From Ariolimax columbianus (taxonomy: Eukaryota; Mollusca; Gastropoda; Stylommatophora; Arionidae): a stretch of 64,000 nt of DNA. The notes under the pieces were generated by a model. The model saw only the letters and a program-made list of their open reading frames with translations. It searched no databases and was not told the origin of the DNA. A program made the position numbers and the translations under genes. The stretch is taken from NCBI GenBank assembly GCA_036924085.1, contig JAVGWX010000013.1, forward strand, positions 53,054,404-53,118,403, read 5' to 3'. Each line of letters starts with the position of its first letter. Within the stretch, counting starts at the first letter, position 1. Below are positions 1-64,000 of this stretch, piece after piece.

Positions 1-781
1 TCAGCACAGAATGCAGTAAAGAATGGTGGAGTGGGAGTGTACATAGAATATACAAACAACATTAGGGATACAGTCAGAGTACCAACTGGGAAATTCTGTC
101 ATATATATGATGCAGAAATACAGGCAATCAAGGTGGCAACTGAGAAACTGTTGAACACCAAACTCAGTTCACAACCTGTAGTATTTCTTACAGATGCACA
201 ATCAGCACTCCAAGCACTTAAATTTGAGAAACAGCCAGATCTACAGGCTCTACTGTCTGAACTGAGCAACCAGCGCAAGATTGTCATGCAGTGGATACCT
301 TCTCATTGTAGAGTACCAGGAAACGAGAGAGCAGATCGACTGGCAAAGGAGGGTGCTGCAGATGAGCAACCAGATGTGCCAGTTACATACCAACAGAAGA
401 TAAGGATGATCAAATCAATCAGAAAGCCAACAACAGTAACACCAGATGATTACCATAACATGAACAGACAAGAGCAAACTGTTGTGTTGCGCCTTAGAAC
501 AGGACACAACCGACTTTGCAGCCACATGTACACAAAAATGAAGATTGGCAACTCAGCCATGTGTACATGCGGACAGGCGCCCCAGACAGCAGAGCACATA
601 CTACAAAACTGCTCCGAATATGATATACAGAGAAAATCTCACTGGCCCATAGAAACAACACTGGAAGAGAAACTTTATGGACCTGTATGTGAACTACAAA
701 AGACAGTGAAGTTTATACAAGAGACAACATTGCAGATATAGACATAATTTTAAAGCGAACGAAAGAAGAAGAAGAAGAAGA
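1..781 (+). mobile_element. LINE 3' part: RNase H and Cys/His tail domain
   Basis: An open frame enters at base 1 and stops at 739-741. It shows RNase H motifs: Glu in DAEIQAIKVA, Asp in LTDAQSALQAL, and WIPSHCRVPGNERADRLAKE with the final His and Asp. A C-terminal Cys/His element follows (CTCGQAPQTAEHILQNC). The reverse transcriptase is before base 1. The copy ends with a (GAA)n tail at about 763-781, preceded by gcgaacg. The fold order RNase H then CxC-H-C is that of I-group LINEs, but the protein differs from the I-group copies later in the window, so it is a related and separate family. The open frame over more than 730 nt suggests a fairly young copy. Confidence 0.8.
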
Positions 782-799
782 TCCCTGGGACCTCTAAGA

Positions 800-2250
800 T
801 TATTTTGGACTGGTCCTAGCTCCGTATCCATGGTTCTGGAATGACTACTTTGCACTTTTCTATTTCTGCTTCTAGGATGTCTGCATGCTTTCTGTGGATT
901 TCTATGGCCAGATAGTTGGGGCTTTTCCTTGCAGTCTGTTTTTAGTTTTCTCTTGGAACTTCTGGTGTAGAGGGTGACCAGGTAGCCTCTTCAGTTTTTA
1001 AAACTTGAGTAAGGGATTTGTATTTTCTCCTTAATTTAGGGACTCAACATTTGATGTTTTCCCAAGCTCTGTAATAGTAGTGCTTTTCAATGTCCCAAGG
1101 ATAATTCGTAGACCCATATTTTGGACTAAGGCTATTTTCTTGTGTTTGTTTTGGCCACTATGGCAGCAGCATATTTCATGATTTGTCCGATTGCACCAGT
1201 GTAAACTTGTTTGAAGATTCTTTTCTTTGGCTCCCACAATGCACCAGCCAGTTTTTTCATCACTGAAAGTCTTTTTATGGCCGTTGACTGGATTTTCTCT
1301 ATATTTGGTTTCCAGGTATCAAGTCGAATGTGACTCCAAGATTTTTGGAAGAGGTAGATTTTTTATCCATGAGAACATGTTGTTGGTAACTTCCACTTGG
1401 AGGATTCTTAGCTTCAGGCCTTCTCTCCAGACAGTATCGAAGGCACGGGAGAGATTAAAGAAGATTGATAGAACTTTCTTTATCTCTTGAAAGATTTTTT
1501 ATTTTATTTAGGAGTTCGCCTTATTTTCTCTAATCCCCAAGGCGATGTGCATTGCACTGGGATTTTTATTTTGCGCCTGTCGGCCCAGTGCATCCGACTT
1601 CAGCATGCATTTTATGTAAATGACTGCTTCCTCCTGCATTTTCTAAGTGTTTGCTTCCTTGGGGTAACGGCCGGTGCTGTGATGGGGATCAAACCCAGCC
1701 CCTTCTGGTTGTGAGCCATGCCACTTAACCACTAGCCCATGCCGTCCCCTCTTGAAAGATGTTTTCTATGTCCTGTGTTAGATATGTTTATTGGTCCTCT
1801 TTGCCAAAAAATGCTGCCTGTATCTTGTTTGAGTTGGGGCAGACCATGATTTGGTGTCGGGTGAGTCTTTTGTTTATCAGTCTTTCCATCAGCTTCACCA
1901 CACAGCTAAGAAGCCTGTAGTTATGGGGATCTTGTTTGTCTTTTCCTGGTTTAGGAATAGGTTGAATGGTGAGCCTCCTTCCAGAATGGCGGAACAGTAC
2001 GCACATGCCAGCTCTGGTTAAAAAATCCAAGGAGGAACCTCTGGCCTATGAGGCCGTGGTGTTTGAGGAATTCATTTGTGATACCATCTGCCTCTGGTGT
2101 CTTTCTCTCCTTCAGTTTCTTAATTTTAAAAATTTGTCTTATAGCTCCTGTTGCTTGTGCTGTGGTTTTTTTTTTGAGAGCTCTGATCTGAATTCTTACT
2201 TTTTTAACTCTATCTCTTGACAGTTGTGTCTTACTGGCATATTGCACAAA
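800..2250 (-). mobile_element. Decayed antisense LINE (RT and RNase H remnants)
   Basis: Read on the minus strand, 2247-1950 gives a thumb-like start KTPEADGITNEFLKHHGLIG, then PIPKPGKDKQDPHNYRLLSC (about 1960-1900), which are RT motifs. At 1140-1031, ALVQNMGLRIILGTLKSTTI is the post-RT segment of I-group LINEs. Stops and frameshifts are frequent. The copy is split by a SINE at 1496-1748. Boundaries are approximate and I saw no 3' tail. Confidence 0.65.
1496..1748 (-). mobile_element. SINE-1 copy a, with 12-bp target duplication
   Basis: Antisense copy of the tRNA-headed SINE described at 47277. The A/T-rich tail is at the left (ttttttattttattta) and the gggga-type head is at 1748. The flanks ctcttgaaagat at 1484-1495 and 1749-1760 are identical, so the insertion is clean. 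It lies inside the antisense LINE and is therefore younger than it. Confidence 0.88.
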
Positions 2251-2477
2251 ACTTCCTCACTTTGAATCAAATAACAGCGCATGTCACCCATTTCAGCGGA
2301 CAGAGCAAAAGGAAAAGATTTTGCACACAGCTGAACAGAGTGGCATAGATTGGTCTTCATCACACGTGTTGGATTAACTTCGATACAGTAATCTTAGTAT
2401 CCACTTTGGCAGATTTTGTATTTGATTCTAGGCAGACAAAGCTGTTCGAATTTTGCTTGTTTTTTTACCTGGAATAC

Positions 2478-3850
2478 CATGCTGGACAAAATCAGTAATT
2501 ATACCACTGCCTAAATCAGGAAACCTAAATATGTGTCAGAACTATCAAACAATCAGTCTGATAAGTCATCCAAGTAAAGTTCTCTTGAGAATAATACTTA
2601 ACAGACTGAAATCACAGGCAGAGAATATCATTGCAGAAGAACAAGCTGGCTTTCGAGCGGGAAGGAGTACCATCGAGCAGATATTTAATCTTCGGCTAAT
2701 GAATGAGAAGTACTCAGAATATCAACAACAACTCTACCATGTCTTCATTGACTTTAGAAAAGCATCTGACAGAGTGTGGCATGCGGCGCTATGGTCAACA
2801 ATGACGCATTATAAGTTCAACAGTGATATTATGAGGGTAATTGCAAACCTTTATGAGCAGGCGACAAGCGCAGTCTCTGTAGAGGGAACGCTAGGCGATT
2901 GGTTCCGTACGACGGTGGGTGTGAGACAGGAATGTATACTCTCCCCAACACTCTTCAATATATTCTTGGAGAGAATAATGTAGACGACCTTAAAAGAACA
3001 TGTTGGCACGGTTAAAATAGGTGACAGGCTTATCACAAACTTCTGATTTGCTGATGATATTGATGTATTGGCAGGCACAGAAAGGGAACTCCAGGAGTTG
3101 ATTGGTAGCTTGGATAGAGCGGCCCTGAGTTTTGGTATGGAAATAGATGCAGATAAAAAAAGCTCATGACCAATAACATAGCAGGGTTTAAATCTGTAAT
3201 AGAGGCAAATGGGCAGGAACTTGAGGTGGTAAAACGTTTCAAATATCTGGGATCATTGATCAGTGAAGAGGGATCGAAGCCAGAGGTAATTGCAAGAATA
3301 GCACAAACAACAGCGGCGCTGACTCGGCTGAAACCTATATGGCAAGACAAGCGGCTCGCCCTCTGCATAAAAGTTAGACTAATGTGCTCTCTGGTGATCT
3401 CAATATTTATGTATGCCTGCAAGACCTGGACCATTACAGCAGATATCCAGGGCAGAATACATGCAATGGAAATGAGGTGCTATAGAAAACTCCTAAATGT
3501 TACATATAAAGATCGTGTCACGAACGTAGAAATACATCAGAGAGTTGAAGACGCAATTGGTCCTTTTGAAGATATTTTCACAGCTATCAAAAGACGAAAG
3601 ATGGCCTGGTGCAGGCACGTCGCGAGGTCCAACGGAATTGCCAACTTGATACTCTTTGGTTCCGTACCGGGACAGCGAGGACGTCCAAGGAAGAAAAGGC
3701 GGGACAACATCACTGAGTGGTCAGGCCTTCGTCCCGGTGAGATACGACAGGCGGCGACAGACAGACAGGGATGGCGTGGGATTTTGGGAGTGTCTGCATA
3801 TGAGCCCCAACGACCTGATGGGTTATGGGATGAACTGAACTGAACTGAAC
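2478..3850 (+). mobile_element. RTE-like LINE copy A (RT and C-terminal domain), frameshifted
   Basis: The frame at 2453-2983 carries LPKSGNLNMCQNYQTISLIS, EEQAGFRAGRSTIEQIFNLR and VFIDFRKASDRVW, then VGVRQECILSPTLFNIFLER. These are RT motifs, with the usual G of RQG changed to E. After a stop, the FADD region is damaged (about 3045-3060), and the frame at 3166-3843 gives the C-terminal FKYLGSLISEEGSKPEVIAR and RRKMAWCRHVARSNG region. The 3' end is a short (ACTGA)n run at about 3831-3850. It is 5'-truncated and lacks endonuclease. Confidence 0.85.
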
Positions 3851-4293
3851 CATGTTGTGTCAAGGGCTTTACTAAATCCATCACTCTGTCTAATTACTGG
3901 ACAACCGACTGGATAGAGCCAAGAGAATGCTACTTTTGATGTTTATCTATTGTTAGGCATGCATACCACATGCCCAGCCCATCTTCATTTCCTTATTAAC
4001 AAAGTATATATGATGTCCTTGAATAAGGTTTGGCATCAGATTATGGTGCTGTGGATTTGGTACCTCTCAGTTTTCTTCACTCCATTGTCCATTCAGTAAC
4101 TAAAACTTTCTGTGCATTTGTATTATGTAGGTTCCATACCTTGCAGTTGTATATCATTGCTGGAATACCATGTTGGACCAAGAGTTTTTTCAGTATTTTC
4201 TAAATATGGCTTCAGCATTTTGTGTTCTGGAAAGTTTGTTATAAAAAGATGTACTGAAATAAATATTTTAATATTTGTATTTATCAATGGCAG
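3851..4293 (+). other. Non-coding stretch before ENT exon 1
   Basis: AT-rich intron sequence of the ENT gene. I see no gene or recognisable element here. The region from 4229 to the acceptor at 4293 is T/A-rich, as expected before a splice acceptor. Confidence 0.5.
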
Positions 4294-4375
4294 ACGGTAT
4301 GGTGTGTTCTTTATATTTGGATTTCTTGGACTGGCATCATTGCTCCCATGGAACTTTTTCATTACAGCTAAGACG
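4294..4375 (+). CDS. SLC29: ENT exon 1 of window: TM1 with PWN motif
   Basis: This exon encodes RYGVFFIFGFLGLASLLPWN followed by FFITAKT. It is TM1 of an ENT transporter, with the family PWN signature. The acceptor is ggcag|a, so the exon opens with the third base of a split codon. The donor is acg|gttagt (phase 0). The residue after PWNFF, equivalent to Met33 of human ENT1, is Ile, as in ENT2. The initiator Met is not in this exon, so at least one coding exon lies upstream, before the LINE-filled first 4 kb. Confidence 0.9.
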
Positions 4376-4823
4376 GTTAGTTTTGCATTTACATTTTGTA
4401 ATAAACCTGGTTCATGTCAAAGGAGATGGAAATAGAATAGATTAAGGAATGGTCTGACTGGAGCACTGGCACTACTGTGACTGGCCAGCAAGCTGACAAG
4501 TAGTATTCCATTGCTAGCAAGATACTAAACAGACTGATTTTAATGTACAGACTGGAAATGCTAAAGTACTACTGAATAGACATCTAACTAAAACAGCAAC
4601 ATTGATTGCTAGAGAACTTGTTGGTATGAAACCAGCACTGATAGAATTTATAGAAAAAAAACACACAAATATATAAATAAAATAGGGGTAGTTGTGACAA
4701 GAAAAAAAGAGACGGGAAATATTATGGTCTAATAGGAAAGAGAAGATCATCACAGGAATACTGCTGCTTAGGAACTTTTAGTGATACCTCATTAGAGAGG
4801 AATAGAAATAGAGACATCAACCA
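4376..4823 (+). other. Intron stretch, nothing recognised
   Basis: Start of ENT intron 1. It is AT-rich with no supported ORF, repeat or RNA gene. Short antisense ORFs here have no recognisable motif. Confidence 0.45.
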
Positions 4824-4965
4824 ACTGCTGCCTTGCAGGGGGGCTAGAGACAACGAACAGCTACAGGGGCAGTAACCCCAAACAAATACATGCTGAAGAC
4901 AGATGCACTAGGCCTCTGGGCATAGGAACACAGTGTAACACAACCCATCTCATCATCACAACACA
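4824..4965 (+). mobile_element. Short SINE-like element carrying the shared core (family 3)
   Basis: It begins caactgctgccttgcag and contains tgctgaagacagatgcact at 4890-4908, then cacagtgtaaca. A second copy with the same head and core is at 27946-28075. The core is also that of SINE-1. The right end runs into ctcatcatcac. No target duplication was found. Boundaries are approximate. Confidence 0.55.
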
Positions 4966-4969
4966 TAGA

Positions 4970-5690
4970 AATGACTTTGATCTGGAAGTTTGATGATGAA
5001 AGAGAAAGATGAAGAATTTGGAACAATTTGTTTAAGATGAACACATCAACGTTGGAAACTATGAAGATTAGCTGATCAACAGGCCCACTTAACATACACG
5101 TATAGAATATCAAACCTATGGAGACCCAAGAGCTCATGTGCCTAGGCAGCATATTTACAGAAGATCTAAGGCTTGATAGATAAATTGAAACTGGATGCCA
5201 CAAAGCCTCTGCCATTACTTATCAACTGTCATCACTACGTAAACACCAGGACATTATCTTGGTAACAAAACACCAACTGATAAATAGTATATTTATACCA
5301 CCTCTTTGCTACCAGTGTCTAAGGCACCGAAGAGAAAAATTATATGTGAAATTAAATGTTGAGGAAAGCCACCAAAGTCACCAGGAGCGATAGAATGAGA
5401 AAGTTAACATTTGAAATATGGAGAGACCTGCTCCTTGTACTGGAAACATAGCAAGACAGAAAATAATATGGTTTAGTCATCTCATAAGAATGCAACCTGA
5501 TCAACTACCACTGCACACATATATAACACAAGAAGATTATTTGGTTACAACTCGTAAGGAAGTCCATGTGACAGATAGTTAAAATAACAGAAAACCTGCA
5601 TGACTTTCAGGGATTTACACAACACACTTGGCTGAATAAAAGCAACTTCAGCTTCCCATGATGCTTAGTGGCACTAGTGGATGGAAAAGT
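4970..5690 (+). mobile_element. Decayed LINE, post-RT C-terminal region
   Basis: Across several frames the + strand reads CLGSIFTEDLRLD (about 5130-5180), AITYQLSSLRKHQDI, and TKHQLINSIFIPPLCYQC (about 5265-5320), then a WFSHLIRMQPDQLPLHTY-like stretch near 5470-5520. This is the region after RT in RTE-like LINEs, the same type as the antisense copy at 61570-61950. It has many stops and no endonuclease. A clear tail was not seen. Confidence 0.6.
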
Positions 5691-5954
5691 AAAGCAAATA
5701 TAAAGTAAAAATCATTACAGCTGCAATCGCTTGTGTGCATTACAATTAATGGCCTAGTTTCAGTCTTTTGTGTTTGGTGTACCTTACAATTAAGGGGTCC
5801 ATTTAAACTGTCTTCTCATCATGTCTGAGATGAGTTTGAGCCAGTAGCACATCTTGATAGTTCAGAATATTTAGTGAACAGGCCTAGAGAGACCTGAACA
5901 TACAATAATAATAATAAACATATAAACAAAATAAAATAAAGTGGAATCTAGAAA

Positions 5955-8429
5955 ATCTCAAAAAAAGACATATTGGTAGTCCAGGGTGATTGGCATGCAA
6001 AAATTGGAGAAGATGCAGTCCACGACTGGAGGGGAACATGTGGCCCATACGGTAATAGAGAAACCAATGACCGTCAGACTCCTAGAATTTGTTTGGGTTA
6101 AACAAGCCGTTGAGACGCTGGACATGGCATAACCCAAACAATGAAGTGCACAGCCAGATTGACTATACACTGGTCCAGAGGAGGTTCCGATCGAGCATCA
6201 ACTCCGACAAAATGAGAAGTTTCCCCGGAGCTGATATAGGAAGCGACCACGATCTTGTTATGATGACCATGTGTCTGCAATTGAAGGGAGTTGCAAAGAA
6301 GGATGTGACCAGGCCAAAGTTTGACCTGAACAAACTAATGGACCCAACAATCACAGAAGTGTTCCAAGCAAGGGTGGGAGGGAGATTTGCGCCACTGTTG
6401 GCTCTCAGAGAGGGACTAGATACAGATACAGTTACAGAGTCTCTTAACGCAGCTCTCATAGATACTGCAACAGAGATCCTGGGATGCCACCAAACAAAAA
6501 AGAAGCCATGGGTGACCAAAAGCATTCTCGACCTTTGTGATAAAAGAAGGTCACTGAAAAAACACAATCACCCAACGGAGGAGGTCGGCAGTTATAAAGA
6601 GGTCAAGAAAGCCATACAACAAAAGATGAGAGAGGCGAAAGAAGCGTGGATATGTGAGCAATGCACAAACATCGAATAGAGACTAAACAGAAATGATGCT
6701 AAAGGAGCATACAAGGTTGTCAAAGAACTGGTAACACCAAGACAAAACAGGAACCGTATGATCCATGATAAAAGCGGCAAGTGTCTTATTGAGGAAAATG
6801 ACGTACTGGCACGATGGACAGAGTACTGTTCCGAGCTATATAACTATGAAGGGCGAAACGAACCTGAGAAAACAATCTCCCCAACACCAACAAATATAGA
6901 GGATAACCAACTGATAACAAAGGAAGAGGTATTTGCAGCGGTATAGACATTGAGAAGAGGGAAAGCGGCCGGCGTGGACAATATACCAGCAGAGCTCTTA
7001 CAAGCAGATGGAGAGGTAGTGGTGGAAGGCCTGACACAGATCTGCAACAAAATATGGCCGACAGGAAACTGGCCGGACTCATGGATGAAATCAAAAGTTA
7101 TACCGTTACATAAGTCTGGAAACCTAAAGCTGTGCCAAAATTACAGAATAATAAGCCTCATCAGCCACCCTAGTAAGGTGATGCTTAGATTAATCCTCGA
7201 CCGATTGAAGCCCCAAGCAGAGAAAATTATTGCAGAGGAGCAAGCAGGGTTCAGACAGGGAAGAAGCACTACAGAACAGATATTTAATTTAAGGCTGCTA
7301 AGCGAGAAATATCTAGAACGACAGCAAACACTGTATCATGTGTTTGTGGATTTTAAGAAGGTTTTTGATAGAGTATGGCATAAAGCGCTTTGGGCAACCA
7401 TGAGGATGTATAATATCAACGGAAATATTATAACGGCCCTTGAACACCTGTATGACAAGGCGTCTAGCGCAGTTCTTGTGAATGGGAGGCGAGGAGACTG
7501 GTTTCGCACATCAGTTGGTGTGAGACAGGGGTGTACACTCTCTCCAACTCTTTTCAATATATTCCTTGAAGGAATTATGAGTGAGGCACTTGGAGGTCAC
7601 GTTGGTACTGTCAAGATAGGGGGCCGAACAATTACCAACCTTCATTTTGCAGATGATATTGGCGGGTTCAGAAGCAGAACTCCAGGAATGGGTCAGAAGG
7701 CTCGATGAAACAGCTCTTAACTATGGTATGGAGATAAACGCTGGAAAGACAAAATTAATGACCAACAACGCCACAGGCTTCAACAGCAGGATAAAAGCTA
7801 ACGGTCAGGAACTCGAAGTAGTTGACCATTTTAAATATCTTGGGTCGATTGTCAGTGATGAAGGATCAAAATGTGAGGTGTTGGCCAGAATAGCACAGAC
7901 AATAGCGGCGCTCGCACGGCTTAACAAAATCTGGCAAGATAAACGGTTAGCACTATGCACGAAAATCAGATTAATGCGTACACTGGTCCTGTCAATATTC
8001 CTCTATGCGTGTGAGACATGGACAGTTACAGCTGACCTTCAACGAAGGATACAGGCCTTGGAGATGAGATGTTTCCGAAAACTGTTAAACGTCACGTACA
8101 AAGATCGAGTTACAAATGAGGAATTACAACACCAATAGGGCCTTTCGAAGACCTCTTGGCAACTGTGAAAAGAAGGAAACTCACTTGGTACGGTCACATA
8201 TCGAGATCAAATGGTCTTGCAAACACAATCCTCCACGGAAAGGTGCATGGCAGACGACAAAGAGGCCAGTCCAAAAAGAGATGGGAGGACAACATAAAAG
8301 AATGGACCAGTCTCCGACCAGAAGAGTCACAGGCAGCGGCATCTGACAGAGAAGGGTGGCGTGGAGTTGTGAGGATGTCTTCATGTGTGCCCCAACGACC
8401 TCACCGGCTGCGGGATGACCTGACCTGAT
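5955..8429 (+). mobile_element. RTE-like LINE copy C: end of endonuclease, RT, C-terminal domain
   Basis: The endonuclease end is visible near 5985-6240 (GNRETNDRQTP, QIDYTLVQRRFRSSIN, GADIGSDHDLVMM). The linker occupies 6300-6940, and the RT frame 6950-7708 has GVDNIPAELLQ, EEQAGFRQGRSTTEQIFNLR, VFVDFKKVFDRVW, VGVRQGCTLSPTLFNIFLEG and LHFADDIGG. The catalytic FADD is intact. After a frameshift near 7650 the frame 7647-8138 carries FKYLGSIVSDEGSKCEVLAR, and 8156-8428 the C-terminal RRKLTWYGHISRSNG. Disruptions include a stop at about 6676, a stop at 6943-6945 and frameshifts near 7650 and 8140. It ends with a short (GACCT)n run at 8416-8427. Confidence 0.88.
6950..7708 (+). pseudogene. Reverse transcriptase frame of LINE copy C
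   Basis: A 252-codon open frame holding the RT palm of an RTE-like LINE. Motif A is VFVDFKKVFDRVW, motif B is VRQGCTLSPTLFN and motif C is FADD. It is cut off from the upstream endonuclease/linker frame by the TAG at 6943-6945 and from the downstream domain by a frameshift just after FADD. It cannot make a working protein as it stands. Confidence 0.85.
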
Positions 8430-8569
8430 ATTGATGTTGCATAAGAAACCCAGAAAAAGTCTCTAACATTCTTTTCAAGGAATACCTACTTTGAGACTAG
8501 ATTTTAAAAATATGGAACGTGCGCTTATTTTTACATGCAGGCATTTGTACAGTTATTAGAGGATCATTA

Positions 8570-8808
8570 AGCTGACTAGCGTAGTGGTAGAGCACTCACT
8601 TTTCAGAGCAACAGTAGGGACTCAATTCTCGTTACTGGCACACTCCACCCGTCGACTTAGCTGTAAATACATACCTGACATACCTGCTAGGCAAGGAAAG
8701 ACAGCAAGGAAGGGAATGCTCACGCCATCTCACAAACAAGCTGTGGCTTTGTACAATGTAGTAATTTGACAGCAGTGTCTGCTATGGGACAACCTTTACC
8801 TTTACCTA
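8570..8808 (+). mobile_element. SINE-2 copy a, tRNA-like head
   Basis: The head contains tagcgtagtgg (8577-8587), a perfect pol III A box. A degenerate B box ggactcaattct is at about 8618-8629. The body includes ctgacagcagtgtctgctatgg-type sequence near 8767-8785 and ends with a repeated ctttac (8792-8805). Copies at 20236 and 41800 share head or body. No clear target duplication. Confidence 0.7.
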
Positions 8809-9678
8809 AGCTGTTTGATCCTCCATAAATAGATCTGACAAATGGCATTACAGAAACAGAGAACTGAACTTATGTAGTAGATCATGAAGAAACTGATACA
8901 GAGTAGAGGTAGGAGACAAGGAAGTTTAGCAAATTGGGTGTGGTACCATGTGCACATCAAAGAGTTCTGGGGATATCACAATCACAAAAATACATGCCCT
9001 GAGTGCTGTCAAATCTTTTGTGTGTTTTGGAGATATGCAAGCATTCCAATTCTGACAGTTTCATGTTTTCAGGCAGTCAGTCAAGCACTAGAATACAACT
9101 TTACATGCTTCCTGATGCGTGGAACATTATTCTAGTATGAAAATAGCAATTATAATTCCTCTTTTTCTTTAAAAAATCTTTTCTGAAATTGTATCCTTAA
9201 TTCTGAATTGAATCTGTAAAAAGATGTCTTTTGGGAAATTTTATGAGAATATCAGGGCTTTAACACATGTAATAATGATAACTAGTGGTAGAAAAATGGA
9301 CGGAGAGAGAAAATGCTTGATGGTTGAATATCTTTGCATGGAAGACGGTCAACTGGAGAACTGAAAAACAGCTACTTGGACAGGAAGATGTCTATGTCCA
9401 TCAACATGGTCTGATCGATTATGCCCATCAAGAGACATAATAATGATCTATAAACTGATGATCCTTCATCTTTGTAATATTGCTTATAAAGATGAATTTT
9501 TGATATATGTCACATATGTAGACAGTATCATATTTACTGATTGAGATAGCTGTTATAAATTTATGAAATAGGTATTGATGTTAATGTTTTTGCCTTGTCT
9601 ACTCAATGAGGACTTTGTTATTGTTCATTCTTAAGCCATATTAGGATAGTACTAATTTGTTTCCTCTTAAAATTGCAG
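8809..9678 (+). other. Intron stretch, nothing recognised
   Basis: AT-rich end of ENT intron 1. Short ORFs such as 8884-9135 show no known motif. The T-rich run before the exon 2 acceptor is ordinary. Confidence 0.45.
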
Positions 9679-9842
9679 TATTTTGACTACAAATTCCGCA
9701 ACACAAGTCTTCCCAGCAACATATCTTTTGATGATGACAGATATATTACACCAATGCAGCAAGAGTTTGAGAGCTACCTGTCTATTGTTTCAAATGGGTC
9801 TAACTTGGTCTTTATGATTCTGACTGTGTTGTTAGTTCAAAG
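9679..9842 (+). CDS. SLC29: ENT exon 2: outer loop 1 and TM2, GC donor
   Basis: The exon encodes YFDYKFRNTSLPSNISFDDD, continues through MQQEFESYLSIVSNGSNLVF and ends MILTVLLVQ plus two bases of a split codon. NTS and NIS are N-glycosylation sequons in the large outer loop, where human ENT1 is glycosylated at Asn48. The remainder is TM2. The acceptor is ttgcag|tat. The donor is ag|gcaagt, a GC donor with otherwise perfect consensus. The nearby GT at 9847-9848 would give the wrong phase and a stop in exon 3. Confidence 0.9.
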
Positions 9843-10615
9843 GCAAGTAGAATATTTATGAATTAGCTTGTGTTTAAGCACTGTTATTAAAGGTAGAGGG
9901 CCAACCTATATGTTAGCTTCAATTAATAGCATGTCATATTTTGTGTATTTCACCAAGTTAAAATACTCAGTTACTCTAAAGCATGATACAGGAAAACAAA
10001 AGAATATGACTGCTGCACCATACCAAGCATGTTATCAGGGACAAAAAAGGAGAGTTGATACATCAGGGCTAGTAACCTTGTCATATAAAACAAATCTTTC
10101 ACTGTAAAATGAGAAAATACATGTATCTGTCCGTCTTGCAAAAACTCTTGAACAGTGAGCTCTAGAGATGTGAAATTTGGACAGCTCATTCTGTCTGGAA
10201 TTTCTAGATCACTGCATTGCTCATTCCCAAATTAATTCATATCAATTAAATGTTTGCTTTATAACATTTTGGGTATAGTGTACAGTGTCACATTTTTTGT
10301 GAAACTGATCGATATAAGAGGAGGTCAGTCAGTCCTTTGACCCTGGACAACATGCGCGAGGGCAATTTTTTTGTTTTAGCGTAGCCACTCACGGTTCTTG
10401 AGTGCAATGCTATTCAAATAGAGTTTTCTGTGTCACGTGAATATTTCGTAACTTGAAGTCACTACCGAATTGTATGCATTAAAAAATTATATTATTTCCC
10501 GGACGAAGACACCATTAAATTTTCAGTTACTTATAAAACAGCCAATACAAGAACAAATAAAGGGCCTTAGAGCATTCCTTCTCAATGAGACCAGATTCAG
10601 AGGTAACATACCTCC
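9843..10615 (+). other. Intron stretch after the GC donor, nothing recognised
   Basis: Start of ENT intron 2, opening with gcaagt. AT-rich, no supported gene or element. The part at 10320-10460 is less AT-rich and was not identified. Confidence 0.45.
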
Positions 10616-10958
10616 CCTCTACACAAAAAACCATGCCTATTACCAGTTGAACAGAAGAGAGCAGGTCGTGGTGTTTAGACTTTGCACTGGCTACAATAAA
10701 CTGAGGTACCACCTATTAAACAAATTGAAGATAGGTGGCACTGACGAATGCTCGTGTGGTACCAGGAAAATGACTGCTGAACATTTGCTGCAAAACTGCC
10801 CGACATACGAAGATCAGAGAAAGCAGATGTGGCCATCACCAGTGGCAACACTAGACAAGCTCTATGGCAGTGTCGACAGCCTCAGGATGATCCGCTGCTT
10901 TTTTCGAAAAAATACAGGTTGATGTCTGACAGCGTACGAAGAAGAAGAAGAAGAAGAC
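10616..10958 (+). mobile_element. I-group LINE, 5'-truncated 3' end
   Basis: From about 10618 the frame reads YTKNHAYYQLNRREQVVVFR and then the Cys/His element CSCGTRKMTAEHLLQNCPTY, matching the copies at 38431-39454 and 46553-47162. Upstream residues do not match, so the 5' break is near 10616. The 3' end is gacagcgtacgaagaag with (GAA)n to 10958. Only the end of the ORF remains. Confidence 0.82.
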
Positions 10959-11149
10959 ACTTCCCCTCGCCTCTACAAAAAGAAGGTGGTGCTCATTAAC
11001 AACTACTTTATTTTCTAAATTATCACTTACTAATGCAGTAATATTACATGCATACCGATAAATTAGATACGTACAACATTTATATATGGTGAATTTGATA
11101 CGTCTGTATCTGTGGATGTGGTCTTGCACATCAGTATGTGGCGAGTGAG

Positions 11150-12918
11150 AGAAAATTCAAGAGAAAATATAATCCTTTTTTAAATACAGCTGGGAAGAAG
11201 ACAAGTAATTTAAACACTTCAAGTGTAGTCCGTTTTTTGAGACATTATTTAGGGCGCTCTTGTTAGTCCCCCAGCTTGTGCTCACCAGCTTCTTCATGAG
11301 AGAGAGTTTTCTGGTAGCCTTTTGCTCAATGGCAATTAAGTGTGGCTTGCATGTAAGTGTCTTGTCTAGTTTCGCCTCTAAGTTTGGGGTTATCCTCAAA
11401 TGCAAGCTTGCCTTCTTGTAATTGTAGTTTTTTCTGGTTTGATAGTGATTGATAGCCAGAAGCAGGCTGTTACTGTCTTTGAGGGAATGATCTGCACTTC
11501 CCAAAGATGTCCAGTTGTCATTTTTGTTTATTGCTTTCTGTATTCCGTGTTTTGCAGTAGACAGATATTCTTCTACACTCTATGCTGCAAAGTCATCAGC
11601 ATGGAGAGCTCTAGAGATATGCTTGGGAAGTGTCTCTGCAATATCGTTGATGAATATTATGAAGAGAGTGAGCGAGAGTACTACTGTTTGTAACACACCT
11701 TTCTGGAGATTGACATGATGGCTAAGTTTTCTCTTACTCTTTTACTCTTAGAAGTCCTTTATTCAGTTAAACATTCTCCCTTCAATTCAATTTTTTTAGC
11801 AGCTTAAGAAGTCCTTTTCATGCCAGCGTCTTTGTATTTCAACCCTCTTCTGTTTGTCAAAAAAGGCATGCTATTTCTTTGTTGTGCCTCTGGGTTCAGC
11901 TCCATGGTTTTCCATGTTTCACTGATGTCACTGTGCAATTTTTTTTCAAATTATCACTCCAGCAAGGTGTATAGTCATACTCTGCCACGTGGGATTAATG
12001 CCTTTGCAGCTTGAATGATGGCATCACTAATACCATTTTTATTTATGTTGTTTGTTCTGGTGATGTTTTAACAAAGGTAATCTACCATTTCTTTAAAAAG
12101 GGTCCAGTTTCCTTTTTTGAAGTTCCCACATCGCCATTCCAGTAATTGTGAGGGTGATTGGCACATGGTTACTGACTTCCAGTTGGCTGTTCTTGGTGGA
12201 GAGGTGGTGTATATCATTAGTTGCCATGGTGAGATCTGGTGTGCTCACATTTTTCCATGCTTTGGAGTAATAGGTTGGCTTGTCATCTGGTTTGTTCATG
12301 AAAATGAGTTTGTTTTCCCTCATCACCTTCCATCTTCTCTCCTTTCTGATCTGATCTGTTGTCTTATATTTCCAGCTTGATGAATGGCCATTAAAGTCAC
12401 CTGCAATGATGTGTCTTTATCCCTCAAGTTTCACCTTTTTTATGACTAGAGTTGTACCTGCAAGTTTGTGATTGTTATGTTGCTCTCAGGCAGGACTAGC
12501 TTGATTGTGTGAGGCATTCTAGCTCATCCTCCCTAGATCTGTCTCTATGGCTGGAATTAAGGTTTTTACTAGTGTCATAATTCACTTCTTATTGATCTGT
12601 CTTGGTGGAAGGATATGTATCCACGAATAAAAAATCTTTAGGAATCTTTTATGTGTATTTCTTGGATGCCGGTTATGTTGTACTTTCTGAGGAATCCTTG
12701 CATCTCCAGCTTTTTGTTCCTCACACCTTATGCATTCCATTGAGCCACTGTAAGGCAGTGGGTTGGTTGGCCAGTTGCAGTACTCTGCCTTTCTCCAACC
12801 ATTAGGTTGGCAGAGACACCAGTTGCTTGGTTGGGTTCTTTCGCTGCTGAGAACTCGGCTCCATTCCTCCACGGTTGTAGCTGCTAGGGATGTTGCAGTA
12901 ATGTTATTGTTGCATGAC
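11150..12918 (-). mobile_element. Decayed antisense LINE with endonuclease and RT remnants
   Basis: On the minus strand the right end gives an endonuclease start (about 12860-12560: AQWNA-like, then FLRKYNI). Next comes NKPDDKPTYYSKAWKNVSTPDLTMATN DI-type sequence at 12290-12190, the substrate-recognition part of the endonuclease. At 11440-11260, LDKTLTCKPHL and KKLVSTSWGTNKSAL are post-RT motifs. The RT core is mostly lost between 11500 and 12090. The zinc-finger LINE at 12933 has inserted at its 5' side. It belongs to the I/Jockey-like group by these motifs. Confidence 0.65.
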
Positions 12919-13235
12919 TATGCCTGTCGGTGGTGGGTCAAGATGGCGCCGGACATGGTCGCAGTCGATTTCCCTCTTGATAAAACGGTGTTTTGTTTGT
13001 GTTTTCTATGATAACTCTTGAACTATTAATGTGATTCCTGGATATAAATGTGCCGACTTGTGAATTAAGCATACTAATGTGAAAGAAGTGATGCAGCCAA
13101 GTATATAACAGTGTATTTTTAGTCGTGAAAGGTAGACTAATGTGTACAGTTTCGATGGGACAAAGCGTGGCCGAAACTTGACCCGGTCAAAGGCTAGTGT
13201 CGCTCTGTGCTGTATCGTGACCCAGATAACGAAGC

Positions 13236-14617
13236 ATGAACACTGAAACGAAGGAGGTCATCCTGACCCCGTCAAACATATGGTACTTCAGAAAGGAGCT
13301 CATCGCGCTTCGATCAGCACACTACGTCCCTTCAAACTCAGATCTACATCTGTTGAGTGTGCTGAAAATACACTTAACCGAGGGGGCATCGGAACTCACA
13401 AGTATACAATCAAGACCAGAGGAACGAGAGGTGGAAGAAGAATACACAAACAAATGCACTCAGAAACAGATACCTCAAAGCTCCACCCCAGTGATAAAAG
13501 AGAAGGGAAGGGCTACCGAGAAAATGAGGCACACGCTGAGACCATACTGTCTGCATCTGAACCCTTCACTAGAAGTCTTGACAATGTCTTGCCCCTAGAA
13601 CATGTTGTGTCCGGACGAGAGAGTGAGGAAGATCCTGCGCACATCTCCCTCACTATAAACACATTGCGCAACTCACGACATCACCCTACAGATCACACCC
13701 TAACTAGCAGCTCGCAACTGACAGGGCCCCCAAACTGCAGCAGCGGAACAGGCAGAAAACGATCACGAAAACTACCCATCATGCTTGCAACATGGAATGT
13801 CCGCACGCTACTGGACAACGCCAAAGCAAACAGACCCGAACGACGGACAGCACTGATCGCCAGGGAACTGGCTAGATACAACATCTGTATAGCTGCCCTG
13901 AGCGAGACACGACTGGCAGAGGAAGGGCAGATCACAGAAGAAGGCGCTGGTTATACTTTCTTCTGGAGCGGCCGCAGCAAAGAAGAACGCCGTGAAGCTG
14001 GATTTGGCTTTGCCATCAAGACCAACATGGTCGACAAGCTCACAAGCATGCCCAGAGGAATTAATGACCGCCTGATTACACTGCGTCTCCCCCTACTAGG
14101 AGGGCGCCATGCAACACTTATCAGTGCATACGCACCCACAATGACAAATCCTCAGGAAACAAAAGATAAGTTTTATGAGGACCTTGAGGCGCTCATCGCT
14201 GCAGTCCCCAAATCGGACAAACCGGTCATCCTCGGTGATTTTAACGCTAGGGTTGGCACAGACCATACAGCCTGGGAGGGGGCCATTAGCAGACATGGTA
14301 TCGGAAAATGCAATAGTAACGGACTGCTCCTTCTGAGGACATGTGCCGCAAATGAACTACTCATTACAAACACAGCTTTCCGACTTCCTGTCCGAAATAG
14401 AACTACATGGATGCACCCAAGGTCCCGCCACTGGCACCTCATTGACTACATTATCATCAGACGTAGGGATCGAGCGGATGCTATGGTAACGAAGAGCATG
14501 TGTGGTGCAGAATGTTGGACCGACCATCGACTTGTCATTGCCAAGCTAAACTTCAAGATCCAGCCCAAAATGCGCCCCCAGGGAAAGAAACCATCGAGGA
14601 GGCTAAATGTCTCTTAG
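13236..14617 (+). pseudogene. LINE apurinic endonuclease frame (zinc-finger family)
   Basis: The likely start is ATG 13236 (MNTETKEVILTPSNIWYFRK), with a frameshift near 13370 into the long frame 13280-14617. The endonuclease motifs run LATWNVRTL (about 13790), LSETRL (13900), ISAYAP (14120), ILGDFNARVG (14230), and a final WTDHRLVI (14520). These supply the Asn, Glu, Asp/Asn and Asp-His expected of APE-type LINE endonucleases. The TAG at 14615-14617 is in the same frame as the downstream linker (14633-15163), so it is a single in-frame interruption. Confidence 0.88.
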
Positions 14618-15179
14618 CTGAAATACGAACCCATGAGAGGAGGCTTCCAGGAAGAGCTTGAGGGTAGACTATCTGAGCTTCGTTTTGAAAAGAACGACAT
14701 CGAAGAGAACTGGGTATCATTGAGAAACACACTCTACGATACAGCTGTTAAACACATTGGCCCACTCACGCGCAAGCATAAGTACTGGTTTGATGAGAAC
14801 GATCTGGAAATACAGGGCCTTCTCGATGCAAAACATGAAGCGCACAGGGAATACCAGAGGGACACACCATCTACGGCAGCAAAAGCTGCCTTCAATACTG
14901 CTCGCAAAGCTGTCCAGACCAGGCTTAGAGAGATGCAAGACTCCTGGCTCAGCAAAAGAGCTGACGAAATTGAGATGTTCGCCGAGCATCATGACACCAA
15001 ACGGTTTTACGAGGCACTGAAAGCTCTCTACTGCCCGCAGCCCTCTAGTAATACTCCAGTTCGCAGTGCGGATGGGGTACTGCTAACAGATAAGGTGCAG
15101 ATTCTAGACAGATGGGCAGACCACTTCTGCAAAAATACTAAACCACCCATCGTCCATAAATGAAGAGGCCATCCGGCGA

Positions 15180-16331
15180 ATGCCGCAGGTGGAACTGAAC
15201 CTGGCGTTGGATGAAGTAATTACTGAGGAGGAAGTCGACAGGGCAATCAGTTCACTATCTATAGGAAAAGCTCCAGGAACTGATGCAATACCAGCAGAGG
15301 TATATAAGACAGCTGGCCCATCCCTCACCAGAAGGATCACTGAACTCTTCTGTCACATGTGGGCTGAAGGAAAAATTGCGCAGGAGCTAAAGGACGCCTC
15401 AATCGTTCACCTGTACAAAAGAAAAGGCAACCGTCAGGAATGCGACAATCATCGTGGAATATCGCTACTCTCCGTAGCAGGCAAGTTCCTAGCTCACTTA
15501 CTGCTAAACAGGCTCAACAAACACCTTGAACAAAGCCACCACCTCCCAGAAAGCCAATGTGGATTCAGAGTCGGAAGAGGAACAGTGGACATGATTTTTG
15601 CCGCTCGCCAAGTACAAGAGAAGTGTCGAGAACAAAATCAGGCCTTGTACACCACATTTATTGATTTGACAAAGGCATTTGATACAGTTTACAGAGGAGG
15701 GCTGTGGATGATAATGTCTAAGTTTGGCTGCCCCAACAAGTTCATAACAATGGTGAAACAGCTACACGAAGGCATGTGTGCTCGTGTACTGGACAGCGGT
15801 GCAATCTGTAAAACGTTTCTAGTATCAAACGGAGTAAAACAAAGATGTGTACTCGCCCCGACTTTGTTCAGCATGATGTTCGCGGCCACGATGACAGACG
15901 CCTTCAGATCATTGGAGCTTGGAATATCCATAAAGTACCGCACAGATGGCAAATTACTCAATTCCAGAAGAATGAAGGCCAAAACCAAAGTGGCTGGCGA
16001 CATAATCAGGGAACTTGTATTTGCTGATGACTGCGCTCTAATGAGCAACTCAGAACTGAACATGCAGGTTGGAATGGACCAGTTCTCTGCCGCATGCAAA
16101 AATTTTGGCCTGACCATAAATGCCAAAAAAACAGAGGTCATATACCAACCAGTACCAGGCATGCCGTACACAAAACCAGAGACTACAGTCAGCGGGCAGA
16201 CGTTGAATGCCGTAGACAAATTCACATATCTGGGCAGCACGCTGTCGAGATCTGTCAGCCTAGATGATGAGGTGGCAAGCAGAATAGCAAAGACCAGCAC
16301 AGCCTTTGGTAGAATGCGCTCGATGGTCTAG
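15180..16331 (+). pseudogene. LINE reverse transcriptase frame (zinc-finger family)
   Basis: A 383-codon frame with IGKAPGTDAIPAEVYK, CDNHRGISLLSVAGK, ESQCGFRVGRGTVDMIF, then motif A (TTFIDLTKAFDTVY), motif B (NGVKQRCVLAPTLFSMMF, with R where G is usual) and motif C (LVFADDCALM). It ends at TAG 16329-16331 where related copies would have Trp (SMVW). The upstream linker 14633-15163 is in another frame. Confidence 0.9.
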
Positions 16332-16963
16332 GCACATCATGGCATCAGCGTCAAGACCAAACTCAAAGTCTACCGTGCAACCATCATTCCAACCCTACTA
16401 TACGCTTGTCAAAGCTGGACTGTATACTCTGGACATGCAAGGAGGTTAAACCACTTCCACACAGGTTGCCACATTCGATGGCAAGATCGTGTCACTGACA
16501 TCGAGGTTCTCTCAAAGGCTAACATGCCCAGCATCCATGCACTGCTAGAAAAAGCATGACTAGGATGGGCCGGACACCTCGTCCATATGTCAGACGAGCA
16601 GCCCCAAAGAAGCTTCTCTACGGCGAGCTGAGAGAGGGATGGCGCGAGAGAGGGCGCCCAAAGAAACGTTTTAAAGACGGTCTGAAGTACTCACTAAAAA
16701 GTTGCCAGATAGACATCGACACCTGGGAATGTCTTGCGCAAAACAGATCTGACTGGAGAAGCGCAGTCAAATCGGGTGTAGCTGCCGGTGAAGACGACCG
16801 TGTTGTGATACCCCAGAGCAGACGCGAGACGCGGAAATCCCGAGCAGCGGGAACACCATCCCCTTCTACAAACCTCGTGTGCCCGATATGTAGCAGATGT
16901 TTTCGTGCTCGCATTGGCCTGTTCAGCCACATGCGCACCTACACCCAACAGGGAAATCTGTGA
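16332..16963 (+). pseudogene. LINE post-RT region and C2H2 zinc finger
   Basis: The RT frame continues after the stop with TKLKVYRATIIPTLLYACQS, then RRLNHFH and RWQDRVTDIEVLSKANMPS to a TGA at 16557-16559. The frame then shifts to 16556-16963, with KKLLYGELREGWRERGRPKK, RFKDGLKYSLKSCQIDIDTW and a C2H2 finger, CPICSRCFRARIGLFSHMRT (about 16877-16936). The finger's Cys pair and first His are visible; the second His lies outside the fully readable match. Confidence 0.82.
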
Positions 16964-17031
16964 CAAGGATGATGTCGGCGGTCCTCATCGACAACGATGG
17001 ACAGCTATTATTATTATTATGCCTGTCGGTG

Positions 17032-18714
17032 CATGTGTCCTAATTTTTCTTGGTGTCTGTGCCGTAGCTAACACACTGTTTTCAGCAGGTTGGGTTGTGT
17101 TATATATTCTGGGTGTGTTTCCATTGCTGTTGGTGACTGCAAAGCAGTAAGTTGGTTTGGTTGCCAATGTTTTCTTCCCCATGGCTAGAGCTTATAGCGA
17201 CGCTTGCTTGCTAGAATGTATCCATCATAGTAGGAATGGGATATTTCAGTGGGGGCAATAGTGCGACTTGTTGTCCCATGCATCCTGTTGGGCTACATCA
17301 CCATTTGGTTCATGGCTGCTTATTCCTCCAGTAATGAAGATAACTGGGCTACATCACAGCGGACACGCCATATCTAGGGTTGTTCCATTATCCGCCACCT
17401 GTGGATGTGCCTGGTTCGGGTTCTGTCACCACTATCCTCTAGGGCTCCACACTTGATTGCAAGTACCATTTGACCTCTACACTTGAAGGGTAGAGAAGTA
17501 GCAACTAAGTCAAGTCATGGCCTTGAAAGTGCGATGGCATCTTCTGTTTCAAGTACTGAGTATACAGACATAGATATTTCTGTTCCTCTGTGACTTCTTG
17601 TCACAAACATTGTTTAACATTTTCCCATGTCCTAAAAATCTAGACAGCTTCTTTCTTTGAGTATTGAACTTTCTTAAACACCTGTTCTTAGTTCTTAGTC
17701 GACCTGTACCTCTACAGGGGCACACACCCCTGTGCAGTTCGCAGCACTGATATGAGCTTGATGTATCCGGGAGAAGGATTTCCTGCTTAGCGGGCTAGGC
17801 TCGAGCAGCTTAATACTCCGCAGCGGAACATGCACTTACAGAGAGTGGTTAACCGATGTGCAAGTCCATCTTAATAGACTCAAACACTAGAAGAAAGTAG
17901 ACCCGTAGCCTGTTAGGTATCATCTATGCTGGTCTAAACAAACCACCTAACCATGGCTGGTGTTATGCCAAGTCACACAGTTAGTTGCCTCTTACGACAT
18001 GCTCTCTGTGAGGCAGTGGTACTATTCTTGCTCTTGTCACACACAAAGACCCTGGCAGACCACTACAATTCAGCTTAAGAAAATTGTGACCCACAAAACA
18101 TGTGGATCACATAATGGATCACATTATATCAGGAATGAGCTGTATAATGTTTTGATTTCTGTTCTAAAACAAGCTGTTGAGTTATATGTGATCATTTTGT
18201 GTGCAATAGATAACCTCTTTGTTATGTTAAGTTGAATCAACATCACTGTACTCTAGATAGACCCATAGGTACTCATATCTCTTACAGCAAATGGAGTAGG
18301 TTATGTAAACTGACAGTTGCTGCAAGGTAAAGTTAAACACCTGCATCTTCTTTATTCCTGTTCATTGGGCTGTGTGAAAGTAATGCTTTGAATGGTATAG
18401 TTAAATAAAGACATGATATATTTGACTAAGTAGTGATGTGTGAGGAAGCAGGCGTGAAAAGTGTTGAATCAGTGATAACATACAAGAAAATGGTTTTCTT
18501 CTGATCAACAAGATTAAGCAACATGAAAGAACTGCATAATTGTCAAATTGTTAGAAAAACTGGACAAGTGAAATTATTAAATTAGACCTGTTTGGAAATT
18601 TGATTCAGCTTTTGCACCTTACATTTGTTAAATATTCATTTAAGTTTACTAAAATATCTTTCTATTCTTGTTGTTTCTTGAATTCGTTCTGGAACTAGTA
18701 AGAAACAGTATCTT
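17032..18714 (+). other. Intron stretch with weak repeat remnants
   Basis: No gene recognised. The first 150 bp may continue the antisense LINE into which the zinc-finger LINE inserted. At 17690-17716, cttagtcgacctgtacctct resembles cttagtggacctgtatttct at 49287-49306, so a short dispersed repeat head is shared. The part 17720-17940 is less AT-rich than its surroundings and was not identified. Confidence 0.4.
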
Positions 18715-19880
18715 CAATGATGATGATGTCAAGTACCGTCTGCGCATCAGAGGATCTCGAACATCCTCTGTCTCTTGTCTTTATGGTATATTCCAACAGA
18801 CTTTTCAGTCCATCTCTTGATATTGTCTTTTCAGTTATAGCGCGACCTTCCTCTTGCATGCTACTGTTCACCTTTCCCTACAGTATTGTTTTCAGCATTG
18901 TGTCATGTCTCTTTATGTGTCCAAAATCATTGATTTGCCAAATTTATATTTCCCTCATTAATTCTCTTCCCATTCCCAATCTCTTCATATTTTTTAAATT
19001 TTTCTTACAAGATATACAACTCGTCTTTCTGTATATACACATTTCAAAGGTCTCTCCTTTATCCACAAGTCATTGTCTATGTTTCCGCATCAAAGGGCAA
19101 AGATGAATATTAATATATATAACACTCAGGGACTCTAACAGTGCATTTGTTAATTGTCTGGATGTCAGTATATTTTCATTTTGGAGATGTTCATGTTGTT
19201 AAATTTGTTATTCTCTTCTTCACCTCCATCTCACATCTACCATCATCTGTTATGATCTGTCCAAGGTACAAGACACTATTTGGTCCAGCATCTCTCCATT
19301 TATTGTGATGTTCACTGTTGGCTTTGCATTTGTTTTGCAAATTTTCATAGTTTTTGTTTTACCAAAGTAAATGTCCAAACCATAATTCCAGCTTCTGTCT
19401 CTACACGTCTCTGCAACTCCTGCTCACTTTCATCCAACAATGCAGTATCATCAGCATAACGTATATTGTTAACTTTCCTGACGTTGATATTTAAACTGGC
19501 ATCCCCTTCAATTTATCGTAAAACAGTTCACTAGCATATTCTGCTCATCTCTGTTAAATATCTGGTTCATCGAACAAAATTTACTCATGTCCATTTTTGA
19601 CATAGCCGTCACACACCCCCCCCCCCCCCCCCCCCCCTTTCCCCCATAACAAGTTTTATGTATTTATTTCATTTGTATTCTTACTATTTTTCCATATCTT
19701 CTTATATCTTATATTCTCTTCATTTTTGTTCCATCCATTCACCTTTTGCCAGTCTATACATTCTTCGTTTGTCTTGATCTATTTGTGAATATTCTTGAGT
19801 GTTCTTGGCCTAAATTCTGCCATTTTAATCAATATGTTTTCTGACATCCACTCTTGGCATTTCCTGAATACTTTTACTGG
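18715..19880 (-). mobile_element. Decayed antisense LINE (RT and linker remnants)
   Basis: On the minus strand, 19470-19410 reads YADDTALLDESEQELQRRVE, which is RT motif C and the following helix, and 19860-19790 gives the linker-like CQEWMSENILIKMAEFRPRT. The left end near 18716 has an atgatgatgatg run that could be a tail. A run of 22 C (19616-19637) interrupts it. Heavy decay prevents clade assignment. Confidence 0.55.
19616..19637. repeat. Poly-C run of 22 bases
   Basis: An uninterrupted run of 22 C, then TTT and five C. Homopolymers of this length are prone to slippage and to sequencing error. Confidence 0.9.
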
Positions 19881-20087
19881 TAAGTTTGCATTTGCAGATT
19901 GTTTACTGGATTTTAGGCATTACTTTGCATGAAAGGAGTATAACAATAAGACAAAAAAACTGTTTATTTTCTTATTTGTTCTAGTGCTACTAAATTATTT
20001 TGTTTTAAGTATATGCCATGAAACAGGTTCAATATGAAATTTGCCAATGTATACATTATACGGTTTGGTTGTTTTCTTTGTTTTCAG

Positions 20088-20182
20088 CATTGCAGTGAAA
20101 ATAAGGGTTACTGTGTCAACACTCCTAGTTATTGGGATATTTATTGTAACCACAGCCCTGGTTGAGATTAACACAGACTCAT
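20088..20182 (+). CDS. SLC29: ENT exon 3: TM3
   Basis: The exon completes a Ser codon, then reads IAVKIRVTVSTLLVIGIFIV followed by TTALVEINTDS. This matches the ENT TM3 pattern, in which human ENT1 has QSVRILGSLVAILLVFLITA. The acceptor ttttcag|c and donor cat|gtaaga give a one-base overhang that joins exon 4 as a Trp codon. The preceding intron, 10.2 kb, contains the full-length zinc-finger LINE. Confidence 0.9.
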
Positions 20183-20235
20183 GTAAGATAATTTGAAACT
20201 ATCATTTTAAGTAACATTTAATTTATGTAATTATA

Positions 20236-20430
20236 GTGCTGATTAGCGTAGTAGTAGAGAGCTCATCTTTCATTACGACGGTACAGTTCAACTCTTGTTA
20301 TCAGCATGACTCAACTGTATATGGGTACCAGGCTTAGTGTTAGGGAGACGAAAAGATAGCCAGGAAGACAACTTGCCACCCCATCTCATAAACTTGTTGT
20401 GGTCTCGTACAATGAAGTGTCTAACACTTG
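20236..20430 (+). mobile_element. SINE-2 copy b
   Basis: Starts gctgattagcgtagtagtag, with the A-box-like tagcgtagtag, and a B-box-like gttcaactct near 20287. The middle (ctcaactgtatatgggtacc, then gccaggaagacaac and ccccatctcataaac) matches copy a at 8570 with many changes. The 3' end is not defined. Confidence 0.6.
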
Positions 20431-21304
20431 CATCCTGATCAAGTTCCACAGATGGCTTACAACACAAGAAAAGCTAGTTACAGGGCATGAGGGACTCTGT
20501 GCTGCAGATGGATGGTTGACATATGAGTAATTCTGCATCAACACAGGCTTGAGGTGACCGAAGCAATGCACTTGGTCCTGGACAGATGAGATGAGTCTTT
20601 CAGAGGTTATGCCTCAAGTTTATTTACAGCTTACATTCTGTGTTGTATCTACACAAAGCAGGTGGGATATTGCATGGGCACATTTGCAGAGTGTCCTTAT
20701 TCAGTGTTTAGAGTAAGATATAGCTTCCTGCTTATTTAACCATGGTAATGGAAACATGACATCCAAATGATAATTTTGATAGTCAGTGCAATTTCTTGTG
20801 AAGACAATGTTCTAGACTTATTACCAAATATTTATGACTGATATTTACCTATTACAATGAGACATGTAACAAAACTGGTTTTGATATACTTCAAGTTGTT
20901 GGTTTGATCATACATATAGCCTTTCATTATGGTTCTAGTGACCAATAGTGAGGAGGCCCTGCAGAGACTGGGAGCAGATTCACAAAGGGTGCAAGCAGTT
21001 TGGGCTCACCATAAGCCTGGAAAAGATGAAGACCTTTACAGTCATAGCAGACAGTGTCAAAATATAGGAGACAGAGCTGGACAACAGGGTGCCATGTGCA
21101 ATGTCTACAGAGACTGAGACGCCTATGATGAAAGATAATCTTTCATTTTATCATCATTTAAAAATTCATTTGTTCATTCATGTATTATTTTGGTCATTCA
21201 TAAAACATCACATTATTTTATTAAATCATTTAGCATAAACTATTATTATATTAATATAATAAACTATTATTAATGTATTTCATGAATGATTTTTTTATTC
21301 TTAG
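20431..21304 (+). other. Short intron 3, nothing further recognised
   Basis: AT-rich with an A/T run at 21220-21280 before the exon 4 acceptor. The segment 20930-21120 could be a LINE motif-C neighbourhood remnant (SEEALQRLG), but it is too short to call. Confidence 0.35.
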
Positions 21305-21355
21305 GGCAGAAAACATTCTTCATTCTAACATTGGTGATAGCTACCATTATGAGCG
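21305..21355 (+). CDS. SLC29: ENT exon 4: start of TM4 (51 nt)
   Basis: A 51-nt exon that reads (W)QKTFFILTLVIATIMS and splits a Gly codon with exon 5. It aligns with the human ENT1 stretch LPFFVITMIKIVLINSFG. The acceptor is attcttag|gg and the donor is gcg|gtaaat. The flanking introns are 1.1 kb and 12.9 kb. Frame continuity on both sides is the main support for so short an exon. Confidence 0.88.
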
Positions 21356-21429
21356 GTAAATTTCATATGTTTTATAAATTATTCATAGAAAAGAATTTAA
21401 ATGTATGTGATACCTCTAAGTTTCTTGGC

Positions 21430-23250
21430 ATTTTACATCCAGTAGTTTGCCATTGCTTTCTGAATAAATGGGAAGTAAGGGTACCAACACAGCATATAAA
21501 AACTGCGCAAGAAAAGTTAGAATAGAAATAAGAAAAGATACAAGAAGATACATAGTAGAAACGTGTAAGGGTATAGAAAACCTACAGCAACAAGACAGAG
21601 AGAGAGAGATGCATTTAAAGCAATAAGAACACTGACAAGGGAATTCCGTCCGGTTCCACATGTCATAAATGACAAAGAGGATAACACATTAACAGAAACC
21701 AAAGACATACTGAACAGATGGAGAGAGTACTGCAGAACCATGTATGGAGATAGCACAAAGCGCTCAGTTACAATCCTACCAAAGGAAGAGAAAGAACCTG
21801 AACCAACATTGGAAGAAGTACGCTCTGCAATTATAAGCCTGAAAAAGGGAAAGTCCCCAGGATGTGATGATATCCCAGCAGAGCTAATACAAGCAGGAGG
21901 GGAGGCATGTGCTCGAGTCTATCACAAGCTGTGTGAACAGATATGGCACAGTGCAGAGTGGCCAGAAGCATGGAAGAAATCAATTTATATTCCCCTCCCC
22001 AAAAAAGACAACCTGAAGCTGTGCACGAACTACTGAACTATTGCGCTGATCAGCCACGCTAGCAAGATACTCTTGCGAATCCTGTTAAGAAGGATAGAGA
22101 AAAGGTTTGAATCTGAAATTCACGTAGTCCAGGCAGGTTTTAGGAAAGACAGAGGGACCCGGGACCACTTATTCAATTTTATGGAATGTCTATGAAAAAT
22201 GTAGAGAGTTTAATGTAGACCTGTACACATGTTTCATTGATGAAGGAAATGGGATTTCCTTTGCACATAGTCCATCTCATTGAAACATTGTACGAAGATC
22301 AACAAGCCGCTGTCCGAGTATCTGGGCAAACATCAGATTGGTTTGCAGTACAAAAGGGAGTCCGACAGGGATGTATCCTCTCACCTTATCTGAACAACAT
22401 ATATGCAGAATGTATAATGAGAAATGTCCGAGAAGAGGTGAACATTGAAAGTTTCGACCAATTTACAATTGGGGGGTACGAGATTCCAGAGTTACGATAC
22501 GCAGATGACACAGTGATACTATCAAGAAGTGCAGAAGAGCTAGAGCAGCTACTTTCAGCCGTTAATGGACATCATAAATAAGACAAAGATAATGACCACC
22601 GACAAAACACAATGTCAACGTAAATTTACAGTGGGTGGTGAGGAAATAGATCAGGTCACACATTTTGAATATCTGGGCTCCAGAATTGACAAAAATGGCG
22701 ACTGCTCGAAAGAAATCAGAAGAAGACTAGCTATGACAATGCAGAGACTAAACAGCCTGAAGAAATTATGGCAGGGCACCAACAAAATGATAAAAGTAAA
22801 AGTCTTGAGAGCCTGTGTTTTTCCTGTGGCAGATTATGGCTTTGAATCATGGACGATTACCAAAACTTCTAGACAAAGAATCGAATCCTTCGAGTCAAAA
22901 TGTTACAGAAAGATCCTCAGAATACCCTAGACAGAGAAAAAAACAAATGTAGACATTCGGCAAGAGTTGAGCATATAAGAGAACTAGTTTATCAATTCCA
23001 TTTTGGCTAGAAAATGCAAGTACTTTGGTCACATCAAGAGACACAATGGTCTTGAGAGAATAGTGATGGAAGGTATGGTGCCAGGCAAAAGAGGAAGGGG
23101 TAGACCAAGAAGACGATGGCACCAAGATATCCAGGAATGCCTGAGTATGACTGTGGCGGAGGGTGGTGTTTTGGCAAGGGAACGAGTTTCTTTCAGACAG
23201 ACTGTGATGGAAGCGACGTTCTACAAAGGACATGCTACATGATGATGATG
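21430..23250 (+). mobile_element. LINE copy D (linker, RT, C-terminal domain), (ATG)n tail
   Basis: After a linker (21500-21740) the frame 21740-22036 holds LKKGKSPGCDDIPAELIQAG and PLPKKDNLKLCTNY, ending in a TGA. RT motif B is VRQGCILSPYLNNIYAE (about 22345-22400), motif C is LRYADDTVIL (22492-22521). The frame 22565-22930 carries FEYLGSRIDKNGDCSKEIRR and ESFESKCYRKILRIP, and 23003-23242 ends with GHIKRHNGLERIVMEGM and RGRGRPRRRW. The 3' tail is atgatgatgatg at 23239-23251. Motif A is destroyed by frameshifts near 22200-22240. RTE-like by motif order; no endonuclease in the window. Confidence 0.85.
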
Positions 23251-23329
23251 TGATCCCTCTTGGTGTTACATTTGAGAGTTTTGTTAGATGCTATAAGAGC
23301 TTGTCCAGAAATGGTACTAGTGATGGCCA

Positions 23330-23560
23330 AATGTGTTTTTGTTCCTCATATGATAGATATTTTTGTAGGAGATCTTAAGAGGTTATCCTATCAGTTCTGC
23401 AGATACATTCATCAGTAGTTTCTATCTTTAATTTGTTGAATAGTTGGTGTCTCAATCTGTTGAGGTCTATGATGGGGTTTACTACTTGTTCAGCTTGTCT
23501 GTTTTTGTTGACGTAAGAAGGTGAGCATAGGCCCTTCTGGTTTTAGTGCAGTAGTAGGAT
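23330..23560 (-). mobile_element. Decayed antisense I-group LINE fragment
   Basis: The stretch atctttaatttgttgaatag (about 23426-23445) and tctcaatctgttg are near matches to the antisense I-group copy at 46165-46205, where they encode RLRYHLFNKLKIG. The rest is strongly diverged and the edges are uncertain. Confidence 0.5.
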
Positions 23561-24240
23561 TTTCAGGATGCTCACCATGTTGTAGATCATAATGATAATC
23601 CTCAAATTATAGGCATGTCTTCTGTAACACATCCTGTTTCCAGGTTCATGGCATGGATGTGAGGCGTTCATCATTGTCAGTATGTTGCACCTGACCCAGA
23701 TGTGAACTATTTAACACTCAGCTAGTAATGTGCATCATTTTTTCGTTCGTCAGGATGCTATCCACCATACTTTGACAATCTGTCAATCTCTTTATTGTCA
23801 TGGAAAATGTAATGAGACGGAATCCTTTGAACCGGTCAGAATCAAATATACTGACAGATCTGAGGTACTCAGCCAAATAAGTATACAAAGAGAATACAAC
23901 AGAAACATTTTAGAATCAAGAATTTCAAGAGCTGAGAAAGTAGAAGAAAGCTTTTAACTTTAGCACCAAAAAGAGGTGTTATGTTGTCCTTGCAAAGTAG
24001 GACATGGTATCAAATTTACTTCAATGATTTTTCAAATTATCTTGGATTGCCATGGTTGTAACTAGCGTGTGGTGTAAAAAGTCACAATGGACATAGATAA
24101 AATGTGTAGTGAAACCCGTTCGTTAAGATTCACAAATAATCTATGTTTTGTTCCTCTTTTTGTGACATAACTGAGAAGATACACATAATTTGTGGACACT
24201 GTGCATGTGACCAAGATGTAATGTTGTGTAGGTTGGCAGA
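23561..24240 (+). other. Intron stretch, nothing recognised
   Basis: Part of the 12.9-kb ENT intron 4. No supported gene, tail or target duplication was seen. Confidence 0.4.
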
Positions 24241-27113
24241 GATAGCTCAGGAAGAAGCTGGGTACATGAGACTCGTAGGCCTGGCAAGGCAACTCCTCTA
24301 GGAGAAAGAAAGCTCTGATGGCAAACCACAAATAAGAGTCATCACAAAAACTACGGAGACCGTGTTCTGTTGTTGATACCTCCAGTAGATGGCGTGAAGA
24401 AAAGGTGGATGCAGAAGGAGAGGCAGGAGGAGAGACAAAAAGACAGAGAGAAAAAGAAGGACTGCGAAAAGCAAAAGCAAAAGGAAATCAGACTGTTTAA
24501 AAAAATGTGAGTATCGGTTATTGGAATTGGCGCAGCCACTATTTATCATGAAGTAATTATCCAGAAATTGGTCTATGATTTCAACATCCTCATGATCCTG
24601 GAGACTTACTTGAATAAGAATGTCACTGTCAAATTTTCAGACAGGATACGTGCTACAATAATCCATGTGGTATCAGAAGTCGGGGCCTGGCTATGTACCT
24701 GCAGTGAAAACTCCACTACACATGTAGATACAAGTGCAAGTAAAATCAAGGATGTCGAGCTACAGGATATTGCAATGATAATAAATAACCAATATTGGAG
24801 AATTTTTAACCTGGATGCACATGTGAACAAGCTATTTGATGAATTGTCAGACATGACTGGCAAAAAATGTCTCATTGAGGGTTATTATAATGCTAAATTG
24901 AAGGAGGGGGAAATCCAACTGAAATTAGGCAAGGGATTACTTTGAGCCAGACACTTCTTTGATCTTCTTCTTTTGTACTACTGCTCTTGCCATGAGGTGT
25001 TACAGAGAGGTGGTATGTGTCAATTTCTTGCTATCGCCAGGTGGAGTCAACTAGTAGAAGAGGCATGGAAGGAAAAGGTGGTGGCAACAAAATAGTGCTG
25101 GAAAGCTCAAAAGAGACAGATCAAGAATGTCAACGGAGTTAATGAAGTGAACGAGAAAAAAATATAGAACTACCAGTTATTTTAAAGCATTAGCAAGGGA
25201 ATATAAAAACGAGAGGTGATATGAATTTATAACAGAGCTAGGTAATGATAATAGCCACCAGAAGTTCTGACACATGCATCAAAAGATGAATGGAGAGAAT
25301 ACAACCCCAGTGCATCTCTACTATTCAGGACTCCACATGGAGGCTTCTGACAACAGATGAAGTGATCAATATGTTGCACAGACAAACAAATGGAGATAAG
25401 GATGTGCATCAGAAAATGAGGAAATATGTTCTAGATACTGCCATCAGGGAAGAGGTTTATGTAAACTTGAACACAGCCCACTATTGCCATTTCAAGCAGC
25501 TAGATGAGGCAAAGATTGAAAATGTGTAGGATTTCAATACCACCACAGAGAAAGGCATATGAAGACTGGCTCCATAACTATCAGTGTCCACTCCCTGCCT
25601 ACATGCTCCGTAGCAACTATAGAATAATAACTTTACAGAACATCTATGCCAAGTTACTTGAGATGATAGTCGTAATAAAAATAATTTCTCATCTAGAACA
25701 TGAACACATTCTATCCGATGCCCTCGGCAGTTACAGGCAATGTAGAAAATCTGGGATAATGCAGGAACATTTGCATATAATATGTATGAGGACTTTCAAC
25801 TCAGGCGGGAAACAATTGCAGTCGCTCTCGACCTGGAGGACGCATATAACTTTGGAACTTTGTTGCGCTGTTTGAAGCAGTGTGGAATCAACCCATGGCT
25901 GAATATCAGCTGCCCTGATGATGAGAACAGTTGTACTCTGCTCTGGATCTTGAACCAATGAGAATATGCCCAGGACTGCTGCTAGGTTCTCCACTCTTAC
26001 TGGGTCTATTGAACATCTACACTATAGAGGTGCCCAACATTCAGTCCAAAGCGTCAGGGCAAACGCTAACATTTGCAGATGACATCCTGATGTATAGGAC
26101 TGGCTCAGATAGACATTAGATGGTCAGAGACATCCAGGGGACCTTACAGGCAACATAACACTGGTGCTTAGATTCCAACGCCAAGATCAATTCTAACGGT
26201 TGCAAGATGTGGAGTTCCTTGGATAATTCAATAGTGAAAGCTGACTTCCCAGGTATCACCTTTGATGAATGTGCCATTGACAGGTGTGACATGTTGAAGT
26301 ACCTCTGAGTAACCTTTGATTGTAGCCTCTCATGTAGATACCATGTCAATCAGACCATACAAAGTTGCAGGTGATGCCTAGGGGTACTCAAGACTATGGT
26401 ATTGACACTTGGAACAACGACTGCTTTTTATCCTATATGATCAGTACATGTCAGTTGTTGATTATGGACTGCGCATCCTTACACTATCATACAGTGTGAA
26501 TGGTTAGAATGTATTCAGAATGAAGGGATGTGACTTGTTTTGGGATGAACTAGATATACCCTAATCTTGCTTGACCTTCTGCCTGTGACATCCAGATAGG
26601 GCATATATGCTTGTTACCACAGACAGACAACACCTACTGCACAATAACACTTCATAAACCAAGGAATCGATAATCAAGATAGGTGAGTCATGGATGGCAC
26701 AGACAGAGAGAATAATTGGTCATTGACCGCAGTTGAGACGATAGATAAGGGAGAATAATGGATCCACACTGATGATAGAATGACAGATTACCACAGAGTC
26801 ATCATAACCCTGGGTAGGGAATGCAGAGAGTGGTGCAACGTAAGGGCAGAGCTCGAGGTTAACCTGCTGATTAATGGTAACGCTCAAAATGGTGGTGTCA
26901 TCATATATGCTGATGGATTGGTATTACAAAGTCAGATATCTAGTTGAGGCTTCTCTGCTAGAGTGAGAGGTCAGGTTGTTGTTGAACAGTGGAGCATACA
27001 GAACAACAACCTCCAGTACAAGAAGGAAGATGAAGGCAATGACTGCAGCTCTGAGTTGGCTATCTGAGACTTCTTTAACGAAGGCTGTGATCATGTCAGA
27101 CTTCCAATCCTTT
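24241..27113 (+). mobile_element. Decayed LINE: endonuclease, RT and start of RNase H
   Basis: At 24568-24945 the frame gives YWRIFNLDAHVNKLFDELSD and KCLIEGYYNAKLKEG, an endonuclease strand with GDFNA degraded to GYYNA. RT traces follow: a HILSDALGSYRQCRK region (about 25700), VALDLEDAYN (25829-25858), GSPLLLGLLNIYT (25985-26025) and LTFADDILMY (26068-26097). At 26880-27110, GGVIIYADGLV and TKAVIMSDFQSF are the first and third RNase H strands. The domain order places it in the I/R1 group. It stops abruptly inside RNase H, where 28S rRNA-like sequence begins. Confidence 0.65.
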
Positions 27114-27484
27114 TACAGGAATCGCTAGTCGCAGACATTTGGTCCACGTGCTAGGCTGATAAGTCAATGGCGCGAGACTACCATGTGAGGGATTACGGCC
27201 GAACGCCTCTAAGCCGGAATCCCGCCCTAAATCTCAGCACCACTGCGAGGGGAGGCTACGATATGGTGGGGACCTGGTGCTTGCGTCTCAGCCCGACCCG
27301 GTCGAGCTGCAGAAAGAGGTCTCTGCCGTCCGCCGATCAAAGCGGGCGGGAAGCTGCTCAATATTCACCCCATACGGCGATGAAGTGTGAAACCACTAGT
27401 AGAAGACTTAGTTCTCGGTCGGGGTGTTGTAAGCAGTAGAGCAGCCACCTCACTGCGAACTGTTTAGACTCAACCCTTGATCAT
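27114..27484 (+). pseudogene. 28S rRNA 3'-end derived segment
   Basis: The sequence follows the last ~370 nt of animal 28S rRNA. Near 27134-27146, cagacatttggt; 27173-27186, gcgagactaccat; 27191-27216, gggattacggc then cgaacgcctctaag; 27218-27227, ggaatcccgcc. At the end, aaaccactagtagaagac (27390-27407), tcggtcggggt, gcagtagagcagc and tcactgcgaac close at cccttga (27474-27480). The middle (27245-27385), which is the variable D12-type region, does not align by eye. It is not a functional locus: it is isolated and joined on the left to a LINE RNase H remnant. Whether it is an rRNA-derived retroposon or a template-switch chimera is not settled. Confidence 0.85.
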
Positions 27485-27487
27485 GAG

Positions 27488-27945
27488 ATACATCCGCACA
27501 CCAGGCGAACAACATCTCAGTGCCATGGCCAGGCTTGTCCCCTGGTTAAAGGCACTCCTGCCTCGCTCTTTACCTCTGTCTGCTATCTGTCATCCCAATG
27601 GACGCAGAAGAGATGCAGTCCAGCGGACATTGCACCTCTGCCCTATTGTGCCAACCTCCCAGGTGGCGGGGAATGCTAGGTGTGCCATCACTGCAGATAG
27701 GCCGAGAAAATCAAGGGAGTGAAGAGATAACTCACTCACATGCATATGCTACGTTTCTGGCAGGACGTGACGATCCTGGGATACAGACACACTGGACTGC
27801 CTCTCCTCCGGGATAGTACAAACCAGTACAAAGTCCATATCATATATTATATCTCAAATATCATCACCACACCCTATAGACACGAGTGGTGAAGACTCGA
27901 TAGTCCTGTAAGACAACTTCCATAAGAGAGACAACTCTGATCACA
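27488..27945 (+). other. GC-richer unassigned stretch
   Basis: This part between the 28S-like segment and a short SINE-like element is richer in G+C than the surrounding intron. Short ORFs occur but no motif is convincing. It may include the 5' region of the LINE that follows or a remnant of the LINE that precedes. Confidence 0.4.
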
Positions 27946-28075
27946 AACAACTACTGCCTTGCAGATAGGCTGGGGACAGCCAAAGGCTAAGGAGAGCATC
28001 CCTACAGAAACGCCTGTTGAAATCGGGTGCACTGGGCCACAGCCTTAACAAGTAACACAGTGCAACGTATATCGC
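27946..28075 (+). mobile_element. Short SINE-like element carrying the shared core (family 3, copy 2)
   Basis: Head caactactgccttgcagat (27948-27967) matches the element at 4824. The core reads ctgttgaaatcgggtgcact (28014-28033), then gggcc, and cacagtgcaacg (28055-28066), the same core as SINE-1. It sits directly before the LINE reading frame that starts at 28079. Confidence 0.55.
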
Positions 28076-28078
28076 TGT

Positions 28079-29323
28079 ATGATGACTGTACAACCTAATA
28101 GAGAAAAGTGTGGCGCTCATCCTGTGGAGTCCCGCCAGGCAGCGAGAGTGCCGGGCCTCACGCCTCGAAGGGGCCCACCCAATGCTACTGGTGGTAACCC
28201 ACCCATGTGCTGTGGAGTCAATGTACAAGGTGATGGGACAAAAACTATTGACCAAAAACACAAAACCCTCAGAATACTACAGTGGAATGCGAAGGGAGTC
28301 ATTAACAAAAAGCTCTCCCTAACACATCACTTGAATGAAGGTAAGATTGACGTGGCATGTATCCAAGAAACCCACCTCAACAACAACCACAAATTCTCAA
28401 TCAGAGGATACCAGACCTTCCGTCTGGATAGAGAAGGTCACAAAGGAGAGGTTCTGATACTGACATGTAACTGCATACAGAGTAGCGCGGTAGCTGTCAA
28501 TCACACCGGACAAGCAGAAATTGTAGGAGTTGACATAATGGCACAAGAGACGAAGATCCGCATCTTCAACCTGTATGGCCCACCAAACAAAGACCTGTCG
28601 CTCTCGAGTATGGAAGTCAAAGACTCCAACTGCATAGTAGTTGGAGACTTCAACAGCCACTCGGAGAGATGGGGATACTTGGACACAGACAGCAGAGGTA
28701 ACGAAGTGGAAGATTGGGAGATAGACACAAATCTCTGTCTTATCAATAGGCCGGAGGATAGCCCTAGCTTCTATTCTAGAACATGGCATACCACCTCTAC
28801 TCCAGACTTGGCCTTTTCCACGGTGGATATTTACCACAAAATAGACCGCCAGGTGCTTAACCAATTGGCAGGTAGCGACCACAGGCCAATTAGGCTAGAA
28901 GTTGATATGGAAGTAGGCCCACAGGAAATAAAACCGCTCCCACATTGGAATTACAAACGATCCGACTGGGACAGATTTGCAATCCTGACAGATGGGCTGT
29001 GTGAAACCATCAACACACAGAATAACAATATGAAGCCCATGGTGGAAAGCCTAAGCAAAGCAATAATGCAAGCTGCCACTGAAACCATTCCAAGAGGGGC
29101 AAGGAAAAACTATAAGCCTTACTGGAATGATGAATTGCAGAAAGCGGAAGACGAAGTCTCAAATGCTAGGAACATGGCAGAGAGAGAACAAACCATGGAG
29201 GCAAATATCACCCTCAAAGCCACCACGGCGAAATACAAATACACTCTAAACCAAATAACAAGAGAAAGCTGGAAAAACAAAACAGAAAGCCTCAATCTAG
29301 ATAAAGATGGGAACAAACTATGA
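28079..29323 (+). pseudogene. I-group LINE endonuclease frame
   Basis: A 414-codon open frame. Endonuclease motifs are LRILQWNAKGV, IDVACIQETHL, NLYGPPNKD, CIVVGDFNSHSERWGY, TWHTTSTPDLAF and the final LAGSDHRPIRLEV. All catalytic positions (Asn, Glu, Asp-Asn, Asp-His) are visible. Residues 300-414 are a charged linker. The true start may be later than ATG 28079, since the first ~60 residues are low in conserved motifs. The frame ends at TGA 29321-29323, after which related sequence continues. Confidence 0.83.
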
Positions 29324-29953
29324 AAGTTAGTCAGAGCCATGAATGACGAAACTCCATCAAACAAACAAATTACCATCAAGCAGGGCGACAACATGCTCAC
29401 TGGAAAAAAAGCAGCAAACGCCTTTATTGAACATTATGCTAGAGCAAACCACATCGATGTCCCTGCAGATAGGCATACAGACTTTAAGTGAAGAACAAAA
29501 GGGGCATGACAACATCAATATGGCACCAGAGGAGCACATGATGGCAAAAATAACAATGAACGAAATGGAAGAGGCCATGAGAACTCTAAAGAAAAAGAAA
29601 TCACCTGGAAAAGATGGGGTAACAAACGAAATGCTGATGGGGCTGGGCCAAACAGCAAAGAGTAAGTTACTATCAGTCCTGAACCAAAGCTGGAAAAGGG
29701 GTATTGTACCCCAGGCATGGAAAGACGCAGTACTTGTACCAGTACCAAAGAAAGGAAAAGATAAAACAGATCCAAATGGATACAGACCTATCAGAGCTGT
29801 GTAGGCAAACTGATGGAACATATGATAAACACCAGACATGTACCACCTGGAAGAAAAACAAATACTAATTCCACAGTTAGCAGGCTTTAGACAGCACAGA
29901 TCCACTGAGGATCAGATCACCCTCATAGCCCAGGAAATAGAGGATGCCTACAG
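28079..29953 (+). mobile_element. I-group LINE, 5' portion: endonuclease, linker, RT start
   Basis: The endonuclease frame 28079-29323 is followed by a TGA (29321-29323). The frame 29343-29804 has LKKKKSPGKDGVTNEMLMGL and PVPKKGKDKTDPNGYRP, the start of RT. The copy breaks off near 29953, in a place (EIENAYQE) where the copies at 31681 and 37337 continue. It has no 3' tail, so it was truncated after insertion or interrupted by later events. It supplies the domains that the 3' copies in this window lack. Confidence 0.83.
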
Positions 29954-29959
29954 AGGATG

Positions 29960-30135
29960 ATCTACAGCCATGCATTGAAGAAAATGCTTTTGGCTTGGCT
30001 TCATTTGTTCAATCTCCTGCTACCAAGCCCTGAAAATGGTTATGCAAGTAGCAGAATGTAGTTCAGAAAACGGAATGCGTTGCACCTTTCAGTCCAACAC
30101 ATCTGACTTCAGCAGGCATTTTTGAGTTGCGGGTT
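29960..30135 (-). mobile_element. SINE-like element, antisense, with shared core
   Basis: On the minus strand from about 30118: cctgctgaagtcagatgtgt, ggactgaaaggtgcaacgca, then ttccgttttctgaactacat and gcttggtagcaggagattga. This matches the element at 36359-36530, which has a (GAA)n tail and target duplication; here an internal stretch is missing and no tail is seen. Confidence 0.6.
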
Positions 30136-30139
30136 GCTT

Positions 30140-30565
30140 TCCCTCTTCGATGCCTTCTACTTACCTAGTCTATTTTGTTTCAGCCTGTTATCCAAGATCA
30201 CTGCGAGGAGTTGTAGAAGGGTCTTGGCAGCTCTGGTTCCCTGGCCCTGACGAAACCTCACACCTGCAGGGGCTGGTGTGGATCTACTGTCCTTGTCATG
30301 CTGGGGTTCTGTGCAACAAAAGAGCTGACATACTGGCTTCACAAGTACCAATTATGAGTTCACTAGATATGGACAGGAGTGAGATTTTGGCGTCTTTTAA
30401 TGACCATCTGTTGGATGATGACCCGGTAATAGATGAATCAGCAATTCACCAAGTGCAGAACTCAACTGGACAAGGTTTGAGTGGACTGGGCCGCAACAGA
30501 GGACAAGCAGAAGTATGTGCGAGCGATGAGAAACCATCTGTATCCACACTTTTCACCATTTACTG
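30140..30565 (+). mobile_element. LINE RNase H fragment
   Basis: Frame 30150-30566 contains LVWIYCPCHAGVLCNKRADI and LASQVPIMSSLDMDRSEIL. This is the last strand of a LINE-type RNase H, with the final His (CHAG) and Asp (RAD). The Cys in CPCHAG is Gly in most members. No RT is attached. The surrounding sequence is not assigned. Confidence 0.6.
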
Positions 30566-30889
30566 AGAGAGATTGAACACCTCTGGGTATGTCTGGAGTG
30601 CAGTGAACTCGATTCTTAGAATGAGAAAAGAACAGTACTAGTACAGTACATTTTGGGAACCAAACATCTGCTAGTTCCCTCTGGTTCTTTATGGGGATAA
30701 ATATCTTTTAGGTTGATAATTGTAAAGAATTTTCATATTGTAAGTTTATCTTAGTTAAGTGTGGCAAAACTAAATACTTTTGAATGCCAAATGAAATGTT
30801 TATTATATAACTTAAGGTTAATGTGTTGATATCATAAGCTCTTTCTGTCTTGTCAGATGTTAGTAATTGGGCGTTGAATAAAAAAAGAT
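30566..30889 (+). other. Intron stretch, nothing recognised
   Basis: AT-rich with no motif. A short A run at 30879-30888 may be the tail side of the antisense LINE that starts at about 30890. Confidence 0.4.
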
Positions 30890-31680
30890 ATGCACCTACA
30901 GTCCATGACGGTAACGAATGGGACTTGTAAGACCAATTCGGGCAGAGAAGTGTCTTCCACTGTGTGTGCAAGGAAAGCTAGGACCGTTTGCGGCATTGCA
31001 TGGTGTGGCATGTTTTCTCAAACTCTGAGTCTTTAGCCTATCAGCAATCAGTATCTCCTTGGTCTGTATTCCATACTTAATCATGCCCTCCATGTAACAC
31101 GATCCATGGCGCCCTGTTCCCATGATTCCAAATCGATGCCTGCATCATTCATATCCCACTTGCATAAATCCTTGTACCGAAGTAGTGGCCGGCCCTAAGA
31201 CCTTTTCCCCAACTGTAATTCCCCATAGAGAAGATTTTTTGGTATTCTACCATCCTCCAAATGTGTCCCAGCCATCGACCTTCGATGACTAAGCATGGAA
31301 AATATTGTGATGGTGGCTGTTTTCTCCAACACCTCTGCGTTGGTGTTCTTGTCTTGCCACCCAACCCCCAGGATTCTGCGCAGGCACCTCATGTAATTGC
31401 TGTTAAGCAGCCTCTCCTGGTGCATGTAGTTAGCACATGTCTCACTGCCATAATGAAGAGTGCTGAGGACACATGCTTGGTAAAAAGTGTTTTTGTTTTA
31501 ACAGTGAGCTTCTTGTTCTCCCAGACCCTTTTTTGTTCATTGTTGTTGCTGCCTTTCCTATCCTGATATTGATCTCTTGGTCTAGGGAAAGTTTATTATT
31601 GACTGAGGATTCCAAGTACATAAAATGATTTACTACACCAAGAACCTCATCATCAATGGAGATTACTGGTGATTTGTGTG
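30890..31680 (-). mobile_element. Antisense zinc-finger LINE, 3' half
   Basis: Read on the minus strand from 31680: SPVISIDDEVLGVVNHFMYL (about 31670-31610), INIRIGKAATTM, NYMRCLRRILGVGWQDKNTN (31400-31340), EDGRIPKNLLYGELQLGKRS and, near 30950, a finger-like RHFSARIGLTS. This is the post-RT and zinc-finger region of the family represented at 12933-17017, but a distinct subfamily. It continues to the right of the inserted I-group LINE at 33896-33985. Frameshifts are frequent. Confidence 0.75.
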
Positions 31681-33895
31681 CATCCATACCAAAGAAAGAA
31701 AAAGATACAACAGATCCAAATGGATACAGGCCTATCAGTCTACTGAGCTGTGTAGGAAAACTGATGGAGCATATGATAAACACCAGACTGATGTGGCATC
31801 TGGAAGAAAAACGCATACTAATTCCACAGCAAGCAGGCTTTAGACAGCACAGATCCACTGAGGACCAGATCACTCTCATAGCCCAGGAAATAGAGAATGC
31901 TTACCAGGAGAAAAACACACTGTAGCGGTCTGGGTGGATTTAGAGAAGGCATTTGACAAGGTGTGGAAAGAGGGACTTAAAGTCAAGCTACGAAGAAGTT
32001 GAAGTTTGTGGGAAAATGTACAGATGGATCAGCCACTACCTCAAAAACAGAACAGCCAGAGTTCAAGTACAAGGGCAGATGAGCAAAAAGGTGACACTTG
32101 AGCAGGGAGTACCCCAAGGGGGAGTACTGTCACCCACACTTTTCCTGGTGTATATAAACAACATCACAGAGAATATACCAAGAAGAGTCCACAGCTCCAT
32201 GTTTGCAGATGATCTGGCTATGTGGATCTCTGAAAAAATTCTCACCATAGCAAGCAGTCTGATGCAGCAGGCCCTAACATCGTTGGAGGAGTGGGCGAAC
32301 TCATGGCTGGTTAAAATAAATGAGGAAAAAACTACATGTACGATATTCTCGCTTTCAAACAAACCCCAGAACACCAAAATAAGTCTTAACGGCAAATATC
32401 TGCGGCCAAACGACAACCCAAACTACCTGGGAGTCACATTTGATCGGCGCATGACATGGAAAAGTCAGATCGAGAGAAACCGAATGAGAGCCAGAGAAAG
32501 AATGGCAATCATGAGAAAACTTGCTGGCACAAGCTGGGGAGCAGACGAAAGTATACTAAAGAAACTGTACACTGGAAGAGTGAGACTAGTTCTCGAGTAT
32601 GGCATTGTGGCATGAACAACAGCAGCAAAAGCGAACTTTGATAAAATTAGCAAACTTAAAAACCAAGCCATGAGAGTTATAACAGGAGGCATAAAGTCAA
32701 CGCCAATTGAAAAGATTACAAATCTGCAATCTATGACTGACAGAAGAGACTGCAGAGCCCAGCAGCAAGCAGAGAAACTCAGAAGACTGACAGACCATCC
32801 AATGCATCAGAGACTAAATAGATTTGGAAATGGGAAACTAAAGCGGAGAAACTTTGCAGAAATAGCCAAAGTAAAGATGAGCGAAGACCCTATGAACACA
32901 TTAACAACACCAAAGCCCATCCCTACTGTACGCAAACCTACCTGGAAGCAGCATATATTTCTGGAGGTGGTAGAAAATATACCAGGTATTGGAAACAAGA
33001 ACAGCCAGACTGAAAAAGAAAGAAGAGACATAACCCTGAGGTACATAACGAAAAACTAGCCAAGCATGGACTGGACCCATGCATACACCGACGGTTCTGT
33101 AACAAACACAACACAGAATGGAGGGGCAAGGTTATTCCTGAGCCTACCAAATGGTAGAAAAATAACACTGTCAGTGGCAACTGGAAAATACTCAAGCAAT
33201 TTCAGAGCGGAGGTAGAGGCACTGAGGGCTGCAGTAGAAGCAATGTTGACAGGCAAAAGAAATGAAAGCCAGATAGTCCTGCTTACAGATGCCCTGGCCG
33301 TAGTCACAGCACTAAAAAGCCAGAACAATACTGAACTTAATAATTTAAGAGCAGTACTCTGTCATCTATGCCAGCAGTCCGCACCAAAAAGAGTAGTGGT
33401 ACAGTGGGTTCCATCCCACTGTAACATCCAAGGCAACGAGGAGGCAGACAGACTGGCAAAAGTAGGTGCAAGACTACCACAACCAGATTCTAGTGGGAAC
33501 TACGAAGAGTCCAAAAGGCTTATTAGAGCTAGATACATTGCCAAATGGGAAACAGAACATACTGGCTACACAAAAAATGATACCTATTACCAATGGAACA
33601 GAAGAGAGCTGGTCGTGGTCTTCAGACTCTGCACAGGACACAATAGACTGAGTTACCACCTATTCAATAAACTGAAGATAGGTGGCACTGTGGTACAGGG
33701 AAAATGACCGCTGAACATCTGCTGCAAAACTGCCTGACATACGAGGACCAGAGAAAGCACATGTGGCCGTCACCAGTGGCAATGCCAGACAAGCTCTATG
33801 GCAGTGTCGACAGCCTCAGGATGACCGCTACTTTTTTTGAAAAAATACAGGTTGACGTCTGACAGCGTACGAAGAAGAAGAAGAAGAAGAAGAAG
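31681..33895 (+). mobile_element. I-group LINE copy 1 (RT, RNase H, Cys/His), 5'-truncated
   Basis: Starts near 31681 inside RT (PKKEKDTTDPNGYRPISLLS). RT motif A region WVDLEKAFDKVWK is at about 31934-31972, motif B is GVPQGGVLSPTLFLVY (32105-32154) and motif C is FADDLAMW (32202-32225). Post-RT FDRRMTWKSQIER follows. RNase H begins at 33066: YTDGS, EVEALRAAVEA, LTDALAVVTAL, HCNIQGNEEADRLAK. The frame breaks near 33690, so the Cys/His motif is damaged. Breaks include frameshifts near 31924 and 32000, TGA at 32613-32615 and TAG at 33057-33059. Tail gcgtacg(aag)n to 33895. It split the antisense zinc-finger LINE. Its target duplication is not exact. Confidence 0.9.
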
Positions 33896-33985
33896 TTTGC
33901 ACCCTGAACCATAACTTGTGTTTTCGTTTTGTTGATTGTTAATCCGAACTCACAGCAGGCATCCGAAAATGCAGATAGCAAGCTT
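33896..33985 (-). mobile_element. Right part of the split antisense zinc-finger LINE
   Basis: On the minus strand it reads LSAFSDACCEFGLTINKTKTQVM and VQGA, the segment just after RT motif C in this LINE family. It joins the SPVISIDDEVLG segment at 31670 once the I-group LINE is removed, which shows the order of insertion. In the reported motif the first twenty residues are enough for identification. Confidence 0.75.
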
Positions 33986-34210
33986 TGTATTGATATAGTG
34001 CTAAATTATTTTGTAATCTTGTTAGCTTATATTTGAAACTAGACTGCTGAGTTGACTATAGGTAACAATAGAGTAGATGATTACTGTTGAAATAGGTGCT
34101 CTTAATATATTTTAAAATATGTTTAGTGCTCATGCACTATTTTCTAGTGGTTATTGAATTTATTGTACTAGATATACATTAAAATTATGTGTTTTACATT
34201 TGTTTCCCAG

Positions 34211-34296
34211 GAGTGCAATCAGTTTTGACTGGATCTGTATTAGGTCTGTCTGCTATGTTTCCACCTTCATATTCACAGTCAACAATGATTGGACAG
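34211..34296 (+). CDS. SLC29: ENT exon 5: TM4-TM5 signature region
   Basis: The exon encodes (G)VQSVLTGSVLGLSAMFPPSY and then SQSTMIGQ. This is one of the best conserved stretches of ENT proteins; human ENT1 has GAILQGSLFGLAGLLPASYT here. The acceptor is tttcccag|ga and the donor is acag|gtagat. It lies between an antisense zinc-finger LINE on its left and an antisense RTE-like LINE on its right. Confidence 0.93.
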
Positions 34297-34744
34297 GTAG
34301 ATACTTTTATTCAATGAAACTATGATTATCCATCACTCTATTCAGTGACATTCTGTTAACTGCCAGGACAGTGGATTTGAAATTATACACAAAATAACAA
34401 CAATTGAAGGACTTTGAAACGGAAGAAAAAGAAATAGTTGCTGCCAATGGAATAACAAACATAATTAGCCACAGTGAAACTGGAACTATGATGTCAAAGT
34501 GCATTGAGTGGTTCAAGGTGCAAAAATGTGCAAAGTGTTCAGTTCAGTTCAAGTGCCTTCTCTGCATCAAAGTTCAGCGACAATGGATCTCCAGTCTACT
34601 CTATCTCTTGCCGTAATGATGCAGTCTGACAGGCTTTTTCCAGTCCATCTCCTGATGAATCACCCACTTGTAACGTTGTTTGCCTCTTGAATGACTGCCT
34701 TCCACCCTACCCTCTAGTTTGGTTTTCAACAAGGATGGTATGAC
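34297..34744 (+). other. Intron stretch, nothing recognised
   Basis: Start of ENT intron 5. Short ORFs without motif. Sequence at 34530-34740 (cattcagttcaagt and catctcctgatgaatc types) loosely resembles LINE 3' ends but is not callable. Confidence 0.35.
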
Positions 34745-35099
34745 TTGTTGAGTTCAGTTCAGATCATCCCATAACCCATCAGGTAGTTGGGGCACATTTT
34801 AAGACACTCCCACAATTCCACACCATCTCTCTCCGCTGCCGTCAGTCGTACCTCATCGGGACAAAGATTTGACCACTCAGTGATGTTATCCGCCCATCTC
34901 TTCCTTGGACATCCCTGCCCTCTCTTTCCTGGTACGGAACCATGCAGCATGGCATTTGTAATTCCGCTAGACCTTGTGATGTGCCCATACCAAGCCATCT
35001 TTCTCCTTTTGATAGCCGTGAACAGATTATCAAAAGATCCCAAATGTGTTTTTCACACTTCGGTTGAATTTCTACATTCGGGACACGATCCTTAAATAT

Positions 35100-35348
35100 T
35101 TTTTTTTTGCGTTCGCCTTATTTCTCTAATCCCCCAAGGCGGTGTGCGTTGCACTGTGGTTTTTATTTTGCGCCCGTTGGCCCAGTGCATCCGACTTCAG
35201 CATGCATTTTATGTAAGGGTCTGTTTCCTCCTGCATTTTTCTAAGGGTTTGCTTCCCCGGGGTAACGGCCGGTGCTGTGATGGGGATCGAACCCAGCCCG
35301 TTCGGATTGTGAGCCGTGCCACTTAACCACTAGGCCACACTGTCCCCT
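35100..35348 (-). mobile_element. SINE-1 copy b, with 13-bp target duplication
   Basis: Antisense copy with the T-rich tail at the left (ttttttttgcgttcgcctta) and the head at 35348. The B box (complement of ggttcgatccc) is at about 35283-35293 and the A box region (ggcctagtggttaag) at 35321-35335. The flanks gatccttaaatat at 35087-35099 and 35349-35361 are identical. It interrupts LINE copy B, so it is younger. Confidence 0.92.
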
Positions 35349-36358
35349 GATCCTTAAATATAACATTTAAGAGTCTTCTAAAGCACCTCATTTCCATTGC
35401 ATGTATTCTGCACTGGATATCCGCAGTAATGGTCCAAGTCTCACAGGTATATAAAAATATTGAGAGCACTAATGAGTGCAATAGTCTAACTTTTATGCTG
35501 AGGGCGGGCCGCCTATCCTGCCATATGGGTTTTAAACGCGTAAGTGCCGCTGTTGTCTGGGCTATTTTGGCAATTATCTCAGACTGCGAGCCCTTGACAC
35601 TGATCAGTGATCCCAGATACTTGAACCAGTGTACAACTTCGAATTCCTAACCATTTGCTTTTATCACAGATGTAAACCCTTCCATGTTATTTGTCATCAG
35701 CTTTGTTTTCTCTGTATTTATCTCCATGCCATAGCTCTGTGCCACTCTGTCCAATCTACTAATCAGCTCCTGGAGTTCTGTTTCCATTCCTGCCAGACCA
35801 TCTATATCATCTGCAAATCGTAGGTTTGTAATTGTCTTGTCACCTATGCTGACCATACCAACATGTCCCTCCAAGGCCGCCTCCGTAATTCTTTCCAAGA
35901 ATACATTGAAGAGTGTTGGAGAGAGTTTACAACCCTGTCTCACTCCAACAGATGTGCGGAACCATTCACCTAGTATTCCGCCTACAGAAACTGCACTTGA
36001 TGTCTTCTCGTTAAGGTTCTCAATTACCATCACAATATTACTATTGATCTTGTAATGTTTCATTGTTGTCCATAGCGCCGCATGCCATACTCTGTCGGAC
36101 GCCTTTTTTAAATCAATGAAGACATGATATATGTTGCTGATACTCTAAGTATTTCTTATTCAATATCCGCAGATTAAATATCTGTTCAGTGGTACTTCTT
36201 CCCCATAAAACCCTGCTTGCTCTTTAGCAATGATATTCTGTGCCTGTGGTTTTTAATCTGTTGAGGATTATTCTTAAAAGAACTTTGCTAGGATGACTAA
36301 TGAGGCTAATTGTTCTATAGTTCTGACACATCTCTAGGTTCCCTGATTTAGGCAGCAG

Positions 36359-36530
36359 CCCTGCTGAAGACGGATGTGTCGGACCGAAAGGTGCAAATAT
36401 CGCAGTTAAGCTGTAAACTAGTGACGCAACGCATTCCGTTCTCTGGACTACATTCTGCTACTTGCAAAACCCTATTCGGGGCTTGGAAGCAGGAGATTGA
36501 GAACGAACGCAGAAGAAGAAGAAGAAGAAG
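36359..36530 (+). mobile_element. Short element with shared core and (GAA)n tail, target duplication
   Basis: A 172-bp insertion in LINE copy B. It opens cctgctgaagacggatgtgt and ggaccgaaaggtgcaa, then tgacgcaacgcattccg, and ends gagattgagaacgaacgcag with (AAG)n. The flanks ggcagcag / gcagcag at 36351-36358 and 36530-36537 are a 7-8 bp duplication. Removing it restores the LINE reading from RTKSVVLL to LPKSGN. No A/B boxes were seen, so it may be a 5'-truncated SINE or the end of a larger element. Confidence 0.75.
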
Positions 36531-36839
36531 GCAGCAGTAAAACTACTGATTTTGTCCGGATGGTTGGCCACTCTCCTGTTTGCCAAATTCTATTACAGAT
36601 GCGTGTCAGAGCCTCAATTATTACCTCACCTCCCACTTGTAGGAGCTCTGCTAGGATATTATCCACACCCACAGCTTTCCCCTGTTTTAGGATCTTGAAT
36701 GTCTTGTTATATGGCCAAAATATCTGAACTTTCTAATCTTGATTTTGGTCATTAATACTCTTTTTACCCCTAATTTGTTAATACCTCTACATTTGTTTTC
36801 TTTTCTTTCTAAGAAATACACCTAATTTTTGATATATCA

Positions 36840-37336
36840 ACATTTAACAACATTTTTCCAACTTGTTATTCAGTGTCCATGTTTTTGTGCCATGTAGTAG
36901 TGACGAGTATACATAACACCTGGTAATTCTCATTTTCAATTTATGGTTTATCTATTTGGATTTTTAGTATGTGTTGCATGTTGTCGAATATCATCTTGAC
37001 CATACCTATTCTCTTTCTAATATCTTTGTCACAGCTACGTTCTTCCATTATTAAATGACCTAGAAATTCTGTCCCTGTTCCAGTAGTTGATCTTTTATTT
37101 TTATCTGCATACATGGTTTCTTGTCACTTTTTCCAAGTATCGTAGCCTTTGTTTTCTTTCTGTTTATGTCTAATCCAAACTCTTGACTTATTGTGTATAT
37201 TGTTGTCACAAGCTTCTGTAATTCTTGCTTCCTTTTTGCCATCAAAACTGTATCATCCGCATATCTAAGGTTATTCATTACCATTCCTCCAAGCCCTAGC
37301 ATCCCCATTATCTGACTGAGTGTTTGTTCTGTGTTT
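36840..37336 (-). mobile_element. Antisense LINE remnant (target of I-group copy 2), left part
   Basis: Minus-strand frame 37368-37060 reads MGMLGLGGMVMNNLRYADDT, VLMAKRKQELQKLVTTIYTI and then FGLDINRKKTKATILG, which is RT motif C and what follows. The right part is at 39466-39620, with a diverged RKGARQGCALSSCPFNIF motif B. The I-group LINE sits between motif B and motif C. Confidence 0.75.
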
Positions 37337-39454
37337 CCAGACTGATGTGGCATCTGGAAGAAAAACACATTCTAATTCCACAGCAAGCAGGCTTTAGACA
37401 GCACAGATCCACTGAGGATCAGATCACCCTCATAGCCCAGGAAATAGAGAATGCTTACCAGGAGAAAAAACACAGAGTAGCGGTTTGGGTGGATTTAGAA
37501 AAGGCATTTGACAAGGTCTGGAAAGAGGGACTTAAAGTCAAGCTACGAAGAAGTGAAGTTTGTGGGAAAATGTACAGATGGATCAGCCACTACCTCAAAA
37601 ACAGAACAGCCAGAGTTCAAGTACAAGGGCAGATGAGCAAAAAGGTGACACTTGAGCAGGGAGTACCCCAAGGGGGAGTACTGTCACCCACACTCTTCCT
37701 GGTGTATATAACAGAGAATATACCAAGAAGAGTCCACAGCTCCATGTTTGCAGACGATCAGACTATGTGGACTTCTGAAAAGAATCTCACCATAGCAAGT
37801 AATTCGATGCAGCAGGCCCTAACATCGCTGGAGGAGTTGGCAAACTCATGGCTGGTCAAAATAAACGAGGAACAAACAACATGTACGATATTCTCGCTTT
37901 CAAACAAACCCCAAAACACCAAAATAAGTCTTAACGGCAAATATCTGCGGCCTAACGACACCCCAAACTACCTGGGAGTCACATTTGATCGGCGCATGAC
38001 ATGGAAAAGTCAGATCGAGAGAAACCGAATGAGAGCCAGAGAAAGAATGGCAATCATGAGGAAACTTGCTGGCACAAGCTGGGGAGCAGACGAAAGAATA
38101 CTAAAGAAACTGTACACTGGAAGAGTGAGACCAGTTCTCGAGTATGGCATTGCGGCATGGACAACAGCAGCAAAGGCGAACTTTGATAAAATTAGCAAAC
38201 TTCAAAACCAAGCCATGAGAGTTATAACAGGAGGCATGAAGTCAACGCCAATTGTAGAACTTGAAAACATTACAAATCTGCAATCCATGACCGACAGAAG
38301 AGACTGCAGAGCCCAGCAGCAAGCAGAGAAACTCAGAAGACTGACAGACCATCCAATGCATCAGAGACTAAATAATTTTGGAAATGGGAAACTAAAGCGG
38401 TGAAACTTTGCAGAAATAGCCAAAGCAAAGATGAACGAAGACCCTATGAACGCATTAACAACACCAAAGCCCATCCCTACTGTACGCAAATCTACCTGGA
38501 GGCAGCATATATTTTCAGAGGTGGTAGAAAATATACCAGGTATTGGAAACAAGAACAGCCAGATTGAAAAAGAAAGAAGAGACATAACCCTGAGGTACAT
38601 AACGAAAAACTACCCAAGCATGGACTGGACCCATGCATACACCGATGATTCTGTAAAAAACACAACACAGAACGGAGGGGCAAGGGTATTCCTGGGCCTA
38701 CCAAATGGTAGAAAAATAACACTGTCAGTGGCAACTGGAAAATACTCAAGCAATTTCAGAGAGGAGGCAGAGGCACTGAGGGCTGCAGTAGAAGAAATGG
38801 TGACATGCAAAAGAAATGAAAGCCATATAGTCCTGCTCACAGATGCACTGGCCGTAGTCACAGCACTAAAAAGCCAGAAAAATACTGAACTTAATGATTT
38901 AAAAGCAGTACTCTGTCAACTATGTCAGCAGTCCACACCAAAAAGAGTAGTGGTACAGTGGGTTCCATCCCACTGTAACATCCAAGGCAACGAGGAAGCA
39001 GACAGACTGGCAAAAGAAGGTGCAAGACTACCACAACCAGATCTTAGTGTGACATACGAAGAGTCAAAAAGGCTTATTAGAGCTAGATACATGACCAAAT
39101 GGGAAACAGAACATACTAGCTACACAAAAAACGATGCCTATTACCAGTTGAACAGAAGCGAGCAGGTCGTGGTCTTCAGACTTCGCACAGGCCACAATAG
39201 ACTGAGGTACCACCTATTAAATAAATTGAAGATAGGTGGCACTGACGAATGCACGTGCGGTACCGGGAAAATGACCGCTGAACATTTGCTGCAAAACTGC
39301 CCGACATACGAGGATCCGAGAAAGCAGATGTGGCCATCACCAGTGGCAACACTAGACAAGCTCTATGGCAGTGTCGACAGCCTCAGGATGGCCGCTGCTT
39401 TTTTCGAAAAATACAGGTTGACGTCTGACAGCGTACGAAGAAGAAGAAGAAGAA
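37337..39454 (+). mobile_element. I-group LINE copy 2, best preserved, 11-bp target duplication
   Basis: Flanks gttctgtgttt at 37326-37336 and 39455-39465 are identical, so the copy is 2118 bp including the tail. It starts within RT and ends gcgtacg(aag)n. It has a single in-frame stop (TGA 38401-38403) between the RT and RNase H portions. It is inserted in an antisense LINE within ENT intron 5 in the same orientation as the gene. Confidence 0.93.
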
Positions 39455-39468
39455 GTTCTGTGTTTTAA
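37343..39468 (+). pseudogene. RT / RNase H / Cys-His polyprotein remnant of I-group copy 2
   Basis: From LMWHLEEKHILIPQQAGFRQ the frame has RT motif A WVDLEKAFDKVWK, motif B GVPQGGVLSPTLFLVY and motif C MFADDQTMW. Then comes the RT thumb FDRRMTWKSQIERNRMRARE to a TGA at 38401-38403; the sister copy has AGA there. The same frame continues through RNase H: YTDDS (usual YTDGS), EEAEALRAAVEE, LTDALAVVTAL, HCNIQGNEEADRLAK. It closes with CTCGTGKMTAEHLLQNC. It reads through the tail to TAA 39466-39468. The N-terminal endonuclease is absent through truncation. Confidence 0.92.
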
Positions 39469-39620
39469 AGATATTAAAAGGACAAGAGGATAATGCACAT
39501 CCCTGTCTCGCTCCTTTTCTTACATCTATACTTGGAGAGCATATCTTTACTGATTCAACTGTGGCAGTTTTTTCTCAGTACAGATTACTGATGAGTTGTA
39601 CATCTTTTTCATCTAGACCT
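39466..39620 (-). mobile_element. Right part of the antisense LINE split by I-group copy 2
   Basis: The minus strand carries a motif-B-like GARQGCALSSCPFNI (about 39530-39485). It completes the RT whose motif C lies at 37300-37250. Its 5' extent is unclear. Confidence 0.65.
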
Positions 39621-40058
39621 ATTGATTTAAATCTAAACATTTAATTCATTTCTCATTTTGAACTGTGTCAAGGTGCTACTTTTACATAAAATTAATAACA
39701 TTGCCTTCCAATAGTATTTTATCCAGGGAGTTTGAAAAAAACAAACCAAACTGCAACTTGCCACTAAGGAGAGTTGGGCATGAGTCAATTACCCCATCAT
39801 GTAGAAACTATAAACTGCAAAAAAAGGAAAGAAGACTTGTAAATCCAATGGTAGAAAGAGAATGTTCCATCAAGTCAGTTTTTTTAAAGGCTCAAGTAGC
39901 ATGTTGAATAACAGAAACTAATGACTTAACAAAATAATAGATTATGTGCTGCACAATTGTTTACTTTTGTGTATTTTTATGATATTGGAAACTTTAACTT
40001 CTGATATTTGGGGGAGGGTGTGGCCTAGGGGTTGTGAGCATGTTTACAATCCCAACTT
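39621..40058 (+). other. Intron stretch, possible SINE head fragment
   Basis: No gene recognised. At 40019-40036, gtggcctaggggttgtgag resembles the SINE-1 A-box head (gtggcctagtggttaag), but without a body. It may be a truncated SINE or chance. Confidence 0.35.
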
Positions 40059-40059
40059 C

Positions 40060-41460
40060 AATCAATCAATCATAGCCTGTCACTCCTCTTGGTGCATAGG
40101 CCATTGACAATTTCCCACCAACTTACATGGTCCAGGGCTGCTATTTCTGTCTCTCCAAGTGTAATCATTTGATCTTAGTTCCTTCTCACATTCTCTTCTC
40201 CATCTATTTTTGGATGTACCTATATTTCTCTTCATGCAACAGCCTGTCTGGCTATATTGGACAGTGCTTCATTAGCATATATCCTATCCAGCCTCATTTC
40301 CTTAGTTTAATTTGCTGTTCCAGTAATGTTGTTGGCTCCTTTCCCATAGGACTTCATTTCTTACCATGTCCTGCCATTTTATGCCCATTAACCTTCGTAG
40401 ACATCTGTTAACAAAGGACTTGAGTTTGCTGTATGGCCTTGCTCCATTTTTCTGCTCCATACAGCAACACCGACTTTACACTGGCATTGAATATTCTAAC
40501 TTTGGTGTAAATCTGGTTTCTCTGGATCTCCATATTTTTTTAAATTTCAGAAATGCATCCTTACCTATCAAATTCTGGTCCTTACATCTATATCTGTACC
40601 TCCTGATGTGTCAATTGTGTTGTCAAAATAGGTAAATGTATCTACTTCTTCCAACGGCCCCCTCTCTAGCATGATTGGTTCTTTACTGATAATGTTAAGT
40701 TTAAGGAGCTTGTTTTCTTTATGTTGAAATAATAATAATAATGTTTGCTTAGGCGTCTGAGGCCAGTTACGTCAGTTGAACACATCCATGACCCACAGCT
40801 GTGGTGTGGTTCCAGGCCTCGTCTAGGACGGAGGTGGAGGTTGATATCTGCTTGGGCCATACTGTTCGGGGATGGCCTCTTCTGCGCCTCCAGCTGGTCG
40901 GGGGAAGACATTTGGCACTGAGGGACGACTTGTGTAGTATCTTGTGGGCAGGGCTTTTCTGGTAGAAACAGCCGTACAACATGAACGAAGAAAGAAACTC
41001 AGTCCTAATTTGACTGATTGTTCTTTCACACAGTCAACTATCTCTTGCATTTGGCTATGACTGTCATAAAAGTAGCACATCATCTGCGTAGTCCAGATCC
41101 TCCAATTTTGACGATATTGTGGACTGGTTCTTTTCCTTTGATTGACGTCTTCATTATCCGATGTACAGTCAACAAGAACATGAAAGGTGAGAGCAGGCAT
41201 CCTTATCTCACCTCTGTTTGCACCCCAAAACTATCAGTCAATGCTCATTCATGTACCACTCTGCTAACTATATCTTCATACATATTCAGTATAATGGTTA
41301 TGAACTTCTCTGGCAACCTATAGTGTCTCAGCAGTTGCCATAGAGTACTCCCATCCACACTGTCAAATGTCTTTTCATAGTCTACGAAATGATAGGGATG
41401 ATTTTCATTCAATACAATCCCAACTTGTTTGGTTTGACAGACTAGGTATGTTGTAGGTTT
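40060..41460 (-). mobile_element. Decayed antisense LINE with (TTGA)n-type tail
   Basis: The left end is caatcaatcaatca (about 40064-40077), the reverse complement of a (TTGA)n tail. On the minus strand, 41460-41350 holds a motif-A-like FVDYEKTFDSVDG, 41290-41200 an RT motif B neighbourhood and 41090-41020 CDSHSQMQEIVDCVKEQSVK, after motif C. The reading continues on the other side of an insertion at 40726-40985 with KTSSLNLTLS and VDTFTYFDN. Strongly decayed. Confidence 0.65.
40726..40985 (-). mobile_element. 5'-truncated LINE 3' end with (ATT)n tail, inserted in an older LINE
   Basis: On the minus strand it ends with attattattatt (complement of 40731-40742). The frame just before it reads RRRRGHPRTVWPKQIST, then a VLDEAWNHTTAV segment. 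This is the C-terminal RGRPRxxWxxQI region of RTE-like or CR1-like LINEs. The host LINE reading KLGLSF... / KKTSSL resumes on both sides, so the 260 bp is an insertion. Its target duplication is short or absent. Confidence 0.65.
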
Positions 41461-41795
41461 TTTTTCATAGTATGACCACTTTATCCAATCGATCTAGCTG
41501 TAAATGGGTACCTCACTTTGTCAGGGGATAAATTTTGAGCCGCCACAGGAGCTACAGAGTTCATGCTTAGTCATCAGCACATATGGGGGAGTTCTGGTGC
41601 AATGAAGCTGATTCTACAAGCCAATTTCCATTTTTCCAGGATATTGGAACCAAAATATTAAATACACATATTAATTTACATATTCTGTTATCTGCTGATG
41701 AACATACTTATCATGGTCTCTATCTTGTTCCCTGGCGGATGATCAAAATTGTACTGTATTTTGTTCTTTGTTAAAAAAAAAAAAATTTGTAATAA
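41461..41795 (+). other. Intron stretch with a possible SINE-2 fragment
   Basis: At 41494-41512, tagctgtaaatgggtacct resembles the SINE-2 body near 8659. Otherwise no feature recognised. Confidence 0.35.
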
Positions 41796-41799
41796 CTTA

Positions 41800-42052
41800 A
41801 GACTTCTCAGTGGCAGATCTGTTTGAGCACTTGTCTCTTACAGCAAAGAGTCCAAGTTCAATCCTTGGTCTTGAAACTCTGCAGTCTACTCAACTAAAAA
41901 TGGGTATCTGACTTACAGTTTTGGAAGACAGTACAACAAGGAAGGAAATTGGTCACCCAACCTCAGAAAAAGTGAGACCTAGTACAAAGAAATCTCAAAC
42001 ACTTTCCTCTGACAGCAGTGTCTGCTATGGAATTTCATTCACCTTACCACTT
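41800..42052 (+). mobile_element. SINE-2 copy c
   Basis: The head has cagtggcagatctgtttgag and a B-box-like agttcaatcct near 41851-41861. The body contains ctcaactaaaaatgggtatc and, at 42010-42030, ctgacagcagtgtctgctat, identical to the same part of copy a. The end is ttcaccttacc. No target duplication was found. Confidence 0.65.
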
Positions 42053-42589
42053 TGAGCAATATTAGTAGAACATACTCAATGGGGCCACATATAATACACA
42101 TAACTATTTGTTTAAGAGTACCAAAGGTGGGCCATAAAAGTCAGACACAAACATACACAAGATTGGTAGTTATGGGATTTTTCTGTCAAGTGAATTGGCA
42201 AATACAGAAGGGGTTAAAGTTGGAGGTAGCACAATAAGAGAAAATATTGGACTGCTTGGTTTAAAGGAAGAATAAACTGATCTAATGAGAATGTAATTCA
42301 GACAGTCAATGCCACTTCCATTTTACAGTACAATAACATAATGAGGAAGATCGTGAGGAAGATCAAAAATGAAGTGAATTGATGCAGTAGCTAACATGTG
42401 TTTGAGCAGTCATGAAAGTTGCTACAATAGCTTGATTGAAACTTCTGACATTGCTTAATTGCAGCAGAAGCCAAGAGATACATTGCAGACAAAAGCATAC
42501 ATGCAAGAAACTGAAAATTTGTGTATAAAATATTGAGAATTTGTAACATTATATCATAGTTATTATAATTCATCCATTATTTTTCACAG
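42053..42589 (+). other. Intron stretch, nothing recognised
   Basis: AT-rich end of ENT intron 5. The short local repeat gaggaagatc occurs twice at 42341-42365. The T-rich run before the exon 6 acceptor is ordinary. Confidence 0.45.
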
Positions 42590-42736
42590 GCAGCTGGTGG
42601 AACATTCTCTGCCGTTGTTAGCATAATGACACATGCTAGTGGAGGTGGACCAATTTCCAGCGCTCTCATCTACTTCCTTATTGCTACAGTCATTTCAGTG
42701 TTGTCTCTATTTACTTATTTTTGTCTTCATTTTATG
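42590..42736 (+). CDS. SLC29: ENT exon 6: TM5-TM6
   Basis: The exon encodes AAGGTFSAVVSIMTHASGGG, PISSALIYFLIATVISVLSL and FTYFCLHFM. It aligns with human ENT1 GLAGFFASVAMICAIASGSE and the following TM6. The acceptor is ttcacag|gca and the donor is atg|gtaagg. The exon is exactly 49 codons in phase 0. Confidence 0.93.
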
Positions 42737-43329
42737 GTAAGGCCTTTATAATTTTATTAAGCTTCTGACATCATCTACTTACATCATGGAAGCAATATAA
42801 GCCTCTGGACAAATAAGACAAGTTATGAATCATATATAATAAATATTATATATGCTCATTTTTTATAAGAAAGAATTTAGGATATTAAAATATGAAAAGA
42901 ATTGGAAACATTTGATGAAACAAAAATCAGCAGAGAGATTCTGTTAAAGCATAGCATCACAAGAGACTGAGAGAAAGGAGAGAAACAAAGAGAGATAAAC
43001 AAAGAGAGAGAAATAGAACAAGATAGTAAGAGAGAAAGATGCTATTGAAATGTTATCATGTAATCACAGCAATATATTGACAACACAATAGATAGTAAAG
43101 TTTCAAGTTAAAGGGCGGTATTTCAGAGTTTACAGTTACCGTATAAAATAGAGATTCATTGCAGCCAATTTTGTATATGAACACATCATTTTGTGAGACT
43201 TCAGAGCTATTCTGCATTTAGAAAAAAGTGTTGACAGATATTATACACTAGCAATACATGTGAAGAAGATCTGCCTGTTCTGTCAATCACACTCTACAAT
43301 ATGAAAGAAATGACATCAGTTTAACAATT
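42737..43329 (+). other. Intron stretch with purine-rich patch
   Basis: No gene recognised. A purine-rich patch (agagaaag and agagagag types) lies at 42965-43040. Confidence 0.4.
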
Positions 43330-44510
43330 AAAGAATCTCCCCTTTCCTGTAACCCTGGAATGCGACAATTACAGGTCTATTAGCCTACTGTCCGTCATTC
43401 TCGGTAGGGTCTTCACATATATGCTCCTCTCCAGACTGCAGCCCTAGTTGACGAGGCATCATTGCCCCCAACAGTCATTGTTTACCGGCTCTCATTCCAC
43501 CATTGATGCCATTCTTGTCTCGCCTCCTCATGGAACTCTACCATGAGTTTAACTGCCCTCTCCATGTTGCTTACGTTGACCTACTGGCTGCCTTTTATTC
43601 TGTAGATAGACATGCCCTGGGGAAGGCCCTACAATGTGTGGGTATCCCACACACCCTGCTGACTCTAATTGAGGAACTCCACAGTCACACCAATGCCAAA
43701 ATTCGACTCAGGCGGGATCTTACGATGTCTGACAAGCTTGCGCTTTTCTTTTCTGCTGCGCCATAGACTGGATCCTCACACAGTCTTCTGCACACAACCC
43801 AGAGGTCCCTGTCAGTGATTCCCTGATAACCGATCTTGTCTATGCTGATGACATCGTCATACTGGGCCACGATTCTTAGGCCCCCTAGAGGCACTTGATC
43901 GTTTGGCTACCCACCTAGGCTTGCACATCTCCTGGACAAAGACAAAAATCCAAAATCTCAGCAAGGGCCCCTATGCGTTGAGATCACCATGAACGACAAC
44001 CCTGTTGCTACCAGGAGACCAGGCTTTGTATATACTACTCCTGCACCATCCCCATGCTCCTGTACGGCTCCAAGACCTCGACACTATCACAGCAGGACCG
44101 GCAGTGTCTTGAGGCATTTACACCTGCACAACCAGAGGCGCATCCTCTGGATCCACTGGCACAACCTGATTTTCTACAGTGAAGTAGTTTGACACACTTA
44201 ACTTGCAGGCATATCCTCAACAACTGATTGCCTTCACCTCTCCCACTTTGGTCACATTGTCCTTCTCCCCCGGGAAGTCCCAGCCCACGACATGTTCCAG
44301 CAGGTGGTCGGGGGCGAGGTATAAGAAAAGGCTGTGCTCATCCTGGAGATGTCCTCAGGGTCGCCCTCACAACATCTGGCTAAAACAGATTACCACATTT
44401 CCAACAGAACTGCAAGCCACCTGGGACGTCGCTATCAGACGTCATGGACATTATCACTCGACATGATGAGTCCTAGCCAAATAAAGTGTACTATTGATTG
44501 ATTTGAAGCC
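43330..44510 (+). mobile_element. Decayed LINE with (ATTG)n-type end
   Basis: Spread over frames: GSHSTIDAIL (about 43487-43515), motif A VAYVDLLAAFYSVDRHALGK (43568-43627), ELHSHTNAKIRLRRDLTMSD, motif C LVYADDIVILG (43836-43868), and a C-terminal segment at 44340-44460 with RCPQGRPHNIWLKQIT. The end is attgattgatt at 44494-44504. G+C is higher than the flanks. Clade not assigned. This C-terminal motif also occurs in the antisense insertion at 40726-40985. Confidence 0.72.
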
Positions 44511-44529
44511 CCCTTGTACACTTGTGTTT

Positions 44530-44780
44530 TGTTGCTTTTTACACCATACAGTATTTTTTATATAGTAGTGTTGTCTTTTTATTGTTTATTGTACAGTGTT
44601 TTTTTAATTCTTTATGGTACAATGTTGTTTTTATATAGTACAGTTACAGTGTTTTTTAATTCTTTGTGGTAGTGTTGTTTTTATATTGTAGTGTTGTTTT
44701 TATATTGTAGTGTTGTTTTTTATTTTATATTGTACAATGTTGTTTTTGTAGTATATTGTTCAATGTTTGTTTAAAAATAA
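44530..44780. repeat. Imperfect T-rich minisatellite
   Basis: Repeated units of the type gtagtgttgtttttatatt and gtacaatgttgtttttat with variable spacers, about ten imperfect units. AT-rich and probably slippage-derived. It directly follows the (ATTG)n LINE end. Confidence 0.75.
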
Positions 44781-44952
44781 ATGATAATTGTTAGTTCTTT
44801 GTGTGCATTGTCTTAGTGATTTAAAAAAAAAAATGCGCTGAATTTATCACTTTGTCTGCAAGGATAATATCATAAAAAATGTTGCTCTACAAACTAAAAC
44901 AACTGATCATCCACTGATAAATTCATCTGATATCCAACTTTATCTTTTTCAG

Positions 44953-44983
44953 GACTATTCAAAGTTTTATATGACTTCTCAGG
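44953..44983 (+). CDS. SLC29: ENT exon 7: 31-nt microexon
   Basis: A 31-nt exon reads DYSKFYMTSQ plus one base. It corresponds to the start of the cytoplasmic loop after TM6 (human ENT1 RLEFYRYYQQ). The acceptor is tttttcag|gac and the donor is cagg|gtaagt, both strong. Phase 0 in and one base out agree with exons 6 and 8. Without it, exon 6 would join exon 8 out of frame. Confidence 0.82.
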
Positions 44984-45454
44984 GTAAGTAAGGAGAATTT
45001 AACTTTTTATGTAATAATATAGATATCAATAAAGCAGTTTTATTTATACAAGATTCTGACAGAAAATGTGCAGAAGTTTGCCAGAAAAAGCACCAGACAA
45101 TTGTTTCATGGTCTTGTTCAAATCTAAATCCATGGTCTCTTATAGACTGTCTTATGTTGTCATGCAAGCAGACTTTGGGTTGTTCTCAGGGTCTGAATCC
45201 TTGGTTCTTTGCATCTCATGACTACAATGATAGCCAATCTTTTTTCATTCTGTAGAGATGGCCAAGCCACCGAATTTGAGATGGCTCCACTCTAGTCTGC
45301 AAGAGCTGGGTTTCGAGATCTTGACATATTGTCTGATTGCAGATCATGTTCTTGTTACTTGGACCATCTTCTTTAGGCATATAATTTCTGAGGCTTGAAG
45401 TACATTCCTAAGCCAAAACTGGTAGATGATGAAGTGGTATACAATTCATCTTAA
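44984..45454 (+). other. Intron stretch, nothing recognised
   Basis: Start of ENT intron 7. No motif seen. The 45180-45450 part has moderate G+C and may belong to the antisense LINE end that follows. Confidence 0.35.
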
Positions 45455-45770
45455 TAATAAATTTGTCTATTGTCGTCGATGAGGACCACAAACATTATTC
45501 CATGTCACACTGCATCCTTGAATATGTTAGTGTGCTTGTGACTGATCAATGCGAGCGCGGAAAGTTCTTTGAATGGCAAACACAATCCGCAACTGACACT
45601 GTCAGTCTGCTCCAGACTTCCTGATTGTGTGTCTATCCTGGGCTGCCTGAACACGGAAGCTCTCCCTGATTACTATGCCCTTTTTGACCACATTCTTCTA
45701 GGTTGAACAATTTTGAGCCAGGTTTTCCCAACTGTAATTTCTATTTGACAGCACTTTAGCATTCCTTCAG
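45455..45770 (-). mobile_element. Antisense 3' end of the zinc-finger LINE family, decayed
   Basis: The left end aataataaatttgtctattg (45454-45473) and gtcgtcgatgaggacc (45473-45488) match the complement of the 3' end of the full-length copy (ggtcctcatcgacaacgat at about 16980-16998, then the TTA tail). Further in, caatgcgagcgcggaa (45547-45562) corresponds to the finger segment FRARI. Beyond 45650 the match fades. Confidence 0.6.
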
Positions 45771-45921
45771 ACTGTCCCTCTAATCATCCTCCTTCACTCA
45801 GTTCACTATAAATGAGTCACTTTGGAAGCATTTCACTTGACATTCAAGCAAGGTGGCCAGCTAATTTCAGTAGGAATTTCTGCAAAAATGCATGAAATTC
45901 TGGCATGTTGCTCTAGATAGC

Positions 45922-45926
<5 letters not shown>

Positions 45927-45952
<26 letters not shown>

Positions 45953-46517
45953 CTTCTTCGTACGCAGTCAGACAGTAACCATTATTTTTTCGAAAAAAGC
46001 GGCGGTCATTCTGAGGCTCTCGCCACTGCCATAGAGCTTGTCTTGCAGTTCCACTGGTAATGGCCACATCTGCTCTCTCTGATCCTCGTATGTCGGGCAG
46101 TTCTGCAGCAGATGTTCAGCGGTCATTTTACCAGTACCGCACGGGCATTCGTCGGTACACCCTATCTTCAATTTGTTGAATAGGTGGTACCTCAGTCTGT
46201 TGTGGCCAGTGCGAAGTCTGAAGACAACGACCTGCTCTCTTCGGTTCAACTGGTAATAGGCATCGTTTTTGGTGTAACCAGTATGTTCTGTTTCCCATTT
46301 GGTCATGTATCTGGCTTTGATAAGCCGTTTTGACTCTTCGTACGTCATATTGGTATCTGTTTGTGGTAGTCTTGCACCTTCTTTTGCCAGTCTGTCTGCC
46401 TCCTCGTTGCCTTGGATGTTGCAGTGTGACGGAACCCACTGTACTACTACCCTTTTTGGTGCGGACTGCTGGCACAGTTTACAGAGTGCTGCTCTTAAGT
46501 CATTGAGCTCAGTGTTT
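45927..46517 (-). mobile_element. I-group LINE 3' end, antisense, 13-bp target duplication
   Basis: Flanks tagatagcacttc at 45914-45926 and 46518-46530 are identical. The tail is (CTT)n at 45927-45958 followed by cgtacgc. The minus-strand frame carries QWVPSHC, NEEADRLAKEGARLPQ, YEESKRLIKARYMTKW and CPCGTGKMTAEHLLQNC. It is 591 bp and 5'-truncated in RNase H. Its 5' end faces the + copy at 46553. Confidence 0.93.
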
Positions 46518-46552
46518 TAGATAGCACTTCATTATCTTTCATATAGTCCTGC

Positions 46553-47162
46553 TTACAGATGCCTTGGCCGTAGTCACAGCACTAAAAAGCCAGAAAATAC
46601 TGAACTTAATGATTTAAGAGCAGTACTCTGTCAACTATGCCAGCAGTCCGCACCAAAAAGGGTAGTGGTACAGTGGGTTCCATCCCACTGCAACATCCAA
46701 GGCAACGAGGAGGCAGACAGACTGGCAAAAGAAGGTGCAAGACTACCACAACCAGATACTAGTATGACATACGAAGAGTCAAAACGGCTTATTAGAGCTA
46801 GATACATGACCAAATGGGAAACAGAACATACTGGCTACACAAAAAACGATGCCTATTACCAGTTGAACAGAAGCGAGCAGGTCGTGGTCTTCAGACTTCG
46901 CACTGGCCACAATAGACTGAGGTACCACCTATTCAACAAATTGAAGATAGGTGGCACTGACGAATGCCCGTGTGGTACCGGGAAAATGACCGCTGAGCAT
47001 TTGCTGCAAAACTGCCCGACATACGAGGACCAGAGAGAGCAGATGTGGCCATCACCAGTGGCAACACTAGACAAGCTCTATGGCAGTGTCGACAGCCTCA
47101 GGATGACCGCCGCTTTTTTAGAAAAAATAAAGGTTGTCTGACTGCGTACGATGAAGAAGAAG
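46553..47162 (+). mobile_element. I-group LINE 3' end, sense, 12-bp target duplication
   Basis: Flanks atatagtcctgc at 46541-46552 and 47163-47174 are identical. The LINE begins inside RNase H (LLTDALAVVTALKS) and runs to gcgtacgatgaagaagaag. One base is missing near 46600 relative to the sister copies, so the frame resumes at 46665 (QWVPSHCNIQGNEEADRLAK). It stands head-to-head with the antisense copy at 45927-46517, giving a long inverted repeat. Confidence 0.93.
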
Positions 47163-47276
47163 ATATAGTCCTGCAGCAGATATACAGTATACATTTCAAA
47201 CAAGTAATGTGGAAGTGATTTAGCCTCTTTGCATCTCCAGCATAGACAGTCTAGCAATCATATGCGTAGAGCAGGG

Positions 47277-47541
47277 GACGGGGTGGCCTAGTGGTTAAGG
47301 GGCACGGCTCACAACTCGAAGGTGCTGGGTTCGATCCCCATCACAGCACTGGCCATTACCCCAGGGAAGCAAACTCTTAGAAAATGCAGGAGGAAGCAGA
47401 CCCTTACATAAAATGCATGCTGAAGTTGGATGTACTGGGCCGACAGGCGCAAAATTAATAAAAACCACAGTGCAACGCACCCCGCCTTGGGGATTAAAGA
47501 AAATAAGGCGAACGCAAAAACAAAAATAAATAAATAAATAA
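47277..47541 (+). mobile_element. SINE-1 copy c, reference copy with A and B boxes, 17-bp target duplication
   Basis: The tRNA-like head has the A box tggcctagtgg (47284-47294) and B box ggttcgatccc (47328-47338), both near-perfect pol III promoter matches. The body has ccattaccccagggaagcaa and tgcaggaggaagcagaccct, then the core tgctgaagttggatgtact (47418-47436) and cacagtgcaacgcac. The tail is aaggcgaacgcaaaaac then (AAAT)n. Flanks atatgcgtagagcaggg at 47260-47276 and 47542-47558 are identical. About 265 bp. Confidence 0.95.
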
Positions 47542-47920
47542 ATATGCGTAGAGCAGGGTGGGAGAATGGGGGCACTATAGACCGTCAACTTAGTCGTTAT
47601 GCTGATTCCTCGACATTCCAACACTGTTAAGCACGTTAGATCAAAAGCTGTGCTGGCACTAATGTCGACAGCAGGCTTTTGAAGTAGACACATTTTTAAA
47701 CTGCTTGTAATTTCTATCCCCTCATTGTAACCACTGACTGTTTATATGATGTCATGTGTTGCTACTTTGTTGCTTTGTTGCTACTTTGTTTACCTATTCA
47801 TGTCATGCCTGGTGCTGGTTGGTACATGACCTCAGTTTTGTTTGTGCTAATGGTCAAACCAAAGTTGTCACAAGAGAAAAGGTCCATGCCCTCCTGCATT
47901 CACAGCTGCAATATCATGTG

Positions 47921-48795
47921 CTCATGCTCATCATTGTGTAGGCATGCTCATCAGTGTGTGCTCATGCTCATCATTGTGTGCTCATGCTCATCATTGTGTG
48001 CTCATGCTCATCATTGTGTGCTCATGCTCATCATTGTGTAGGCATGCTCATCATTGTGTAGGCATGCTCATCAGTGTGTGCTCATGCTCATCATTGTGTA
48101 GGCATGCTCATCAGTGTGTGCTCATGCTCATCATTGTGTGCTCATGCTCATCATTGTGTGCTCATGCTTATCATTGTGTGCTCATGCTCATCATTGTGTG
48201 CTCATGCTCATCATTGTGTGCTCATGCTCATCATTGTGTAGGCATGCTCATCATTGTGTAGACATGCTCATCATTGTGTGCTCATGCTCATCATTGTGTA
48301 GGCATGCTCATCAGTGTGTGCTCATGCTCATCAGTGTGTGCTCATGCTCATCATTGTGTGCTCATGCTCATCATTGTGTGCTCATGCTCATCATTGTGTG
48401 CTCATGCTCATCATTGTGTGCTCATGCTCATCATTGTGTAGGCATGCTCATCAGTGTGTGCTCATGCTCAACAGTGTGTGCTCATGCTCATCATTGTGTG
48501 CTCATGCTCATCATTGTGTAGACATGCTCATCATTGTGTGCTCATGCTCATCATTGTGTAGGCATGCTCATCATTGTGTGCTCATGCTCATCATTGTGTA
48601 GGCATGCTCATCATTGTGTGCTCATGCTCATAATTGTGTAGGCATGCTCATCATTGTGTGCTCATGCTCATCATTGTGTGCTCATGCTCATCAGTGTGTG
48701 CTCATGCTCATCATTGTGTGCTCATGCTCATCATTGTGTAGACATGCTCATCATTGTGTAGACATGCTCATCAGTGTGTGCTCATGCTCATCATT
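47921..48795. repeat. Tandem array of 20-bp units, about 43.7 copies
   Basis: Consensus ctcatgctcatcattgtgtg. The period is exactly 20 with no indel across 43 full units. Two linked variants occur: a unit ending gtgtg is followed by ctcatg, and one ending gtgta by ggcatg or gacatg. A tcattg/tcagtg change also recurs. The array ends about 90 bp before the ENT exon 8 acceptor. The long ORFs through it (CAHAHHCVLMLIIVCSCSSL) are a consequence of repetition and not a gene. Confidence 0.97.
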
Positions 48796-48885
48796 TAGTT
48801 ATGTTATTTTTTGCAGGTCATGTTCACCCTTTGCATGGTGTTTTCATCATACTATTATTAACTATATTGTGTCTTTGTCTCACAG

Positions 48886-48974
48886 GAACTAATGTACATA
48901 AAATTAATGAAGATATCCCTATAATCCATGATGGTATGAGTAGAAAGGAATATTTTTGTACCATTCTGAGTAAG
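48886..48974 (+). CDS. SLC29: ENT exon 8: central cytoplasmic loop
   Basis: The exon completes a Gly codon and reads TNVHKINEDIPIIHDGMSRK followed by EYFCTILSK. It is the polar loop between TM6 and TM7, about 40 residues with exon 7, which is shorter than the roughly 65-residue loop of human ENT1. The acceptor is tctcacag|ga and the donor is taag|gtaagt. It starts only about 90 bp after a 0.9-kb array of 20-bp repeats. Confidence 0.85.
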
Positions 48975-49030
48975 GTAAGTATTTTGTTTGTTTTGGAATG
49001 TTGCAACTGAAATTAATAATCACTTTATAC

Positions 49031-49059
49031 TTCTTCTTCTTCGTACGCTGTCAGACGTC
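49031..49059 (-). mobile_element. 29-bp I-group LINE insertion with 15-bp target duplication
   Basis: The reverse complement of these 29 bases (gacgtctgacagcgtacg plus four GAA units less one base) equals the last 18 bases and tail of I-group copy 2 (39420-39448) without a mismatch. Flanks ataatcactttatac at 49016-49030 and 49060-49074 are identical. It is therefore a real, extremely 5'-truncated insertion just after the exon 8 donor. Confidence 0.92.
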
Positions 49060-49074
49060 ATAATCACTTTATAC

Positions 49075-49809
49075 AAAGGCATGTATATTTTGAATACAGC
49101 AACACAAACCTTCATTATTGCAGTATTATAATTAATTTATAATGGTGTTGCATTTCTATCATGTACTTAGTAATAGTTTTGCTTTACTGTAGCATTTACA
49201 AAAATATTATCTGGGTACAACTTTTTTTGTATGATGTACAAAATGGGACAATAAGAACAAACATTGTGAAATGGGAATAACAGTTCTTAGTGGACCTGTA
49301 TTTCTACAGGGTCAGATAAAAGCTGCGCAGGTTCTAGCTCAGGATGTAGCTGGGAATTAATAACAGCTTTTAAATACTGCTGTCAAAAAGTGGTACTCAA
49401 ACTCATGGTCGCATCTCCAATGTGGATTGTGATTGTCACTCAGACAACTATGACAATGCTATGGGGGATGTTACTTCATTAGCACAATATGTAGGATTAA
49501 AGGAGTAGATAAATAGATAAAATATCACTCATATACATTTAATTTAAAGTTGTTTGCATCTGATTATATCCAAACCATCATCATTGTATATTCTTTGAAA
49601 TATGTGAAGATATGGAATCACATCACCATGTCCTGCTGAATCACCCTGATGTTTGTTGGTTGTCTCGAGAAAAGATTATCAGAAGATATATTGAACTAAA
49701 AATTGAAATGGGAATCTTATTAACATGAGATGCTAGATGCTCTGGCAAATCATTTTAATTGTGTTGAGTGGCAAACCTGTAAGATAAACAGATGATTGGT
49801 CCATTGTGT
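49075..49809 (+). other. Intron stretch, one short dispersed repeat head
   Basis: AT-rich. The segment 49283-49310 (cagttcttagtggacctgta) resembles 17694-17713. Nothing else recognised. Confidence 0.4.
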
Positions 49810-51185
49810 CTTTTCTTGACGGAGGGGTTACCTCCATGCAGGTCAACTTGTCATCCAAGGCTACATATTCTATATTGGCAGTGAACCTCCAAATTACCTA
49901 GCTGAGAACTTACGACAGACTCTAAAACCAATAAAATCTACAGATCATCTGATATTAATGGGTGATATGAACTCCAAAATAGTTTAGTTTAGTTTAGTAG
50001 AAGAATCAATGTCATTGCACATGGTTTAACCCATAAGTGCTCTGTTCATCTCAATATTTTTGGAGAACCTCAGCACAATGAACGAACTCCGTAGCACTGA
50101 CAAGGATCGCTGCATTGGGTAGATTTTTAACATAATTTTGAGCTCCAAAATAGGAAAGGCAAATATAAGAATATAGTAGAGCAATTTAGACTGGGAAAAG
50201 AAATGTCAGAGGAGATAGGCTGGTACATTTTTGCGAATTAGTTATATGTAACACATCTTTTCAACAATCTCCAAGAAAATTCTATCCATTTATGTTCCTC
50301 CAGCACCAAACATGGTGCATAAGACAAAACTCAATGCTCTTTAGGTAGGTCAGTCTAATGCTACTCGTAGTTCCTATATGTTGTTGAGACCGATCATGGT
50401 AACCTCTCCAGTAATTGTCCTATGTAGTGTCTCTATTGGTCTGCCCCTTTTTCTGGTGCCACATAATTGCTTGGACTGGAATGTTGCTGTTCATTCTAAG
50501 ACATGTACGATGTTTGCCCAACGTTTTTTCCTTATGACAGTACAAGCATATTGCTGTTTAGTTTGATATTATACATGGGGATGGCATGGGCTAGTGGTTA
50601 AGTGGCACGGCTCATAATCCAAAGGTGCTGGGTTTGCTCCCCATCACAGCTCCGGCCATTACCCCGGGAAAGCAAATCCTTAAAAAATGCAGGAAGAAGC
50701 AGACCCTTACATAAAATGCATGCCAAAGTCAGATGCACTTTAGCTTACTGTCAGAATGCATGAACAATTTTACAGAAGAGAAAGCCTGGAAGAAAATGTA
50801 AACACTAAGTGGGACTGTCTAAATGCAAGCATACAAGTAGCAAATAAAACTCTACTGATAATGGAGCACTAAAAATCAAGTACATATATGATAGCTTTAG
50901 TAAAATTAAAGAGAGAGTAAAAAAACTATAGGATACTGAGCAATGCAATACCAATTATGTGCTGAAGTGCAAAAGAACAGTGATTAGAACAAAAATGCAA
51001 AATAATAGAAGACATATGGAAGATGAGAGCTATGCATGTGGAAATAAAACATCTTTCAAACAAGATGAGACTGGCGAATGCATTAAGAGCAAGAAGGGTG
51101 ACATTTTACTTGATGACAAAGATGTTTCAAACAGACATGTGGAATATGTACATGAACTGTTTGACGACAGCAGACATGAAAAACC
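49810..51185 (+). mobile_element. Decayed LINE: endonuclease and linker remnants
   Basis: At about 49845-49980 the frame reads VIQGYIFYIGSEPPNYLAEN and STDHLILMGDMNSKI, an endonuclease strand with GDFN as GDMN. At 50960-51180, CGNKTSFKQDETGECIKSKK and DVSNRHVEYVHELFDDSRHE is the linker between endonuclease and RT. A SINE-1 fragment lies inside (50577-50740). The RT does not follow, because an antisense I-group LINE starts at 51192. A similar linker occurs at 59930-60180. Confidence 0.6.
50577..50740 (+). mobile_element. SINE-1 copy d, 3'-truncated
   Basis: Starts ggggatggcatgggctagtg, with the B-box region gggtttgctcccc weakened from gggttcgatcccc. It proceeds to cataaaatgcatgccaaagt and stops at cagatgcact, inside the shared core. 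The tail and a target duplication are missing, unlike the other copies. Confidence 0.85.
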
Positions 51186-51191
51186 ATCACA

Positions 51192-51910
51192 ATTTCTTCT
51201 TCTTCTTCGTCATTCATCTTCAGATTGGTTTCTATTACAGATGACACTGTTGTTTGTAGAGCTGTTTTATCTTTCTAAGCTTTTGTCTCATATCTGTTTT
51301 GCAAGGCCAGTATTGTTCTTTCTCCTCCTGTGTGAATATACAGCATTATAGGATGTGTTGCATGGTCATAGTATGCTCTCCACATGGACACCTGTCATCT
51401 GTCTCGTTGTTGTAGAGATTACCCTTGAGTATATTTATTCCCAGTTCTCAGTTTGAAGATGACGACTTGCTCTTCTCTAGTAATCAGAGTAGCTATCTTG
51501 TTTTCAGAAGTGATGTCTTTGATCAGCCCATTTTCCCCTGAAATAGGTTTTAGCTATGGTCTTGACCCCATTATACATGATGCTCAGATCTATTCATTTC
51601 TTTATTGCCTTCAATATTACAGTGGGAATAACTAATATCCACTGAATAACTAATCTTGGATGTTTTGCTGAGAGCTGTGTCAGGGAGTAAATAAATTTCT
51701 TGAGATCTCCATCTGTTTGTTTTCTTCTCTGTTTGTTAGTCTGTAATAAACCCCTCCATCTCCATTGGATGGGGCTTTCTTAGTTGAGCCAAATGTATAT
51801 ATGTGTATAATGGCATGTATATTCTCCCAAGATATTCTTCTGTGAAAATTTTGCTTTCTAAATCCATTCTTTTTTATTCCCTCTATGGTTTCTACCATCT
51901 CATGGGATTT
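51192..51910 (-). mobile_element. Antisense I-group-like LINE 3' end, diverged family
   Basis: The left end ttcttcttcttcttcg (51195-51210) is an antisense (GAA)n tail. On the minus strand, REEQVVIFKLRT (about 51485-51450) and CPCGEHTMTMQHIL (51400-51360) are the Cys/His region of RNase H-bearing LINEs. The minus frame 51922-51680 (KNGFRKQNFHRRISWENIHA and IIHIYTFGSTKKAPSNGDGG) gives the first RNase H strand with YTFGS for YTDGS. Stops are common. Confidence 0.65.
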
Positions 51911-52009
51911 TGCTTTTACCATGGTGAAATTTAGGATGTTTGTTTTAGGTCTCTAGCTACTGCTACTGCAATGATTGGATCTGCTCTTGCAAGATCTTTT
52001 GCAAGTTTT

Positions 52010-52285
52010 GCAATGGAATGGTGAAGGTATATACAGAAAGAAGAAGCACTGTCAAGAAGACTACTAGACAAAGGAATACATGTTGCATGCATCTAGGAAT
52101 CCCCACCTTAATCCCCAACACATATTCTGCATGAGTGGATACGAAACCCACAGACTTCATAGGGATGGACATAAGACGGGCATCCTTATCCTCTCTAAAC
52201 ACCTTTACCTTGTTTGCTTTCCAACCTTGCTTCCCGCTTCGGTTGAAACCCAACCTTTGACAAGATTACTGAGTATAACACCATG
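52010..52285 (+). mobile_element. I-group LINE endonuclease fragment
   Basis: Over two frames the + strand reads RLLDKGIHVACI, a following ES-P for ETHL, then SGYETHRLHRDGHKTGILIL (52132-52191). It corresponds to the endonuclease start seen intact at 28300-28460 (IDVACIQETHL, RGYQTFRLDREGHKGEVLIL). No other domain is attached. Confidence 0.68.
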
Positions 52286-52389
52286 AGTAGGTGAGGTAGG
52301 CTTGAGTAGAAGGGGATGAGAGACATGAGTCTTGTATAGTGCCTCATTACCCCATTTCGACCACATCACAATTTAATAATCACAGTCCT

Positions 52390-53890
52390 AGCATCCTCAG
52401 ATCAGAAAGCAATAAAAGTTGTAGACAAATAGAAATCAATAGACATGGATGCAATAAATATGTAAATGATTGATACTCTAGAGCAATTCTGTGTGGATAA
52501 AATAGCTGATCTGTGTAATATTATCTGCAATACACTGAGTGACCTGATTACATCTGTCTTTATATCACTGACCAAGAAGCCTAACACAGCTGAATGTTCA
52601 GATCTTTAGAACAGTATGTATTATGAATTCACACCATTAAAATACTGCTTAAAATTATACAGGAGAGAATAAGTCAACAACGAAGTTCAGGATGAAGAAT
52701 TTAGATTTAGCCAGAACGGCAGAACAAGAGAAGCAGTATTCTGTTTAAGGACTCTAGCAGAAAAATATATAGAAGTTCTGAATGTTCATTTATGTTTGCT
52801 TTGTGGACTACAAAAAAGACTTTTGACAGTGTCCAGTATGAGAAACTAATTACATGTTTGGAAAATAAGTGCGGCTGGAAAAGACACAAGAATACCCTGT
52901 AACTTATACTGAGCGCAAACTGCCACTGTAGTATCTGACAGGTTTTATTCACCATGTATAAGTGTACAAAGATAAGGATGCATACTGTCCCCCCTGTCTG
53001 TTTAACATTTACACAGACCTCATTTCTTCTACATATAGTGGAAATGGCAGGACTCATTATCAGTGGAGTATCATCAATAAATAATCTCAGGTATGCAGAT
53101 GATCTAGTTCTGTAAGCGGAAAGCAAACAAGTACAGGAATTTATGATTCAAGTAGATATTTTGGAATATTTTTTTAGTCAGAGATTGGTGAATGCTTGGA
53201 AAGCATTGCCACATGAAGTAGTGGAGGCAAGGACAATTAATGCATTTAAGAATAGATTGGATACGCATAGCTTTTAGAGCAAGGAAATGTAAATGAAACT
53301 GGTTGTATACAGACTCTGCAGAGTCTTCTAAACCAGTATAAAGACATTAAGTTAAGTTAAGTCAAGAGCAAAAGTCAGATGTATGGATTATACATTAACA
53401 CTGAGTAAATGAAAACATACTCTACAGATAAAAAATAGTTGGTCAGATATTGAAACAGGACAAGAACTTTTCCTATTTTGGAAATATAACGATGGAAAAT
53501 GGGAGATGTGAAATGGAAATCAGGAAGGGATGGCCAAATTTGTTTTTACCATGAGTCAAATATTGACATCCAAACAAGTGACTCACAAATTAAAATTGTG
53601 AGTGATCATGTGTTCTGAATATTTGTCTTCACAGTATGACCTAGAAACATGGACAACAAACAAACAATTGTAGGATGGAATTGATGCTTGTGAAATATGG
53701 ATATATGAAATAATTGGGCACATCTCCTGTAAAGAAAAGAAAAGAAATAAGTCTTTGAGAAATTAATGTACAAAGAGAATTCATGAAGGAAGCTAGTCTG
53801 ACAATTAAGATATTTTGGTCACATCAAAAGACATAACATGTTGCTGAAAACAATATCAGAAGTAAATGTTGATGACAAACTTGCCAGAGG
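52390..53890 (+). mobile_element. Decayed RTE-like LINE (RT and C-terminal region)
   Basis: RT traces: KILLKIIQERISQQ-like and FRFSQNGRTREAVFCLRTLA (about 52700-52760), motif A FVDYKKDFDSVQYEKLI (52800-52852), motif C RYADDLVL (53090-53115), and the post-RT NYFGNITMENGRCEMEIRKG region (53465-53530), then RYFGHIKRHN-like sequence at 53808-53835. Frameshifts throughout. The same type recurs at 60830-61080. Confidence 0.68.
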
Positions 53891-54054
53891 TATGCAATTC
53901 TATAAGGGGGAGGATAATATAGAGCTGGCAGGGTAAGCTTGACAGAGTATGTTGGAGAGCCATTGCAGCCAACATTCGATGTAGAGGTGACGAAGAAACT
54001 GAACCCTTCTATGAGGACTGGCTCCTCTTCCACGATACATGTACACAAAGACAT

Positions 54055-54111
54055 ACTTGCACGCACACATGCACATACATGTATGTATGTATGTGTGTGC
54101 GTGCGCACACG
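54055..54111. repeat. Alternating purine/pyrimidine inverted repeat
   Basis: A stretch of CA and CG steps (cttgcacgcacacatgcac) followed by tatgtatgtatgtgtgtgcg and tgcgcacac. The two halves are approximately reverse complements around 54082, so it can form a hairpin, and alternating purine-pyrimidine runs can adopt Z-DNA. Confidence 0.75.
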
Positions 54112-54222
54112 ATAGAGATCAATATTAATTTTAGAATCTGAATTTCAGTCCACTTCTTCACTACACTGTAATCATAACATTTTAATTCTTTCAATAATTT
54201 CATTCACAGCTGCTTATACTAT

Positions 54223-54392
54223 TGTTTATTCATTGATATTTGTCATGTTTTGTTCATTGATATTTGTCATGTTTTATTGATTGATATTTGTCATGTTTTA
54301 TTCATTGATATTTATATTCTATTAATTTTTTGTTTAATTCATTGATATTGTCATGTTTTATTGATTGATATTGTCATGTTTTATTCATTGAA
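54223..54392. repeat. About seven copies of a 24-bp AT-rich unit
   Basis: The unit is ttcattgatatttgtcatgt plus ttta, with indels and gattgatatt variants, and one degenerate stretch at 54304-54330. It lies 270 bp before ENT exon 9. Confidence 0.85.
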
Positions 54393-54661
54393 ATTTCTAC
54401 TAATCAAGGACGAACTACAGCTCATGGTGTTCTTCAAACATTTAGTAACTTTGACCATCATATGCCCTTCTCCCATCATATGCCAGGGGTAATGGGTGTG
54501 TCACATTTGTGTTGTGTCACCATATAGGGTAATGATGATGGAGTGGGTTTGTGGTAGTAATTCCTTTCACAGTTCTAACATCACGGGCATCCTAGAAGGT
54601 GATGTTTTGCTGTTTCCTTTTCTTTTAATGAGAATTTGCTGATAATTATTTTTCTTCTCAG

Positions 54662-54773
54662 GTATGGATGTATTGCTTAAGTGTCTGTCTAGTCTTTTTG
54701 GTAACCCTGTCAGTGTTCCCTGCTGTGTGTTCTCTGATTAGTTCCACGAGTACAAGTAACAGCACATGGTCAG
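54662..54773 (+). CDS. SLC29: ENT exon 9: TM7 and outer loop
   Basis: The exon encodes VWMYCLSVCLVFLVTLSVFP and AVCSLISSTSTSNSTWS plus one base. It is TM7 with the FPAV motif, as in human ENT1 (TIGMFPAVTVEV), then a Ser/Thr-rich outer loop with an NST sequon. The acceptor is cttctcag|gta and the donor is tcag|gtatgt. Confidence 0.92.
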
Positions 54774-55816
54774 GTATGTACTTTCATTATTGATAACTAA
54801 TTATGTGCATATTTAGTTTACTTTATTTTCGTAGTTAATCCTCTCCAGTTCTGGATAATTTTTGCATATTTGTGTCTTTCAGTCTTTGGAAAGTGCCGCA
54901 AATCCAAATTAAAATAACTTAATATTAAACACATTCAGCTAATATTATGATCTACAAATTTTAAGACACATAATTAAATTATATATGACAAAAAGTATTC
55001 ATAATAAAACTTATATATAGTAATAAATGTTGTCAATGTGGAAGAAAAATCTGGCCAACAAATGTACTAATGACATCTTTGTGTATTTCTTGTGTATTTC
55101 TCTCAGTACCTTTACCACAGTGCATATCTACTATGTACCAGTCAAATTCTAAATTGGGTGTTTGTTGAATATCCATGAGTAATCCAGATAGGGGATCATT
55201 GGTTTGATCAAAAATAATAAATAGTTTCTTGGGTATTGAAGTCCAACTTTTCTTGCACTTAATGCATCAACTTTGAAACTTTGCCATGTTCTTAAATGCC
55301 TACCTATCAGAAATAGCTCTACAGTAAAATGATAATTGTGCTTGCATGAATCATCTCAATTTTATAGGTTACTTTAAAAAGCAATGCATGTGTTAAAAGT
55401 TGGTGTTGATTGTACCAGGTGGAAATTGACGCTTTGCGGGTGTTCGATTTTGGTTGAATGGGATTGTAAATGGTTAAGCTTTAGATTATCATCATTATCA
55501 TGTATCTATGCTTTTATTAGCTGGTAAGAGATATTTGGTATAAGATGTGTTTCAGTTGATAGTGGTATCTTAAATTCAGTATTAGATATTTGCACTGTGA
55601 ATTTTATTACATATGAAAGTGGGCTTAGAAATGCTTCAATTAGATAATTTTAAGATTCTATTCTATTAATAATTATAGTGTAATATTGCTTTTAACTAAG
55701 TTCTTCAGATTGAGGCTAAGTCTGTACAAGTAATCAAGTACAATTAGAACTAGTATATGGAATATAAGCTTAATCATATCTCTAATATTGATTGGTGTTT
55801 TCTTTCAACACATTCA
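54774..55816 (+). other. Intron stretch, nothing recognised
   Basis: AT-rich sequence between ENT exon 9 and the piggyBac left end. No motif, tail or target duplication recognised. Confidence 0.5.
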
Positions 55817-55820
55817 TTAA

Positions 55821-57830
55821 CCATTTGAACCTGAGCCACCGTTATATAAATGTGTTTGTGTAAATAGTTCATTTCACGAGTCATTGATATTTCAGTGTGG
55901 CACATCTATATTCTGAAGGTGGGCTTCATATGGATAGTCAAGTCAGGAAGAACATATATTTTCTGGAGAGCTATTTTAAAATAATGGCACTCATAAATTA
56001 TGGCAAATTTAAACAAATTGTTTCATGATGAAAACGAATGCTGAAAAACCAGCAACCAAATGATCTATTAATTACAGAACAAAATGTTGCATCTTTTTGT
56101 CAACAATTCTGAATATAATGAATTAGATTTAAATGGTAATTATTCAGAAAGAGACACTGAAAGATGTCCGATGATCATTTTAGTGATGAAATGGATCAAT
56201 CCAATTATGATGATAAAGCTAGATCTTGTCCTGTTTCGTTGTGGAAGTTGGTGTATCCTATGTAGTACATCTAGTAAATTTGGCACAGGTTGGTCTCCCA
56301 TAAATACTTCTGCAGTAGACACAACATTTATGGAACATATAGGCCCCAAAAACATTGCAGAATCTATTTCTCCAGATAGTAAAGTCAATGAATTTTGGAA
56401 ACTTTTCCTCAACAATAATTCTAGACACAATTTGCATGTACAGACAAAGATGTACCATGTAAAGTAAAAGTAAAAAACCAACCAGCTACTAAACCATGTT
56501 ATAAAGAATAGAGGCCCAGCTGGTCTGTCAACTCAATTTCCCATATTCCTGATTTTCGCACTGTATATAGATATTTCTTCATCTTACTAATGAGGTGGAC
56601 TCTGCTCTAGATAATGCGAATAAACTTTCCAAGTTTGTTCAGCCCATGCTGAAATTGCTGCTTACAAGATTTCAATATTATTATTCACCCTTACAGAGTT
56701 TAGACAAAGGTATGATTCTCTCTAAAAGCAGATATGCCTTCAAACAGTATATAAAGTGGAGAAAAAAGACTTACATGACATGTGAAGCGAGCTCAGGCTA
56801 GATTCTTAAATAATAAATCTACACATCATGAATAACAAAAAATGCTATTCTAGAACTCCATGTTGTTAGTAGCATCATCATCCAGATTTTGACTTCAGGT
56901 AATTTGGCAAATAAAAACCATATTCTTGTCATGAACAGATTCTACAACAGTGTAACTCTTATGGAACACTTGCATTAGGTACGGTTCAACAAGGACAAAT
57001 ATGAAACTGTATCCACAATAACTGACAGGAAAGAAGAAAATGAGCAGAGGGCATTCAGAATTTATATGTTACAACAACATTGCATGCCTTGTCAAGATGG
57101 ACCAAAGAACCATCAATTTGATAAGAAACAGAAATGGGAAATGGAAACTGTTACAAGGAGAAGAAAAGATGGAACAACTGTAGATGTTCAAACTTTACAA
57201 CTTTGTAATGAGTATAATACTTTCATAGGCAGCACCAATGTCAGTGATCAAATTTGTCATCTCAGCAAAACATGTCAGCATTATCACTGGCTTCCACGGC
57301 TCATAGTCACATTTTTAAATGTAGGTATGCAATAATGCCTACATATTTATAGATTACTACAATCCTCACAATGGTATGTTCATGAATGAAGTATATTTAT
57401 CACTCATTGGTGATTACAGACCAGTGACTCTGAAGCTTCACAAACCATATCGAGGCACATCAGAGGTTGCAAAATGTGGGTTACATCAACCTCAAATGTC
57501 TCCACAAGCTACAGCAAATAATATTGGTGTTGTATGTTCATTTACATTTAATAAACATGTCAAGGACTTCCTAAATATGGCCTACAAAGACAAATGAAGA
57601 CAACAATTTAGTGTTAATATTGTGAAAATGATCTATACTTAAAGGATATGCTTAGAGGATTGGAATAGTGGAGATGACCATGTCAGTCTATTTGAGATAA
57701 AATAATTGAAATAGAGCACATAGTCTTGCCACTGTAACTAAAGTGTTGCTCACGTGTCCGTTATTTGCATTCTTTGTTCAGGAGCCCAGGGAAAGGTGTT
57801 TTATGGGCTGAGTGGCTGAAGTTCAAAGGG
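55821..57830. mobile_element. piggyBac transposon, decayed, with TTAA duplication and inverted ends
   Basis: TTAA stands at 55817-55820 and 57831-57834. The left end ccatttgaacctgagccac (55821-55839) and the reverse complement of the right end (57812-57830), ccctttgaacttcagccac, agree at 16 of 19 positions. TTAA target choice and this termini style define piggyBac elements. The interior, 2010 bp, codes for a transposase remnant on the + strand. The element lies in ENT intron 9. Confidence 0.92.
56084..57597 (+). pseudogene. piggyBac-type transposase remnant
   Basis: Four fragments in different frames. 56084-56467 has FMEHIGPKNIAESISPDSKV and FWKLFLNNNSRHN, the start of the family domain. 56595-56801 has VQPMLKLLLTRFQYYYSPLQ and LDKGMI, whose Asp matches the first catalytic Asp region (usually DEGM, here DKGM). 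57066-57335 has TVDVQTLQLCNEYNTFIGST and NVSDQICHL; the usual GVDxxDQ reads STNVSDQ, so one conserved Asp is lost. 57376-57597 is C-terminal. Stops and shifts make it inactive. The C-terminal Cys-rich tail is not evident. Confidence 0.85.
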
Positions 57831-58089
57831 TTAAGCTGAATAAAAGAATAGTTATTTGTTTATAAAATGATGTGAATTTGACTTGATTATTTATCAGAAA
57901 ATCAAATAATCTTACAAGCATGTATTTTCTTAAAATAATGTAGTTGAAATTTAAAGTAAAAAATATAAACATGTAATTATGAATATGAACAGTGGAAGAG
58001 AAAGTGTCATTTGTTTGACAAAGTTAAGGGTAAATAATACTTTTTTGGTTTTGTTTATCACTATTTGTTATATAAATGTTAATGCTGAC

Positions 58090-58450
58090 ATACGGTAGGT
58101 AATTGTGGAGAATTGTCAAACAAGCAAGACAAATTACTGGAGGCTGCAGAAATGTGATTCTACAGAAGAATTCTAAGAATCCTATGGACAGACAGAAAGA
58201 CTAATGAATATGGTTTGGCAGAGGCCAATGAGCAGAGACATCTTATCACAAGCACTAGAGAAAGGCAATCCTATTTTTTCTGACATGTAATGAGGACTGG
58301 CGAACTGCAGCATATTGTGACTACTGGCAAGATTGCAGCAAGAAGAGGCAAAGGAAGACAGAGAGAGAAGATGCTGGATAGTTTGACATCATGACATGGG
58401 AAAAAGTCAATAAAACTGGTAAACAGCACTAAGGATAGAGAGTTGTGAAG
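58090..58450 (+). mobile_element. LINE C-terminal remnant
   Basis: Frames on the + strand read FYRRILRILWTDRKTNEYGL (about 58157-58216) and KIAARRGKGRQREKMLDSLT (58330-58388), the last part of an RTE-like LINE protein. No RT is attached and no tail seen. Confidence 0.6.
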
Positions 58451-59182
58451 ATCCATGATCACTTATGCCAGTCAGTATGGTACTTGAATGAATGCTATAT
58501 ATAAATATTAAGACTTCTAATATGCATCGTTTAATAGATAGGTAGCTGTACCATTTGCTTTAAAGTTAATAAAAAATTCAGATTCACATGTTTAGCTTGT
58601 GTCATGCTGTTCAAATATGGTAGAATTATAATTACAGAAATTCTTAGTTTATCCTACCTCATCACTTTAAAAGTTTGGCCAGACAATATTAAAAATAAAA
58701 ATAACCAAAAGTAAAGTAAAGACACCTAAAGTGTTGACAGCACTTTACCATCCAGCTTTCAGTGTTTGAAACTGTTGAATCTTGCAAATAGAAGTTGGCC
58801 TTTCTTAGAAGTTGTCCAATGATACGAATATATTGTATAATTTACATTATTAAAAAAATTAACAAGATATGTTAATTCATGCATACTTATTTATAATATT
58901 ACCTAGCAGTACTGACATTCCTACATGTGTGCTAGATGGATAGAGATGTCTTTAATCTCTCTTTAGGTCAAACAATAATAAGTTGTGTTTCAGTTGAAAG
59001 TGGTATCTTGCTTCATTTACATGTTTTAAGATGCATGGTCTGATGATGATGAAAAAAATCAATTAGAAATCAAAGTGTTTACGTGAATTACATGTGATAA
59101 TGAAAATATAGAATGAAAATTCATATTATTACCTTAATCATTGAACCTATTATGTTTGTTTATTTGTTTTCTATTCATTTAG
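58451..59182 (+). other. Intron stretch, nothing recognised
   Basis: AT-rich end of ENT intron 9. No repeat or gene recognised. Confidence 0.45.
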
Positions 59183-59268
59183 ATACATACTTCACTCCAG
59201 TGATATGCTTTTTGCTGTTTAATGTAGGAGACTTTATTGGAAGGCTTATTACATTTGTGGTTAAATAT
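59183..59268 (+). CDS. SLC29: ENT exon 10: TM8
   Basis: The exon encodes (D)TYFTPVICFLLFNVGDFIGR and LITFVVKY. It matches human ENT1 RYFIPVSCFLTFNIFDWLGR. The Asp and Arg of the FNxxDxxGR motif, known to matter for ENT transport, are both present. The acceptor is catttag|at and the donor is atat|gtaagt. Confidence 0.93.
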
Positions 59269-60189
59269 GTAAGTATTATGGCTGAAGTTAAGGCATTGAT
59301 TTTTAACAGACATGCATACAGAGAACTTGATTAGCTTAATGGATGAATATATCTAATAAAAGGAGACACATAGGTATGAAAGGTGCATTGATAGGATCTG
59401 CTGGTTAAAAGATAGTGATTAATTCCTCTACTTAATTCTTCTAATATGCCCAAATTAATCCCCTGATGAATCTCAGTGCTGATAAAGGAGGGTGAAGAAT
59501 TGGTACTAGTGCACTAAACAATGTTAGTCATAGAAAGCAACAAAGGAATTTTTGGCATGTAGTTGTCTGTTCCATCTTGTAAAGGGCTATGGCAGGGATT
59601 GATAAAACCAAAACAGATCTGTATCCTGACTTCAATTTGATTGACATTCTTCATCCAGCAAAGCTTCCAGAACAGGCACCTGGAATGTTAAGACTTATTT
59701 GATCCCTTGTAGCTGTAGAAATATAGACCCGTGTGATCAGCTGGAAGAAAATATGAAAAGCAAAAACTGAAGACTACAGAAATAGTGGAAGAGATCATCA
59801 AACTGAAAGTACAGTACCTTTAAGTGAGGCACAGAAAGCATTTACAGACTTTGAAGGGTATTTGCAGATATTGAGATTATTAAGAAAATATTGAATGTTG
59901 CATAGCGATGTGGACATACAAAAGAACAAGTAGATAGAATAAAAATGCATGGTAATAGAAGACATGGGATAGAAGCACACCATGAGAGCTATGCATGCAG
60001 AAATACTGTAAAGCATTACTCAAATATGGCAAGGCTGGCATAAGGAGGTTGATGCATTAAGAACAAGAATGGGGATATTTTACTTGAAAAGAAAGATATA
60101 TCAAACAGATGAGGGGAATATATAAGTGAAGTGTTCAACAACAATAGAGTTGATAAACCATCAACATTTAATAATGATGACAACAGTAT

Positions 60190-60530
60190 TTAAATATCAC
60201 AGGTTGTTCTTTTTTGCGAATGCCCACAATGAGTAGGTTACTCTTTTTGTGCGTCCTGAAAAGGTCGTTAAGTGACGGATTGCAGTAGCTTTCATCACAT
60301 CCTGAGCATGCTGATGAATGTGGTCAGGGGTCCTCCAGGCGGTTGTGCTATGCTTGACTTCATCTGCGTGTCGCTCACTGCTATGGGGATCACGTTGATC
60401 CCTCACCTCGTTAGCCAGGCTGCCATGAAAACAGCCCGTTTCCAGGAAGGGCTGCGAGGAAGACGAGGTGAGGGTCTTGGTCATTATATTTTGCCTGACC
60501 CTGACTAACATGTCTGATCAGTATATTTTT
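60190..60530. other. Unassigned GC-richer segment
   Basis: More G+C than the surrounding intron, with open frames on both strands (about 100 codons on the minus strand). No motif is convincing. It sits inside the LINE remnant, so it is probably an inserted element of unknown type. Confidence 0.4.
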
Positions 60531-60588
60531 CCTGACCAGACGTTAGTCTTCCTTCCCCATATCAGAGGTAGAGAAAGCAATGAAAGAT

Positions 60589-60823
60589 TTAGTTTTTGTT
60601 TTTTTGTGTTTTTAATTTGTTTGGTATTTGTTTTATTTCTCTATTCCCCAAAGTGGTGTGTGTTTCACTATGCTTTTATTTTGCTCCTGTCGGCCCAGTG
60701 CATTAGACTTTGGCATGTATTTTATGTAAGGGTCTGCTTCTTCCTGCATTTTCTAAGGGTTTGCTTCCCCGGGGTAGTGGCCGGTTGTCAGTCGTGTCAC
60801 TTAACCCCTAGCCCACACGTCCC
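60589..60823 (-). mobile_element. SINE-1 copy e, with 11-bp target duplication
   Basis: Antisense copy: T-rich tail at the left, the core complement near 60690-60720, and head complement ccctagcccacacgtcccc at 60805-60823. A 14-20 bp piece around the B box is missing (ggccggttgtcagtcgtgtc). Flanks caatgaaagat at 60578-60588 and 60824-60834 are identical. Confidence 0.9.
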
Positions 60824-61084
60824 CAATGAAAGATATGAGCAAGGGGAAAGCATTGGGCATGGACACAATAAATATAGAAAATATAGAGGCTCTAGGGGAA
60901 TTTATAATATTTCTGAAGAAACCTTGTGCAACACAATGTTTAGATTTGAGAACAATAATCTCTATGAGTCACACCATTAAGATATTGCTCAAAATCATAA
61001 GGGAGAGAATTATGTGTAGAGTTCACAACAAAGTTCAGGATGAACAATTTGTATTAAGACAGAACAGCGGAGGAGAAAAAGCTG

Positions 61085-61230
61085 ACCTCACCCTTGGAAT
61101 AGCCGATATACACCTGTATTGCTCAATTAGAGTCCTCGATTACATCGGGAGTGACCACAGACCAATACTCCTTGAGATCACCAACGCCATGGAGAAAGTA
61201 AGAAATCTAATAACATTCCTCCCATAGAAT
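61085..61230 (+). mobile_element. LINE endonuclease C-terminal fragment
   Basis: Reads ADLTLGIADIHLYCSIRVLD and YIGSDHRPILLEITN, equivalent to the TPDLAF...GSDHRPIRLEV end of the endonuclease at 28800-28910. The rest of that LINE is not attached. Confidence 0.7.
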
Positions 61231-61355
61231 TACAAAAAGGCAGATTGGTAGTTTTTCAGGAGACAAGTACTGCCAACGGTTCGTGGACATCGACATGACG
61301 CATGATATAGACGAGGTCTATAGTAAAGGCACTAACTGGATTTGTCCCCACTGTC

Positions 61356-61443
61356 TACATCCCCTGGTTTTACGGAAGCTTGATTGTGAAGCACTGGGCA
61401 GCGGCTCCACAATAGCTCGAACTCGTTGCTCAAGGACCCATGT
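61356..61443 (-). mobile_element. Detached duplicate of an antisense LINE segment
   Basis: About 88 bp closely matching 62292-62380 in the same orientation: tgattgtgaagcactgggca here and tgattgtgaagcactgagca there, then gcggctccacaatagct. It encodes, on the minus strand, part of the RT region before motif A. See the finding on duplication. Confidence 0.8.
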
Positions 61444-61566
61444 GGTGTTGCAGATTCGGTCATGGATTGTCTTTCCGGCTGCACTCCTCACACAGCATAT
61501 CTCACAGCGCATCTCACAGCTCTGGATCTTACTCTTATGGATTGCTAGTAAGGACCAAGATTTACA

Positions 61567-62400
61567 TCAGTAACACAATGTAGGAATAAATAGTGTATTT
61601 ATCAGCCTCCTCTTAGTCGAAAGAAACACTCTAGGGTGTTTCAAAGTCGGTGCAATCTGATAGTGAACACTATTCGTCTTATAAATTCTATGTGCAATCT
61701 CTCTGTCCACTCTGCCGTCATCAGGGAGCATACTAACTAGGTATTTGAACTCCCGTACTTGCTTGATACCAATGTCACTGATGTGGAAGCTTCTCTGCAA
61801 CTTTTCATGTGAAATCAACATAGTCTCTGTCTTGATTGTGTTAATCTTCATATCATATTCGTTACATGCGAAATAGAGATAGTTCAAGTGGTGTTGTAGG
61901 TCTTCTTCATTTTGGTAAAAGATGACCTGATCATCAGCAAACAACAATTTATTGAGGGACTATTCATGAGGGTTAGCCAACTGTGTAATTTAAACATGTA
62001 AGTTATGAACAAAAGTGGAGAAAGAACACACCCCTGTCGTACACCACTTGGCACTGGAAACCAATTTGTCATACCTGCATTCGTTCGTACTGCACCATTC
62101 ACTGTGTATATAAAAGGCACGAATGCCATCTAGTAGCTGACCCTCCACACCATATTCCTCCATTACCTCCCATAGCCTACATCAGTTTACCCGGTCACAT
62201 GCCTTTTCTTGATCAATGAAGGCCACGTGGAGTATCTTTTTGTATTCTTTGGTTTTTTCACTCAACTGTCTGAGAGTAAATATAGAATCCATACATCCCC
62301 TGCTTTTCTGGAAGCCTGATTGTGAAGCACTGAGCAGCGGCTCTACAATAGCTTGAACTCGTTGCTCAAGGACCTATGTGAAAATTTTTTCTTCAACTGG
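61567..62400 (-). mobile_element. Antisense RTE-like LINE (RT and post-RT)
   Basis: On the minus strand from 62240: FIDQEKACDRVN (motif A, with Gln and Cys in place of more usual residues), VPSGVRQGCVLSPLLFITYM (62060-62000, motif B), LFADDQVIFY (61945-61916, motif C), KINTIKTETMLISHEKLQRS, VREFKYLVSMLPDDGRVDRE and STKRRLINTLFIPTLCY. One frameshift separates motif B and motif C. No tail; the 3' end is lost near 61567. Confidence 0.78.
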
Positions 62401-63525
62401 AGAACTTCCTAAATATCCTAACCAAAAGTCACAGATTTACCCAGGTGCCTGTAACTACCAATGGCATTCATTATGTAGGGTATATTGATTCTTTAGATGG
62501 GGCATAACTTTTCTAGCCAGTATTTTCTTGACTAGACTTTTTCTTCAAGGTAAAGATTCTATAGCTACTTAGTATGGAAATAGGAAAATGGCATAAATGT
62601 CATTCCGTGACATTTATGTCATGTAATTCAGTGGACTGTATAACAAAAAAAATCTTGACTATCTCTCAGTAAGATTTGACTGTCATAGCCAAGATTCATA
62701 ATACACTGATAATGTTGATTGCACAGGGTTTAAAAATGCTGAGAGAAAATACATGAATCATGATTATTAATGTGGAACTGAGCTGTCAATTTTCACTTGG
62801 AGAAACATCCTTTCAGGATTGGAACTCGCACACGTATCTTGGCTGATGAATGGAACAAAGGGAGGGAAGAGATAGTGATATTACAGAATATGGAAGAGAC
62901 TTTCATCACCTTAAAATGTATGGAAATCAGAAGTCAATCCCATTGAAAAATACGTTTTAACTCAGTGTACAGTTGATCGAAAGACTGTGAATACATCTAG
63001 GACATCAGAAACAGTAACCAAGAATTAACAAATAAATGTATTCATATCTGTACTTTAAGAAAAGCATGTGCTAAATCTTTGATTGTGTTCTTGAAGTGGC
63101 AGTTTTTGTAAGTTGTTTGAAGCTGCCAGTCGACTCTGTCACGATTGTGGACTTGAAGGAAAGAGCTCAACAGTGTAAACAAGGGCAGTCTTATTTCCAA
63201 CATCCCTTAGACAGAGTAAATAGAGGAAGACTGCAAAACACACAGAGAATTGAACTGAAGACAAGTTAGGAAAGACATAGATAAAACTGTAACTGTTTTG
63301 TCTTTGTCAGAAAGCCTTGGGGAGATTTTGCATGTGCTCCACAACAGAGACTTTTAAAGCCAAGAAGGAAAATCATGGCCTGTTGGCCCTTTACACTGTT
63401 AAGTGAATCATTCGTATGTATATCTTGATAAGTTGAGACTTTGTTTAAGTTTGTGTGGGTAATTAGCAGCAAGTTCCTGGTCCTGCTGACAAAATATATT
63501 CATTTTCTGTTGTTTTCTTTTTCAG
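62401..63525 (+). other. Intron stretch, nothing recognised
   Basis: AT-rich end of ENT intron 10. A short inverted motif gtcattccgtgacatttatg lies at 62600-62620. No element recognised. The T-rich run before the exon 11 acceptor is ordinary. Confidence 0.45.
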
Positions 63526-63728
63526 CCAGGAAGACATAGACCCAGCCTCCTTCTATTTTTCTCTATACTACGTACTGGATTTATTCCATTGCTAATGTTA
63601 TGCAATGTTCAGCCACGGAAGCACCTGCCTGTAGTTCTTAGCAATGATGCTTATCCTATCACACTTATTACATTGTTGGGTCTGACCAATGGTTACCTAG
63701 GAACTTTGTCTATGTCATTTGGACCACT
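63526..63728 (+). CDS. SLC29: ENT exon 11: TM9-TM10
   Basis: The exon encodes PGRHRPSLLLFFSILRTGFI, PLLMLCNVQPRKHLPVVLSN and DAYPITLITLLGLTNGYLGT, then LSMSFGP plus two bases. It aligns with human ENT1 from WPGKDSRWLPSLVLARLVFV to the SNGYLASLCMCFGP motif. The acceptor is tttcag|cca and the donor is ct|gtaagt. At least one more exon (TM11) must lie downstream. Confidence 0.94.
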
Positions 63729-63814
63729 GTAAGTTGAGAGTCAGATTGCTATAATTACAGTATAAAACTATTTAACGCATGTGTTAAAAATATGAGGGGA
63801 ATTGCAAGATAAGT

Positions 63815-64000
63815 ATATACCACATAGTTACTTATGATTTCATATGTTTATGTACACGACACAGTTACTTATGATTTAATATGTTTATGTACACCACACA
63901 GTTACTTATGATTTCATATGTTTATGTACATGACACAGTTACTTATGATTTCATATGTTTATGTACACCACACAGTTACTTATGATTTCATGTTTATGTA
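63815..64000. repeat. 37-bp tandem repeat, about five copies, runs off the window
   Basis: Unit cacagttacttatgatttca plus tatgtttatgtacacca, with c/t/a changes (acacga, acacca, acatga). It begins some 90 bp after the exon 11 donor and continues beyond base 64000. Confidence 0.92.

Follow-up and report, generated by a model that had tools for sequence, protein, structure and literature searches.

The window, 64,000 nucleotides of an Ariolimax columbianus contig, holds a stretch of 28S rRNA inside an interrupted LINE (Table 1). When cmscan was given positions 27060-27520 it returned RF02543 (LSU_rRNA_eukarya) with 99.1 bits and an E value of 1.6e-24, reaching the last model position, 3401; given 26900-27700 it returned the same family with 86.7 bits. 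A scan of the whole window with the Rfam fast filters gave 0 matches, so the 28S match is visible only with a short stretch as input. Two blocks of human 28S aligned to the window with 89/111 and 69/91 identities. Their local scores were 110 and 72; the highest scores reached in 300 base shuffles were 29 and 27, and those elsewhere on the plus strand 30 and 22. Both results confirm the initial annotation, in which this piece was taken for the 3' end of 28S rRNA. It had also placed the start of the piece, at 27114, where a LINE frame breaks within RNase H, and this agrees with a homology that begins at 27117. The homology extends to about 27494 and is followed by about 31 nt that recur directly behind the 28S of an rDNA-like locus, L043.

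Table 1. Features of the interrupted LINE and of the DNA inserted into it (window coordinates)
Feature	Coordinates	Strand	Basis
LINE A, old, broken, insertion target, up to mid-RNase H	24500..27116	+	frame reading, RNase H half
28S rRNA 3' end, 3' part of pre-rRNA head	27117..27494	+	RF02543, genome matches
Putative rDNA 3'ETS, about 31 nt behind the 28S terminus	27495..27525	+	similarity to locus L043 only
LINE B 5'UTR	27526..28078	+	Elysia relative; short forms: 5'UTR then (GAA)n tail
LINE B ORF2, 5' part (endonuclease, reverse transcriptase start)	28079..29956	+	PF14529, PF03372
Stretch between LINE B break and LINE A return, about 240 bases	29957..30196		
LINE A continued, RNase H second half	30197..30566	+	joined RNase H match

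When joined, the two RNase H halves of LINE A match PF00075 as one domain (27.2 bits, cut-off 25.8 bits; E 4.8e-6; profile positions 4-138 of 141). The left part alone (to SDFQSFYR) gave no Pfam match up to E 1, and the right part alone (from about 30180) reached 13.8 bits. Since the halves match as one domain, LINE A has been interrupted by inserted DNA that extends from 27117 to about 30196. The rest of RNase H, which the initial annotation had suggested looking for after 27484, lies instead at about 30197. The earlier idea that the 28S piece is joined to an RNase H LINE holds as far as adjacency goes; functionally the two do not belong together, LINE A being the target and the 28S piece heading a different element, LINE B. 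No target-site duplication (TSD) was found around the window insert. A protein search for relatives of LINE A gave 453 candidates, none of them at E 1e-3. In a self-comparison of the window, positions 30009-30083 match 36426-36500 in reverse.

The window copy of LINE B, with its endonuclease matches to PF14529 and PF03372, is without its 3' half: it breaks at about 29951-29956, and its alignment to the other window copies stops at 29951. A second LINE B copy in the window matches RVT_1 and RNase_H. From 27956 on, 87 residues are 39% identical (E 2e-10) to part of an N-terminal extension seen in an Elysia protein, and among the endonuclease relatives listed (120 of 193) the named organisms are all gastropods, the best 54-56% identical. 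By its predicted domains LINE B qualifies as a jockey-like gastropod LINE with an APE-type endonuclease and a reverse transcriptase, the clade name being drawn from the names of the relatives and not from a tree. A search for ORF1 with one frame from behind the 28S piece gave 6 candidates, none at E 1, and a scan for ribozymes around the start of LINE B (27480-28300) gave 3 Rfam matches up to E 10, all of them below the gathering threshold and none a ribozyme. At the start of ORF2 (28100-28200) the motif RQA..VPG..PRRGPP.ATGG is common to many gastropod relatives. More 5'-truncated LINE B copies lie in the window at 31687-33890, 37337-39455, 10619-10957, 45935-46276 (reverse) and 46540-47163, several of which end in GAA repeats; no second 28S match was found with them on the plus strand of the window. 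An array at 47917-48795 is probably a 20-bp tandem repeat, since its self-matches are all shifted by multiples of 20.

LINE B and its short form across the genome

We searched the animal's own genome (2.29 Gb, 401 contigs); candidate numbers are rough first-look counts, and the best 40 candidates were scored. With the 28S query (27100-27500), 40/40 scored candidates matched, the best 40 of 2,978, spread over many contigs and 93-95% identical, the window itself aside. The 5'UTR query likewise gave 40/40 (best 40 of 4,184, each from nt 1), as did the endonuclease query (best 40 of 2,579), whereas a 138-nt query from the 28S core yielded 21 candidates in all. The recurrence of the same head across the genome bears out the earlier view that the piece is something other than an ordinary fragment of rDNA, and the dispersed copies establish the rRNA-headed retroposon family that had been proposed as one option.

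The layout was read in 20 copies from the scored 28S-query matches, and the 28S piece is present in 20/20. The 5'UTR runs into ORF2 in four of them (L012, L013, L025, L026), while in the short forms, 13/20 copies, it gives way to about 14 nt resembling the 3' end of LINE B itself and then to (GAA)n; two copies are rearranged (L027, L028) and one is cut (L021). These 13 short forms fit the description of an rRNA-derived SINE, which had been suggested for the case that copies have the same 5' edge; the LINE form of the window copy does not, and as full LINE copies also bear the head, the family exceeds such a SINE. The 5' ends vary among copies. The 28S extends upstream of 27117 in 19/20, L030 diverging after about 7 nt, so the edge at 27114, a candidate family edge in the initial annotation, gives way to a truncation point, 27117, of the window copy's own. 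The sarcin-ricin loop is altered, relative to the wild type, in 20/20 copies. The 27117 edge lies, as we take it, within this loop; an alpha-sarcin-type cleavage product is ruled out by the other copies, which run through it.

Rfam searches of seven copies found 18S upstream of the 28S part in 5/7 and 28S in 6/7. In L028 the 18S match spans the whole Rfam model, and in our reading this copy would hold 18S from nt 1 to about 1180 and then switch to 28S; its join region has repeated blocks common to copies. As a check on selection bias, copies were also chosen by other parts of the element. Those chosen by the 5'UTR have 28S directly upstream in 19/20, and L049, from this set, starts at the 3'ETS without 28S; among those chosen by the endonuclease, 28S is present in 5/8, neither 28S nor 5'UTR lies within the stretch taken in 3/8, and a 5'UTR without 28S occurs in 0/8. 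The 28S-5'UTR unit is wholly or partly in tandem in L019 (2000-3169), L031 (2001-3153), L016 (2001-3567) and L069, and such tandem copies look like the outcome of jumps between two element RNAs.

In viral contigs, a LINE B search gave 1 pattern match and no relative; 28S patterns gave 3 stretches, one of them (L001) with a eukaryotic LSU 3' end, and a second 28S pattern gave 0 matches. L001, an IMG/VR contig listed as viral, has a eukaryotic 28S 3' end at 12735-13115 with no 28S found upstream, and is perhaps rDNA with an intron.

A TSD was called where a direct repeat was 11 bp or longer and had no more than one mismatch. Seventeen copies were entered, L013, L021 and L028 being left out, and one had no recognised tail; repeats at both ends were found in 12/16, and for those 12 copies random stretches of the same locus reached an equal score in 0-5% of 200 trials. 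L015 and L031 show repeats of 11 and 12 bp once their longer 5' end is used, counted without such a null, which brings the total to 14/16; no TSD was found for L022 and L026. Two of these 14, L012 and L025, are full LINE copies, and their TSDs lie outside both the rRNA and the LINE. Since the repeats bracket the whole, the head was inserted together with the LINE or with the short tail, and in L012 and L025 two RNAs are combined in a single insertion, as in a chimeric retrocopy. TSDs, 5' truncation and a constant 3' end, which mark target-primed reverse transcription, are found together in the dispersed family, the window copy apart. TSD sequences differ among dispersed copies, and nothing like the fixed rDNA target site of R2 is seen. 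Nor does each chimera have its own join, as independent events would give: the 28S-3'ETS join and the altered sarcin-ricin loop are common to the sampled copies.

L015 and L031 begin directly behind the TSD with the fixed start ATCTGGGGCTGG, which is also present in L043. It recurs at internal joins behind 28S in seven loci (L014, L015, L020, L023, L024, L026, L028) and at an internal join behind ITS2 in L037. The longest heads open with ATCTGGGGCTGG and comprise a 5'ETS-like leader, 18S beginning at its nt 1, the 3' part of 28S up to the terminus and some 31 nt of 3'ETS; behind these stand either the LINE 5'UTR and ORF2 or a (GAA)n tail. We infer that the fixed start is the 5' end of pre-rRNA. 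Pol I transcription of the LINE B family from the rDNA start is a candidate, and LINE B transcripts, if made from that start, would begin at ATCTGGGG.

An rDNA-like locus and the possible renewal of heads

L043 has a wild-type sarcin-ricin loop, and neither a (GAA)n run nor a repeat of its upstream flank was found there. Its surroundings are raised in GC, with LINE B fragments 0.6 kb upstream and 1.6 kb downstream. The roughly 31 nt behind its 28S end resemble those of the family (28/29 nt in many copies, 27/29 in the window), and past them the similarity is no better than in shuffles. With the likeness ending there, the family reads as 28S, then about 31 nt of 3'ETS, then LINE B, an assignment that depends on a single locus lying among LINE B fragments, which may not be typical. 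The assembly search yielded no real rDNA array, and the names 5'ETS and 3'ETS accordingly follow position and this one locus. Family parts were found at each of the six top-scoring loci of a 5.8S query (40 of 53,434 candidates scored) and in all four of the 21 28S-core matches that were examined. At L043 2700-2780, behind the 28S end, GGTTCGAATCC looks like a tRNA T arm.

Some heads have 5.8S and ITS added. Their 5.8S is identical over 157/157 nt in L033, L034, L036 and L037 and matches L032 at 156/157, and two pairs agree fully in ITS1 (179/179), where pairs that include L036 reach 132/140 or 131/140. In the same four loci, the 28S is 78-88% identical to L024 and the 5'UTR 83-88% to the window; pairs among L033, L034 and L036 that gave separate pieces show 72-80% for 28S and 81-86% for the 5'UTR. 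A 13-bp TSD surrounds the 5.8S-28S-5'UTR-tail unit of L034, L033 has its TSD further upstream, and none was found for L032. L034 and L035 (C4, 86 kb apart) are 99% identical, with 48-bp-spaced repeats upstream; they are a segmental duplication that holds a 5.8S-bearing head.

Outside CpG-like sites, L015, L031 and L037 compared pairwise have 0/118 changes in 18S in every one of the three pairs, and in the leader they have 19/276, 20/250 and 35/320 (p 0.0014, 0.0007 and 0.00001, the pairs not being independent). Slow 18S change and identical 5.8S fit repeated capture from working rDNA. The 18S identity of L037 is 97% over 540 nt and falls to 94% over 1147 nt. Slow change could also reflect constraint or conversion within the element instead of fresh capture, since L037 has the 18S/28S layout of L028. 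Over 28S and 5'UTR, 21 copies have a median K2P of 0.057, and their tree has 4/18 inner branches well supported. The window copy groups with L013 and L026, both of them long (97/98); support is weaker (89/94) for the cluster of the 13 short forms with L021, L027 and L028.

Possible routes to a pre-rRNA leader

Joint insertion, a common join, truncation and a fixed start are demonstrated at the level of sequence. Very probably, a jockey-like LINE B family and its short non-autonomous derivative retrotranspose with a pre-rRNA 5' leader as one unit. The window copy would be a headed LINE B RNA, truncated at 27117, that landed in LINE A, and the LINE B enzyme would copy the short form via the common 3' end. 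The joint RNA could have arisen by read-through from the rDNA start into a LINE B about 31 nt behind a 28S gene, or by a jump in which the reverse transcriptase left the 5' end of the LINE for a pre-rRNA extended at its 3' end. The head would then be inherited from few masters and occasionally renewed when the enzyme jumps to live pre-rRNA; copying within the nucleolus or close to it would be in keeping with such renewal. A template switch and a LINE once seated in rDNA had both been offered in the initial annotation, and both survive as possible routes to the origin of the head.

These two routes appear about equally likely. If an rDNA-resident LINE B about 31 nt behind 28S provided read-through RNA as template, a proposal that we put just short of even, one would expect the single fixed start that is identical in L015, L031 and L043, and a 28S terminus plus 31 nt join that is identical in the copies compared. 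The sequence upstream of the start in L043 has no match among the other loci compared, as expected if copies come from RNA, and the slowness with which 18S changes indicates that the source lay in working rDNA. However, the searches turned up no rDNA unit in which LINE B follows 28S, in an assembly that seems to be without rDNA arrays, and the sarcin-ricin loop altered in every sampled copy means that the source of those heads was not a working 28S gene. A jump of the reverse transcriptase onto pre-rRNA carrying about 31 nt of 3'ETS, with the chimera becoming a master whose head later jumps rebuild, carries nearly half of our expectation. It accounts for a fixed RNA start joined to internal points of another rRNA, at the seven 28S loci and behind the ITS2 of L037, and for heads of differing make-up upstream of one 28S-LINE join; jumps of this kind are described for human LINE-1 (PMC13174262) and a fungal LINE (PMC2104539). 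Against it, such a chimera needs a promoter that starts at the head, and none is known, while one join in many copies demands a single founding event followed by inheritance. An rDNA-resident LINE B master may exist while the dispersed copies are not specific to rDNA.

It is unlikely that an rRNA-derived SINE, the short form, existed before LINE B and later gave LINE B its 5' end. Most sampled copies are short (13/20), and their likeness to LINE B at the 3' end is limited to about 14 nt, which would suit this order of events, but the body from 27956 is a LINE 5' region related to another gastropod element, which makes deletion of ORF2 from a LINE the simpler account, and full LINE copies have TSDs of their own. 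A one-off 28S/LINE chimera, stray rDNA or an assembly error is extremely improbable: while the human 28S/LINE-1 chimeras are reported as single insertions (PMC13174262), here the same head with common sequence changes lies at many places. A one-off template switch onto 28S is ruled out by the 40/40 scored genome matches. An assembly error, which the initial annotation had named as a possible undoing of the join, is unlikely, since the join of 28S to LINE B recurs at many places; the outer join of the insert to LINE A was seen once only.

More tentatively, and with somewhat less than even odds, we can envisage a LINE lineage whose RNA is made within pre-rRNA from the rDNA start site and copied next to pre-rRNA in the nucleolus, whose enzyme goes on renewing the leader from live pre-rRNA, and whose headed LINEs have spread genome-wide along with their short derivative. 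The fusion of rRNA and LINE, a rare accident, is here a heritable and abundant 5' leader. Such heads preserve a natural record of the site at which a LINE enzyme works and of the RNAs it has jumped onto, and through them one can test whether rRNA transcription can serve as the RNA source of a LINE. Matches to 18S, 5.8S and 28S in a mollusc assembly may be transposon heads, which bears on rDNA counts and rRNA phylogenies.

Comparison with known systems

No pre-rRNA-headed LINE family was found in the literature searched, whose coverage takes in few of the subscription journals. The rRNA-derived SINEs, including the 28S-derived SINE of mammals, have an rRNA head and a LINE-like tail and are dispersed, and the short form of LINE B is like them in all three respects. 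It is unlike them in that its head is pre-rRNA with 18S and spacers and that the partner LINE has the same head. R2 occupies a fixed site inside 28S, and its 5' end is freed by a ribozyme. Co-transcription with rRNA would be common to LINE B and to R2 and other rDNA-resident LINEs only if the template was read-through RNA from rDNA, and, unlike the fixed-site R2, LINE B copies are dispersed, have differing TSDs and keep the rRNA.

Other close precedents are chimeras of a LINE with another RNA. Human 28S/LINE-1 chimeras are reported at 18 loci, 83% of them in sense, with a median of 269 nt of 28S that often starts from around position 3,636, and are explained by RNA ligation or template switching (PMC13174262). 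As in LINE B, a sense piece of 28S stands at the 5' side of the LINE and is inserted together with it; the human cases are 18 separate loci, whereas in LINE B a single join, its head including 18S, ETS and the terminus of 28S, has been inherited throughout a large family. Low-level template jumping is recorded for the R2 enzyme (PMC10499050), and single and double template jumps for the chimeric retrogenes of Magnaporthe (PMC2104539). There too, a high-copy RNA is fused before a LINE or SINE and direct repeats surround the whole, tripartite cases having arisen by two jumps. The 5' partner described for Magnaporthe is WEIRD RNA, joined to the LINE at varying points, whereas in LINE B it is pre-rRNA, with one join and with full-length ORF2 copies.
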